Program-made: the position numbers and the translations under genes
In this document: one piece after another, positions 1 to 32,013 of the stretch
Position numbering within the stretch: position 1 is the first letter of the stretch
Layout: each line of letters begins with the position of its first letter
The notes under the pieces: generated by a model
Told to the model about the DNA's origin: nothing
The model's database searches: none
Seen by the model: the letters and a program-made list of their open reading frames with translations, nothing else
From: Promethearchaeota archaeon
GTDB lineage: Archaea > Asgardarchaeota > Lokiarchaeia > Sigyniarchaeales > SOKP01
Assembly: GCA_019058015.1 (NCBI GenBank)
Contig: JAHLWH010000138.1
Span: 1 to 32,013 of the forward strand
DNA length: 32,013 nt
Direction: 5' to 3'

Positions 1-1283
1 ACACAAATGATGCAAGGTTTTTTGAATTTAGATGAAAGAGTTTTTATAAGTCTTAATGATGGCATAGTGCTTACCCCTAACAACTCTAGGGGTAATCTTG
101 GGACAGTAAAAAGGAACAAGCCACTATCAACATTATGATCGTTGAAAATTGCCTTTAATGCAGGATTAAGAGTAATCATTTGAGATGGTCCTAAATCTAC
201 CGGATTTTTTAATGACACCCAATCAGGAGCCACTGCTCTCATCGATTGAATTGTAACTTCCCCAAGTTTAGCAAGAATAAGTCCTTGTTTTTCTAACTCA
301 TCGCATGCCAAAATTCCGATACTACCAGAGCCAGTTATAATGGCTACATTTTTTCCACTAGGTAAAGGTTGTGTAGCAAAAACTTGAGCAATATTAAACA
401 TTTCATAAAAATTATCTACTCGAAAAGTACATGGATATTGCTTAAAGATAGCGTCAAATATCCGATCATTACCAGCTAATGACCCAGTATGACTTTTAAT
501 TGCGTTAGAACCCAGTTCACTTCTCCCGTTTTTAAGAATTATAATTGGTTTTGTTATTTTTTTCAAGACTTCGATAAAAGCATCACCTCTCTTTACTCCT
601 TCTAAGTATATTGTTATCACTTTAGTATCTGGATCATTTTCAAAATATTCTATCATATCAATTTCATCGACATCAATCTTGTTCCCTAGCGTTACAATCT
701 TTGAGAAACCGATCTTCTGACCAGTACTAGCCCAATCAATAAATACATTTCCTAAAACACCAGATTGAGCAATAATTGCAATATTACCCTTCACCGTTTT
801 TGAAAAATCTACATCAGAACTAGTAAATTCATTATAGAAATTCGTAACACCTACGCAATTAGGGCCAATTATACGAACATTAGATCTTTTAGCGATTTCC
901 TCTAATTCCTCTTGATATTTAATATATCTCTTAATACCTGTCTCTGCAAAACCAGCTGTTTCTATTATTATTCCTTTTACATGCTTATCTACGCAATCTT
1001 TTACAGCTTGAACTACACTCTCATTTCCTACTAAAATTATTGCTAAATCAATATTATTAGGAATATCCTTTATGTTTTTATATGTTTTATGACCAAAAAT
1101 AACATCTTTATATAAATGCACTGGGTATGTCTTAAATTTTGAATTTAATAAATATTTGGTGTTCCAAAAACCAAATCTTGGACTATCAGAAGCTCCGATA
1201 ATTGCTATTATTTTTGGATCGAAAAAGAAATTTAAACTAGACTGCTCTAAATTATTTGTATTTTGTTTTATTTCATTCTCCAT
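1..1283 (-). CDS. Acyl-CoA synthetase (ADP/NDP-forming), alpha-type; partial, runs off left edge
   Basis: The minus-strand frame is open from an ATG at 1283 to the window edge without a stop, giving about 427 codons of N-terminal sequence. It begins with a CoA-binding Rossmann-like domain (FFDPKIIAIIGASDSPRFG near residue 20). A succinyl-CoA-ligase-like domain follows, with the phosphohistidine region KSHTGSLAG near residue 265 and an ITGSGSIGILACDELE segment after it. In this family acyl-CoA + ADP + Pi is converted to acid + CoA + ATP, with phosphate passing through the catalytic His; the His is present here. The enzyme would act in the cytosol, conserving energy from acyl-CoA. The C-terminus is outside the window, so a fused ATP-grasp beta domain cannot be judged. 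The upstream neighbour is divergent. Substrate is not predictable. Confidence 0.85.
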   Translation of the reverse strand, partial: MENEIKQNTNNLEQSSLNFFFDPKIIAIIGASDSPRFGFWNTKYLLNSKFKTYPVHLYKDVIFGHKTYKNIKDIPNNIDLAIILVGNESVVQAVKDCVDKHVKGIIIETAGFAETGIKRYIKYQEELEEIAKRSNVRIIGPNCVGVTNFYNEFTSSDVDFSKTVKGNIAIIAQSGVLGNVFIDWASTGQKIGFSKIVTLGNKIDVDEIDMIEYFENDPDTKVITIYLEGVKRGDAFIEVLKKITKPIIILKNGRSELGSNAIKSHTGSLAGNDRIFDAIFKQYPCTFRVDNFYEMFNIAQVFATQPLPSGKNVAIITGSGSIGILACDELEKQGLILAKLGEVTIQSMRAVAPDWVSLKNPVDLGPSQMITLNPALKAIFNDHNVDSGLFLFTVPRLPLELLGVSTMPSLRLIKTLSSKFKKPCIIC

Positions 1284-1482
1284 AATTTTTTTAATATTCT
1301 CACGTTTAATAATGTTGATCTAAAATAGAAAGAAAAATTGAGATTTAATAAATTAATAAGTATATTTTTTTATTAGATTTCCTTTTTGTAAAATAATAAT
1401 TTCATTTAGGATATACCATCAATAGGTTTTTTGTTGATAAAAGCAAATTAATTATTAATTGTAGTTATAAGGAGATTAAAAG

Positions 1483-1776
1483 GTGAAAAATAAAGAAGAA
1501 ATTATAAAAAAAATTAAGGAAAATCTCCCATTTTTAAAAAAAACATTTAATGTTAAAATAATTGGTTTATTTGGGGCTTATGTGAGAGGGGAGCAACGAG
1601 AAGAAAGTGATGTTGATATTCTTGTAGATTTTCTGAAACCTATAGGATTCTTTAAATTTATAGAATTGGAAAATTATCTAATTGAAAAATTAGAAATTAA
1701 AGTTGATTTGATTCCCATAGATGCTTTAAAATCTTTAATAAAACCCTACATTCTAAAGGAGGTTATTTATGTCTAA
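1483..1776 (+). CDS. mntA: MntA-like nucleotidyltransferase antitoxin
   Basis: A 97-residue minimal nucleotidyltransferase. The start is GTG, 8 nt after a clear AAGGAG (1469-1474). The fold signature is GLFGAYVRGEQREESDVDILV: the loop glycines and the SDVD metal-binding Asp pair are present, but the Ser of the usual G-S motif is Ala. MntA antitoxins transfer AMP from ATP to a Tyr of the partner HEPN RNase and silence it. The reading frame overlaps the HEPN start by 8 nt, and that start has its own AAAGGAGG (1755-1762) inside mntA, which is typical of a co-translated toxin-antitoxin pair. The G-S to G-A change may weaken nucleotide transfer, but this is inference. Confidence in the family is high, in activity moderate. 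Confidence 0.85.
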   Translation: MKNKEEIIKKIKENLPFLKKTFNVKIIGLFGAYVRGEQREESDVDILVDFLKPIGFFKFIELENYLIEKLEIKVDLIPIDALKSLIKPYILKEVIYV

Positions 1777-2121
1777 AATTAGAGCTGTTCAAATTTTTCT
1801 GGAGGATATTCTTGAATCTATAAAAAAAAAAATAAATATACTCATGGTATCAGTTATAATGAATTTTTACAAGATGAGAAAACCCAGGATGCTGTCGTGA
1901 GAAATTTAGAGATAATAGGTGAGGCTGTAAAAAATATTCCTAATGATTTTAAAGAAAAACATCTGGGAATAAATTGGAAATTAATAGTTGGAATGAGGAA
2001 TAAACTTATTCATCGATATTTTGGTGTTAGCCAATTGATTGTGTGGGAAACGATAAAAACCGATATCTCAGAATTAAAACCAAAGATTGAAGAGATTTTA
2101 GAAGAAATAAAAGCTAAGTAA
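1769..2121 (+). CDS. hepT: HEPN-domain RNase toxin (DUF86/HepT-like), frameshifted in poly-A
   Basis: The gene starts at ATG 1769 (MSKIRAVQIFLEDILESIK) and breaks at a run of 11 A around 1819-1830. The continuation in the next frame reads YTHGISYNEFLQDEKTQD and then the second half, ending at 2121. One extra A in the run restores a single frame of about 117 residues, normal for this family. The second half has the HEPN catalytic motif R-N-x3-H-x-Y (RNKLIHRY), where Arg and His form the RNase centre and the Tyr is the AMPylation target of MntA. HEPN toxins cleave RNA, reportedly tRNA ends, when not modified. The break is either a sequencing homopolymer error, a real inactivation, or a slippage-controlled frame. 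It is cotranscribed with the upstream mntA. Confidence 0.75.
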
Positions 2122-2311
2122 TGAAATAATCTAATACACTTTTATTAAGAAATTTTATTTTCCATTAAATTTTTAAAAACTTTTAAACAATATACCTTTT
2201 TAATCCATAACAAATAATAATTTATTATTTAAATCTGAAAGCTAATTAGAAATTATTAAATTAAAATGATTATAGAGAATAATGGAGGTATTTTACAAAA
2301 AGGTGTAAAAA

Positions 2312-4240
2312 ATGTCTGATGTTCGCATTGGTGTATTTGTTTGTAGATGAGGTATAAATATTGCGGGGGTTGTCGATGTTTCAAAAACCGTCGAAGAGCT
2401 GGATAAAGAAGAAAATGTCTGGGCTTGGGAGTACTTAAATATATGCACGGACACAGGAGCAGATTTTATTACTGAAAAGATAGAAGAAAAAAATCTTGAA
2501 AGGGTTGTTGTAGCGGCTTGCACTCCAAGAACACATCAACCAGTATTTCACAGTATCCTAAAAGATGCAGGCTTGCCTCCACGAATGCTTGAATTTGTAA
2601 ATATCAGAGAGCATTGTAGTTTTGTCCATATGTCAGAACCAGAAGAAGCAACTGTAAAGGCAATTGAATTAATCAAAGCAGGTATCGCGAGAGCAAATTT
2701 ATTAGAAGCTGTGCCAACCAAAATAGTTCCCGTAAAGAAATCTGCTTTAGTTGTTGGTGGCGGAATAGCGGGTTTGACAGCAGCTATTGATTTAGGAAAT
2801 GAAGGCTTTAAAGTCACTCTAGTAGAAAAAAAATCTACTACGGGTGGAAGAATGGCTCAATTGGATCGAACTTTCCCAACAGATGATTGTAGTATCTGAA
2901 TCTTGGGTCCTAAAATGTTAGAAGCAAATCGTCATCCTAATATTACTATAATGTCTCTAGCTGAAATAAAAGAGATAACAGGATATATTGGAAACTTCGA
3001 AGTTAAGGTACAGAAAAATCCAAGATATGTGTATGAAGAAACTTGCACGGGTTGTGGTCAGTGTACGGATGTTTGTCCAATATACATTCCAAACTATTTC
3101 GATGAAAATTTTTCAGCTAGAAAGTGTATTGACATTGCATTTGCACAAGCAGTTCCAGCAATTTACGACCTTGATAAAGAGTGGTGCGTAGAATGCTATG
3201 CTTGTGTTGATTCGTGTGATGTTCATTGTATTGATTTAAGTCAAGAACCCGAGATTGTTGAACTCGAAGTTGGAACGATTATAATCGCAACCGGTTGGGA
3301 CCTATATCAAGGAGATGAATATGGATACGGAAAATATGAAAATGTAGTAACACAAATTCAACTTGAAAGGATTCTCTCTCCAAATGGTCCAACTCTTGGC
3401 CATTTAAAGCGTCCATCCGATGGAAAGAGACCAAAAAACATATTATTTATTAATTGTGTTGGCTCAAGAAACGAGGAGCATCCGTGGTGCAGTAATGTAT
3501 GCTGTCTTTTATCAGTAAAAAATTCAAAACTAATAAAGTCAGAATATCCAGATGCAAATATTGTGGTTTCATACATAGATATGAGATGTGCAGGGAAAAT
3601 GTATGAAGAATATTATAAGCGTTCCAGAGAAGCCGGAATTATGTATATAAATGGGAAAGTAGGAAAATTAATTGAAGATCCAAAAACTAAGAATCTTGTC
3701 GCTAGTATGGAATCAATTGGGACTGGAGGTATTGTAGAATTTGAAGCTGATTTAGTAGTTCTATCTTCAGCATCATTACCTTCAGCTGGAACTGATGAGA
3801 TTGCACAAGTTCTAAAATTGGAGAAAAGCCCTAGTGGTTTCTTAAAGGAATTTCATCCAAGACTTGATCCCATCGAAACTAAGTCGCCTGGAATCTATAT
3901 TTGTGGTTCTTGCCAAGGGCAAAAAGCGATCGATGCAACTGTCAATCATGCAAGAGGGGCAGCACAAGCTGCTTCAATTCCGATGAACAAAGGAGAATTT
4001 GTTATTGAATTAATTCGGGCTGATCCGATTGATGAAAGGTGTGCAAAATGCTATATGTGTATAGAAACATGCCCTTATAGCGCCATCTCGGTTAATGAAG
4101 CTGGACAAATTGAAGTTGATCTTATAAGTTGTAGAGGATGCGGTATGTGTGCTGCAACTTGTCCATCAATCGCAATTGAGCTTCGTTATTACCGAGATTA
4201 TCAATTCAATGCAGTAATTGACTCATTATTCGAAGCATAA
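2312..4240 (+). CDS. hdrA: HdrA heterodisulfide reductase subunit A, selenoprotein with two in-frame UGA
   Basis: Reading through TGA at 2348-2350 and 2897-2899 gives one 642-residue protein that matches HdrA from end to end, so I treat both as Sec (residues 13 and 196). The N-terminal domain has VFVCRUGINIAG where the family has C-x-C-G-x-N. Next comes a FAD-binding motif VVGGGIAGLTAAIDL near residue 148, then DDCSIUILGPKM, where Cys is usual and Sec is known in methanogens. An inserted ferredoxin region follows (CTGCGQCTDVCP near 244, CVECYACVDSC near 290), with two C-terminal [4Fe-4S] motifs (CAKCYMCIETCP, CRGCGMCAATCP). HdrA is the flavin and Fe-S core that bifurcates or relays electrons between ferredoxin, HdrB/C-type partners and MvhD. 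The mvhD gene follows after 19 nt. No hdrB or hdrC is present here. The only SECIS seen is downstream of mvhD. Confidence 0.93.
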
Positions 4241-4259
4241 ACAAAAGGAGGAAAAAATC

Positions 4260-4688
4260 ATGAGTTCTGATATAAAGATTGCATCCTTTATGTGTTGGAA
4301 ATGAGGGTATGGCTCTGGTGATATGGCTGGTACTATTCGCGCACAATATCCAATAAGTATTAGACCGATATTAGTTCCTTGCGCTGGAAGAGTTGGTTCA
4401 GAGCTAGTTATGAGAACAATCGGTCGTGGTGCCGATGGAGTTCTAATTGTTGGATGATATCCAGGTGAATGTGATTTCGAAACAGGGAATAAATTTGCAT
4501 GGAGAGAAGTTGAATATCTTAATGAAGTTTTAGATACTATAGGTTTTTCTAATAAAAGAGTTAAAATGGCATTCTGCACTTCTGCAGAAGGACAAAAATT
4601 TCAAAGAGTAGCAACCGAATTTGACAAAGAAATTCGAAAACTAGGAAAAAACCCCCTCAAAAACAAAAATTCCGATAAGAATGAATAA
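4260..4688 (+). CDS. mvhD: MvhD/VhuD-type electron-transfer subunit, selenoprotein with two in-frame UGA
   Basis: ATG at 4260 follows AAAAGGAGG (4243-4251). Reading through TGA at 4302-4304 and 4455-4457 gives 142 residues of the MvhD family. Sec15 lies in FMCWKUGYGSGDMAGT, where the family has a CxxC-type [2Fe-2S] ligand set. Sec66 lies in VGUYPGECDFETGN, where the family has G-C-H-P-G-x-C-H-Y. Other expected ligands (Cys12, Cys in VPCAGR, Cys in PGECDF) are present. MvhD passes electrons between HdrA and a hydrogenase, formate dehydrogenase or F420-linked module. In methanogens Sec is also known in this family. The stop codon TAA at 4686-4688 is buried in the 5' stem of the SECIS hairpin. 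The reading frame ends in a Lys/Asn-rich tail of about 15 residues. Confidence 0.92.
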
Positions 4689-4716
4689 TGTGAAAAAATC
4701 CTGGTCGCATTATGAC
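4681..4716 (+). promoter_or_regulatory. SECIS element for the hdrA-mvhD operon (k-turn type)
   Basis: AUGA (4681-4684) is followed by an 8-bp stem, AUAAUGUG (4685-4692) pairing with CGCAUUAU (4706-4713), with one U-G pair. A 13-nt loop begins with six A (4693-4705) and the 3' side closes with GAC (4714-4716). The UGA and GA can form the tandem G-A pairs of a eukaryote-like SECIS quartet. A lower helix UUCCGAU (4670-4676) with AUCGGAA (4733-4739) encloses it, and a small hairpin CCUAU/AUGGG lies between at 4719-4732. The element resembles the one at 8538-8573 on the other strand in quartet, stem length and loop (A6, 13 nt), which supports the call. It overlaps the mvhD stop codon. Confidence 0.82.
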
Positions 4717-4801
4717 TACCTATTGCAATGGGATCGGAAATAAGTAATTTTTTTAAAAAAAATACCAAAAAAAAGGTTAATAATTGTAAAATAGTATAGA
4801 A

Positions 4802-5953
4802 TTGGTGAAACTCTTGGAACCAATGGAAGAATTCTTAATAAAATATGAAGATGTTAAAAATATTTTATCATCCCTACTAAAAGAAAAGGTAGTGTCGAAG
4901 ATAATTAGTGGTGAGATCAAAAAAGGTCATTTTGCGTTATCTCCAAAATTGGTATCAACACCAGAAGAATTAAATGATTTACCGCTTTCTCAACTTATTA
5001 CTTATGGTTATGCTCGAACCGATAGTGCATCTAAATATTTACATAAAAATGCAAATGGCGCATTGGACGAAAAAATAGGGCTTATTGCTCGTCCTTGCGA
5101 TACAAGAGCAATAATCGAACTTATTAAATTACATCAAATCAATCCTGATAATTTATTTATTATTGCAATTGAAGATATGGGACTAATCCCGTCTTCAATG
5201 ATTACAAAGATATTTAACAAAAGAAAGGAGTTTGATCAAAGTAAAATAATTCGGGATAAATTAACCGCTGAAAATCTTACCCTTGTCTTAGATGGTGGGA
5301 GTTTAGAGGTTTTGGAGTTTAATGATAATTTAAAAATAGCAGATAATTGTTTGAGATGCCTAAGAAAAGTTCCTGTTATAGGTGATTTATCGATAAGTGA
5401 TATCGGAATCTCCGTAAAATCAGATGATTTAATATTACGTATTTATTCTGAGAAGGGAAAGTCTGCTGTTGAGAAAGCTGGAATTAAAACCAGAAAAATT
5501 CCCGATGACCTAAAAAAACACAATACTGAAAGAGTAGCGACTATTTTAAAAAATGCTGAAGAAAAACGCACTAAAGATTTGGAAGAATGGAAAACTATGA
5601 ATCAAGATGAAAAATTGGAAATGTTAAACAAATGCACTATGTGTGGTCTCTGCATTCGCGGTTGCCCAGTATGCTACTGTATTGATTGTATTTTAATGCA
5701 AAAACGAAAAGAAAAATCAATTAATAATACTGCATATCAATTAACCCGCGTTGCACATGTCGCTGACAGATGTGTGGAATGCGGTAATTGTGCCAATAAT
5801 TGTCCAATGAACTTACCATTATCTGAATACTTCCAATCATTAATTGATACATTTAAAGAGAAATTTAATTATGTTGCTGGAGAATCAGTTGACGATATTC
5901 CATTCCGCTCTGGTAAAGCAATAAAGGAAATGGAATTAGAAAAAACCGCTTAA
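4802..5953 (+). CDS. FrhB/FdhB-family F420/flavin dehydrogenase beta subunit with two C-terminal [4Fe-4S] motifs
   Basis: About 380 residues. Possible starts are TTG 4802, GTG 4805 or ATG 4823; no clear Shine-Dalgarno decides. The N-terminal two-thirds resembles the coenzyme F420 hydrogenase/dehydrogenase beta family (IARPCDTRAIIELIKL and ADNCLRCLRKVP are family-like Cys segments). The C-terminus has two ferredoxin motifs, CTMCGLCIRGCP and CVECGNCANNCP. Such subunits carry FAD and Fe-S clusters and exchange electrons with F420H2, NAD(P)H or formate dehydrogenase. Placed 113 nt after mvhD in the same direction, it is the likely electron-input or output subunit for the Hdr-Mvh module. It contains no in-frame UGA. 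The substrate (F420, NAD(P) or other) is not shown by the sequence. Confidence 0.8.
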   Translation: MVKLLEPMEEFLIKYEDVKNILSSLLKEKVVSKIISGEIKKGHFALSPKLVSTPEELNDLPLSQLITYGYARTDSASKYLHKNANGALDEKIGLIARPCDTRAIIELIKLHQINPDNLFIIAIEDMGLIPSSMITKIFNKRKEFDQSKIIRDKLTAENLTLVLDGGSLEVLEFNDNLKIADNCLRCLRKVPVIGDLSISDIGISVKSDDLILRIYSEKGKSAVEKAGIKTRKIPDDLKKHNTERVATILKNAEEKRTKDLEEWKTMNQDEKLEMLNKCTMCGLCIRGCPVCYCIDCILMQKRKEKSINNTAYQLTRVAHVADRCVECGNCANNCPMNLPLSEYFQSLIDTFKEKFNYVAGESVDDIPFRSGKAIKEMELEKTA

Positions 5954-6017
5954 AAATATAATTTTTTATTAAATTCTTACTTAATTTTTTTGAATAATTA
6001 AAGGGCGCAACCCTTTT

Positions 6018-6053
6018 GTCAATCTTTCACTAACATTTTTTGAAAGATATCAT
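6018..6053 (-). promoter_or_regulatory. Second SECIS copy, apparently orphaned
   Basis: On the minus strand this reads AUGA, a 5' stem strand, AAAAAAUGUUAGU loop, the 3' stem strand GAAAGAU and UGAC, nearly identical to 8538-8573. The stem here pairs fully over 7 bp, while the other copy has one mismatch. The adjacent GC hairpin AAAGGG/CCCTTT (6000-6016) is also shared between the two copies and could terminate transcription of the plus-strand gene ending at 5953. The only coding sequence just upstream of this SECIS on its strand is a fragment of the C-terminus of the same selenoprotein family (6059-6118), so it no longer serves an intact gene. Confidence 0.7.
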
Positions 6054-6058
6054 CCAAA

Positions 6059-6118
6059 TTATATAGGTTTTTTCAGACTCTCAAAATAATTAGTAAAATT
6101 TCCAATCGCTTTTAAAAT
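6059..6118 (-). pseudogene. Remnant of the C-terminus of a beta-grasp selenoprotein paralogue
   Basis: The minus-strand frame ending at TAA 6061-6059 reads LKAIGNFTNYFESLKKPI. It aligns with the C-terminal tail of the selenoprotein at 8585 (MKKFGKENEYFAHYFKKLKK) with a similar spacing from stop to SECIS (5 nt against 11 nt). Upstream of about 6120 I see no further similarity and no UGA-UGA site, and the plus-strand gene at 6200 begins soon after. This is best read as a decayed duplicate, with most of the gene lost and the 3' end plus SECIS remaining. Confidence 0.55.
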
Positions 6119-6199
6119 AAAAATAGTTATGAGATATAAATCGAAGAATTTAAATTCATATTTACTTTTTTATATCCTATTAATTTATTGGGATAAGAA

Positions 6200-6529
6200 A
6201 TGTCAATTATATTATCCAAAAAATCTCAAGAATTCATAAAAAAAAATAAGATCTCTAATTTATTCATCGATATTAATTTTATTGAAGAAAAATGCGTTCA
6301 AATTTATGAACCAAAAATAAAAATAATAGAAAGAACAGATTTAAACGAATATAATAATTTTGAAAGTATATCTTCTGAAAAATTGACTATTTTTTTATCA
6401 GAAAAATTTATCCAAATTTATGGACAATTGACTGAATATTATTTAGATTTTGCTGGCTTTCTTAAAAAAGAGTTGATTATTGAAAATGCTGAACCAATTA
6501 TAAAAAACCTTTGCAAAATTGGAAAATAA
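6200..6529 (+). CDS. Hypothetical small protein, possibly HesB/IscA-like
   Basis: A 109-residue ATG-started frame with strong Lys/Ile/Asn bias. The N-terminus (MSIILSKKSQEFIKKNKIS) and size recall HesB/IscA-type small proteins that have the form beta-strand, helix, then a Cys-bearing loop. Only two Cys are present (EEKCVQIYEP and the near-terminal NLCKIGK), and the A-type Fe-S motif is not evident. It precedes the thioredoxin and CcdA genes in the same direction with a 41-nt gap, so a thiol or Fe-S role would fit the context. I do not recognise it with confidence. Confidence 0.5.
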   Translation: MSIILSKKSQEFIKKNKISNLFIDINFIEEKCVQIYEPKIKIIERTDLNEYNNFESISSEKLTIFLSEKFIQIYGQLTEYYLDFAGFLKKELIIENAEPIIKNLCKIGK

Positions 6530-6570
6530 AGTAATTTAAAAAAATATTTACATGGGGATTTCCATAAAAT

Positions 6571-7242
6571 ATGCCAAAATATAATCCAAAAGAAGCAAGG
6601 GATACTAAAAGAAGAAGACAAAAAAGAATCGCAACTCAAAAAAGGAAAAGAAATTTTAGGAGTTTTACTCATTATGCCCCAATAATTGGGGTTATTGTTA
6701 TGTTGTCGATTGTTGTAATATCTATTTTTTATTTAGTTGGAAACGAGAATGAACTGGCGGCTGGAGGAGTTGATGATGACAGTGGAAATAATAATGATAA
6801 TCAACAAAATGAGATTCCTAATTTGTATCAAACAGATTTAACTTTTACGACGATTGAAGGGGATACAATTAAATTAGCAGATCATAAAGGAAAAGTTATT
6901 ATTTTATTTTTCTTTGGCTTAAATTGTTACCCTTGCGATGTTGAAGCTAGTATTTTAATCGATATCGATAATTATTATTCAAATAGTGAGGCATTAATTA
7001 TTCCTATTGCTACTGACCCCACATATTCATATAACGATTTAAATAATTGGAAAAATAATTATAACCCAAGTTGGGATATCGTTCGTGATGATATTTCTCA
7101 CTCATATAGTAGCTATTTCAGCATTGCGTACCTCCCTACAGTAATAATTTTGGACAAAAATGGTAATATTGAAAAAAAAATAATTGGTCCCGATCAAGGA
7201 AGTTATGATAATATAAAAGAGGAAATTGATACATTATTATAA
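6571..7242 (+). CDS. Membrane-anchored TlpA/ResA-type thioredoxin
   Basis: 223 residues. A very basic N-terminus (residues 1-31, rich in Lys/Arg) precedes one transmembrane helix (about 37-57, PIIGVIVMLSIVVISIFYLV). A low-complexity Asp/Asn/Gln linker follows (about 64-80), then a thioredoxin fold. The fold has IILFFFGLNCYPCDVEAS, i.e. a C-Y-P-C active site, and the cis-Pro loop IAYLPTVIILD. The TM anchor puts the redox domain outside the cytoplasm, reducing disulfides of extracytoplasmic proteins or factors. ccdA follows 46 nt downstream and is the expected source of electrons. No Sec codon is seen. Confidence 0.88.
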   Translation: MPKYNPKEARDTKRRRQKRIATQKRKRNFRSFTHYAPIIGVIVMLSIVVISIFYLVGNENELAAGGVDDDSGNNNDNQQNEIPNLYQTDLTFTTIEGDTIKLADHKGKVIILFFFGLNCYPCDVEASILIDIDNYYSNSEALIIPIATDPTYSYNDLNNWKNNYNPSWDIVRDDISHSYSSYFSIAYLPTVIILDKNGNIEKKIIGPDQGSYDNIKEEIDTLL

Positions 7243-7288
7243 TTAAAGAATATTTTTAACGTATATGAAAAAAGGAGAGATTTAAATA

Positions 7289-8053
7289 ATGGCTGATATA
7301 ATTTTATTTTTATTGGCAATAAGTGGTGGAATAGTTTCTTTTTTAACGCCATGTAATCTAGCAATATTACCATCGTTTATTGCTTATCTTGGAAACCAGG
7401 CAAATTCAACCAAAAAAAGCACTCTAATGAGTTTTTTCTTTTCATTAGGGTTTTGTTGTATGTTTTCGATAATCGCTGCCTTGTTTATAGTTATTTCTGG
7501 TTTTATTAGATTTACATTTTGGTTAAAATTATTCTCAGGTATTGTAATAATATGTTTGGCAATCTATCTCTTCACTGCAAAACAATTTACACGAAAAACT
7601 CCCTTTTATAAATCATCTCAAAAATCTAATATCAAAAATAAGAATTTGAATTCCTCTAAAATAAGTGAAAATACTGAAGAATTTAATATTTTAGAATTAG
7701 ATGATGAAACAATGAAATATGTGGGTTATAGTGGAGCATTTATTCTTGGATTTTCTCTGGGTTCAACTTGGATTGGATGTATTACACCTATTTATTTGGC
7801 AATCGTTACAATTGCTTCGAATCAAGAAAGTTTTATAGTAGGTATGTTTTTATTTTTCTTTTACGCGTTAGGCATGATGATTCCATATTTAATAATAGGT
7901 GCTTCAATAGGAAAAATAAAACAAAGATTTTTTATTAAACTAATTAAGATTGGTTCAAAAATTCAAAAAATATTTACAATTATCTTAATATATATTGGAT
8001 TTGAATTAATTTTATCGGCTTTTGGTATTCCTGGGTTGTTACCTTTTATTTAA
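7289..8053 (+). CDS. ccdA: CcdA/DsbD-type transmembrane thiol-disulfide transporter
   Basis: 254 residues with about six hydrophobic helices. ATG 7289 follows GGAGAG near 7274. The two conserved Cys of the family lie in TM1 and TM4: SFLTPCNLAILPSFIAYLG near residue 22 and STWIGCITPIYLAI near 165. Between the halves is a polar loop of about 45 residues (KSSQKSNIKNKNLNSSK and onwards), longer than in typical CcdA. CcdA carries reducing equivalents from cytosolic thioredoxin across the membrane. With the upstream membrane-anchored thioredoxin it forms a complete export path for thiol reducing power. Confidence 0.9.
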   Translation: MADIILFLLAISGGIVSFLTPCNLAILPSFIAYLGNQANSTKKSTLMSFFFSLGFCCMFSIIAALFIVISGFIRFTFWLKLFSGIVIICLAIYLFTAKQFTRKTPFYKSSQKSNIKNKNLNSSKISENTEEFNILELDDETMKYVGYSGAFILGFSLGSTWIGCITPIYLAIVTIASNQESFIVGMFLFFFYALGMMIPYLIIGASIGKIKQRFFIKLIKIGSKIQKIFTIILIYIGFELILSAFGIPGLLPFI

Positions 8054-8537
8054 ATTTCATCATCACTATTTTATCGGGACTAAATGAAAACTGTTTGTAG
8101 ATTAAATCATTTTATGGAATTTTATATTTTGGGAATAACCGGGAATAACCGTCATAATTACTTTAGATTTTCGTATAGCGTTAAACTCTTAAGAGTTCTC
8201 AATATTATACCCTATTTAATAATTAACCCTCAACAATTTTGAACCTAAGTCAAGTTTAAATCTAAACGATCCACAATCATTCAAATATCATTCTTAATTA
8301 TTCAATGTGAAAAAAGAGAAATTTGAAAAGATTTTGAATTATAATTTAAAAAAATTTACAGAAAAGGAAATAATAAGGTAAGATTAAGTAAAACTGATGT
8401 AAGTAGATGATTTAATTTTTCATAAAAATGAAATTTTTTAATAAAACAAGACATCTTTAAAAATAAATTAATTTTATCGTCAAATAACTGATTTTTTAAA
8501 ATAATACTCTAAATTTTAAAGAGGGGGCAACCCTTTT
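8054..8537. other. Gene-poor stretch after ccdA
   Basis: About 480 bases, mostly very AT-rich, with no credible coding frame. A tandem direct repeat of GGGAATAACC occurs near 8130-8150. The right end (8519-8537) is the G/C hairpin that trails the SECIS of the convergent selenoprotein gene and is shared with 6000-6017. Nothing else is recognised. Confidence 0.5.
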
Positions 8538-8573
8538 GTCAATCTTGCACTAACATTTTTTGAAAGATATCAT
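8538..8573 (-). promoter_or_regulatory. SECIS element for the beta-grasp selenoprotein
   Basis: On the minus strand, 11 nt after the TAG stop at 8587-8585: AUGA (8573-8570), a 5' strand UAUCUUUC, a 13-nt loop AAAAAAUGUUAGU, a 3' strand GCAAGAU and UGAC ending at 8538. UGA and GA form the expected G-A tandem, with a U-U next to it. The stem has one internal mismatch (U-C). A short lower helix UUUG/CAAA flanks the quartet. Architecture and loop match the SECIS at 4681-4716 although the surrounding genes are unrelated. Confidence 0.82.
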
Positions 8574-8584
8574 ACAAATTTAAT

Positions 8585-9053
8585 CTATTTCTTTAGTTTT
8601 TTAAAGTAATGGGCAAAATATTCATTTTCTTTTCCGAATTTTTTCATAATGATCTTTTTGAGTGAACCCATATCTAATCGTTGCTTGACCTTTTCTCATC
8701 AACATCCAGCATCAGGATGTAGCTTAATCTCACTATCTGGATACAAATTGAAATCCAAATTATCCCGAAGAGGCATAAACTGTCTATTAGGTCCATAAGC
8801 ATTCACAGCGCAGTCGTCGTATATCTCATTTTTTTGTGGATTCCAGAATAATTGTAGATAAGTTTTAATATAGCCCTCATATAAAGGGAATGGAGAATTT
8901 TCTGGATTTTCTAAAACATGTTTATCCACAATAGCTAATGCTTCAATAAATTTAGCGTCGTCCTTTACTAATACCTCATATTTTTTACCTTCATTGAGCC
9001 CTTTTACAGGTGCAAAAATTGTAAATTCAATTTTTTTAATTTTTCACCACCAT
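8585..9053 (-). CDS. MoaD/ThiS-like beta-grasp selenoprotein with Cys-Sec-Sec near the C-terminus
   Basis: The clean frame begins MDKHVLENPEN at 8929 and stops at TGA (8701-8699), but a second TGA follows directly (8698-8696). The frame then stays open for 36 more codons to TAG 8585, with a SECIS 11 nt later. Upstream the frame continues without a start to about 9040. Removing one A from the A5 run at 9040-9044 joins it to ATG 9053 (MVVKIKKIEFTIFAPV), for 155 residues in all with Sec118 and Sec119. The pattern is beta-strand start, VNAYGPNRQFMPL, then PDSEIKLHPDAGC. The last part matches the G-D-E-V-x-L-x-P-P-V-x-G-G end of MoaD/ThiS proteins, with the Gly-Gly tail replaced by G-C-U-U and then a basic tail. 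Function unknown; a sulfur/selenium carrier or redox role is inference. Confidence 0.72.
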
Positions 9054-9135
9054 TTTTTTTTAATAAATTAATTTAATGACAAAAAAGTTATTTAAAATTT
9101 AAGATTTAAAGTCTGAAAGTGTGTGTGTTTTTCAT

Positions 9136-10284
9136 TTATCTTTTTAGGTTATTTATATTTGCTGATGGCTTCTTCATATCTTTCCCAAAAACCATGGCTT
9201 CTTCATATCCTTCCCAAAAACCACGCCTTCCTAAAAATCTACCTAAATATACCATAGACAGCATCACAGGAACTTCCCAGAATAACCCCATTGTAGTACC
9301 TAACGCCGCAATTGAACCAACTCCATACATCGCAACAGCAACGGCAATAGCAATCTCAAAATGGCTCGAAGAGCCAATAATTATTGTAATTATTGCATAA
9401 CGATAGCTCAATTTTAACAGTTTGGTGATTAATATATTGTAACCAACAACAATAGCAAATCCAACTAAGAGGGGGATAGTAATTAATAACAATAAATCTG
9501 GGTTTCCTACAAGGACTTCGCCGTTTAATGAAAATAATACAACTAAAGTCATCAGCAATGCAATTATTGCTACTGTCGATACAGCGGGTTTATACTTAGT
9601 GTTAAACCACACCTCCCCTTTTGTTTTAGTTAAAGCTTTCTTAGTTATTATCCCTAACAATAGTGGTAGCCCAATAAATACAGCTAAAGAAATCAATAAG
9701 GTCATCGGATCTAAAGGAATTTTTTTCTCTAAAGTAATATTTGCTAGAAATACTAGGAGAGTTACAACAGGTATATACAAAAAAATAATAGTGACCGTAT
9801 TTAAGCTAGTTGTAACTACATTTTGTTCTTGATTTCCTTTTGCCATCCAACCCCATACTAATACCATAGCAGTACATGGACTACTGCTAAGTAAAAGAAC
9901 AGCTAAAACGAGTTGTTCATTTACTCTTAGGAATAAGATTGCCATTGCAGCACCCACTAAAGGAGCTACAATCCAATTGGATAATAACGTTAATATTATT
10001 GGTTTGGGATTTTTTCCCAATTTTTTCAGCTCAGATACTTGGAGATTTAACATTGCTGGATACATCATAAGAAAAAGGCAGATACCAATAGGTATAGAAA
10101 TCCCCGCAATTTGCCAAGAATCAATCGTCTCACCTATTCCAGGAACGAACTGCGATAGTAAGATCCCTAATAACATGCATAATGCGATCCAAATAGGAAG
10201 TAATTTCTCGAAAAAACTGATCCCTTTAGGTTTTTCTTTATTACTTTCTACTTCCGCCACAAGTCCCGCCTCAATTTCTGTCAA
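9136..10284 (-). CDS. acr3: ACR3-family arsenite efflux transporter
   Basis: 382 residues with about ten hydrophobic helices. The family Cys in TM4 is present (SSSPCTAMVLVWGWMAKGN), as is the late helix motif GSSSHFEIAIAVAVAMYG. ACR3 exports arsenite, sometimes antimonite, using the proton gradient. The divergent arsR at 10420 and the inverted repeats between them indicate metalloid control. The C-terminus carries a tandem 29-bp duplication (9165-9222). Since 29 is not a multiple of 3, the second copy is read in another frame, giving the tail WEGYEEAMVFGKDMKKP. The change is beyond the last helix, so transport is probably unaffected. ATG 10284 is assumed; there is no strong Shine-Dalgarno. 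Confidence 0.88.
   Translation of the reverse strand: MTEIEAGLVAEVESNKEKPKGISFFEKLLPIWIALCMLLGILLSQFVPGIGETIDSWQIAGISIPIGICLFLMMYPAMLNLQVSELKKLGKNPKPIILTLLSNWIVAPLVGAAMAILFLRVNEQLVLAVLLLSSSPCTAMVLVWGWMAKGNQEQNVVTTSLNTVTIIFLYIPVVTLLVFLANITLEKKIPLDPMTLLISLAVFIGLPLLLGIITKKALTKTKGEVWFNTKYKPAVSTVAIIALLMTLVVLFSLNGEVLVGNPDLLLLITIPLLVGFAIVVGYNILITKLLKLSYRYAIITIIIGSSSHFEIAIAVAVAMYGVGSIAALGTTMGLFWEVPVMLSMVYLGRFLGRRGFWEGYEEAMVFGKDMKKPSANINNLKR
9165..9222. repeat. 29-bp tandem duplication in the 3' end of acr3
   Basis: Two adjacent 29-bp copies (9165-9193 and 9194-9222) differ by one base (T/C). They lie in the acr3 C-terminal codons and shift the frame of the tail. The near-identity suggests a recent slippage event. 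Confidence 0.85.
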
Positions 10285-10325
10285 TTTTTCCTTCTTCCAT
10301 TTTTTCCTTTTTAGATTTAATTAAT

Positions 10326-10376
10326 ATTGATTCAATAAATTTAAATTATTTAATAAATAGATATATTTAAATCTAT
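10326..10376. promoter_or_regulatory. Divergent acr3/arsR promoter with inverted repeats
   Basis: Two dyads lie between the divergent starts: ATTGA-T-TCAAT (10326-10336) and ATAGAT-8 nt-ATCTAT (10357-10376). The second encloses a TATA-like ATATTTAA. The position is right for ArsR binding that would block both genes. This is motif-level inference. Confidence 0.5.
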
Positions 10377-10419
10377 CTATTTAATATAAGAATTAATTAA
10401 AAATTAATATACTAAGATT

Positions 10420-10770
10420 ATGGAAAAAAAAACAATTGAAGAAATTAAAAAGTTAATTGAATGTATTGGTCTTAATGTAGATGTAAATGAATATATTAAA
10501 GAATTAAAGAAAAACAAAGATAAAATTTTATCTAATACTGACTTTAAAAAGATGGTTAATTTTCATAAAGCGCTTGGACATAGGTCTAGGTATTTAATTT
10601 ATAATTTGATAAAGAAAAAAAAAATGTGCATATGTGAGTTAAATGTGATTATAGACTTAGCCCAACCAACAATTTCACATCATGTGAAAATTTTAGAACA
10701 AGCAGATTTGATTGAAGGAATAAAAAATGGTAAATTTACTCATTATCAAATTATAAAGGAAATTAATTAG
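10420..10770 (+). CDS. arsR: ArsR-family metalloregulator next to acr3
   Basis: 116 residues. An N-terminal helical extension (about 1-45) precedes a winged helix. The metal-site motif KKMCICELNVII (C-x-C before the recognition helix) is the ArsR/SmtB alpha3-type site, and PTISHHVKILEQADLIEG is the DNA-recognition helix and turn. Such proteins repress metalloid resistance genes and release DNA on binding As(III) or another thiophilic ion. It is divergent from acr3, so autoregulation through the dyads at 10326-10376 is likely. Confidence 0.85.
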   Translation: MEKKTIEEIKKLIECIGLNVDVNEYIKELKKNKDKILSNTDFKKMVNFHKALGHRSRYLIYNLIKKKKMCICELNVIIDLAQPTISHHVKILEQADLIEGIKNGKFTHYQIIKEIN

Positions 10771-10824
10771 TTTCTAAAATTAATTAAGATTTGAACTTCT
10801 ATATTTAAAGTTATTTTTTAAGTT

Positions 10825-11292
10825 CTAGCAATTAATATTTTTTTCTCGTAATTTATCCAAGATATAATTCGAAATTTTTTCAACTTCTTCCTGATTCACA
10901 TCGTTTGCCTTAGGGATTTTTTGAAAAGCGTAAGGATCATTTAAATCTAAATCTTGTTTAGGAACGAATTGTTGAAGGTTAATTACTAAATCGGGTTTTA
11001 TATCAAGAGCTTTTAGGATCTGAACCATACATGATGTTCTACAACCATCAATTACTATTATATAATTTGAAAATAATCGTTGTTTAGTCATTTCAAAAAG
11101 ATTTTCTTTCTTAAGTAAATAATTTCTTAAAAAAAAAGTTGAGCAAAAAAATTCACTAAAATTTGAGATTGAATCATTAACATCTAAGTTTAATGCAATT
11201 TTGCGTGCCAATTCCCCATTATATTCAGATCCTGAGCAGGGTATTAAGATAATACTTTTTTCAGGTGTTTTCATTTCTGTCATTTGTATCAT
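10825..11292 (-). CDS. DGC-domain putative zinc/thiol protein
   Basis: 155 residues. It begins the family core with IILIPCSGSEYNGELARKIAL and has the signature Asp-Gly-Cys in IVIDGCRTSCMVQIL. The DGC family is named for this triad and is proposed to bind zinc through conserved Cys; its biochemical role is unknown. It is the last gene of a minus-strand operon, arsR2 / thioredoxin-like / this gene, with gaps of 12-13 nt. Three further DGC-type proteins lie in the facing cluster at 12822-14551. Control by ArsR and pairing with a thioredoxin-like protein suggest a thiol or metalloid role. The family call is firm; function is inference. Confidence 0.78.
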   Translation of the reverse strand: MIQMTEMKTPEKSIILIPCSGSEYNGELARKIALNLDVNDSISNFSEFFCSTFFLRNYLLKKENLFEMTKQRLFSNYIIVIDGCRTSCMVQILKALDIKPDLVINLQQFVPKQDLDLNDPYAFQKIPKANDVNQEEVEKISNYILDKLREKNINC

Positions 11293-11304
11293 CCAATTTT
11301 ATTA

Positions 11305-11589
11305 CTATATTATGCCTTTTTCTTTCAAAAGTTCAGGCAATTTTTGTTTGAATAGAAATGGAGATGTAAAAATTACTTTTCCCTCAACAACTACGCTATT
11401 ACCGCGCAAATTTAATTTACGAGCTTCTTCAGAATCTAAATTTTTAGTTTGAAATTTAATTTTTTTTTTATAATCCTGAAAAGCCGAAAAAACAGAATTC
11501 ATAAATCTTTCCCATATACACGCGCATGTATTTAATGGCACATAAATATCGACTTTAAGTTTATGATCTACATCATTATCCTTTGACAT
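11305..11589 (-). CDS. Small thioredoxin-fold protein with C-A-C motif
   Basis: 94 residues: a beta-strand KVDIYVPLNTCACIWERFMNSVF, then helix, strand (KIKFQTKNL), and the NSVVVEGKVIFTSPFLFKQKLPELL half typical of small ArsE/glutaredoxin-like folds, with VEGKVIF as the late hairpin. The active-site region is T-C-A-C rather than CxxC. Located 13 nt after arsR2 and 12 nt before a DGC gene, it is probably a cytosolic thiol carrier for that protein. Related small thioredoxin-like proteins occur as selenoproteins in selenium-linked gene clusters (from memory); no UGA is present here. Confidence 0.65.
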   Translation of the reverse strand: MSKDNDVDHKLKVDIYVPLNTCACIWERFMNSVFSAFQDYKKKIKFQTKNLDSEEARKLNLRGNSVVVEGKVIFTSPFLFKQKLPELLKEKGII

Positions 11590-11602
11590 AATACCACCCT
11601 AC

Positions 11603-11923
11603 TTAAATTTCAGCTTGTATTTCTACAATTTTTTTAAATTTTTTATTCCTTTTTATCAAATTATCGATAGTTGCTAACAATTTGAATATTTGAGGATCTT
11701 TAATTCTATAAAGCACTTTCACGCCTTCTTTTCTTCCAACGATTAAGTCAGCATTCATCAATTTTTTTAAATGCCTAGAAAGCGTAGATTGGGACTTTTC
11801 GAACACTTTCTCCAAGTCACAAGCGCACAATTCCTCTCCATGTCTAAGAAGGCTTAGAATTTCGAGACGAGATACATCAGACAGGGCGTTTAATAACTTT
11901 AATCTTAAATTTTGAAGATCCAC
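11603..11923 (-). CDS. Second ArsR-family regulator
   Basis: 106 residues. Winged helix with GEELCACDLEKVFEKSQSTLSRHLKKLMNADLIVGR; the C-A-C-D metal-site motif is ArsR-like. It is the first gene of the minus-strand operon with the thioredoxin-like and DGC genes and is divergent from the HdrA-N/ferredoxin/DGC-GcvH cluster. It is the natural regulator of both through the dyad at 12039-12054. It differs strongly from the 10420 paralogue. Confidence 0.85.
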   Translation of the reverse strand: MDLQNLRLKLLNALSDVSRLEILSLLRHGEELCACDLEKVFEKSQSTLSRHLKKLMNADLIVGRKEGVKVLYRIKDPQIFKLLATIDNLIKRNKKFKKIVEIQAEI

Positions 11924-12038
11924 ATTAAATTCAAATTTGCATTTTTATACATATATTCATAATAAATATCTTATTCTTAAAATAAAAAGGTTGTCATTAT
12001 AAAATAAATCTGTTTTAATTATTTAATTTTATGTGTTC

Positions 12039-12054
12039 ATGCGCGATAGTGCAT
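12039..12054. promoter_or_regulatory. Candidate ArsR2 operator in a divergent promoter
   Basis: ATGC-8 nt-GCAT dyad directly before a TATA-like ATATTTAAAT (12055-12064), in the 193-bp gap between arsR2 and the 12117 gene. It is the only GC-bearing dyad in an otherwise AT-only stretch. Role inferred from position. Confidence 0.4.
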
Positions 12055-12116
12055 ATATTTAAATAATATATTATTTATTTTATCATAGAAAAAAAAATTA
12101 ATTTCCGTGAAGAAGA

Positions 12117-12518
12117 ATGGCAGGAAACGAGAAAGAAAAGGAAGAAAAGGAAATCGGTTTTGTAATGTGCGTTTGTACTGGAAAATGCCCTGGATTCGCA
12201 AGAATGGATATTTGGGATTTTATCAATAGAGTTCGAGTGGAATTGCCAGTAGAATACGGTTTTATTCACCCACAATTATGTGAGGAAGATGGTGATAGAT
12301 TTCTTGATGATTTTTTACGACCTGGGAGAAAATATATAGTTGCTGGTTGCGCTCCAAATATGCAATATAAATTATTCCGGGACGCATTTAAAAAGGCAGG
12401 ACTTGATGTTAAAAAGGATCTAATTCCTTTAGACATACGAGAGATGACTACTGATGAAGCCGTTGATTTAGTGGAAAAGAAATTAGAAGAATTGGAGGAG
12501 GATGGTGATAATGGGTGA
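12117..12518 (+). CDS. Stand-alone HdrA N-terminal-domain protein
   Basis: 133 residues. After a Lys/Glu leader, GFVMCVCTGKCPGF resembles the C-x-C-G start of HdrA. IHPQLCEEDGDRFLDDFLR and YIVAGCAPNMQYKLFRDAFKKAGL match the HdrA segments that carry the Cys in M-C-S and the A-C-S/T-P-R-x-H motif. LIPLDIREM corresponds to the 'ANIREQC' segment, although its Cys is missing. HdrA's flavin and inserted ferredoxin domains are absent, but the next gene is a ferredoxin, so together they look like a split, flavin-free HdrA fragment. It would bind an Fe-S cluster or transfer sulfur or electrons to the downstream lipoyl/DGC proteins. Confidence 0.65.
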   Translation: MAGNEKEKEEKEIGFVMCVCTGKCPGFARMDIWDFINRVRVELPVEYGFIHPQLCEEDGDRFLDDFLRPGRKYIVAGCAPNMQYKLFRDAFKKAGLDVKKDLIPLDIREMTTDEAVDLVEKKLEELEEDGDNG

Positions 12519-12825
12519 AGGATACGATGCTGATAAAGAAACTTTTATGAGCGTTCCCAGGAAAAAAATACCATGGTGGCCTACGATAGATTACGAAAAG
12601 TGCGATTTTTGCATGGAATGCGATAAATTCTGTCCGCATAATGTATACGCAAAAACTAACGATGATAATAAAAAATTAATTGTAAAAAATCCTTATAATT
12701 GCGTCGTATTTTGTCGCGTATGTGCAAAAGCGTGTGCTCCAAACGCGTTAAAATTTCCGGATAAGAGAAAGATTACGAAATTAATTAAAAAATTGAGGTC
12801 AGAACAAAAAGGAGAATCACAGTGA
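12511..12825 (+). CDS. Two-cluster ferredoxin
   Basis: 104 residues from ATG 12511, about 10 nt after GGAGGAG (12494-12500). ATG 12502 lies too close to it. First cluster motif CDFCMECDKFCPHNVY; second NCVVFCRVCAKACAPNAL with a C-x3-C start instead of CxxC. A WWP segment precedes the first motif. It overlaps the HdrA-N gene by 8 nt and the DGC-GcvH gene by 4 nt, so the three are translationally coupled. It is the probable electron donor or acceptor of the cluster. Confidence 0.8.
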   Translation: MGEGYDADKETFMSVPRKKIPWWPTIDYEKCDFCMECDKFCPHNVYAKTNDDNKKLIVKNPYNCVVFCRVCAKACAPNALKFPDKRKITKLIKKLRSEQKGESQ

Positions 12826-13718
12826 CAAACTATAAGCTATGTATAATACCATGTAATGGATTAGATAAATCATTAGGGATAATTGCGCGAACTGTTGCCT
12901 TAAAAACCATCGAAAAAGAACCAAAAATAGAATTAATTTGCCCCGTTTTGTTAAACAATGGGGAGAAAAAATACGAAGAAATCTTAAAATCTTCTAAAAT
13001 TGTTGTAGTTGATGGTTGTATGACAGGATGTGCCACCAAATTAATAGAAGAAAGAAATCTAAAGATATTTAAAAAAGTATTCATCCCCGAAATGTCTAAA
13101 AAATTTAAATTAAAACCTGGAAAAAATTTAATCTTGACGGAGGAGGGAATTAACTTAGCTAAAACGATTGCTACTGAATTAATTGAATCATTAGATCGTT
13201 CTGATGACGAGATAACTATTGAATATAAAGAGATAGAAGATATTGACTATTTTGATATAACTGTTGATAAATTCTATTTTCGAGTGCCGAAAAGTGGATT
13301 TAATTTTAACGAAAACGATTGCTGGATAAAACCAGAGGGAGATTTAGGTTTAATTGGTATCACAGATTATTTACAGAACAGCGCCAGCGATATCATGTTC
13401 GTGGAATTACCCGAAATTGGTGGGAAAATTGAACAATTTGATGATGTTGGAAGTTTTGAATCGGTAAAAACTGTTTTACAATTGATTTCACCTGTGTCTG
13501 GAGAGATTGTATCTATAAACAAACTATTAGAGAAACAGCCAGAACTCTTAAACCAAGATCCTTACGGAAAAGGATGGTTTGCTGAAATAAAATTAGCAAA
13601 TTTCGAAGAAGATAAGGAACTTTTAATGGACTGTTCAGAATATTTTGAATATATGAAAAATAAAATTATGAAAGAAAGTGAGCATTTAAAAAAAATGAAA
13701 AGTGAGAAAAATGACTAA
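12822..13718 (+). CDS. Fusion of a DGC zinc/thiol domain with a GcvH-type lipoyl domain
   Basis: 298 residues, GTG start overlapping the ferredoxin stop, GGAG upstream. Residues 1-125 are a DGC domain: LCIIPCNGLDKS with Cys11 and VVVDGCMTGCATKL with Asp64-Gly65-Cys66 and Cys70. Residues about 148-285 are a glycine-cleavage-H-like domain: GLIGITDYLQNSASDIMFVELP, GSFESVKTVLQLISPVSGEIV with the lipoyl-lysine at 216, and LLNQDPYGKGWFAEIKL. No glycine cleavage P or T protein is nearby, so the lipoyl group probably carries thiol, sulfur or electrons for this cluster, as lipoate-binding proteins do in sulfur-oxidising sHdr systems. The coupling of a DGC domain to a lipoyl arm in one chain is unusual. 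Confidence 0.82.
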   Translation: MTNYKLCIIPCNGLDKSLGIIARTVALKTIEKEPKIELICPVLLNNGEKKYEEILKSSKIVVVDGCMTGCATKLIEERNLKIFKKVFIPEMSKKFKLKPGKNLILTEEGINLAKTIATELIESLDRSDDEITIEYKEIEDIDYFDITVDKFYFRVPKSGFNFNENDCWIKPEGDLGLIGITDYLQNSASDIMFVELPEIGGKIEQFDDVGSFESVKTVLQLISPVSGEIVSINKLLEKQPELLNQDPYGKGWFAEIKLANFEEDKELLMDCSEYFEYMKNKIMKESEHLKKMKSEKND

Positions 13719-14127
13719 AAAAAAAGTATTCATTATCCCTTGTAGCGGAATAGGCAAGGTTTTTGGTAGTATTGGCAGAGAAACCGCATATATCGTAGCA
13801 AATGAGTTATCAAGAGAAAAAGCTGCATTGGAATGTCTCCCTTTAATAGTGAAAGGGAAAAGCGAAGTTATTGAAGCGTTAAAAGAGAATAAGGTAATTA
13901 CGATTGATGGATGCCCTTTAAAGTGTTCTTATAATAATTTAATGGAGAAAGTGGGAAAGGTTGATTCACAATTCATGACTACAAATGTAGTTAAGGAAAA
14001 TCGGGACTTGAAACCTGAACCAAAAATTATACCAATAGGTGAAAACACTAAAAAATTATCCCAAAAATTAGCAGAACAAGTTGCAAAAGAAGTGGATAGA
14101 TTACTTGAAGAAGAGGGAGTGGAATAG
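13711..14127 (+). CDS. DGC-domain putative zinc/thiol protein
   Basis: 138 residues from ATG 13711, overlapping the previous stop by 8 nt; GTG 13702 is an alternative. Core FIIPCSGIGKVFGSIGRETAYIV (Cys11) and ITIDGCPLKCSYNNL (Asp66-Gly67-Cys68, Cys72). The C-terminal part is a charged helix. It is the free-standing counterpart of the DGC half of the upstream fusion and is translationally coupled to it. It may form a heteromer with it or accept thiol or metal from its lipoyl arm (inference). Confidence 0.78.
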   Translation: MTKKKVFIIPCSGIGKVFGSIGRETAYIVANELSREKAALECLPLIVKGKSEVIEALKENKVITIDGCPLKCSYNNLMEKVGKVDSQFMTTNVVKENRDLKPEPKIIPIGENTKKLSQKLAEQVAKEVDRLLEEEGVE

Positions 14128-14131
14128 TCAA

Positions 14132-14551
14132 ATGAAGAAGAAGGTGGGAATTATTGCATGTAGTGGGGAAAATTTATTGGGGGGCACTTTAAGCCGTGCA
14201 GCAGCAAGAATTGTAGTTGAAAAATTACGCCCTAATAATACTATTATATTATGTCAGCCTTTATTCGCAGCTGGTGGGTTAGAAAGGCATGGTGGACAAG
14301 ATGAGCGAGATTTTGCTAAAAATCACCCAACTATTACTATAGAAGGTTGTAAAGAAGAATGCTCAAAAATTGCGGTTGAGCGATATAGCGGACCTGTTGC
14401 AGCAACCATAAGAGTTGACGAGATTATGGAAGCTCATTTCGAACTAAATCCTGAATCTCGGGAAGATTTAGGAGAAAACGGGATGAAATTAGCAGAGATA
14501 GTCGCTGAAGAGATTGCGAAGAAGGTTGACGAATATTTTCGGAGAGAATAA
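14132..14551 (+). CDS. DGC-like protein with Glu-Gly-Cys variant
   Basis: 139 residues from ATG 14132, after a purine-rich GAGGGAG. It keeps the fold start VGIIACSGENLLGGTLSRAAARIV, but the triad reads Glu-Gly-Cys (ITIEGCKEECSKIAVERY), with a second Cys four residues on. A Gly/His loop GGLERHGGQDERDF is specific to this copy. It follows the DGC gene by 4 nt. It is a diverged fourth member of the set, perhaps with altered metal or substrate preference. Confidence 0.72.
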   Translation: MKKKVGIIACSGENLLGGTLSRAAARIVVEKLRPNNTIILCQPLFAAGGLERHGGQDERDFAKNHPTITIEGCKEECSKIAVERYSGPVAATIRVDEIMEAHFELNPESREDLGENGMKLAEIVAEEIAKKVDEYFRRE

Positions 14552-14578
14552 AAGGACTTCAGCCTTTTGCTTTTTTTT
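14550..14578 (+). terminator. Hairpin plus T8 at the end of the DGC operon
   Basis: Stem AAAAGG (14550-14555) with CCTTTT (14563-14568), a 7-nt loop, then GC and eight T (14571-14578). It begins inside the stop codon of the 14132 gene, so the DUF166 gene after it may be weakly coupled or have its own start site. Confidence 0.65.
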
Positions 14579-14610
14579 AAATTCCCTTTAATAATAAAAA
14601 GAGATGGTGT

Positions 14611-15330
14611 GTGATTAAAAGAATAAATGGTTTGAAAATTGGTATTATATCTGATGGAAAATACGGAGAAAGGGCTTATGAGAATTTTAGACAAATTTTT
14701 GCAACCGAATGGATTCTTGTTCCCGATATTCCATCAACAGTAATGCTTGATGAGGAAATTGAACTGGACATTCCCGACTGCGATCTTTACATTTCTTATG
14801 TAAGACATCCAGATATGATACTTCAGCTAGCAGAGCTTCAGAAATCTTTGATTTTAGGAATCACGCCTGGAATTGGATTATATCATCAAGCAAAACGGAT
14901 TAATCCTAAAGTTATTAGCCCTCGCACGATGTGTTCATTAGAACCAAACACTGGTATCCCAGAAGTGGATGAATTTGCGAAATATTTTGGAAGACCCATT
15001 TTTAATATAGAATCGAATTCCCAAGGAAATATAACTGATGTTTTCGTTATAAGGTCATCTCCTTGCGGTTCTTCTCAAGCTGGAGCAGATTTTTTTAAAA
15101 ATAAAAAGCTAAGCGTTCAGAATTTACAAGATCTCGCCCTAAGCGTGTGTCACGAATGCAGGGCACCAAGGTTCGGGCACACTTGTGACAAAGAAGTCTC
15201 TGGAATAATTCACATGTTATCGTTCGTAAGTAATATTAAACTTGACGATAATTCGGAGTTAAGTGAAGACTTGAAAATATTTATCAAAGATATTAAAATT
15301 GAATATCAAAAGCGTGCAAAAATCGAATAA
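14611..15330 (+). CDS. DUF166-family protein
   Basis: 239 residues, GTG start after GAGATGG. The N-terminus LKIGIISDGKYGERAYENF and the Cys-rich second half (RTMCSLEPNTGIPEVDEFA, IRSSPCGSSQAGADFF, SVCHECRAPRFGHTC) fit the archaeal DUF166 family, which is of unknown function. Conserved Cys in RSSPCGSS and CHECRAP suggest metal or Fe-S binding. It lies after the DGC cluster and before a permease remnant. From memory, DUF166 proteins occur as Sec-containing forms in some anaerobes; all positions here are Cys. Family call moderately sure. Confidence 0.68.
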   Translation: MIKRINGLKIGIISDGKYGERAYENFRQIFATEWILVPDIPSTVMLDEEIELDIPDCDLYISYVRHPDMILQLAELQKSLILGITPGIGLYHQAKRINPKVISPRTMCSLEPNTGIPEVDEFAKYFGRPIFNIESNSQGNITDVFVIRSSPCGSSQAGADFFKNKKLSVQNLQDLALSVCHECRAPRFGHTCDKEVSGIIHMLSFVSNIKLDDNSELSEDLKIFIKDIKIEYQKRAKIE

Positions 15331-15350
15331 TGAAAAATAAAAAAAAATAA

Positions 15351-15712
15351 GTTTTAAGTCTTTTATTAAAAATTTATCCAGAAAAAGGCGTTTATTTTTC
15401 TCAATATGCTTGGTATGAAATTCCATTCATTTACATCTATAATTATTTTTTACACGCCGGAGTTAGTTTAACTTTTGCCTTTCTAATGTCTGGGATTATT
15501 CAAGTGTTTATCTCTCAAGAGATTATCATAGAGTATCTCGGGTCTAAAAAGAAGAAAAATCTTTTATGATGGGACAGATCTATGATGTCGTTTCAATGGT
15601 ACCAAATAGTAGATTTTTTAAATGGAAAGGAGTTGCATTGTATACAGTAATATATTTCTTATTTTCTGTGATTTCCGGAATTTTTTATGGACTTTTATTA
15701 GGAGAATTATGA
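15351..15712 (+). pseudogene. Remnant of a YraQ/DUF318-type permease
   Basis: Fragment 1 (15351 to about 15570) reads VLSLLLKIYPEKGVYFSQ, then HAGVSLTFAFLMSGIIQVF and ISQEIIIEYLGSKKKKNLL, ending at TGA. This resembles the first helix and loop of DUF318 permeases. Fragment 2, in another frame (about 15597-15712), reads VPNSRFFKWKGVALYTV then IYFLFSVISGIFYGLLLGEL, like the end of a half-permease. The middle with the family's conserved core is gone and there is no start codon. These permeases commonly sit beside ArsR, thioredoxin and DGC-like genes, so this is probably the former efflux partner of the cluster. Confidence 0.6.
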
Positions 15713-15720
15713 ATATTTCA

Positions 15721-16081
15721 TTTTGTATCTTTTTTCTTTTTTTTTCATCAATCACAAATGGAAATCATTCGTTTTAAATTACATATTGAGGTTTTTTAAA
15801 GAAGAAATTTATATATTTTTTAAGGTAAGCTCAATTAATATATATATATTTTTTTTTGAGAATTATTAGAAGGGGGATCAGACCGTCCGTCGTAAATCAT
15901 CCATTAGATAGATGTCATTAACTTGTTAAGTCATCATTTCCCAAATTTATATTGAATTTGATATTTTAAAAAAATATGTGAAATTAGCAATAATTATAAA
16001 ATATTTTTTAATATAGAATTAATTTAAGTAATTATTCTAAAATGGATAATGTTAAAATAAAAAAATATGGTGTGAAGAAAA
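15721..16081. other. Non-coding AT-rich gap
   Basis: No coding frame recognised. It is poly-T/AT-rich apart from a short GC-richer patch at about 15869-15897. The patch has no cloverleaf or strong hairpin that I can draw. The last 60 bases presumably hold the promoter of the 16082 gene. Confidence 0.4.
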
Positions 16082-16810
16082 ATGTCTTTACCATCCAAGA
16101 AAATTATTGAAATTCAAGATAATGTTTATTCTCATGAATTCAAAATGTTAAATCATGTGAGTGAATTAATTTTTAATAATGATAAATGCATTGAGTGTGA
16201 TTTTTGTGCAAATGTTTGTCCCAAAGAATGCATTGGCTCTCCAGAAGATATGGGAATTGAATCAGATTTAAAAAGATATATCGATATTGATAAATGTATC
16301 TTCTGCGGAATTTGTTCTTTTACGTGTTCTGGATTTGCATTAAATTTGCGAATTAATGGTGAGCCCAAACTTCTTCTTATAGAGAATGGATCTCTTCCTG
16401 AATTAAAAGCAAAAGAACTTAAAATTAAGGAAACGGGTCAGAAAATTCAAAAATTGGTAGAAGGAACTACGAAGATTGAAAGCACAGAAAAGAAAGTTAA
16501 AGCTGTTGAGGATTTTGTAAAAGAATGCGTAGTTGGAGCGCTCTCAAACAAAGAAACCGAAATTATCGTAGATAAGGATCAGTGCATCAATTGTTTTAAA
16601 TGTCAAAAGGCAGCTGAAAAGAATTATCCAAAAATAAATGTGGATGTTACTCGTGCTCGTATCCCAAATGAGGGTGAAGTCTCATCCGTATGGAAAAGAA
16701 TCACCGAGGCATTATTAGGCTTGCCAGCAGCTATTACAGATCTTCAAGGTCCAACAAAAAAGAAAATGACCGAGCAAGTACTTAATTTATTAGGAAAACA
16801 AGCAAAATAA
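16082..16810 (+). CDS. Polyferredoxin-type [4Fe-4S] protein
   Basis: 242 residues. Two ferredoxin motifs near the N-terminus (KCIECDFCANVCPKEC about residue 38, KCIFCGICSFTCSG about 73; the second lacks the usual Pro after the last Cys). A charged helical middle (about 110-165, many Lys/Glu) is followed by another partial Cys group (QCINCFKCQKAAEKNYP). The protein resembles FwdF-like or Hdr-associated electron carriers but is not a clear member. It is a single gene with its own promoter region. It is likely a cytosolic electron carrier; partner unknown. Confidence 0.7.
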   Translation: MSLPSKKIIEIQDNVYSHEFKMLNHVSELIFNNDKCIECDFCANVCPKECIGSPEDMGIESDLKRYIDIDKCIFCGICSFTCSGFALNLRINGEPKLLLIENGSLPELKAKELKIKETGQKIQKLVEGTTKIESTEKKVKAVEDFVKECVVGALSNKETEIIVDKDQCINCFKCQKAAEKNYPKINVDVTRARIPNEGEVSSVWKRITEALLGLPAAITDLQGPTKKKMTEQVLNLLGKQAK

Positions 16811-16977
16811 ATTTTTATTTAACTCTTTTTAAACTTTTTTCAATTTTAATCATAAATAATTAAGATCTTTTTTTAAAAAGATTAAATATTAAGTGAAATT
16901 AAATACAACTATCTTACATTAAAATTAATTAAAATAATCATATAAAAATTAAATAAAATTAAATAGGTTGAAGAAAT

Positions 16978-17979
16978 ATGGTAAAGCGTGTAGCTATCAA
17001 CGGTTTTGGACGTATTGGCAGAAATTTTTTCAGAGCTGCTTGGGGAAATCCCGGTCTTGAGATTGTTAGTATTAACGATCTCTTTGCCCCAGAATATCTA
17101 GCATATGTGTTAAAATATGACTCTGTATTTGGTCGCTTTAAAGGAGATATCAAACACACTGAGAATAGCCTAATAATCGATGGACGCGAGATACCCATAA
17201 CGGCAGAACGAGATCCTGCAAATCTTCCTCACGCAAGTAACAATATTGATGTCGTATTAGAATCAACGGGATTTTTCACTAAGCGAGATGGAGCAGCAAA
17301 ACATCTTGCTGCTGGAGCAAAAAAAGTCCTAATTAGTGCTCCTGCCACCGATCCTGATGTCACTGTAGTCATTGGAGTAAATGATGATATAATAAAAGAT
17401 GAACATAAAATTATCAGCAATGCGAGTTGTACTACCAATTGTTTAGGCCCAGTAACTAAAGTACTACATGATAATTTTACTATTTCTAGCGGATTTATGA
17501 CAACCATTCACTCTTATACCGGAGATCAAAGAACAGTAGACACAGCTCGAAAAGATTCTCCAATTAAAATGACTCGTGGAAGAGGTGCGGCTGCAAATAT
17601 GATACCAACCAGTACAGGTGCTGCAAAAGCAATTGGTGTAGTAATTCCTGATTTACAAGGGAAGATAGATGGTGTAGCGGTTCGTGTGCCAACTCCAGAT
17701 GGTAGTGTTGTAGATTTAACGGTTGTAGTTGAGAAGGATGTGAGCGTAGATGCTGTAAATTCTGCCATGAAAGCGGCAGCAGAAGGTCCACTAAAAGATA
17801 TTCTCGAATATACTGAAGACCCGATTGTTTCAAGTGATGTTATTGGTAATCCTCACAGTTCTGTCTTTAGCGCTATGATGACTAAGGTTATTGGTAAAAC
17901 TGTCAAAATATTTTCATGGTATGATAATGAATGGGGCTATTCCATGAGATGTGTTGATTTAATTGTAAATAAATTATAA
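16978..17979 (+). CDS. gap: Glyceraldehyde-3-phosphate dehydrogenase, bacterial/eukaryotic type (class I)
   Basis: 333 residues, full length. N-terminal Rossmann VKRVAINGFGRIGRNFFRAA, NAD-selective Asp in SINDLF, catalytic Cys in NASCTTNCLGPVTKVL, His in TTIHSYTGDQ, and the C-terminal SWYDNEWGYSMRC. It converts glyceraldehyde-3-phosphate + NAD+ + Pi to 1,3-bisphosphoglycerate. Most archaea carry the unrelated-in-sequence class II enzyme, so this copy is probably of bacterial origin by transfer. It is a single gene followed by a T-rich terminator. Confidence 0.95.
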   Translation: MVKRVAINGFGRIGRNFFRAAWGNPGLEIVSINDLFAPEYLAYVLKYDSVFGRFKGDIKHTENSLIIDGREIPITAERDPANLPHASNNIDVVLESTGFFTKRDGAAKHLAAGAKKVLISAPATDPDVTVVIGVNDDIIKDEHKIISNASCTTNCLGPVTKVLHDNFTISSGFMTTIHSYTGDQRTVDTARKDSPIKMTRGRGAAANMIPTSTGAAKAIGVVIPDLQGKIDGVAVRVPTPDGSVVDLTVVVEKDVSVDAVNSAMKAAAEGPLKDILEYTEDPIVSSDVIGNPHSSVFSAMMTKVIGKTVKIFSWYDNEWGYSMRCVDLIVNKL

Positions 17980-17989
17980 AATAGAACAA

Positions 17990-18027
17990 ATTTCTTTTAT
18001 TTTTATTTTTTCTTTTTTTTATTTTTA
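17990..18027 (+). terminator. Oligo-T terminator after gap
   Basis: Runs of T separated by single A/C begin 11 nt after the gap stop, a typical archaeal intrinsic terminator without hairpin. Confidence 0.6.
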
Positions 18028-18248
18028 AATTTAATTAATTTAATTATGAGTCTATTAAAAATAGTAGAATTTTATTTTATATTGATACTCAAGAATATGA
18101 AACAATGATTAAGGAGATTATTAATAGGATATTTTTACAAGGCAATATATTAATTAGGTTTTTAAGTATATATATAAGTTAAACTTAATATTACAATAAC
18201 TAAATTTCAATAAATAAAAAATCAAAATTTTAAAAGAAGTGAAATTAT

Positions 18249-18638
18249 ATGGCAGAAAAAGAAGTATCAAAAGTGTTAAAAATAACATTCCTCGTCCATT
18301 TTGTTGTAGCTGTTATATTGGGTTTTTTCTACTTGTTTTTACCAGATGAATTTGTGGCTTTGTTTAGTTGGCCTTATTCTGACCCGGTAGCAACCCGAAT
18401 GCTTGGTGCAGCTTTTCTAGGTTTTGGAATCAGTTCATTATTGGGATCAAGGATATCTGATTGGGAAAAAGTTAAGATTGTAGTAGTAATGGAAATAGTC
18501 TGGCTCGCTGTGGCTTTTGTGGTTATGCTTTTGAGTGTAATTATAGCTGGCACAGGATTGGGAGGCTTATTATTTGTTTTTATAAGTGCTGCATTTTTAG
18601 GATTATTCATATTCTCCTATTTCCAAACAACATGGTAA
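18249..18638 (+). CDS. Small four-helix membrane protein
   Basis: 129 residues with four predicted TM helices (about 11-30, 48-65, 75-98, 102-124). It contains a D-E-F-V-x-L-F-S-W-P-Y segment after TM1. No enzymatic motif. Homologues of this layout are common as unannotated proteins in Asgard genomes (impression only). T-rich sequence after the stop (18662-18690) probably ends both this gene and the convergent 18689 gene. Confidence 0.6.
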   Translation: MAEKEVSKVLKITFLVHFVVAVILGFFYLFLPDEFVALFSWPYSDPVATRMLGAAFLGFGISSLLGSRISDWEKVKIVVVMEIVWLAVAFVVMLLSVIIAGTGLGGLLFVFISAAFLGLFIFSYFQTTW

Positions 18639-18688
18639 AACAAATTAAAAACATTTAAATAAATTTTTTATTACTCTTTTCTTTTTTT

Positions 18689-20092
18689 TTAGAGATTCAT
18701 AACATCGCGCCTGTATTTTGCCATATCAATAACTTCTCCTTCAAGTCTTGACTTTTCCGCGGCAAATGCCATTATGTGGCTTTCAAGAGAAGCTTGAGCA
18801 TCTGTAAGAGGTTTTGAAATATTATGTTTCATTAAATCTACAAATGCATTCATAAGTCCGGTATCCCCTCCGCCATGTCCAGTTAGTTCCAGATGTCCTT
18901 CAAATATTTTTTCTTTCTTTCCAGAAAATTTATCATAGAGCCAGATTTGTTCTCCCGAAAATAAAAATTCTCCAATTAATGTTGCCTTAGTCCCATCAAT
19001 TCGAATACTTCTTCCTTCGAAGGCTGAATGACCATGAACAGTGAGATTTGCTGTTACTCCATTTTCAAATTCTATATTAACTGTTTGGTGATCAACTACA
19101 TTATTATCGCAATGATACACACATCTCCCATAAGGGCCTTCTTTAAGTGCTTTCATTTTTCCCTCATAGGTTAAATCATCTGTAATCACACTTACTGGCC
19201 ATCCATTCCATTCAACGGCATCTTTAAGCGGTGGGATTATTTTACTTAAGATTTTTACTGTAGTTCTGTGTTTAATTGCAAGCCATGCAAAAAATTTTAT
19301 GATTTTAATGTCGCAATCCAAACCCACCCGAAATAAAGGCGTATTATCTATATAAATAAAGGGAGCATAAAAAATACATTTATCGGCATAAGGACAACCA
19401 TCTAGGCAACGCTTAGGTGCACCTTCAGGAGCATTTTCTTTTTTATAATATAATAGATTTCCAAATGAACTAATTTTTTTTGGTGGGACTCCAACCATCC
19501 AATACAATAAATCCAAATCATGACAGCATTTAGCAAGGATCATTGGGGAAGATATCTCAGAATTTCTCCAGTTTCCTCGTATATAAGAGTGACTATAATG
19601 AAAATAAGATACATTTTCTTTACATTCAATATTAATTACTTTGCCTAATTTTCCACTTTGTATAGTATCATAAATTGTAGAATAAAAATCGGTATATCTC
19701 AACACATGACAGATTTGGAGGTGCTTACCGGTTTTTTGAGCTTTATTGACAAGTTGAATACACTCCTCTAAGTTATTTGCCATAGGTTTTTCTAATAAAA
19801 CATCATATCCTTGTTCCATAGCGAGTAATGCCGGTTGGGTATGCATATTATCTTGTGTAGTAATAATTGCAGCATCCGCAAATTTGTCCTTCGCTAAAAT
19901 TTCTTCCCATGAGTTAAAACTTCTTTTTTCTGGAATATTATGAATTTTTGCAAAATTTTTACGTTTTGCTTCATTTGGTTCTGCGATACCAATGATTTGT
20001 ATTTTATCCTTATTACTTTCCGCATATCTTCCATAAGCATCACGACCACGCTGTCCAGCACCACAAACTATGGCAGTAATTGGTGTTTCCAT
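18689..20092 (-). CDS. Gfo/Idh/MocA-family oxidoreductase with Cys cluster
   Basis: About 467 residues from ATG 20092 (METPITAIVCGAGQRG). ATG 20101 and 20125 are alternative in-frame starts, but 20092 puts the Rossmann fold five residues from the N-terminus as usual. Nucleotide motif GAGQRGRDAYG; family motif VLLEKPMANNLEEC; catalytic His region KCCHDLDLLYWM. An insert CLDGCPYADKC plus GRCVYHCDN (about residues 225-350) could bind a metal or Fe-S cluster. The family oxidises or reduces sugars and cyclitols with NAD(P). It is a single gene; substrate unknown. Confidence 0.85.
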   Translation of the reverse strand: METPITAIVCGAGQRGRDAYGRYAESNKDKIQIIGIAEPNEAKRKNFAKIHNIPEKRSFNSWEEILAKDKFADAAIITTQDNMHTQPALLAMEQGYDVLLEKPMANNLEECIQLVNKAQKTGKHLQICHVLRYTDFYSTIYDTIQSGKLGKVINIECKENVSYFHYSHSYIRGNWRNSEISSPMILAKCCHDLDLLYWMVGVPPKKISSFGNLLYYKKENAPEGAPKRCLDGCPYADKCIFYAPFIYIDNTPLFRVGLDCDIKIIKFFAWLAIKHRTTVKILSKIIPPLKDAVEWNGWPVSVITDDLTYEGKMKALKEGPYGRCVYHCDNNVVDHQTVNIEFENGVTANLTVHGHSAFEGRSIRIDGTKATLIGEFLFSGEQIWLYDKFSGKKEKIFEGHLELTGHGGGDTGLMNAFVDLMKHNISKPLTDAQASLESHIMAFAAEKSRLEGEVIDMAKYRRDVMNL

Positions 20093-20279
20093 TTTTCTCA
20101 TCTTAATTTTAATTATAAAAACCATTAATTAGAATTTATAATTTTTGTTAAGATTTATCAATTTCATTAATTAATTACTAAAAAGAGTTTGAACTTATAG
20201 AAATTAGAAAAAAATAATTTAAATAATAATTAATTAGAATAAAAAATAAGAAAAAGTAATTGCTTTAAGGGATAAAAAT

Positions 20280-20588
20280 ATGAAAATTACGGCAATATTA
20301 TGGGGTATTGTTTTTTTATTTGCAGCAGCGTTTTTTTTTATCGTGTTTACATGGCTTCTTGTTTTTTTATGGCCTAGTATTGAAGTGGATATAGCATTAA
20401 CATTATTTTCAATCTTATTTTATATTATTGCAATATTGGTTGGACTTATTTTTGTAGCAGCAATGGGCAGGTGTTTCTATAACGCTAAAACGGGAGATAT
20501 TGGGATTGCCAAATGGATTAAGATTTTTGGTCTAATTGCACTTGCCTTTTTCGCATTATTTATTTTACTTTGGTTATTTCTTCCTTAA
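20280..20588 (+). CDS. Small membrane protein
   Basis: 102 residues with three hydrophobic helices (about 5-30, 35-60, 78-101) and a short Gly-Lys loop GRCFYNAKTGDIGIAKW between the second and third. ATG 20280. No recognised motif. Adjacent to the hydrolase gene in the same direction (70-nt gap). Confidence 0.55.
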   Translation: MKITAILWGIVFLFAAAFFFIVFTWLLVFLWPSIEVDIALTLFSILFYIIAILVGLIFVAAMGRCFYNAKTGDIGIAKWIKIFGLIALAFFALFILLWLFLP

Positions 20589-20661
20589 AGTAGGAAATTA
20601 ACAGAAACTAATACTAAAAATTATATAACTCTTAAATTAAATTAATTATGTAAAAGAATTG

Positions 20662-21624
20662 ATGTATGAAAAAAAAGTCCAATTATCTCAAGAGTTAATA
20701 GCCCTAATTAATTCTCAATCAGAAGATTATTGGTTTAAATATGTTTTAAAATCTAAGCCCCATGAAATTAAAGAAAAAATCACTGAAGATTACATACTTT
20801 CAAGAGGATTAAACCTACACATAGATATATATGAGCAAGAACAGGAAGTTCCAACAATAATATTCATTCATGGGACTTCAGTTTATTCACGCTTCTATGC
20901 AGATTTTTTATATCAATTATGGCTGGAAGGATTAAGAATAATAGCTTTGGATCTTCAAGGTCATGGTCGAAGTGAAGGAAGACGTGGTAATTTTACAATT
21001 GAACAGCTAGTAGAAAACATTTATGATACAACAAGTTCTGTTTTTAATAAATACAAATCAAAAATCGGTATAATGGGTTCAAGTTTGGGTGGAATTTTAT
21101 CACTTTATGCCACAGCAAATGATTCAAGAATAAATTCATGTATTTGTCATAATGCTGCAATATTTAACGAAATGGCGCATAAAAAAATAGTAAAAGGAAA
21201 TTTAAAAGTAAAATTATTAAAACTTTTTATCCCTTTTTTTGCTAAACTGATGCCCAATAAAAAATTTAGTGTTTGGACATATTTAGATTTGAATAAATTA
21301 ATCTCACTTGAGGATCTAAAGGAAATGGGTAATTATTTATTAAATGACAATTTATTGGCAGATAAATATACTTTAAGGTCAGTTCGAACTCAAATGATTG
21401 CCCCGTTAGCAAAACCGATAGAAGAAATCTCAACTCCAATTATGATTATAAATGGAGATAATGATTATTTATTCAGTGTTGAATACATGACCGAAATATT
21501 TGAGAGAATTAATTCGAAAAAAAAGTTAGATATAATCCCAAATAGCGGTCATTTAATTTTTCAAGAAAAAATAGAAGAGAGCCTTCAAAGGACTCTCAAT
21601 TGGTTTAATGAAACCTTGTATTAA
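20662..21624 (+). CDS. Alpha/beta hydrolase (lysophospholipase/monoacylglycerol-lipase-like)
   Basis: 320 residues from ATG 20662; TTG 20659 is the alternative. Oxyanion segment IFIHGTSVYSRFYADFL, GHGRSEGRRGNFT, nucleophile elbow GIMGSSLGGILSLYA (Ser in G-S-S-L-G), acid MIINGDNDYLF and catalytic His in PNSGHLIF. Complete Ser-Asp-His triad. Cytosolic ester or lipid hydrolase; exact substrate unknown. The downstream neighbour is convergent. Confidence 0.85.
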   Translation: MYEKKVQLSQELIALINSQSEDYWFKYVLKSKPHEIKEKITEDYILSRGLNLHIDIYEQEQEVPTIIFIHGTSVYSRFYADFLYQLWLEGLRIIALDLQGHGRSEGRRGNFTIEQLVENIYDTTSSVFNKYKSKIGIMGSSLGGILSLYATANDSRINSCICHNAAIFNEMAHKKIVKGNLKVKLLKLFIPFFAKLMPNKKFSVWTYLDLNKLISLEDLKEMGNYLLNDNLLADKYTLRSVRTQMIAPLAKPIEEISTPIMIINGDNDYLFSVEYMTEIFERINSKKKLDIIPNSGHLIFQEKIEESLQRTLNWFNETLY

Positions 21625-21643
21625 AAATTAAAATTTTGTATTT

Positions 21644-22450
21644 TTATCCTCGAAATCTTTTTTGCAATGTTTTTCCATGTAATTTGAATGACAAAAATAG
21701 AAAGCCAAAACCAAAGAGAAATAAAATACCGAAATCAAGTAGTAATCCAAACGATCCGAATGCACTATTTCCTGATAACCCGAAATTTATAATGTCTATA
21801 AAATAAGTCAGCGGAGATATCATTGCACTGGGTACAGATTCAATTGGCATAAAAAGTGGGCTTATAAAGATTAGTGGAAATTTGATTATTACCGTTAAAA
21901 TCATAGTACTTGCAGGTGTATCTGATGGCGGGACTGATAAAATGATGCTAATACAGGAAAATGAAAATGATGACACAAGAATTCCAATAATAATAATTAC
22001 CAAATTTAGCGAACTCCAAAATGAAAAAATTAAAAGACCTAATATTAAAGGAGCAATTGAAATAATCGAACCAAATAGAAATGAAGCCCAAACATCTCCT
22101 AATATAATTGTTTTTATTGAAATTGGACAAGTTATTAATCTTTCGAGGGTTTTTTGTCTTGTTTCCCATGGAAAAGCTATAGGTCCAATAGATGTTGCAG
22201 ATAAAAAGAGAACCATCGCCATTAATCCTGAAATAATATAAATAGGAAGTATCTCTCGTCCAATTGTCATTGCAACAAATAATATCACCGGAAATAAAAA
22301 TCCTTGAATTACTACTGGTCCTTTATTATAATAAATCCTTAAATTTTTTTTCGCAATAGCAATAGATCTTTTCATTTGGGAACTAAATTGTTCAATCTTT
22401 GATTTTTTAGGAAATATTGATTCTTCTTTAATTTTAACCACCTCTTTCAA
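21644..22450 (-). CDS. ABC-2 type transporter permease
   Basis: 268 residues with six hydrophobic helices from about residue 48. A charged N-terminal segment (1-47) precedes RSIAIAKKNLRIYYNKGP, typical of ABC-2/NodJ-like permeases, and ETRQKTLERLITCPIS is the family's conserved cytosolic loop. It overlaps the ATPase gene by 17 nt, so the two form one exporter. Substrate unknown; drug, lipid or polysaccharide export are common for this class. Confidence 0.85.
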   Translation of the reverse strand: MKEVVKIKEESIFPKKSKIEQFSSQMKRSIAIAKKNLRIYYNKGPVVIQGFLFPVILFVAMTIGREILPIYIISGLMAMVLFLSATSIGPIAFPWETRQKTLERLITCPISIKTIILGDVWASFLFGSIISIAPLILGLLIFSFWSSLNLVIIIIGILVSSFSFSCISIILSVPPSDTPASTMILTVIIKFPLIFISPLFMPIESVPSAMISPLTYFIDIINFGLSGNSAFGSFGLLLDFGILFLFGFGFLFLSFKLHGKTLQKRFRG

Positions 22451-23357
22451 TTATCTTTAAAAATACTTCTTCTAAACGAGGTTGATGAGTATTTAATTGT
22501 TTTATTTCTAATTTATTTGTTTTTGCAAAATCTGTAATTTGTATAATAGCTTGATTCACTTCATAAACAATAACGGAAAAACCGTCCTTAACTTTCTTTA
22601 CTTTTTTTATTGAACTTAATCTTTCGAATTCTTCTTTATTAATATCTTGATTGAAAGAGACATCAATTTCTTGAAATTCTTGAAATAATTTCTTGAGATT
22701 CTCTGGAGTATCTAAACTTACAATCTTTCCTTTATTTATTACAGCTATTCGATCGCATAATTCATTGGCAACTTCCATATCATGAGTTGTTAAAAAAATC
22801 GTCGTGCCATTCTGGTTATATTCTTTTATTAATTGCTTTATTATTTTAGCACTTTGAACATCTAATCCAACAATGGGTTCATCAAGAAATAAAATTATCG
22901 GATCATTCATGAGCGCCATACATAATAACAATCGTTGCTTCATGCCTTTTGAATATTTTCTCGTTTTAAAATCCCGTTTTTCAAATAGTTCAAATTGTTT
23001 TAACAATTTTTCAGCGCGTTCTTTATTGCTTTTTTTTGGTACACCATACAATTCACCTATTAACGTTAAATTTTGCATACCTGTAAGATCTGGATAAACA
23101 TTTGCCATTTCAGGGACATTTCCAATAATTTGCTTAATAGGAATAGGATCTTTCCATACATTTTTTTCAAAAATTTTAATTTGCCCATTTGTTGGTTTTA
23201 GTACTCCAGTCATCATTCTAATTGTAGTTGTTTTACCTGCTCCATTGGGACCTAAAAAACCAAATATTTCACTTTCATTCACGGAAAAATTAACTTTATC
23301 TACAGCATGGACCTGACCAAAATATTTCGAAAGATTTTCAACTTCAATAACATTCAT
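22434..23357 (-). CDS. ABC transporter ATPase subunit
   Basis: 307 residues. Walker A GPNGAGKTTT, Q-loop region NVPEMANVYPDL, signature YSKGMKQRLLLCMALM (variant of LSGGQ), Walker B PIILFLDEP and H-loop TTHDM. A C-terminal extension after about 215 (EIDVSFNQDINKEEF) is typical of drug-exporter ATPases. It powers the ABC-2 permease encoded downstream. The small Cys-rich gene 78 nt upstream is probably in the same transcript. Confidence 0.92.
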   Translation of the reverse strand: MNVIEVENLSKYFGQVHAVDKVNFSVNESEIFGFLGPNGAGKTTTIRMMTGVLKPTNGQIKIFEKNVWKDPIPIKQIIGNVPEMANVYPDLTGMQNLTLIGELYGVPKKSNKERAEKLLKQFELFEKRDFKTRKYSKGMKQRLLLCMALMNDPIILFLDEPIVGLDVQSAKIIKQLIKEYNQNGTTIFLTTHDMEVANELCDRIAVINKGKIVSLDTPENLKKLFQEFQEIDVSFNQDINKEEFERLSSIKKVKKVKDGFSVIVYEVNQAIIQITDFAKTNKLEIKQLNTHQPRLEEVFLKIIERGG

Positions 23358-23435
23358 TCTATATGTTCTCCTCTAATTTCTTATAATTTTTTATAAAATC
23401 TATGCTTTAAGTTTTTCTAAAAAAAATTAAAAATT

Positions 23436-23594
23436 CTATATCTTCCCTTCTTTCTTCAATTTCTCAAAGAATTCTTGTCCATGACACTTTATGATTTGAT
23501 TTTCCGAGCATTGTCCATCTTCGAAGCCATCCCGAATTTCAGGTTTATCGCATTCACAATCATCAGTATGTGATTTTTCATTTTTATCAACCAT
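23436..23594 (-). CDS. Tiny Cys-rich acidic protein
   Basis: 52 residues from ATG 23594 to TAG 23436. Four Cys in DDCECDKPEIRD, DGQCSENQI and IIKCHGQEFFEKL, ending in a basic helix. I do not recognise the family. Position supports reality: it is the first gene upstream of the ABC exporter on the same strand, and it is divergent from the Cys-bearing HxlR regulator with a dyad between. A metal- or thiol-binding role linked to the exporter is inference. Confidence 0.55.
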   Translation of the reverse strand: MVDKNEKSHTDDCECDKPEIRDGFEDGQCSENQIIKCHGQEFFEKLKKEGKI

Positions 23595-23643
23595 TTTTTA
23601 TTCTTTCCAAAAATTTTTTAATATTATTTATACTATATTAAGT

Positions 23644-23679
23644 GAAGTATTTAAACTTCAAAGAGTGAAGTATTGAAGT
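23644..23679. promoter_or_regulatory. Candidate HxlR operator in a divergent promoter
   Basis: Perfect dyad GAAGT-6 nt-ACTTC (23644-23659) enclosing a TATTTAAA TATA-like box, followed by a direct repeat copy AGTGAAGTATTGAAGT (23664-23679). It lies between the starts of the Cys-rich gene (23594) and the HxlR gene (23743), as expected for an autoregulated divergent pair. Confidence 0.6.
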
Positions 23680-23742
23680 AAATGCGAATAACGGAATTAA
23701 CTATCTGAAACTAAAGTGTAAGAAAAAAGGAGGTATTTTATA

Positions 23743-24141
23743 ATGGATCAAGATATTAAAGATGAAACACAGGAAGAGCCACTCCGTTGGCACTGTCTTC
23801 AGCATAAGGACACACATAATTGTCAAGATGAGTGTTATTTTCAAACTGCAGTATCCTTATTTGGAAAAAAGCATACAATGAGTATTATACGCTTGTTATT
23901 AATTCATGATAAATTACGCTTTAATGAGATATTAAAAAAATTATCTGCAAGTCCTAAAACTATTACTGAACGTTTGAAAGATCTGAAAAAACATGGTTTA
24001 ATAGATAGAAAAGTATTTAATGAAATACCAATTAGGGTTGAATATTCTTTAACTAAGCAGGGAAGATCACTGGAAGATATATTTGAGCGAATTTCCATTT
24101 GGTCAAAGAATATAGTCTCAGAATCATGGGCTCAAAAATAA
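23743..24141 (+). CDS. HxlR-family winged-helix regulator with N-terminal Cys cluster
   Basis: 132 residues, ATG after GGAGG. The winged helix (about 45-110) has FGKKHTMSIIRLLLIHDKLRFNEI and SPKTITERLKDLKKHGLIDR, typical of HxlR. The N-terminal extension holds WHCLQHKDTHNCQDECYF, three Cys and two His, which could sense thiol stress or metal. In the HxlR/YodB group redox-active Cys control DNA binding. The likely targets are itself and the divergent Cys-rich protein/ABC exporter through the dyad at 23644. Confidence 0.85.
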   Translation: MDQDIKDETQEEPLRWHCLQHKDTHNCQDECYFQTAVSLFGKKHTMSIIRLLLIHDKLRFNEILKKLSASPKTITERLKDLKKHGLIDRKVFNEIPIRVEYSLTKQGRSLEDIFERISIWSKNIVSESWAQK

Positions 24142-24294
24142 TTTCTTAAAAAAAATTTTTTTAACTTTGATTTTCTCTAATCTGTAAATAGTAGTAGGTT
24201 TTTAATTAATCAAATATAATTTCTAAATAATATTTGAAAAATAATAGTACTAATAGATATAATGAGGGGATTTTAAATCAGATCAAGTAAACTA

Positions 24295-25137
24295 ATGTCT
24301 TTAGAAGAAGCCATTTCAACCTATGTTCAAAATGGTGACCTTATAGGTATTGGAGGACTTTCTTTTTGGAGGAAACCAGCAAGTGCTTGTAGAGAAATAA
24401 TTAGGCAAGAGAAAAAAGATCTTTCAATTTGCACTTTTGTTGGAGGGATTGAAGTTGATATGCTTATTGGTGCCGGATGTATTTCTGAGGTTAGAGCCTC
24501 ATTTGTAGGAATGGAAGTTTTTGGAATGGCTCCTCATTATAGAAAGGCTGTTGAGGCGGGAAAAGTTAATATTTCCGAAGAAAGTGAAGCCTCACTCGCC
24601 CTAGGGCTTAAATGTTCTTATTTAAAGGTACCTTTTATGCCCTTAAAAGGGATAATTGGAACGGATTTTCCAAAAGTAAGGAAGGACATAAAACAATTCG
24701 AAGATCCTTTAGGTTCAGGCACCCAATTAATGGCATTACCTAAAATCGATCTAGATGTCGCTATTTTATATGTGCCATATGCTGATGAATTTGGAAATGG
24801 AAATATTGCTGGAGCTGTTTGGCTTGATGATGATATGGCAAAAACTGCTAAAAAAACCATCATAATATGTGAAAAATTGGTCGAAACCGAAGATATTCGT
24901 TATCTCCCCGGAAAAGCCCAATTACCCATGCAAACAACAGACGCTGTTGTGAAAATTCCATTTGGTGCTCATCCCACTTCGTGCTACAATCGCTACACAT
25001 TCGATGCTCTACATATTCAAGAATATCTCAAAATGGAATTTGATGAATATAAACGCAAATTTATTGATGTTAAATCTCACGCTCAATACTTAGAAAATGC
25101 AGGGGGGGCACAGATGATTTTAAATATATTATTATAA
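24295..25137 (+). CDS. CoA-transferase family subunit A (glutaconate CoA-transferase / IpdA-like)
   Basis: 280 residues. MSLEEAISTYVQNGDLIGIGGL is the usual start region, ASACREIIRQEKKDL and GCISEVRASFVGMEVFGMAPHYRKA the class I CoA-transferase core. The Shine-Dalgarno-like GAGGGG (24263-24268) lies about 26 nt before the ATG, and the frame is open seven more codons without an ATG/GTG/TTG, so the annotated start is safest. Forms the A subunit with the 26009 gene. The reaction could be CoA transfer or, as in IpdAB, hydrolytic ring or thioester cleavage. Confidence 0.82.
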   Translation: MSLEEAISTYVQNGDLIGIGGLSFWRKPASACREIIRQEKKDLSICTFVGGIEVDMLIGAGCISEVRASFVGMEVFGMAPHYRKAVEAGKVNISEESEASLALGLKCSYLKVPFMPLKGIIGTDFPKVRKDIKQFEDPLGSGTQLMALPKIDLDVAILYVPYADEFGNGNIAGAVWLDDDMAKTAKKTIIICEKLVETEDIRYLPGKAQLPMQTTDAVVKIPFGAHPTSCYNRYTFDALHIQEYLKMEFDEYKRKFIDVKSHAQYLENAGGAQMILNILL

Positions 25138-25169
25138 TAAAATAAAAATAGAATAAAGGGTGTATATGA

Positions 25170-25967
25170 TTGAGTAAAACTGGTAAAAACAATAAAACTT
25201 TAGAATTGATTAAGAACAGAAGGACTATTCGAACATATGATCCTAAACCACTTACTCAAGAAGAAATTAATATGGTTATATACGGAGCAATGAGAGCTCC
25301 TACAGCAGGTAACATGATGTTCTATTCCATTATTCAAGTAACTGATCAAAAAATGAAAGATAAATTGGTAATAACATGTGATAATCAGCCCCATATCGCA
25401 AAAGCTCCCTTGGTTTTGATTTTTCTAGCTGATATGCAACGATGGTGGGATTATTTCAAAATCTGTAAAACACGAGAATTATGCGATGAAATTGGCGTAG
25501 AATTTCAAACTCCACAGGAATCTGATCTACTACTTGCCTGTTGTGATGCATTAATAGCAGCTCAAAATGCTGTTATAACAGCGGAGGCTTTAAGAATCGG
25601 TTCATGTTATATTGGTGATATTGTTGAAAATATTGAAATTCATCGTAAAATGTTTAATCTTACTCGATGGGTATTTCCTATAATAATGGTCTGTTTTGGG
25701 TACCCAAAAGGCAATAAAGAAAAGATTCCTTTAACACCCAGATTTTCTCAAAAATTTATCCATTTTACCAACAAGTACAATAGATTAAATGAGCAAGATT
25801 TTACTGAAATGTTTCAAAATGTGAAGAGAAGTTATGATGTAAAACAAGCTAAGAATTTAGGACAAAAATTTTATTTTGCAAAGTTAGCGGCGGATTATTC
25901 TATGGAAATGCGACGATCAGTTAAAGTAGCTATTAAAGATTGGAGTATGAAAAATAATAATATGTAA
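25170..25967 (+). CDS. Nitroreductase-family flavoprotein
   Basis: 265 residues with TTG start after AAGGGTG. The FMN-binding start LELIKNRRTIRTYDPKPLTQEEIN and AMRAPTAGNM are family hallmarks, and ITAEALRIGSCYIGDIVENI is the dimer/FMN segment. A C-terminal extension of about 65 residues (NKYNRLNEQDFTEMFQNVK onwards) is beyond the usual domain. These enzymes reduce nitro, quinone or enone substrates with NAD(P)H. Inserted between the two CoA-transferase subunits with gaps of 32 and 41 nt, it probably acts in the same acyl-CoA pathway. Confidence 0.85.
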   Translation: MSKTGKNNKTLELIKNRRTIRTYDPKPLTQEEINMVIYGAMRAPTAGNMMFYSIIQVTDQKMKDKLVITCDNQPHIAKAPLVLIFLADMQRWWDYFKICKTRELCDEIGVEFQTPQESDLLLACCDALIAAQNAVITAEALRIGSCYIGDIVENIEIHRKMFNLTRWVFPIIMVCFGYPKGNKEKIPLTPRFSQKFIHFTNKYNRLNEQDFTEMFQNVKRSYDVKQAKNLGQKFYFAKLAADYSMEMRRSVKVAIKDWSMKNNNM

Positions 25968-26008
25968 ATTAAATTACTGAAAATATTTAATAAAAGAGGG
26001 ATAAAAGA

Positions 26009-26887
26009 ATGAGTGAATATTCAAAAGATTATACGATTGGTGAGATGATGACTGTTTTAATGGCTAGGGAAGTAAAAAATGACGATGTAATGATAGTTGG
26101 AGTAGCCACCCCATGTGTATGGGCTGCGTTCACATTAGCAAAATTAACTCATGCTCCAAATGCAATATATCATTATATTATGGGAAATACTTTTGTTTAT
26201 GAGCCTCGTCAGGTTTCATTGCTTTATTTAGAGATGAATACAGCAAGAGCATATAGATTTCAAAATACAGGTGAATGTACTCTGGAAAGCTTACCTTCGG
26301 ATAAACTTACTACAATTGAATTTTTTAGACCAGCACAAGTTGACCAATATGGAAATACAAACAATATTTGCATTGGTGATTGGAATAAACCAGAGATTAG
26401 ACTTCCAGGTTGCGCAGGAATCGCTGACTTTAGCATGTTTTATTCTCGTGGCTCTTTCCTTTACACACCAAGACATGATACACGAACTTTCGTTCCAACA
26501 GAGAAACTTTACTTTATCTCGGGAGTTGGTTTCCCTGACGGAAAGCCAAGCATTTGTGGCGGTGCTGGGCCCCAATGTGTAATAACTAATCTCGCATATT
26601 TAGATTTTAATGAAAACAGTAAGCGGATGAGAGTCGCAACAATTCATCCTGGTATAGACATTGAAACTGTTAAAAATTCTACTGGCTTTGATTTAATTAT
26701 TCCTGATAATGTAAAAGAAACGAACCCGCCTACTGTAAAAGAAATAAAACTTTTAAGAAAAAAAGTAGATCCATTAGGCATAAGGAAGTTAGAAATTCTC
26801 TCAGGTAAGGAACGAGAAGAATTATTAGATGAGATTATAGAAAAAGAATTAGCAATGAAAAAAAGGTTTCCGAATCTATTGAAATAA
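26009..26887 (+). CDS. CoA-transferase family subunit B (IpdB-like)
   Basis: 292 residues, GAGGG before ATG 26009. The core is IVGVATPCVWAAFTLAKLTHAP, then FFRPAQVDQYGNTNNICIGDW and LPGCAGIADFSMFYSR. The S-E-N-G catalytic Glu loop of true CoA-transferase B subunits is not seen; the matching place reads IMGNTFVYEPRQVSL. That resembles IpdB-type hydrolases, which lack this Glu. It pairs with the 24295 subunit. A remnant of a paralogue lies at 28417. Its 3' end overlaps the convergent regulator gene by 12 nt. Confidence 0.82.
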   Translation: MSEYSKDYTIGEMMTVLMAREVKNDDVMIVGVATPCVWAAFTLAKLTHAPNAIYHYIMGNTFVYEPRQVSLLYLEMNTARAYRFQNTGECTLESLPSDKLTTIEFFRPAQVDQYGNTNNICIGDWNKPEIRLPGCAGIADFSMFYSRGSFLYTPRHDTRTFVPTEKLYFISGVGFPDGKPSICGGAGPQCVITNLAYLDFNENSKRMRVATIHPGIDIETVKNSTGFDLIIPDNVKETNPPTVKEIKLLRKKVDPLGIRKLEILSGKEREELLDEIIEKELAMKKRFPNLLK

Positions 26888-27658
26888 ACCATTTTGATTT
26901 GGATATAAAGATATTTTACGACCTATTCTTTTAAGGGAAATTAAATTCTTTTCAAATAATTTATCGATATGATATTTTACAGAACTCCTTTTTAAATTTA
27001 ATTGACGAGCAATTTTACTAGAAAAAATTCCTGGATTCTTTTCGATAATATCTAAAATTTTTAAAGAAGTTTTTGATTTTATGAGAAATATACGGGAATC
27101 ATCATTCTCTTTTAGATTTACAATATTAGGAAAAAAAACAACATATTGACCAATTTTTTCCTTTCTAATTATTCCGTATCGCAGTAATACATGTAAATGC
27201 CATTGTAATTGTCCTTTTTGTAAATTACATTGTCGAAGAAGTTCATTATTATGAATACCTGGTTTTTCAAGGATTTGATTTATAATTTTTTTGCGATTTT
27301 CATTTTCAAATATATCATTAAACGAAAGATAATAGTTAAGTTGTAATGGAACTGTTTTCCTTTTAAAATATTCTCTAAATTGATCAAAAGTTATTGAGAT
27401 AGAAATTGAAATTAAGATTATTATTGGAATTAATAAGAATATAATAAATAACCAATCAAAAAAAGTGATTTCAATACCAAATATATCGAGAATTGATATA
27501 ATTTTGATGGATAATAAGAGAGATAGTAGAATTATTATTGATATTATTACTATAATTTTAAAAAGGTATAATTTGCGGGAATTTTCCTTTATATTTAATT
27601 CTTTCATACTTTTTAAATAAATATCTTTTTTTTTAATATCAATGAGAAAAAATTTCAA
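26876..27658 (-). CDS. Membrane-anchored regulator with two winged-helix domains
   Basis: 260 residues. Two TM helices (about 31-53 and 62-90) are followed by two similar winged helices: GIHNNELLRQCNLQKGQLQWHLHVLLRYGI (about 135-180) and GIFSSKIARQLNLKRSSVKYHIDKLFEK (about 205-250), both of the type found in archaeal ArsR/MarR-like membrane regulators. The DNA-binding parts would face the cytoplasm. It is convergent with the CoA-transferase B gene. Target and signal unknown. Confidence 0.75.
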   Translation of the reverse strand: MKFFLIDIKKKDIYLKSMKELNIKENSRKLYLFKIIVIISIIILLSLLLSIKIISILDIFGIEITFFDWLFIIFLLIPIIILISISISITFDQFREYFKRKTVPLQLNYYLSFNDIFENENRKKIINQILEKPGIHNNELLRQCNLQKGQLQWHLHVLLRYGIIRKEKIGQYVVFFPNIVNLKENDDSRIFLIKSKTSLKILDIIEKNPGIFSSKIARQLNLKRSSVKYHIDKLFEKNLISLKRIGRKISLYPNQNGLFQ

Positions 27659-27703
27659 AACTTTAAATATATTTATCTTAATATATTTTATGTTTAGTTG
27701 AGT

Positions 27704-28297
27704 TTACTTACCTGTTCTTGCTTTAAATACATTTATGAATGGGAGCATAAATGAAACTTTTTCTGCATATTCTAAAAATTCTCCTTCAAATTTTGCTTTT
27801 AACGATAGATCTTCAATCTTACCTAACATAATATAAAGTACTACCTCTGCAACCCATATAAATAATATCCCCGAATAATCTACCATGATTCCGGGTATTA
27901 TACTAATCGGTGATGTTGTTCGAAGGCAAAATAAAGTAAGTCCTAATGTCATAATTATTATTCCGAGGTATTGAGGATGTCGTATGTATTTATAAAGTCC
28001 CGTTATAATTAATCCATTTTTTCTATTTCGAATTAAATGAATCAAAGAATAAAGAAAAACAACTGTACCTAAGATAGTTAAGTATGATTCAGGTGAAAAA
28101 AGAAAAAAGAGAAAATCTTTCCATGCTAAACTAGGATTTATGAAGAAAAACGTCAAATATCCTATTAGTGGCAAACTCATGATTCCAAACCAAATTGTAG
28201 TATTTGGGACATATTGCAAGATTGGAATAAAATAACCTGAGAATTTCAAAATAAAATCTTTTATTTTTTTTTCTTTATTGCATTTTTCTTCTTCCAA
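27704..28297 (-). CDS. Isoprenylcysteine carboxyl methyltransferase-like (ICMT/PEMT) membrane methyltransferase
   Basis: 197 residues with about five TM helices. NRKNGLIITGLYKYIRHPQYLGIII contains the R-H-P-x-Y SAM-binding motif, and the C-terminal E-F-L-E-Y-A-E-K-V near residues 174-182 fits the family end. These enzymes methylate isoprenylcysteine, phospholipids or small thiols. No CaaX partner is visible, so the substrate is open. Single gene on this strand. Confidence 0.75.
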   Translation of the reverse strand: MEEEKCNKEKKIKDFILKFSGYFIPILQYVPNTTIWFGIMSLPLIGYLTFFFINPSLAWKDFLFFLFSPESYLTILGTVVFLYSLIHLIRNRKNGLIITGLYKYIRHPQYLGIIIMTLGLTLFCLRTTSPISIIPGIMVDYSGILFIWVAEVVLYIMLGKIEDLSLKAKFEGEFLEYAEKVSFMLPFINVFKARTGK

Positions 28298-28416
28298 TTA
28301 AACCACACTATTTTTTTAATGAAAATTCCTTGATAATCTACAATTGATTCACCTTATAAAGTTTTAAGGTGCACTTTTTAAACATTTTATATTTACGTCT
28401 AATAAAATAAATAAAT

Positions 28417-28494
28417 CATATTTAGATATAGATGAAAAAAGTAAACGGATGAGAGTCACAAATAGCAATGGAAAAAAGATTTCTAGAGTTGTAA
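28417..28494 (+). pseudogene. Remnant of a CoA-transferase B paralogue
   Basis: The stretch from CATATTTAGAT (28417) to about 28462 matches 26595-26640 of the intact CoA-transferase B gene at roughly four of five bases (SYLDIDEKSKRMRV against AYLDFNENSKRMRV). After it, AGCAATGGAAAAAAGATTTC and a nearby TAA (28492-28494) match the extreme 3' end of that gene (26851-26887). The 210 bases between are deleted. It lies in the divergent gap between the ICMT-like and MeaB genes, with no start. Confidence 0.72.
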
Positions 28495-28525
28495 ATAATG
28501 GAATAAGGGAAGAATGAAGAATATT

Positions 28526-29500
28526 TTAATCTGATTTTTTCATTTCAAATTTTACATTACTAAATAAATCATGAACCATATCATAAATTTTAAACTTTTT
28601 ACCCTGTAAAACAGAATTAGAAATTTTATTTAGATCATCTTCACTTATCAGACTTTCTAGAACCTTTCCTATTTTGGATGATAGTAATTCTTCTATTTTA
28701 TATGCAAATCTATGCTTTTTCTTTTCTTTCAGTAATTCAGAAAGCTCAAGGTGTTCTTTATGATACAATATCTTTTCTATTAATTTATCAACTCCTTCCC
28801 CAGTAATAGAATTTGTCATTACAACCGGTGCCCTCCAACCGCTTTGGACAGTTGCATCGTCAAGCATCATTTCCATTTGCACAACAATATCTTCCCCCCC
28901 TAAATCTTTTTTATTTACAACATAAATATCTCCAACTTCAATTATTCCGGCTTTTTGTATCTGTATCGAATCTCCATACCCAGGAACCATTATTACAATT
29001 GTAGTATAAGCTAAATTATAAATATCAAATTCGGATTGACCTACACCTACTGTTTCAATTATAATAAAATCCATTCCGAAAGCTTCATATAATAAGCTTA
29101 TGTCAAAAACAGCTCGTGAAATACCACCTTTATAACCTCTCGATGCAAGGCTACGTATAAATATATTTGGATGTAAAGAAATGTCCGTCATCCTTACTCT
29201 ATCTCCTAGAAAAGCTCCTCCAGTAAAAGGTGAGGTTGGATCTACAGAAATAATTCCGATTGACTTTCCATTTTCTAATAAAATCTTTGAAAAAGCATTA
29301 ACTAAAGTGCTTTTTCCTACGCCTGGAGACCCAGTTATTCCAATAATATAAGAATCGTTTTCTGAACTATCAAAATTATTAAAAATGTTAGTAGTGGTTT
29401 CAGGATTATTTTCAACAAGAGTTATAAGCCTTGCTAAAGCAATTTTATCCTTTTTTTTAAATTTCTCAATTAAAACATCAATGTCATAATTTCGCTTCAA
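28526..29500 (-). CDS. meaB: MeaB/ArgK-type G-protein chaperone of a B12-dependent mutase
   Basis: 324 residues. Walker A GITGSPGVGKSTL near residue 55, IISVDPTSPFTGGAFLGDR with switch I, ETVGVGQSEFDIYNLA as Walker B/switch region and VVNKKD as guanine-specificity motif. C-terminal dimerisation arm. MeaB uses GTP to guard or load adenosylcobalamin in methylmalonyl-CoA mutase-type enzymes. It is last in an operon-like order large subunit, small subunit, meaB on the minus strand (75-nt gap to the small subunit). Confidence 0.93.
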   Translation of the reverse strand: MKRNYDIDVLIEKFKKKDKIALARLITLVENNPETTTNIFNNFDSSENDSYIIGITGSPGVGKSTLVNAFSKILLENGKSIGIISVDPTSPFTGGAFLGDRVRMTDISLHPNIFIRSLASRGYKGGISRAVFDISLLYEAFGMDFIIIETVGVGQSEFDIYNLAYTTIVIMVPGYGDSIQIQKAGIIEVGDIYVVNKKDLGGEDIVVQMEMMLDDATVQSGWRAPVVMTNSITGEGVDKLIEKILYHKEHLELSELLKEKKKHRFAYKIEELLSSKIGKVLESLISEDDLNKISNSVLQGKKFKIYDMVHDLFSNVKFEMKKSD

Positions 29501-29575
29501 ATAAAAATAACACCAAATATATCGTTTATTCTTTTTTAATTAGAATAAGAATCAACTATTCTTAATTATTAACCA

Positions 29576-29980
29576 TTATTTTTTGATATTTTCTACAATA
29601 AATTTAGTGATATCTGCAACGACAGTTCCAGGACCATAGACATTTGCTACACCCATTTCTTTTAATGTGGGAAAATCCATCACCGGAATTACACCACCAA
29701 CAAGTATTAAAAAGTGGTCTTTTACACCTTTTTCTTTTAGGAGATTTATGACTCTTTCAGTATATGCTAAATGAGCCCCTGAATGCATACTTAAACCAAT
29801 AACATCAACATCTTCACTAATCGCAGACTCAACGATTTGTTCGACATTTTGAAACCCTCCAAATATCACTTCCATACCAGCGTCTCTTAAACCTCTTGAA
29901 ACAACCACGCCACCTCGCCAATGACCATCAATACCTGGTTTTGACATCAAAACTCTAATTTTTTTACTCAAGATATTCAC
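29576..29980 (-). CDS. Acyl-CoA mutase small subunit (B12-binding)
   Basis: 134 residues, a lone cobalamin-binding domain. The motif is SKPGIDGHWRGG, giving D-x-H-x-x-G with the His that ligates cobalt, followed by SMHSGAHLAYTERV (S-x-L-type segment) and LVGGVIPVMDFPTLKEMG (G-G). It forms an enzyme with the large subunit 11 nt upstream, as in archaeal mutases with split subunits. In the cytosol it carries adenosylcobalamin that starts the radical rearrangement. Confidence 0.93.
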   Translation of the reverse strand: MNILSKKIRVLMSKPGIDGHWRGGVVVSRGLRDAGMEVIFGGFQNVEQIVESAISEDVDVIGLSMHSGAHLAYTERVINLLKEKGVKDHFLILVGGVIPVMDFPTLKEMGVANVYGPGTVVADITKFIVENIKK

Positions 29981-29991
29981 TCTCCTTTAAG

Positions 29992-31665
29992 TTAAATGGC
30001 GATGGGCGGCTCCCATATGCCCCAGACTTCTCTATATATATCGCATATTTCACCAACTGTTGCTCCTTCTTTTGTTATTTCCATCATAATGGGCATTACA
30101 TTCTCTTCTTTTTCACATACTTTTCGTAATTTATCAAAAAGTGTTTCTAATTTTGTGTTATCTCTTCGCTTTCGCAAATTAATAATCCTTTCTTGTTCAA
30201 TTTTCACGGCTTCTTTATTAGTTCTAAATACAGTTGTTGTTTGATCATAAGGAACTGGAAATTTATTGACTCCAAGCACGATTTCTTCTCCTTTTTCAAT
30301 ACGATTTTGCCTACGCATAAAAGCATCTCTCATTTCCTTATATAACCAGCCTGTATCTAATGCTCTAGCAATATTTCCAACCTTTTCAATTTTATCTATA
30401 TAAGACAACACTCTTTCTTCGAGCTCATCAGTTAGCCACTCGATAAAATAAGAACCCGCTAATGGATCAATAGTATTTGGAACTCTTGTTTCATCCTGTA
30501 TTACTTGTTGGGTTCTTAAAGCAAGTAAAACTGCTTCTTCGGAAGGTAAGCAAATTGCCTCATCATAAGAATTTGTGTGGAGTGATTGGACTCCGCCTAA
30601 TGCTGCTTCTAAAGCTTGAATTGTTGTTCTTACTATATTTACATTAGGGGATTGAGCAGTTAAGGAGCTTCCAGCAGTTTGAACATGAAACCTAAATTCC
30701 ATAGATCTTGGATTTTTTGCTTCGTATCTATCTTTTATAAGCTTATGCCAAATCCTTCTTGCTGCTCTATATTTAGCTATTTCTTCAAAAAAATCCTTAT
30801 GAGCTGAAAGATGGAATGCAAGGCGACTAACAAAATCGTCAACTTTCCAACCTCTCTCAATTAAATTATCAATATGAGAACATGCACTTGCAAATACAAA
30901 TCCTAATTCTTGAATTGCATCAATTCCACCTTCCCTATAATTATATCCCGTAAAATTAATAGGATGCCACCTTGGGACATTTTTTTGTGGTACACACCAC
31001 TCAATTAAATCACAAGCTAATCGAAGAATATGATAAGGATTTACATTTTTATAAGGAACATATCCAACCGTCATTGTTAAGATATCATTTTGTGTTGTTC
31101 CCATCAATGCTTTAATATCAAGTCCACGCATTTTCGCCATATTATAATACATTGCACATACAGGTGCTGAAGTAAAGGGCTCAACTATTAATGCAACACT
31201 AACTTTATCAATTGGTAGTCCTTCTGTAAGGGCAAACATGCTGTCAATACAATATAATGGGACTCCTGATGTTCCAACTTCCGCATCTCCGTCAGGATTA
31301 GTTGGATCTATACCATTAAATGTTAAAGCATCAACAGCTGCACTAAATCCTGTTTCTCCATGAGAATATAAAAACTTCCATCTCTTATTAGTCGCTTCAG
31401 GTGTCCCATGCCCTGAAAACAATCTCATAGTCCATAATCGTCCTCTGTACATGTTTGGATATACTCCTCTGGTATAAGGAGTGTTTCCAGGAAAACCTAC
31501 ATTCTCTAAATAATTGCTCTTTACATCTAATGGAGTATATAAATTTTTAATTGGAATTCCTGAATCCGTGATAAATTTTATTTCACGTTCTTTTGTATTT
31601 TCAAATTTTTTGTCCCATTCTTGCTTCCTTTCTTTAATTTTTTGAAGGTAATTCTCATCAAACAT
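29992..31665 (-). CDS. Divergent acyl-CoA mutase large subunit (methylmalonyl-CoA mutase family)
   Basis: 557 residues, family length. The CoA/TIM-barrel segment YRGRLWTMRLFSGHGTPE (about 73-90) and GTTQNDILTM (190-199) are recognisable. Against classic methylmalonyl-CoA mutase, the Tyr in R-Q-Y-A-G-F is Phe (Phe83), the carboxylate-binding Arg ten residues after the Gln of T-Q-N-D is not Arg (Tyr202), and the catalytic His of G-Y-H-I-R-E is Asn (Asn242). FDLPTQ is also VDALTF here. Tyr-to-Phe and loss of that Arg are also seen in isobutyryl-CoA mutases. The substrate is therefore probably not methylmalonyl-CoA. It forms the enzyme with the adjacent small subunit; MeaB is its chaperone. Confidence 0.88.
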   Translation of the reverse strand: MFDENYLQKIKERKQEWDKKFENTKEREIKFITDSGIPIKNLYTPLDVKSNYLENVGFPGNTPYTRGVYPNMYRGRLWTMRLFSGHGTPEATNKRWKFLYSHGETGFSAAVDALTFNGIDPTNPDGDAEVGTSGVPLYCIDSMFALTEGLPIDKVSVALIVEPFTSAPVCAMYYNMAKMRGLDIKALMGTTQNDILTMTVGYVPYKNVNPYHILRLACDLIEWCVPQKNVPRWHPINFTGYNYREGGIDAIQELGFVFASACSHIDNLIERGWKVDDFVSRLAFHLSAHKDFFEEIAKYRAARRIWHKLIKDRYEAKNPRSMEFRFHVQTAGSSLTAQSPNVNIVRTTIQALEAALGGVQSLHTNSYDEAICLPSEEAVLLALRTQQVIQDETRVPNTIDPLAGSYFIEWLTDELEERVLSYIDKIEKVGNIARALDTGWLYKEMRDAFMRRQNRIEKGEEIVLGVNKFPVPYDQTTTVFRTNKEAVKIEQERIINLRKRRDNTKLETLFDKLRKVCEKEENVMPIMMEITKEGATVGEICDIYREVWGIWEPPIAI

Positions 31666-31801
31666 TAAATAATCACGAATTTTTATTATAAATTAATATT
31701 TATCTAACTAAATATAATTATAATAAACAACTAAAAAATTTAATCTTTTAAACTCAGTTCAAATATTTGAAAAAAATTGTGTAAAAGTGGATTCTAAGAT
31801 T

Positions 31802-32011
31802 TCAATTCAAATATATGCAGTTGTATCTGAATTTGTTACAATCTAGAGATATAATATCTAAATTTATTATCATCAATCTGCCATGCATAAAAAAAACATC
31901 AAAAGCTTTTTTTGTATCCCATAGATTCTTTATATTTTTAATTCCATTGTAAAGATCCGTTAAAAGTGGCTTATCACATGGATATTTTCTATGTGATGGA
32001 TATAGTTCAAG
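31802..32011 (-). CDS. Possible partial gene at right edge, unrecognised
   Basis: A minus-strand frame is open from the window edge to TGA at 31804-31802, 69 codons. It has a plausible composition (YPSHRKYPCDKPLLTDLYNG, then NLWDTKKAFDVFFMHGR) but no family that I recognise. The last 15 codons are AT-driven, so the real gene may be decayed. Low confidence. Confidence 0.3.
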   Translation of the reverse strand, partial: LELYPSHRKYPCDKPLLTDLYNGIKNIKNLWDTKKAFDVFFMHGRLMIINLDIISLDCNKFRYNCIYLN

Positions 32012-32013
32012 AT

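Follow-up and report, generated by a model that had tools for sequence, protein, structure and literature searches.

A eukaryote-like SECIS element with a third helix at the 3' end of an Asgard hdrA-mvhD operon

How does an operon with four in-frame UGA codons, distributed over two genes, direct their reading as selenocysteine (Sec)? The question is posed by an hdrA-mvhD operon on contig C134 of the 3.84-Mb genome of a Lokiarchaeon (Asgard archaea), in which the two genes are separated by a gap of 19 nt. The window, by which we mean the whole 32,013-nucleotide stretch of DNA analysed here, contains the operon at the following positions:

2312-4240, plus strand: hdrA, with Sec codons at 2348-2350 and 2897-2899
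4260-4688, plus strand: mvhD/frhD (FlpD family), from the translation and PF02662 (E 3e-39)
4302-4304 and 4455-4457, plus strand: the Sec codons (in-frame UGA) of mvhD, from the translation

The closest named relative is a Lokiarchaeota MAG, with 98% identity in MvhD, and both in-frame UGAs of mvhD are retained by most relatives. Asgard SECIS elements are held to link archaeal and eukaryotic selenocysteine decoding, and Mariotti 2016 is said to have been the first report of eSECIS-like elements in Lokiarchaeota.

We conclude that the RNA hairpin at the 3' end of the operon is a conserved signal for reading stop codons as selenocysteine. It is a true member of a published class, the Asgard 'eukaryote-like' SECIS type I with an AUGA/GA core. 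The case is built on its sequence, conservation and covariation, its association with UGA codons, its linkage to hdrA, and a genome that encodes tRNA-Sec, SepSecS and a SelB-family protein. We put the probability that the element at 4670-4739 is the SECIS of this operon at about 0.92, a figure that covers this statement alone and excludes the exchange of SECIS elements considered below. The hdrA/frhD (=mvhD) class, including one element common to both genes and the overlap with the stop codon, is already described in the text of PMC11227280; a third helix, carried by the window element, is absent from that text.

Architecture of the element and comparison with known SECIS types

The minimum-energy fold of the element has -17.1 kcal/mol (z -2.19), and 7 of 200 shuffles fold equally well, so that by folding energy alone the signal is modest. 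The element is composed of the following parts:

4670-4676, plus strand: helix I (outer helix), 5' strand UUCCGAU, within the mvhD coding sequence (minimum-energy fold)
4681-4684, plus strand: AUGA, the 5' half of the k-turn-like quartet (conservation in 113 distinct elements)
4685-4693, plus strand: helix II (upper stem), 5' strand, which holds the stop codon (minimum-energy fold, covariation, RNAalifold)
4686-4688, plus strand: UAA stop codon of mvhD within helix II (translation)
4694-4704, plus strand: apical loop AAAAAUCCUGG, 11 nt (conservation in 113 distinct elements)
4705-4713, plus strand: helix II, 3' strand (minimum-energy fold, covariation, RNAalifold)
4714-4715, plus strand: GA, the 3' half of the quartet (conservation in 113 distinct elements)
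4719-4732, plus strand: helix III, an accessory hairpin CCUAU-UGCA-AUGGG (minimum-energy fold, RNAalifold, covariation, shuffles)
4733-4739, plus strand: helix I, 3' strand AUCGGAA (minimum-energy fold)

The initial annotation had described a eukaryote-like SECIS with an AUGA/GA core and an A-rich loop inside a 7-bp outer helix. Core and loop are borne out by fold and conservation, and the outer helix (4670-4676/4733-4739) is present in the minimum-energy fold. The proposed stem of 8 bp with a 13-nt A6 loop is a real helix whose sizes had to be corrected to nine pairs and an 11-nt loop; 36 of the 37 aligned elements have a standard base pair at the ninth place (here A4693-U4705), and the loop ends in GG in the window. 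The UAA stop codon of mvhD provides pairs 2-4 of helix II. Helix III, a 5-bp hairpin (4719-4723/4728-4732) enclosed by helix I, was absent from that annotation.

The published type I criteria are those of Huang, Xiao and Zhang 2024 (PMC11227280), whose text is silent on helix III. Positions 4681-4715 contain the GA_[G/A]A core, an upper stem within 7-15 bp with at most two mismatches and a ministem-free apical loop within 8-20 nt. The element lies in the range from -30 to +600 nt around the 3' end of a selenoprotein gene with in-frame UGA (mvhD ends at 4688), and helix I forms a lower stem below the core, across an internal loop whose 3' side also carries helix III. With the class as described in that text, it shares the AUGA_GA core and 9-bp upper stem, the A-led apical loop of 8-20 nt, the place at the frhD (mvhD) 3' end, the sharing by hdrA and the stop overlap. 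It differs by the third helix on its 3' side, which is absent from the parts named there (core, upper stem, apical loop, internal loop and lower stem). Its stop codon is a UAA in the upper stem, whereas section 4 of the same paper, citing Mariotti 2016, recounts UGA stops that overlap AUGA.

Eukaryotic type I SECIS elements, as portrayed in the text of PMC13188914, have the same AUGA/GA quartet, an unpaired A opening the apical loop, and an outer and an upper helix. The quartet letters are present and conserved in the Asgard elements, and the k-turn geometry is predicted. Unlike its eukaryotic counterparts, however, the window element has a three-helix junction instead of a plain internal loop, starts inside a coding sequence, and as a single element most likely serves two cistrons. 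It also differs in that no Rfam family matches at gathering score in the window, and no SECIS family is found among the five Rfam matches up to E 10 in 2000-6300. These five (E 1.6-8.4) belong to unrelated families and were dismissed as chance.

Like the methanogen (euryarchaeal) SECIS, the element lies downstream of the gene, in an hdrA-frhD operon, and a [A/G]UGA_[G/A]A motif is reported for methanogen hdrA/frhD elements in the text of PMC11227280. It is nevertheless unlike the GAA-bulge elements of methanogens, as initially stated. Its AU-rich upper stem has nine pairs instead of 3-6, no GAA_A bulge is found between lower and upper stem, and the letters GAA at 4679-4681 fall within the junction loop. 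According to the text of a review (PMC9499178), most archaeal SECIS have two apical loops, which helix III recalls, while the Lokiarchaeotal SECIS is given a single apical loop. We did not find helix III in the texts compared here (PMC11227280 and PMC9499178); it may have been depicted in figures or in Mariotti 2016.

Conservation, covariation and the third helix

A search with MvhD over 227 Asgard genomes gave a match in 219. We gathered 164 loci, comprising 30 from this search, 14 named ones and 120 further stretches. At 144 of them at least one of the two Sec positions is occupied by UGA; at the other 20, each position has a Cys codon. These were scanned for the pattern NUGA - stem - loop - [GA]A near the stop. 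An earlier strict scan missed many relatives and returned junk matches far downstream, and a looser scan took its place. In the latter, the core is present in 123 of the 144 Sec-coding loci as compared to 1 of the 20 Cys-coding ones. Among the 21 Sec loci in which the scan found no core, five (L009, L015, L018, L027 and L055) have, by eye, a bulged stem in an element of a second type, B, distinguished by its outer helix GUGUU/AACAC from the ACCGAA/UUCGG of the window's type A.

The Sec-coding loci comprise 113 distinct elements, a set from which identical elements alone were removed, in which L031-L044 partly duplicate genomes already included, and which retains one doubtful element (L143, offset -14). 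The 5' half of the quartet reads AUGA in 108, GUGA in four and UUGA in one (UGA being demanded by the scan), and the 3' half reads GA in 106 and AA in seven (the scan demanding one or the other). The apical loop has 11 nt in 88 elements, begins with AAAAA or GAAAA in 68 and ends with AG in 86. Since the threshold and bonuses of the looser scan (for GA, for AA in the loop and for A before UGA) favour the expected pattern, the constancy of these letters is partly by construction.

Covariation provides a second line of evidence. In an alignment of 37 sequences, all nine pairs of helix II show changes on both sides that preserve pairing, and 91.3% of their cells are paired. Within the window's own genus, L003 and L001 differ in the stem with the stop codon by the exchange of a G-C pair for an A-U pair. 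Helix III has both-sided changes in four of five pairs (85.9% of cells paired). For helix I, four of six modelled pairs change on both sides (alignment A1), and 63.5% of cells are paired in the outer four pairs and 79.7% in the inner two. The covariation score of the whole structure is 0.544, as opposed to 0.222 with shuffled partners and at most 0.145 with partners slid. RNAalifold, given the alignment alone, recovers eight of the nine helix-II pairs, three helix-III pairs and none of helix I. The initial annotation had staked its case on covariation of the stem and on retention of the quartet by relatives that keep their UGAs. With compensatory changes at every helix-II pair and the core in most UGA-bearing loci, both points speak in favour of the element.

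Helix III was assessed further by shuffling the flanks. A hairpin score of at least 10 is reached in 89.5% of 124 elements, compared to 16.5% with shuffled flanks; the same test gives 93.5% and 43.7% for the outer helix. Some elements of this set are repeats, one (L159) comes from a Cys locus, and the shuffling preserved base but not dinucleotide content. The unconstrained minimum-energy fold contains all three helices in 87 of the 113 distinct Sec elements, as against 26% of 1130 sequences with dinucleotide-shuffled flanks. The helix III loops listed (UGCA, GCG, GAGCA, UAGCU, UUGUGAU and others) all contain GC or GU. The same scan finds helix III in the window's family, in families f3, f4, f6, f7, f20 and f26, and in contigs labelled Jord- and Sigynarchaeota.

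Further elements and a UGA-UGA gene family

A covariance model, R1, was made from 37 mvhD elements of type A. It gives the window element 82.4 bits (E 4.4e-16 for the genome), values that are optimistic because this element is among the 37 training rows. R1 was tested on 93 loci, namely the 20 Cys loci, 40 type-B loci and 33 remaining ones (20 Cys-free Sec or mixed loci and further ones). Up to E 10, it matches none of the Cys loci. It matches none of the 40 type-B loci (L005-L030, L045-L058) either, though the pattern scan gives most of these the same helices; a further type-B locus, L117, is matched weakly (E 0.43). In the remaining set, 17 of 33 loci are matched up to E 10, ten of them at E 0.01 or below, and some of the weakest matches (L137 and the second matches of L111 and L129) look like chance.

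In the window's own genome, R1 finds elements 3' of further mvhD copies with two UGAs (C125 and C237) and 3' of a hydrogenase large-subunit frame (C28). A match on C267 (22 bits, E 0.55) lacks an obvious UGA gene and was set aside as probably chance. This search scored 150 of 7111 first candidates and missed an element in the window itself (8506-8590), so its list is not complete. On the minus strand, the window contains:

8585-9043, minus strand: an unannotated 152-codon frame (8588-9043) with a tandem UGA-UGA (8701-8696, C-U-U), followed by the SECIS at 8506-8590; its start codon is uncertain
8506-8590, minus strand: SECIS (R1, 35.7 bits, E 1.7e-6)
5994-6070, minus strand: SECIS-like element (R1, 33.4 bits, E 6.6e-6)

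No plausible minus-strand gene precedes the element at 5994-6070. The sequence upstream of it resembles, by eye, the C-terminal end of the UGA-UGA protein, which suggests that it is probably the relic of a second copy. The element is retained in L031 and L004.

The UGA-UGA protein belongs to a family with matches in 63 of the 227 Asgard genomes. UGA is present in all listed matches that extend across the pair, and the four matches without it are N-terminal pieces. The codons are UGA UGA in 29 of 29 loci checked, three of which lack the preceding Cys. In 28 of these 29 an element lies at most 80 nt downstream; a thirtieth locus, which ends at its contig end, stands outside this count. R1 matches 25 of the 30 loci (L183, L187, L188, L200 and L207 have none), and five of the 30 R1 matches at these loci are those of a second copy or of an adjacent gene. 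Helices II and III covary here again, with 94.4% and 92.3% of cells paired, in an alignment that was fitted to the model and in which about half of the helix-III cells are gaps. Seven genomes (G109, G116, G117, G118, G097, G098 and G099) have two nearby copies of the gene on one contig, and G096 has only a short fragment with further stops.

Searches of Pfam and NCBIfam with the window copy gave nothing up to E 1; among 21 family members, three have one stray weak Pfam match each (best E 0.084), and a PDB search with the family profile was likewise empty up to E 10. In structure prediction, the best model has a pLDDT of 86.8 and the other four 59-68. The predicted fold is similar to that of SAMP1 and other beta-grasp proteins (Foldseek E 2.7e-3; VIA Z 7.3, a range in which a common arrangement may be all that is shared), with the Sec pair directly after the last strand. 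By name, the family is not among the seven selenoprotein families listed in section 13 of PMC11227280. The sequences suggest that it is probably a new selenoprotein family with two adjacent selenocysteines.

These matches bear on the question whether the hairpins could instead be a transcription terminator, or some other RNA unrelated to selenocysteine. A run of seven U at 4748-4754 and the lack of a SECIS match in Rfam would fit such a role. The element, however, accompanies UGA-coding mvhD genes (123/144) and hardly ever their Cys-coding homologues (1/20), and R1 finds it behind an unrelated, UGA-UGA-bearing gene family at most loci. A terminator is thus extremely improbable, and we treat the element as a SECIS in what follows.

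One element for two genes, its stop codon and its origin

The four UGAs lie 226, 379, 1784 and 2333 nt before AUGA, in two cistrons. In 139 stretches hdrA is found upstream of mvhD, and the two matches are mostly 20-60 nt apart. Of these stretches, 133 retain the second hdrA UGA, and in the remaining six the match does not extend over it; at the first, 84 have UGA, 15 a Cys codon and 40 are not covered. At five further Sec loci, no hdrA was detected within the stretch. On the plus strand of the window, the element at 4670-4739 is the only one that R1 detects up to E 10. Given the adjacency of the genes, the kept UGA and the absence of another plus-strand element, hdrA most likely depends on this SECIS too, at a distance of 1.8-2.3 kb and past its own stop codon. 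Sharing by hdrA and frhD has already been published (PMC11227280, text).

The genome encodes tRNA-Sec (60.1 bits, cut-off 47), SepSecS (484.9 bits) and a SelB-family protein whose match, 266.9 bits against a cut-off of 242.25, extends over positions 1-294 of the 581-position model. The SepSecS gene (G000:C197:20705-22003, L167) itself has one in-frame UGA near its N-terminus. We considered this UGA as a Sec codon and rejected it: of 65 family genomes, 62 have a match that passes the cut-off, and G000 alone shows this UGA; such a singleton is likely a strain oddity or a sequencing or assembly error.

We infer the following mode of action. The tandem G.A quartet (AUGA/GA) would form a k-turn between helix I and helix II, and helix III would branch off the 3' side to give a three-helix junction. 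A k-turn-binding protein and/or the Sec elongation factor may dock there and bring Sec-tRNA to the four upstream UGAs. Terminating ribosomes would briefly melt the element, which may refold behind them. In the texts of the respective papers, a lokiarchaeal SECIS is reported to be inactive in Methanococcus maripaludis (PMC11881835) and a homologue of SBP2 is not reported for Asgard archaea (PMC11227280).

The place of the stop codon had suggested to the initial annotation that termination and Sec decoding are coupled. It had correctly located the UAA inside the stem, an arrangement confined to one genus. Measured from the stop's first base to the A that opens AUGA, the offset is -5 in four of the 113 distinct Sec-coding elements (L001-L004, the window's genus, all UAA). 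It is -1 in 17, all UGA, so that the UGA of the core itself serves as stop, and +3 to +5 in 27, of which 22 are UAG at +4. A further 64 have +8 to +59, with 58 of these at +12 to +23, i.e. with the stop 12-23 nt before AUGA, and the doubtful element has -14. Overlap of stop and element is common, and the in-stem stop is one end of a drifting distribution.

If the in-stem stop had been selected for coupling, ribosomes finishing mvhD would unfold the SECIS and throttle further decoding. All four genus members with this orthologue do have UAA in helix II, and the stop lies within -5 to +5 of AUGA in 48 of the 113 elements. However, a position that ranges from -14 to +59, is in the stem in a single genus and most often falls 12-23 nt before AUGA leaves a conserved coupling unsupported. 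In the UAG-stop paralogues of the same genus (L061, L062 and L070), the next in-frame stop is this same UAA, which argues that it was already there, by chance, as a backup stop. Terminating ribosomes would run into many of these elements in any case, so the mvhD of the window is not singled out. We therefore regard selection for coupling as unlikely; the stop-in-stem arrangement is a local oddity whose explanation is probably ordinary.

Such an explanation may lie in the origin of the 3' end. In the protein tree, the window genus is nested in a clade of 44 rows (support 94/91) whose other mvhDs have the second SECIS type, and two type-B rows, L005 and L010, are sisters of the genus. This clade holds 40 elements of type B and the four type-A elements of the window genus, while the other holds 53 of type A and one of type B (L015 and L016 were counted as type B by eye, from sequence). 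Orthologues aside, the elements most similar to that of the window are four of the genus's five paralogues; the remaining one, L064, is level with L067 and L035. The second operon of the same genome, L061, has a UAG stop at +4 and then an in-frame UAA in the same stem. The corresponding codon of the window mvhD is AAG, so that the reading frame continues into the element as far as the following in-frame UAA.

Judging from these sequences, we lean towards the view that the 3' end of the window mvhD, including its SECIS, was taken from the paralogous operon of the genus. The 3' end would have been copied between the operons, with the stop moved into the stem as a by-product. We put this no higher because tree support is moderate (94/88 and 94/91 over 137 columns, below the strict threshold of the tool). 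Alternatively, the window genus may have retained an ancestral type-A SECIS, type B having arisen in sister lineages, so that no exchange took place here. The forks around the genus, at 94/88, are not strongly supported, which leaves room for this scenario. The type-B sisters L005 and L010, however, speak against it, as does the resemblance of the element to own-genus paralogues over nearly all other elements. Exchange can moreover be seen to occur. L117 (G115:C23) has a hybrid 3' end, in which the start of a type-A SECIS is followed by a complete type-B SECIS, behind a protein of clade A; it is a visible case of the reverse exchange between paralogous mvhD genes. Ancestral retention is therefore possible but in our view not probable, and exchange between paralogous operons is the reading we prefer.

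Taken together, we propose that Asgard SECIS elements may form three-helix junctions whose second, separately conserved hairpin, with its GC/GU loop, would be a potential contact for a protein or the ribosome that was lost toward eukaryotes. In this proposal, whose odds as a whole we judge to be even, such modules would be swapped between paralogous operons and would also serve an undescribed, beta-grasp-like double-Sec family. The three-helix covariance model is a useful detector; in the window, it led to what is likely a new selenoprotein gene and to a probable SECIS relic. The drifting stop codon hints at a SECIS that tolerates terminating ribosomes. Helix III, absent from the model texts compared here, alters what the archaeal-to-eukaryotic SECIS transition must explain and offers a concrete target for binding studies.

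Follow-up and report, generated by a model that had tools for sequence, protein, structure and literature searches.

The window (the whole stretch of DNA analysed here, 32,013 nucleotides) contains a small minus-strand gene that carries two adjacent in-frame UGA codons. The locus raises the question of whether both codons are read as selenocysteine (Sec) and what function such a pair could serve. Our answer to the first part is that the gene very likely represents a real and new selenoprotein family of the Lokiarchaeia, named here the di-Sec family. Its members would be beta-grasp proteins similar to MoaD, SAMP and Urm1, in which Gly-Cys-Sec-Sec stands in place of the Gly-Gly end, with a conserved helical tail behind it. 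This answer is based on sequence comparison and structure prediction, and the presence of selenium in the protein is undemonstrated.

Conservation of the two UGA codons

The open reading frame 9040-8585 encodes 151 aa and reads IKKIEFTIF...HPDAGC-UGA-UGA-EKVKQ...KKLKK (Table 1). The UGAs occupy positions 8701-8699 and 8698-8696, and the frame stays open for 36 further codons up to the TAG at 8587-8585. The original prediction had described the motif HPDAGC-UGA-UGA-EKVKQ, the 36 open codons and a SECIS element 11 nt behind the TAG, and all of these held when the sequence was re-read. Its product of 155 residues held in part only, the small difference lying in the choice of the start. The AUU start of the window gene is inferred. 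Start codons other than AUG, among them AUU, AUA and AUC, are recurrent in the family (window 9040, L035:6517, L082:7550, L090:7103, L038:3208), and in several members a stop codon is located directly upstream, so that AUU is the first possible codon.

Table 1. Coordinates of the features of the di-Sec locus in the window
Feature	Position	Strand	Description or evidence
Di-Sec beta-grasp CDS (fold predicted)	8585..9040	-	151 aa; start AUU (inferred), stop TAG, two UGAs in frame
Two adjacent UGA codons, Sec114 and Sec115, after Gly112-Cys113	8696..8701	-	Kept in all 77 site-spanning homologues
C-terminal helical tail behind the Sec pair	8588..8695	-	36 residues; open frame, low pN/pS, modelled helices
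Shine-Dalgarno-like GGTGGTGA preceding the AUU start	9044..9051	-	Sequence; relatives with the same arrangement
Type-I eSECIS-like hairpin, AUGA / UAUCUUUCA / AAAAAUGUUAG / UGCAAGAUU / GA	8539..8573	-	Comparison with 24 homologues
Orphan SECIS, no ORF in front	6019..6053	-	3'-flank identity to di-Sec genes
ACR3 arsenite efflux transporter	9136..10284	-	Co-directional, immediately upstream; TIGR00832 290.1 bits (cut-off 282.8); PF01758
ArsR-family regulator, divergent to acr3	10420..10770	+	PF01022
DGC-domain protein	10825..11292	-	PF08859
TrxCAC, thioredoxin-fold C-x-C protein	11305..11589	-	Sequence family and predicted fold
ArsR-family regulator	11603..11923	-	PF01022

A search of 228 Asgard genomes yielded about 80 homologous ORFs in 66 genomes, and a profile search of the 228 genomes gave the same main set. 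The genomes compared are largely metagenome assemblies. From the 81 ORFs extracted, four are truncated by contig ends before the motif; TGA-TGA is adjacent in each of the 77 ORFs that span the site. The UGAs are still kept where the identity to the window protein goes down to approximately 22-30%, in members from other families and orders and from sister groups of the class. Homologues ending at the first UGA, without conservation beyond it, would have refuted the original prediction; this is not the case, since the tail is conserved as well. The family is restricted to one class-level group (families f1 to f7). SepSecS is present in nearly all carriers, the exceptions G085 and G151 being incomplete genomes (66% and 79%). 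In the window genome, SepSecS was detected with an E-value of 2.8e-116 and tRNA-Sec with 60.1 bits (Rfam gathering score 47). No Cys homologue was found in the 228 Asgard genomes (outside the Asgards only one single-sequence pattern scan was made), and a search of viral contigs and plasmids for homologues gave no matches.

The change observed in the tail behind the UGAs is mostly synonymous. Among genomes of the same genus, pS is comprised between 0.43 and 0.57 and pN between 0.06 and 0.10. From the comparison of the window with L076, we obtain pS 0.60 and pN 0.08 before the UGAs, and pS 0.43 and pN 0.09 after them. Over 45 tails the means are 0.72 (pS) and 0.19 (pN), and pS/pN is similar on both sides of the UGAs. 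Purifying selection is thus the same behind the UGAs as in front of them. These data bear on the simplest rival explanation, in which the UGAs are tandem stops and the frame behind them stays open merely by chance. A single open frame of 36 codons is indeed not improbable in AT-rich DNA; however, conservation, codon selection and SECIS elements over about 80 genes speak against this reading, which is all but excluded. We rejected it on the conservation of the UGAs and the selection on the tail.

Additional in-frame UGAs were observed at non-conserved places, in L096:6827-7294 (in place of a Gly codon) and near the start in the N-termini of L044, L051 and L054. Given the 3' SECIS, they may be read as Sec, or they may be assembly errors.

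SECIS element

The hairpin begins (ATGA, 8573) 11 nt past the TAG of the di-Sec gene. It conforms to the type-I eukaryote-like SECIS described for Asgards, which has an AUGA_GA core and an A-rich apical loop (PMC11227280). In the window element, two positions of the 9-bp stem are unpaired, and it falls just below the scan threshold. Taken singly, its RNA folding is unremarkable (z -0.29) and it has no Rfam match. It is more intact in close relatives. With the scored SECIS pattern (score >=10), 57 of 74 3' flanks are positive, versus 0.7% of shuffled flanks. In 24 aligned hairpins, 97.4% of the cells are paired and two-sided changes occur in all 8 stem pairs tested; none of 500 shuffles came near these values, and the slid controls likewise did not. 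The 24 hairpins had been picked by a pairing scan, which biases the paired percentage upward; the two-sided changes are not explained by that alone. The SECIS element of the di-Sec gene is evident only by comparison across relatives.

The same type of hairpin is found behind the hdrA-mvhD operon, as had been predicted. The two genes (2573-4688, plus strand) both contain Sec (U109 in HdrA, two Sec in MvhD, PF02662), their SECIS at +4681 overlaps the mvhD stop, and standard gene finding splits both genes at the UGAs.

A further SECIS stands without any ORF in front of it. Its flank (5951-6062) shares 97.3% identity over 112 nt with the 3' flank of the L076 di-Sec gene and 95% over 59 nt with that of the window gene. 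We consider it likely that this orphan is a relic and that the gene moved from beside an FrhB-like gene to behind acr3. The same relic is present in G094 (L075). In the near-complete genome G097, of the same genus, a decayed remnant (YPDSEIKLHPDAG-U-C-stop) lies beside an FrhB-like gene (L106, near 7060), and the di-Sec gene has been lost there.

Predicted fold and forms of the Sec pair

An AlphaFold2 model was obtained from an alignment of 59 sequences, with Sec modelled as Cys (mean pLDDT 92.5, pTM 0.89; approximately 71 in the motif region). The modelled elements are beta-beta-alpha, then beta and beta, then helices. The best Foldseek match is SAMP1 of Haloferax (probability 1.00, TM 0.65 by target, E 2e-3), and the next matches include Urm1 and MoaD (structures 4hro, 3po0, 7q5n and 1vjk in the list). 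The family profile also matches ordinary MoaD-like proteins that end in PPVGGG and PPVAGG, encoded by other Asgards (E 2.8e-5 in G179, E 2e-3 in G002). With hhalign, the comparison to eight ThiS/MoaD-like proteins gives an E-value of 2e-4 and a probability of 45%, and the alignment ends at PDA/PPV, just before Gly-Cys/Gly-Gly. The di-Sec protein has no Pfam ThiS match, and a sequence search of the PDB with the family profile returned nothing credible. The beta-grasp fold that had been proposed is thus well supported as a model prediction, by structure comparison, profile matches and hhalign; common descent with the MoaD-like proteins is likely and not proven. Beside this predicted fold and the weak but direct profile homology, the di-Sec protein differs from SAMP1, MoaD and Urm1 by the Cys-Sec-Sec at the Gly-Gly site, by a mid-domain elaboration, by a conserved helical tail of approximately 30-48 residues and by the location of its gene in an ars operon instead of a cofactor operon.

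In the multi-alignment, all members have Sec in column 114 (window numbering). The common form, G-C-U-U, has the Sec pair at 114-115. A second form, HAD-U-U-AD, has the pair at 113-114 and is often a tandem paralogue. A small third form, SA-U-G-U-U, has the pair at 114-115 and an additional Sec at 112. The second and third forms constitute one clade each, with full support (100/100). The register of the pair has moved by one residue, apparently once, with adjacency kept, which fits a site needing two neighbouring selenols or a two-ligand site. The consensus C-[UC]-[UC] expected by the original prediction does not cover the whole range: the family shows C-U-U, U-U-A or (U)G-U-U, without any Cys form among the members found. 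Its replacement of Gly-Gly by Gly-Cys-Sec-Sec plus a tail held, the adjacency of the UGAs and the downstream conservation being established. Asp39, Gln63, Asp76, Arg121 and Tyr145 are also invariant or nearly so.

The fold, and a motif located where Gly-Gly used to be, support a second rival, in which the protein is a ubiquitin-like or S/Se carrier that is processed behind Gly-Cys or employs its Sec pair to carry Se. However, the Gly-Gly needed for adenylation is absent, G-C-U-U, D-U-U-A or U-G-U-U standing there with a conserved tail, and the protein does not qualify for this reason as a conjugatable or thiocarboxylate-forming carrier. Moreover, Gly112 and Cys113 are replaced in the second and third subfamilies, conservation runs through the whole tail, and no E1/MoeB-like gene is prominent among the common neighbour clusters. 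We regard the carrier reading as very unlikely. A cleaved ubiquitin-like precursor was rejected, the tail being as conserved as the core. The Se-carrier centre and the tail cleavage, which the original prediction had suggested and left open, respectively, are both unsupported.

Arsenic-resistance operons and candidate functions

The window gene lies approximately 95 bases behind the ACR3 gene, an arsenic context that the first reading of the sequence had missed. Neighbours were assigned to classes by BLAST to representatives around 66 main-family genes, many of them on short contigs, so that all counts are lower bounds. ACR3 is located within 6 kb of at least 40 of the 66 genes, ArsR is near at least 38-40, ArsC near at least 11 and ArsM near at least 7. 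TrxCAC is within 6 kb in at least 50, and immediately upstream in at least 34; in 31 of these it is a free protein, and in 3 it is joined to the ArsM C-terminus. TrxCAC has a predicted thioredoxin fold with an invariant C-x-C, its Foldseek matches are ordinary thioredoxins, and it has no Pfam match and a weak resemblance to the selenoprotein TsoX. Some members have N-terminal Cys-Cys-rich extensions like those of ArsM; sequence homology to ArsD was sought without a match. The main di-Sec family belongs to arsenic-resistance operons.

Two further neighbours, each near at least 18 of the 66 genes, are a fusion of a SAM-methyltransferase with an HgcA-like corrinoid domain (motif NVWCAARG) and an HgcB-like ferredoxin; both score under the NCBIfam equivalog cut-offs. 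Fusion and ferredoxin lie inside ars operons, and the methyltransferase part is CpaM-like (L095:4499-6148, with the ferredoxin at 6176-6508; also L036, L052, L081, L082, L090, L092, L100 and L102). SAM has been demonstrated as methyl donor of the mercury methylase (PMC11588087). The pair is a possible candidate for corrinoid-dependent methylation of arsenic (or mercury) in Lokiarchaeia.

Our best explanation, for which we would claim no more than an even chance, is that the Cys-Sec-Sec site binds and transfers a soft metal(loid), chiefly arsenic. This function is inferred, and there is no direct evidence of As or Hg binding. The Cys-Sec-Sec cluster (or Sec-Sec, or Sec-Gly-Sec-Sec) would be a soft-ligand site capturing trivalent arsenic, inorganic or methylated, and possibly Hg. 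TrxCAC would keep the cluster reduced or exchange with it, and the load would be handed to ACR3 for efflux, or to ArsM or the SAM-methyltransferase-HgcA-like protein for methylation. A site for trivalent arsenic is favoured because adjacent soft ligands in As and Hg proteins are usually metal(loid) sites: ArsD uses Cys12, Cys13 and Cys18 as arsenic ligands (PMC4562236), HgcB has the vicinal Cys94-95 (PMC11588087), and the selenoproteins SaoC, MbdU and HgcA carry CU motifs (PMC13188914). Mercury is not excluded as substrate because the mercury methylase is a relative of the HgcA-like fusion. The proposed job is that of ArsD with its vicinal cysteines, also a small ars-operon protein with adjacent soft ligands (Cys12-Cys13 plus Cys18). 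However, the folds are unrelated (thioredoxin-like in ArsD, beta-grasp as predicted here), Sec stands for Cys and there is no sequence relation, so the parallel is an analogy of working only, As(III) binding and transfer being inferred.

Against mere binding, the conserved Asp39, Gln63, Asp76, Arg121 and Tyr145 may point to catalysis, and a redox cycle would accommodate a thioredoxin-like partner just as well. The main rival, which remains possible, is a Se-dependent, thioredoxin-coupled arsenical reductase. One Sec would attack arsenate or methylated As(V), the neighbouring Sec or Cys would resolve the intermediate as a diselenide or selenylsulfide, and TrxCAC would reduce the pair, the di-Sec protein standing in for ArsC in an arsR-acr3-arsC layout. 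In favour of it, TrxCAC is the most constant neighbour, ArsC is scarce, and the near-invariant Arg121 follows shortly after the Sec pair, accompanied by conserved Asp and Tyr. Against it, ArsC and the di-Sec gene co-occur at some loci (e.g. L092 and L102), and diselenides between adjacent residues are strained rings. The di-Sec protein has neither the LMW-phosphatase nor the glutaredoxin-type ArsC fold (AlphaFold2/Foldseek) and gives no ArsC family match; to our knowledge, no arsenate reductase has its beta-grasp fold.

The binding and transfer reading is also weakened by the 11 divergent members, of which only one has an arsenic neighbourhood, so that the role may be broader or shifted. Locus L065, from another family of the order, adjoins ACR3, ArsR, an ArsP permease and a thioredoxin. 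Other divergent members are near genes of aldehyde ferredoxin oxidoreductase (AOR; L066, L067 and L073) or of CDF cation efflux (L064, L072 and L074), and the rest near unrelated genes. The AOR and CDF neighbours, together with the MoaD-like ancestry, would support a last rival, a redox or metal-site helper for other enzymes (AOR maturation, metal export) with arsenic as a later specialisation. This is unlikely: the loci are few, on mixed strands and without a consistent operon, and the ars linkage of the main family is far stronger.

No Pfam or NCBIfam model matches the di-Sec protein. It is absent from the seven families of the Asgard selenoproteome reported in 2024 (SelD, FrhA, HdrA, FrhD, Prx-like, AhpF-N and DsbA-like), from a search that began with known selenoprotein families (PMC11227280); organisms, Sec machinery and type-I eSECIS-like element are the same. 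A 2026 review tabulates 119 prokaryotic selenoprotein families and subfamilies, with no Sec-Sec motif and no beta-grasp selenoprotein in its table (PMC13188914), and conserved adjacent selenocysteines are new relative to this inventory. The '_UU' in two NCBIfam names designates the motifs UxxG and CxxU, and not adjacency (table in PMC13188914). The bacterial selenoproteins linked to As or Hg (ArsM-AhpD NF041537, ArsM-DUF2284 NF041536, MbdU, SaoC and Sec-HgcA/HgcB) similarly use Sec with metal(loid) methylation or transport and contain CU motifs (PMC13188914), but they belong to other families and no Sec-Sec motif is given for any. The family was not found in the open-access literature searched; it could still have been described in a preprint or a subscription journal.

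The di-Sec family would extend the Asgard selenoproteome and show that a ubiquitin-type scaffold has been converted to a selenium site. Lokiarchaea are close archaeal relatives of eukaryotes, and adjacent Sec in their ars operons suggests a selenium chemistry for arsenic, which would link the two elements in these relatives. A bolder reading, to which we lean less than to its negation, is that vicinal Sec-Sec on a ubiquitin-like fold forms a novel site for catalysis or metal(loid) binding. It would have evolved from a sulfur-carrier-type protein and, in Asgard archaea, would drive the Se-dependent reduction or transfer of arsenic (perhaps corrinoid-dependent methylation).

To translate the di-Sec genes, the ribosome would have to decode two consecutive UGAs, in tandem genes such as those of L035 apparently with one shared SECIS. 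Tandem paralogues were observed in L035:6027-6978, L038, L058 and L061. In L035 the second gene is directly behind the first, and one SECIS, located behind the second gene, was found for the four UGAs.

Follow-up and report, generated by a model that had tools for sequence, protein, structure and literature searches.

A conserved module of DGC-domain, lipoyl-domain and iron-sulfur proteins encoded beside arsenic-resistance genes in archaea and bacteria

The window analysed here is a stretch of 32,013 nucleotides from a Lokiarchaeota-type Asgard MAG. Positions 10420-15330 encode four proteins of the Pfam DGC family (PF08859), all scoring above the curated gathering cut-off (41-61 bits against 27), and these are the only PF08859 copies in the 3.84-Mb genome. 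Their neighbours are an HdrA-N-like protein, a ferredoxin, a CxC thioredoxin-like protein and a DUF166 protein, and one DGC protein is fused to a GcvH domain. Of arsenic genes, the locus has ACR3, a pair of arsR genes and an ArsP permease with an internal deletion (Table 1). The original prediction, made from sequence alone, had proposed four DGC proteins with lipoyl, HdrA-N and ferredoxin partners, and all of these parts were confirmed close to where it had placed them. Its single ArsR regulator was corrected to two, and its gene overlaps of 4-8 nt did not hold, since the core genes overlap by about 17, 4 and 17 nt, depending on start choice. Scanning the window for Rfam families and tRNAs returned no matches.

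Table 1. Features of the DGC locus, with positions in the window
Feature	Position	Strand	Evidence
ACR3 arsenite efflux permease	9136..10284	-	acr3 TIGR00832 E 2e-86
ArsR1 metalloregulator	10420..10770	+	HTH_5 E 7e-10; NF033788 above cut-off
DGC-A, fourth DGC paralogue	10825..11292	-	PF08859 43 bits
TrxC, small thioredoxin-like protein	11305..11589	-	alignment of 14 sequences; weak TsoX-like match
ArsR2, divergent repressor	11603..11923	-	NF033788 84 bits
Divergent promoter region	11924..12116	.	comparison of 9 intergenic regions
HdrN, stand-alone HdrA N-terminal-domain protein	12117..12518	+	7bkb_A profile E 7.9e-5
2x[4Fe-4S] ferredoxin	12502..12825	+	Fer4_10
DGC-GcvH fusion	12822..13718	+	PF08859 + PF01597
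DGC3	13702..14127	+	PF08859 57 bits
DGC4	14132..14551	+	PF08859 41 bits
DUF166 protein, Loki-lineage accessory	14611..15330	+	PF02593 E 4e-31
ArsP_1 permease pseudogene	15378..15709	+	tblastn 72% and 84% identity to L039 permease

The ACR3 permease is 96% identical to its relative in genome G002 and 69-79% identical to those of several others. ArsR1 contains three Cys and a KKMCICEL motif, while ArsR2 has exactly two Cys, in ELCACDL, a pattern also found in its Loki orthologues; in another ArsR, the two-Cys pattern goes with MAs(III) sensing (PMC11868830). Comparison of the intergenic regions of Loki relatives, performed without a shuffle control, revealed an ATGC[G/A]-N-CAT element directly before AT-rich/TATA-like sequence. 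In most Loki loci examined, DGC-A orthologues occupy the same position and the DUF166 gene is kept downstream; we regard DGC-A as an accessory partner in Lokiarchaeota, outside the five-gene core. For the predicted C-A-C thioredoxin-like protein, the C-x-C motif held and is invariant in the alignment, although the best family match is weak (TsoX, E 7e-4, 19.7 of 52 bits, below cut-off). The predicted permease remnant was also confirmed: it retains both ends of an ArsP_1 permease, from which about 196 middle codons have been lost with a change of frame. Initial ArsP queries did not match it, and its identity was resolved by a closer 343-aa homologue, L039 (ArsP_1 at E 2e-50), of which residues 37-97 (72%) and 294-343 (84%) are retained.

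The family motif D/E-G-C-x3-C is present in the locus DGC proteins, with DGC4 carrying the EGC variant. Four Cys are invariant in all 66 DGC3 sequences and in all 58 DGC4 sequences, and structure modelling (pLDDT 93 for DGC4) places the invariant DGC Cys after strands 1-3, at one edge of the sheet. The start of DGC4 was taken as the ATG at 14132; longer starts are possible. Within the fusion, the GCV_H domain was detected at E 3e-35, with TIGR00527 also above cut-off, and the lipoyl lysine, K216 within ESVKT, is invariant in 74/74 fusions. The fusion model has a pLDDT of 93, and its GcvH half matches H-protein 1onl with a TM of 0.93. Lipoylation of this half is inferred, with no mass-spectrometry data. 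No convincing solved relative of the DGC proteins was found by sequence or fold: Foldseek matches were Rossmann/flavodoxin-like (lumazine synthase, ArsH, LMW phosphatase) and were set aside as unconvincing (best E 0.02). A Sec codon considered in genome G076 was rejected, as the TGA within that match fits a junction between two separate genes, DGC4 followed by GcvH.

HdrN has no Pfam match to its HdrA-N domain; nevertheless, its Cys positions align with those of HdrA 7bkb_A, and five Cys are invariant in 73/73 sequences. The 133-aa protein consists of the HdrA N-terminal Fe-S domain only, and because it lacks the FAD/thioredoxin-reductase domain it is not an HdrA. The module ferredoxin has eight Cys invariant in 67/67 sequences. 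None of the NCBIfam models is specific to HdrN, DGC3 or DGC4.

A GTDB scan seeded with HdrN retrieved 80 loci, spanning approximately 12 phyla of archaea and bacteria (Acetobacterium, Clostridium ragsdalei, Bacteroidales, Bathyarchaeota and others). HdrN, ferredoxin, DGC and GcvH genes occur together in 79 of them, with gene order nearly always kept; the remaining locus, cut by a contig end, has ferredoxin and DGC without GcvH. The core HdrN-Fd-[DGC-GcvH]-DGC3-DGC4 is thus a conserved five-gene module. About a dozen related genomes also have the locus block, and together with the 80 loci across phyla this indicates that the arrangement is more than chance. It had been set beforehand that the prediction would fall if the neighbourhood were not conserved in relatives, or if DGC genes occurred dispersed, with no lipoyl/HdrA-N partners. 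Neither was observed, as all 80 HdrN loci have ferredoxin and DGC, and GcvH is missing only from the truncated one. Among 228 Asgard genomes, 52 encode DGC proteins, most of them with at least three copies, and the loci examined have these in tandem. Cultured organisms with the module include Acetobacterium species, Clostridium ragsdalei, Sedimentibacter saalensis, Formimonas and Lucifera. The HdrN-seeded scan under-counts DGC-GcvH loci without HdrN; such loci were seen in G081, G084 and G071, and they show that the DGC/GcvH part can do without HdrN and ferredoxin. A search of 72,556 plasmids yielded no HdrN match, and plasmid-borne spread of the module was rejected on this result. No description of the module was found in the open-access literature searched, and its five genes are without described function. 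The prediction is supported, and the system extends beyond what it had recognised.

Genes of arsenic resistance surround nearly all copies. Neighbours across the 80 HdrN loci include ArsR (66), ACR3 (33), ArsC (21), ArsM (16), ArsP (12) and ArsA (9); arsenic genes occur in 71/80 loci when ArsR is counted, and ACR3, ArsC, ArsM, ArsP, ArsA or ArsD in 53/80. Where at least 8 kb was available on both sides, 34 of 35 loci have ArsR or another ars gene. The nearest ArsR carries a CxC motif in 51/66 loci. As a control, ArsR or ACR3 occurs in 0/20 canonical GcvH loci of the same phylum, against 12 (ArsR) and 11 (ACR3) of 18 further Asgard DGC loci. At the genome level, ACR3 is present in 47/52 DGC-bearing and 113/176 other Asgard genomes (p 2e-4, not phylogeny-corrected). 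Co-occurrence with lipoate genes, a check suggested with the prediction, was seen in 30/80 HdrN loci, which have dihydrolipoyl dehydrogenase (Lpd) or lipoate ligase (LplA), and the source genome encodes both. The ArsR, ACR3, ArsC, ArsM, ArsP and ArsA neighbours support the metalloid part of the predicted thiol/metalloid function, and it is highly probable that the module belongs with arsenic resistance, although no expression or phenotype data exist. The near-constant gene order and the arsenic-resistance neighbourhood point to unknown arsenic handling in anaerobes.

Sulfur genes also occur near the module, which raises an alternative that we consider unlikely: a sulfur or persulfide module whose lipoyl arm bears sulfane sulfur, as in sHdr-LbpA, with a secondary arsenic link such as thioarsenate formation. 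In its favor, the sHdr system pairs lipoate-binding proteins with Hdr-like proteins (PMC6067878), sulfur-relay genes (TusA, DsrE, YeeE/YedE) flank some Asgard/Loki copies, DsrE-like small proteins lie near the G081 copy, and cysteine desulfurase and a rhodanese-like cluster occur in 10 and 8 HdrN loci, respectively. However, the TusA/YeeE/DsrE cluster is found in only 3/80 loci, against 71/80 for arsenic genes, HdrB/HdrC-like subunits were not seen among the recurrent neighbour families of the 80 loci, and the ArsR sites resemble the As(III) type 1 CxC.

The predicted likeness to sHdr-LbpA held in part, as an analogy only. Shared features are a GcvH-like lipoyl protein alongside an Hdr-type Fe-S protein, nearby LplA with, in some cases, dihydrolipoamide dehydrogenase, and a lipoyl arm that would serve several sites with substrate (PMC6067878). 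The module differs in having the HdrA N-domain only, without HdrB or HdrC noticed among recurrent neighbours, in the fusion of its lipoyl domain to DGC, in its two to three more DGC proteins, and in an arsenic instead of a sulfur neighbourhood, mostly in anaerobes. With the glycine cleavage H-protein, the fusion shares the fold and the lipoyl lysine, but its GcvH is fused to DGC, and gcvT and gcvP were not picked up among the recurrent neighbours; in the same genome, further GcvH copies stand apart from the fusion (C129). With ars operons (ArsR-ACR3-ArsC-ArsM-ArsP-ArsA), the module shares islands, an ArsR with a CxC site and efflux permeases, yet none of its five proteins is, to our knowledge, a described Ars protein, and a 2018 survey of ars genes does not mention the glycine-cleavage, ferredoxin or zinc-binding parts (PMC6205960). 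The selenoprotein SAO/Tso organometal systems (PMC13188914) are likewise metalloid/organometal clusters of anaerobes, and TrxC and DUF166 weakly match the TsoX and DfsP models. On comparison with the parts named in that review, membership was rejected: those parts (SaoL/B/C/P/T/X, TsoA/B/C/Y) were not found at the locus, the best scores stayed below cut-off (DfsP 45 of 200 bits, TsoR 33-36 of 115), and no in-frame TGA extension past the stop was seen in any locus gene. The predicted selenium link is thus unsupported at the locus.

As the most likely reading, we propose a lipoyl swinging-arm system, induced by arsenic and fed by ferredoxin, which would reduce (methyl)arsenicals, or pass them between DGC thiols, before export. 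We place this proposal at slightly below even odds; the lipoylation of the arm, the path of the electrons, the substrate and the way the chemistry runs are all inferred, without biochemical or expression data. A trivalent arsenical would bind the CxC site of the ArsR repressor and release the operon. Ferredoxin would supply low-potential electrons, which HdrN, with its HdrA-type Fe-S domain, would relay to thiols. The GcvH half would be lipoylated by LplA, whose gene sometimes adjoins, and act as a swinging dithiol arm visiting the Cys sites of its own DGC domain, DGC3 and DGC4. A pentavalent arsenical, at best guess a methylated or thiolated arsenate, may be reduced at the DGC sites; alternatively, a trivalent arsenical may be kept as a cyclic dithio-arsenical and then passed on. 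The product would be exported by ACR3/ArsP or methylated by ArsM, and the oxidised arm re-reduced by ferredoxin/HdrN or dihydrolipoyl dehydrogenase. Besides the lack of such data, several points count against the proposal: ArsC in 21/80 islands would often make plain arsenate reduction by the module redundant, some DGC-GcvH loci do without HdrN and ferredoxin, other metals or persulfide can also be sensed by ArsR proteins, sulfur-relay genes flank some Asgard copies, and DGC has no solved relative.

It is possible that the module is instead an arsenic relay without redox chemistry, in which lipoyl and DGC thiols take up As(III)/MAs(III) for delivery to ACR3, ArsA or ArsP, with ferredoxin and HdrN merely keeping thiols reduced. 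Dihydrolipoyl groups are a classic arsenite ligand, and lipoic acid binding is noted in PMC6205960; each DGC has four invariant Cys, and ArsA, ArsD, ACR3 and ArsP adjoin the module. Nevertheless, thiol upkeep alone would not call for a pair of dedicated low-potential Fe-S proteins, which virtually all copies encode, and the ArsD chaperone is already encoded in 6 islands. A very unlikely third reading is that C-As bonds would be cleaved anaerobically, or As(III) reduced to a state below +3, on the lipoyl arm, in a step that low-potential ferredoxin drives and that serves either catabolism or detoxification. ArsM in 16 loci, a PF04060 Fe-S domain protein in 11, the low potential offered by ferredoxin and HdrN, and the presence of the module in acetogens favor it; however, no corrinoid protein or non-ArsM methyltransferase is consistently linked, and the chemistry is purely inferred.

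Lipoic acid is familiar as a target that arsenic damages, rather than as a defence against it. A bolder form of the swinging-arm proposal, which we are inclined to doubt, is that the module constitutes the first lipoic-acid-dependent metalloid pathway, in which ferredoxin and the HdrA-N protein would reduce arsenic on the DGC-fused H-protein. The arsenic, probably as methyl- or thio-arsenicals, would travel among three DGC sites as a covalent adduct of the dithiol. Such a pathway may cover arsenic transformations without a described enzyme, such as the reduction of DMAs(V) that has been observed with clostridia (PMC10579292). The presence of the module in cultured organisms makes the question testable in culture. 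If true, DGC domains, the stand-alone HdrA-N protein and a second kind of H-protein would gain a function, anaerobes would gain an arsenic transformation for which no enzyme has been described, and the module would supply candidate genes for those anaerobic conversions of arsenicals, in sediments and paddy soil, that lack known enzymes.

The window comes from an Asgard genome of 3.84 Mb (94% complete) near named Lokiarchaeota MAGs. Its module operon encodes a stand-alone HdrA N-terminal-domain protein (HdrN), a ferredoxin (Fd), a fusion of a DGC domain to a lipoyl H-protein domain (DGC-GcvH), DGC3, DGC4 and DUF166, and is divergent from an operon for a second ArsR, a small thioredoxin-like CxC protein (TrxC) and a fourth DGC paralogue (DGC-A). 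All four DGC proteins exceed the Pfam cut-off and the genome has no others; the start codons of Fd and DGC4 are uncertain. The gene overlaps of 4-8 nt in the original prediction did not hold, being ~17, 4 and 17 nt, while its permease remnant did: 3' of DUF166 lie both ends of an ArsP_1-family permease, with ~196 middle codons gone and the frame changed, and an intact homologue adjoins the module in genome G010. At several Loki loci, a small conserved ORF of ~76-84 aa (FPLYEGYI.YLQLF) was also seen close to either the module or ACR3. Separately, an in-frame TGA at codon 109 (DDCSI-TGA-ILGPKM) splits the window's HdrA gene, readthrough of which would give one 555-residue protein; its position is shared with a relative's genome, G002. 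As inferred from sequence alone, this is consistent with the HdrA selenoprotein reported from Asgard archaea (PMC11227280).

Coordinates of features in the window and in loci of relatives
Feature	Sequence	Position	Strand
HdrA gene, TGA-split	window	2573-4240	plus
Small conserved ORF	window	8699-8929	minus
ACR3	window	9136-10284	minus
ArsR1	window	10420-10770	plus
Operon ArsR2 > TrxC > DGC-A	window	11923 down to 10825	minus
Operon HdrN > Fd > DGC-GcvH > DGC3 > DGC4 > DUF166	window	12117-15330	plus
TusA-YeeE/YedE-DsrE-like operon	locus L038	12385-15791	
PF04060 protein	locus L117	1-627	
PF04060 protein	locus L049	12247-12831	

Orthologues of DGC-GcvH with 51-66% identity occur in ~12 genomes of the same family and order, where the same neighbours flank the divergent promoter on both sides wherever contigs reach far enough; more distant copies occur in other Asgard classes. 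A Pfam search found DGC in 52 of 228 Asgard genomes, mostly in three or more copies. In 18 further Asgard loci inspected, DGC genes were tandem, with GcvH in most, HdrN and Fd in 12, TrxC in 12, ArsR in 12 and ACR3 in 11. The co-occurrence of DGC with ACR3, proposed for checking in the original prediction, was positive: ACR3 is present in 47/52 Asgard genomes with DGC vs 113/176 others (Fisher p 2e-4, relatedness ignored). A second architecture without HdrN and Fd, consisting of DGC3, DGC4 and an unfused GcvH, mostly with TrxC, was found at L049 (G081), L050 (G071), L045 (G084), L171 (G168) and L169 (G175), so the fusion of GcvH to DGC is possibly secondary; the first three carry an extra CxxC thioredoxin-like protein (PPCIRC). 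In several Lokiarchaeota genomes (loci L038, L040, L041, L044) a TusA-YeeE/YedE-DsrE-like sulfur relay operon adjoins the module.

The HdrN alignment was scanned once against the GTDB genome collection, giving 132 confirmed relatives, and 80 loci were kept; such a scan misses loci without HdrN, such as those of G081, G084 and G071 (DGC3-DGC4-GcvH-TrxC). Fd and DGC lie beside HdrN in 80/80 loci and GcvH in 79/80, the single exception running off the contig edge. The one-strand order HdrN-Fd-DGC-GcvH-DGC3-DGC4 is kept in nearly all, and three Bathyarchaeota deviate (HdrN-Fd-DGC3-DGC4-DGC-GcvH, GcvH unfused). Named phyla represented are Bacillota (22 loci), Bacteroidota (15), Promethearchaeota (10), Actinomycetota (7), Heimdallarchaeota (5), Acidobacteriota (5), Bathyarchaeota (3) and, in smaller numbers, other phyla. 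In the fusion tree, one fully supported set unites the Asgard fusions, save L146 on a long, doubtful branch, and phyla mostly stay together, so the distribution does not reflect a recent local transfer. The fusion of L114, from a record titled Alphaproteobacteria, nests within Bacteroidota (99/90 support), and is likely from a mis-binned contig or a transfer. This survey confirmed the cluster originally predicted and found it conserved in Asgard and other phyla; it supports and extends its interpretation as a candidate undescribed thiol/metalloid system.

Neighbours of the 80 loci were clustered and representatives of most clusters checked with Pfam and/or NCBIfam, ArsD and some smaller clusters being named by sequence alone. 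The neighbours included ArsR (66 loci), MTH895/ArsE thioredoxin (36), ACR3 (33), ArsC-type proteins (21), dihydrolipoyl dehydrogenase (21), ArsM (16), ArsP (12), ArsA (9) and ArsD (6). LplA, the other co-occurrence proposed for checking, adjoins the module in 13; LplA and/or dihydrolipoyl dehydrogenase occur in 30/80, and the window's own genome encodes both. Where both flanks are 8 kb or longer, ArsR or another ars gene is present in 34 of 35 loci; in the control, 20 canonical Asgard GcvH loci trimmed to about equal size, ArsR and ACR3 are both absent. Association of the module with arsenic is very likely. A ~200-aa protein carrying the PF04060 Fe-S domain, which is also present in the acetyl-CoA synthase gamma subunit, adjoins the module in 11/80 loci and is often paired with cysteine desulfurase in Acetobacterium.

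The nearest ArsR has a CxC motif in 51 of 66 loci, similar to the type 1 site for As(III) in R773 ArsR (Cys32, Cys34, Cys37; PMC11868830); the third cysteine is missing at that place in 33/33 close CxC-bearing ArsR, and Loki ArsR2 has two cysteines only. Because MAs(III) can bind two-cysteine sites (PMC11868830), methylarsenite is a plausible, though not proven, inducer.

All 74 fusions (74/74) retain the lipoyl lysine (ESxK). HdrN has five invariant cysteines and Fd has eight. HdrN aligns with the HdrA N-terminal domain (7bkb_A, E 7.9e-5), including four cysteine positions, and four cysteines are kept in DGC3 (66/66) and DGC4 (58/58). AlphaFold models had a mean pLDDT of 93, and the GcvH half of the fusion matches solved H-proteins (TM 0.93 to 1onl); no convincing solved relative of DGC was found. 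DGC4 cysteines 10, 41, 73 and 77 come directly after strands 1, 2 and 3, so they likely lie on one sheet edge and could form a single thiol site, as inferred from secondary structure without coordinates.

By analogy, the closest system is the sHdr-LbpA pathway, in which GcvH-like lipoate-binding proteins with their own LplA serve an Hdr-like complex (PMC6067878). The logic is similar, but the parts are not identical, and the module's setting is arsenic rather than sulfur oxidation. As described in a review (PMC13188914), the SAO and Tso selenoprotein systems share an organometal theme with the module but not its parts. HdrN, DGC3 and DGC4 lack a specific NCBIfam model, and no description of the module was found in the open-access literature searched; subscription papers were outside the search, so an earlier description is not excluded. 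Novelty lies in how the parts are combined and in the conserved cluster that they form; the chemistry is only inferred.

The conserved cluster, its invariant lipoyl and cysteine sites, the arsenic islands and the LplA and/or dihydrolipoyl dehydrogenase genes of 30/80 loci form the demonstrated basis for a proposed mechanism. Arsenic would free ArsR, and the lipoyl arm would be reduced by Fd and HdrN or by dihydrolipoyl dehydrogenase. Reduced lipoyl dithiol is a textbook ligand of trivalent arsenicals. The arm may carry the arsenical among DGC sites, where a pentavalent form would be reduced or a trivalent one passed along, and the product would be exported via ACR3 or ArsP. We prefer the redox reading over a pure binding relay because both Fe-S proteins accompany the module throughout, although HdrN was itself the search seed; plain arsenate is not the preferred substrate because ArsC often shares the island. 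Taken whole, from induction through electron flow and shuttling to export, this scheme is inferred, its chemistry untested, and it could as easily prove wrong as right; in it, the module would handle arsenicals on a lipoyl arm.
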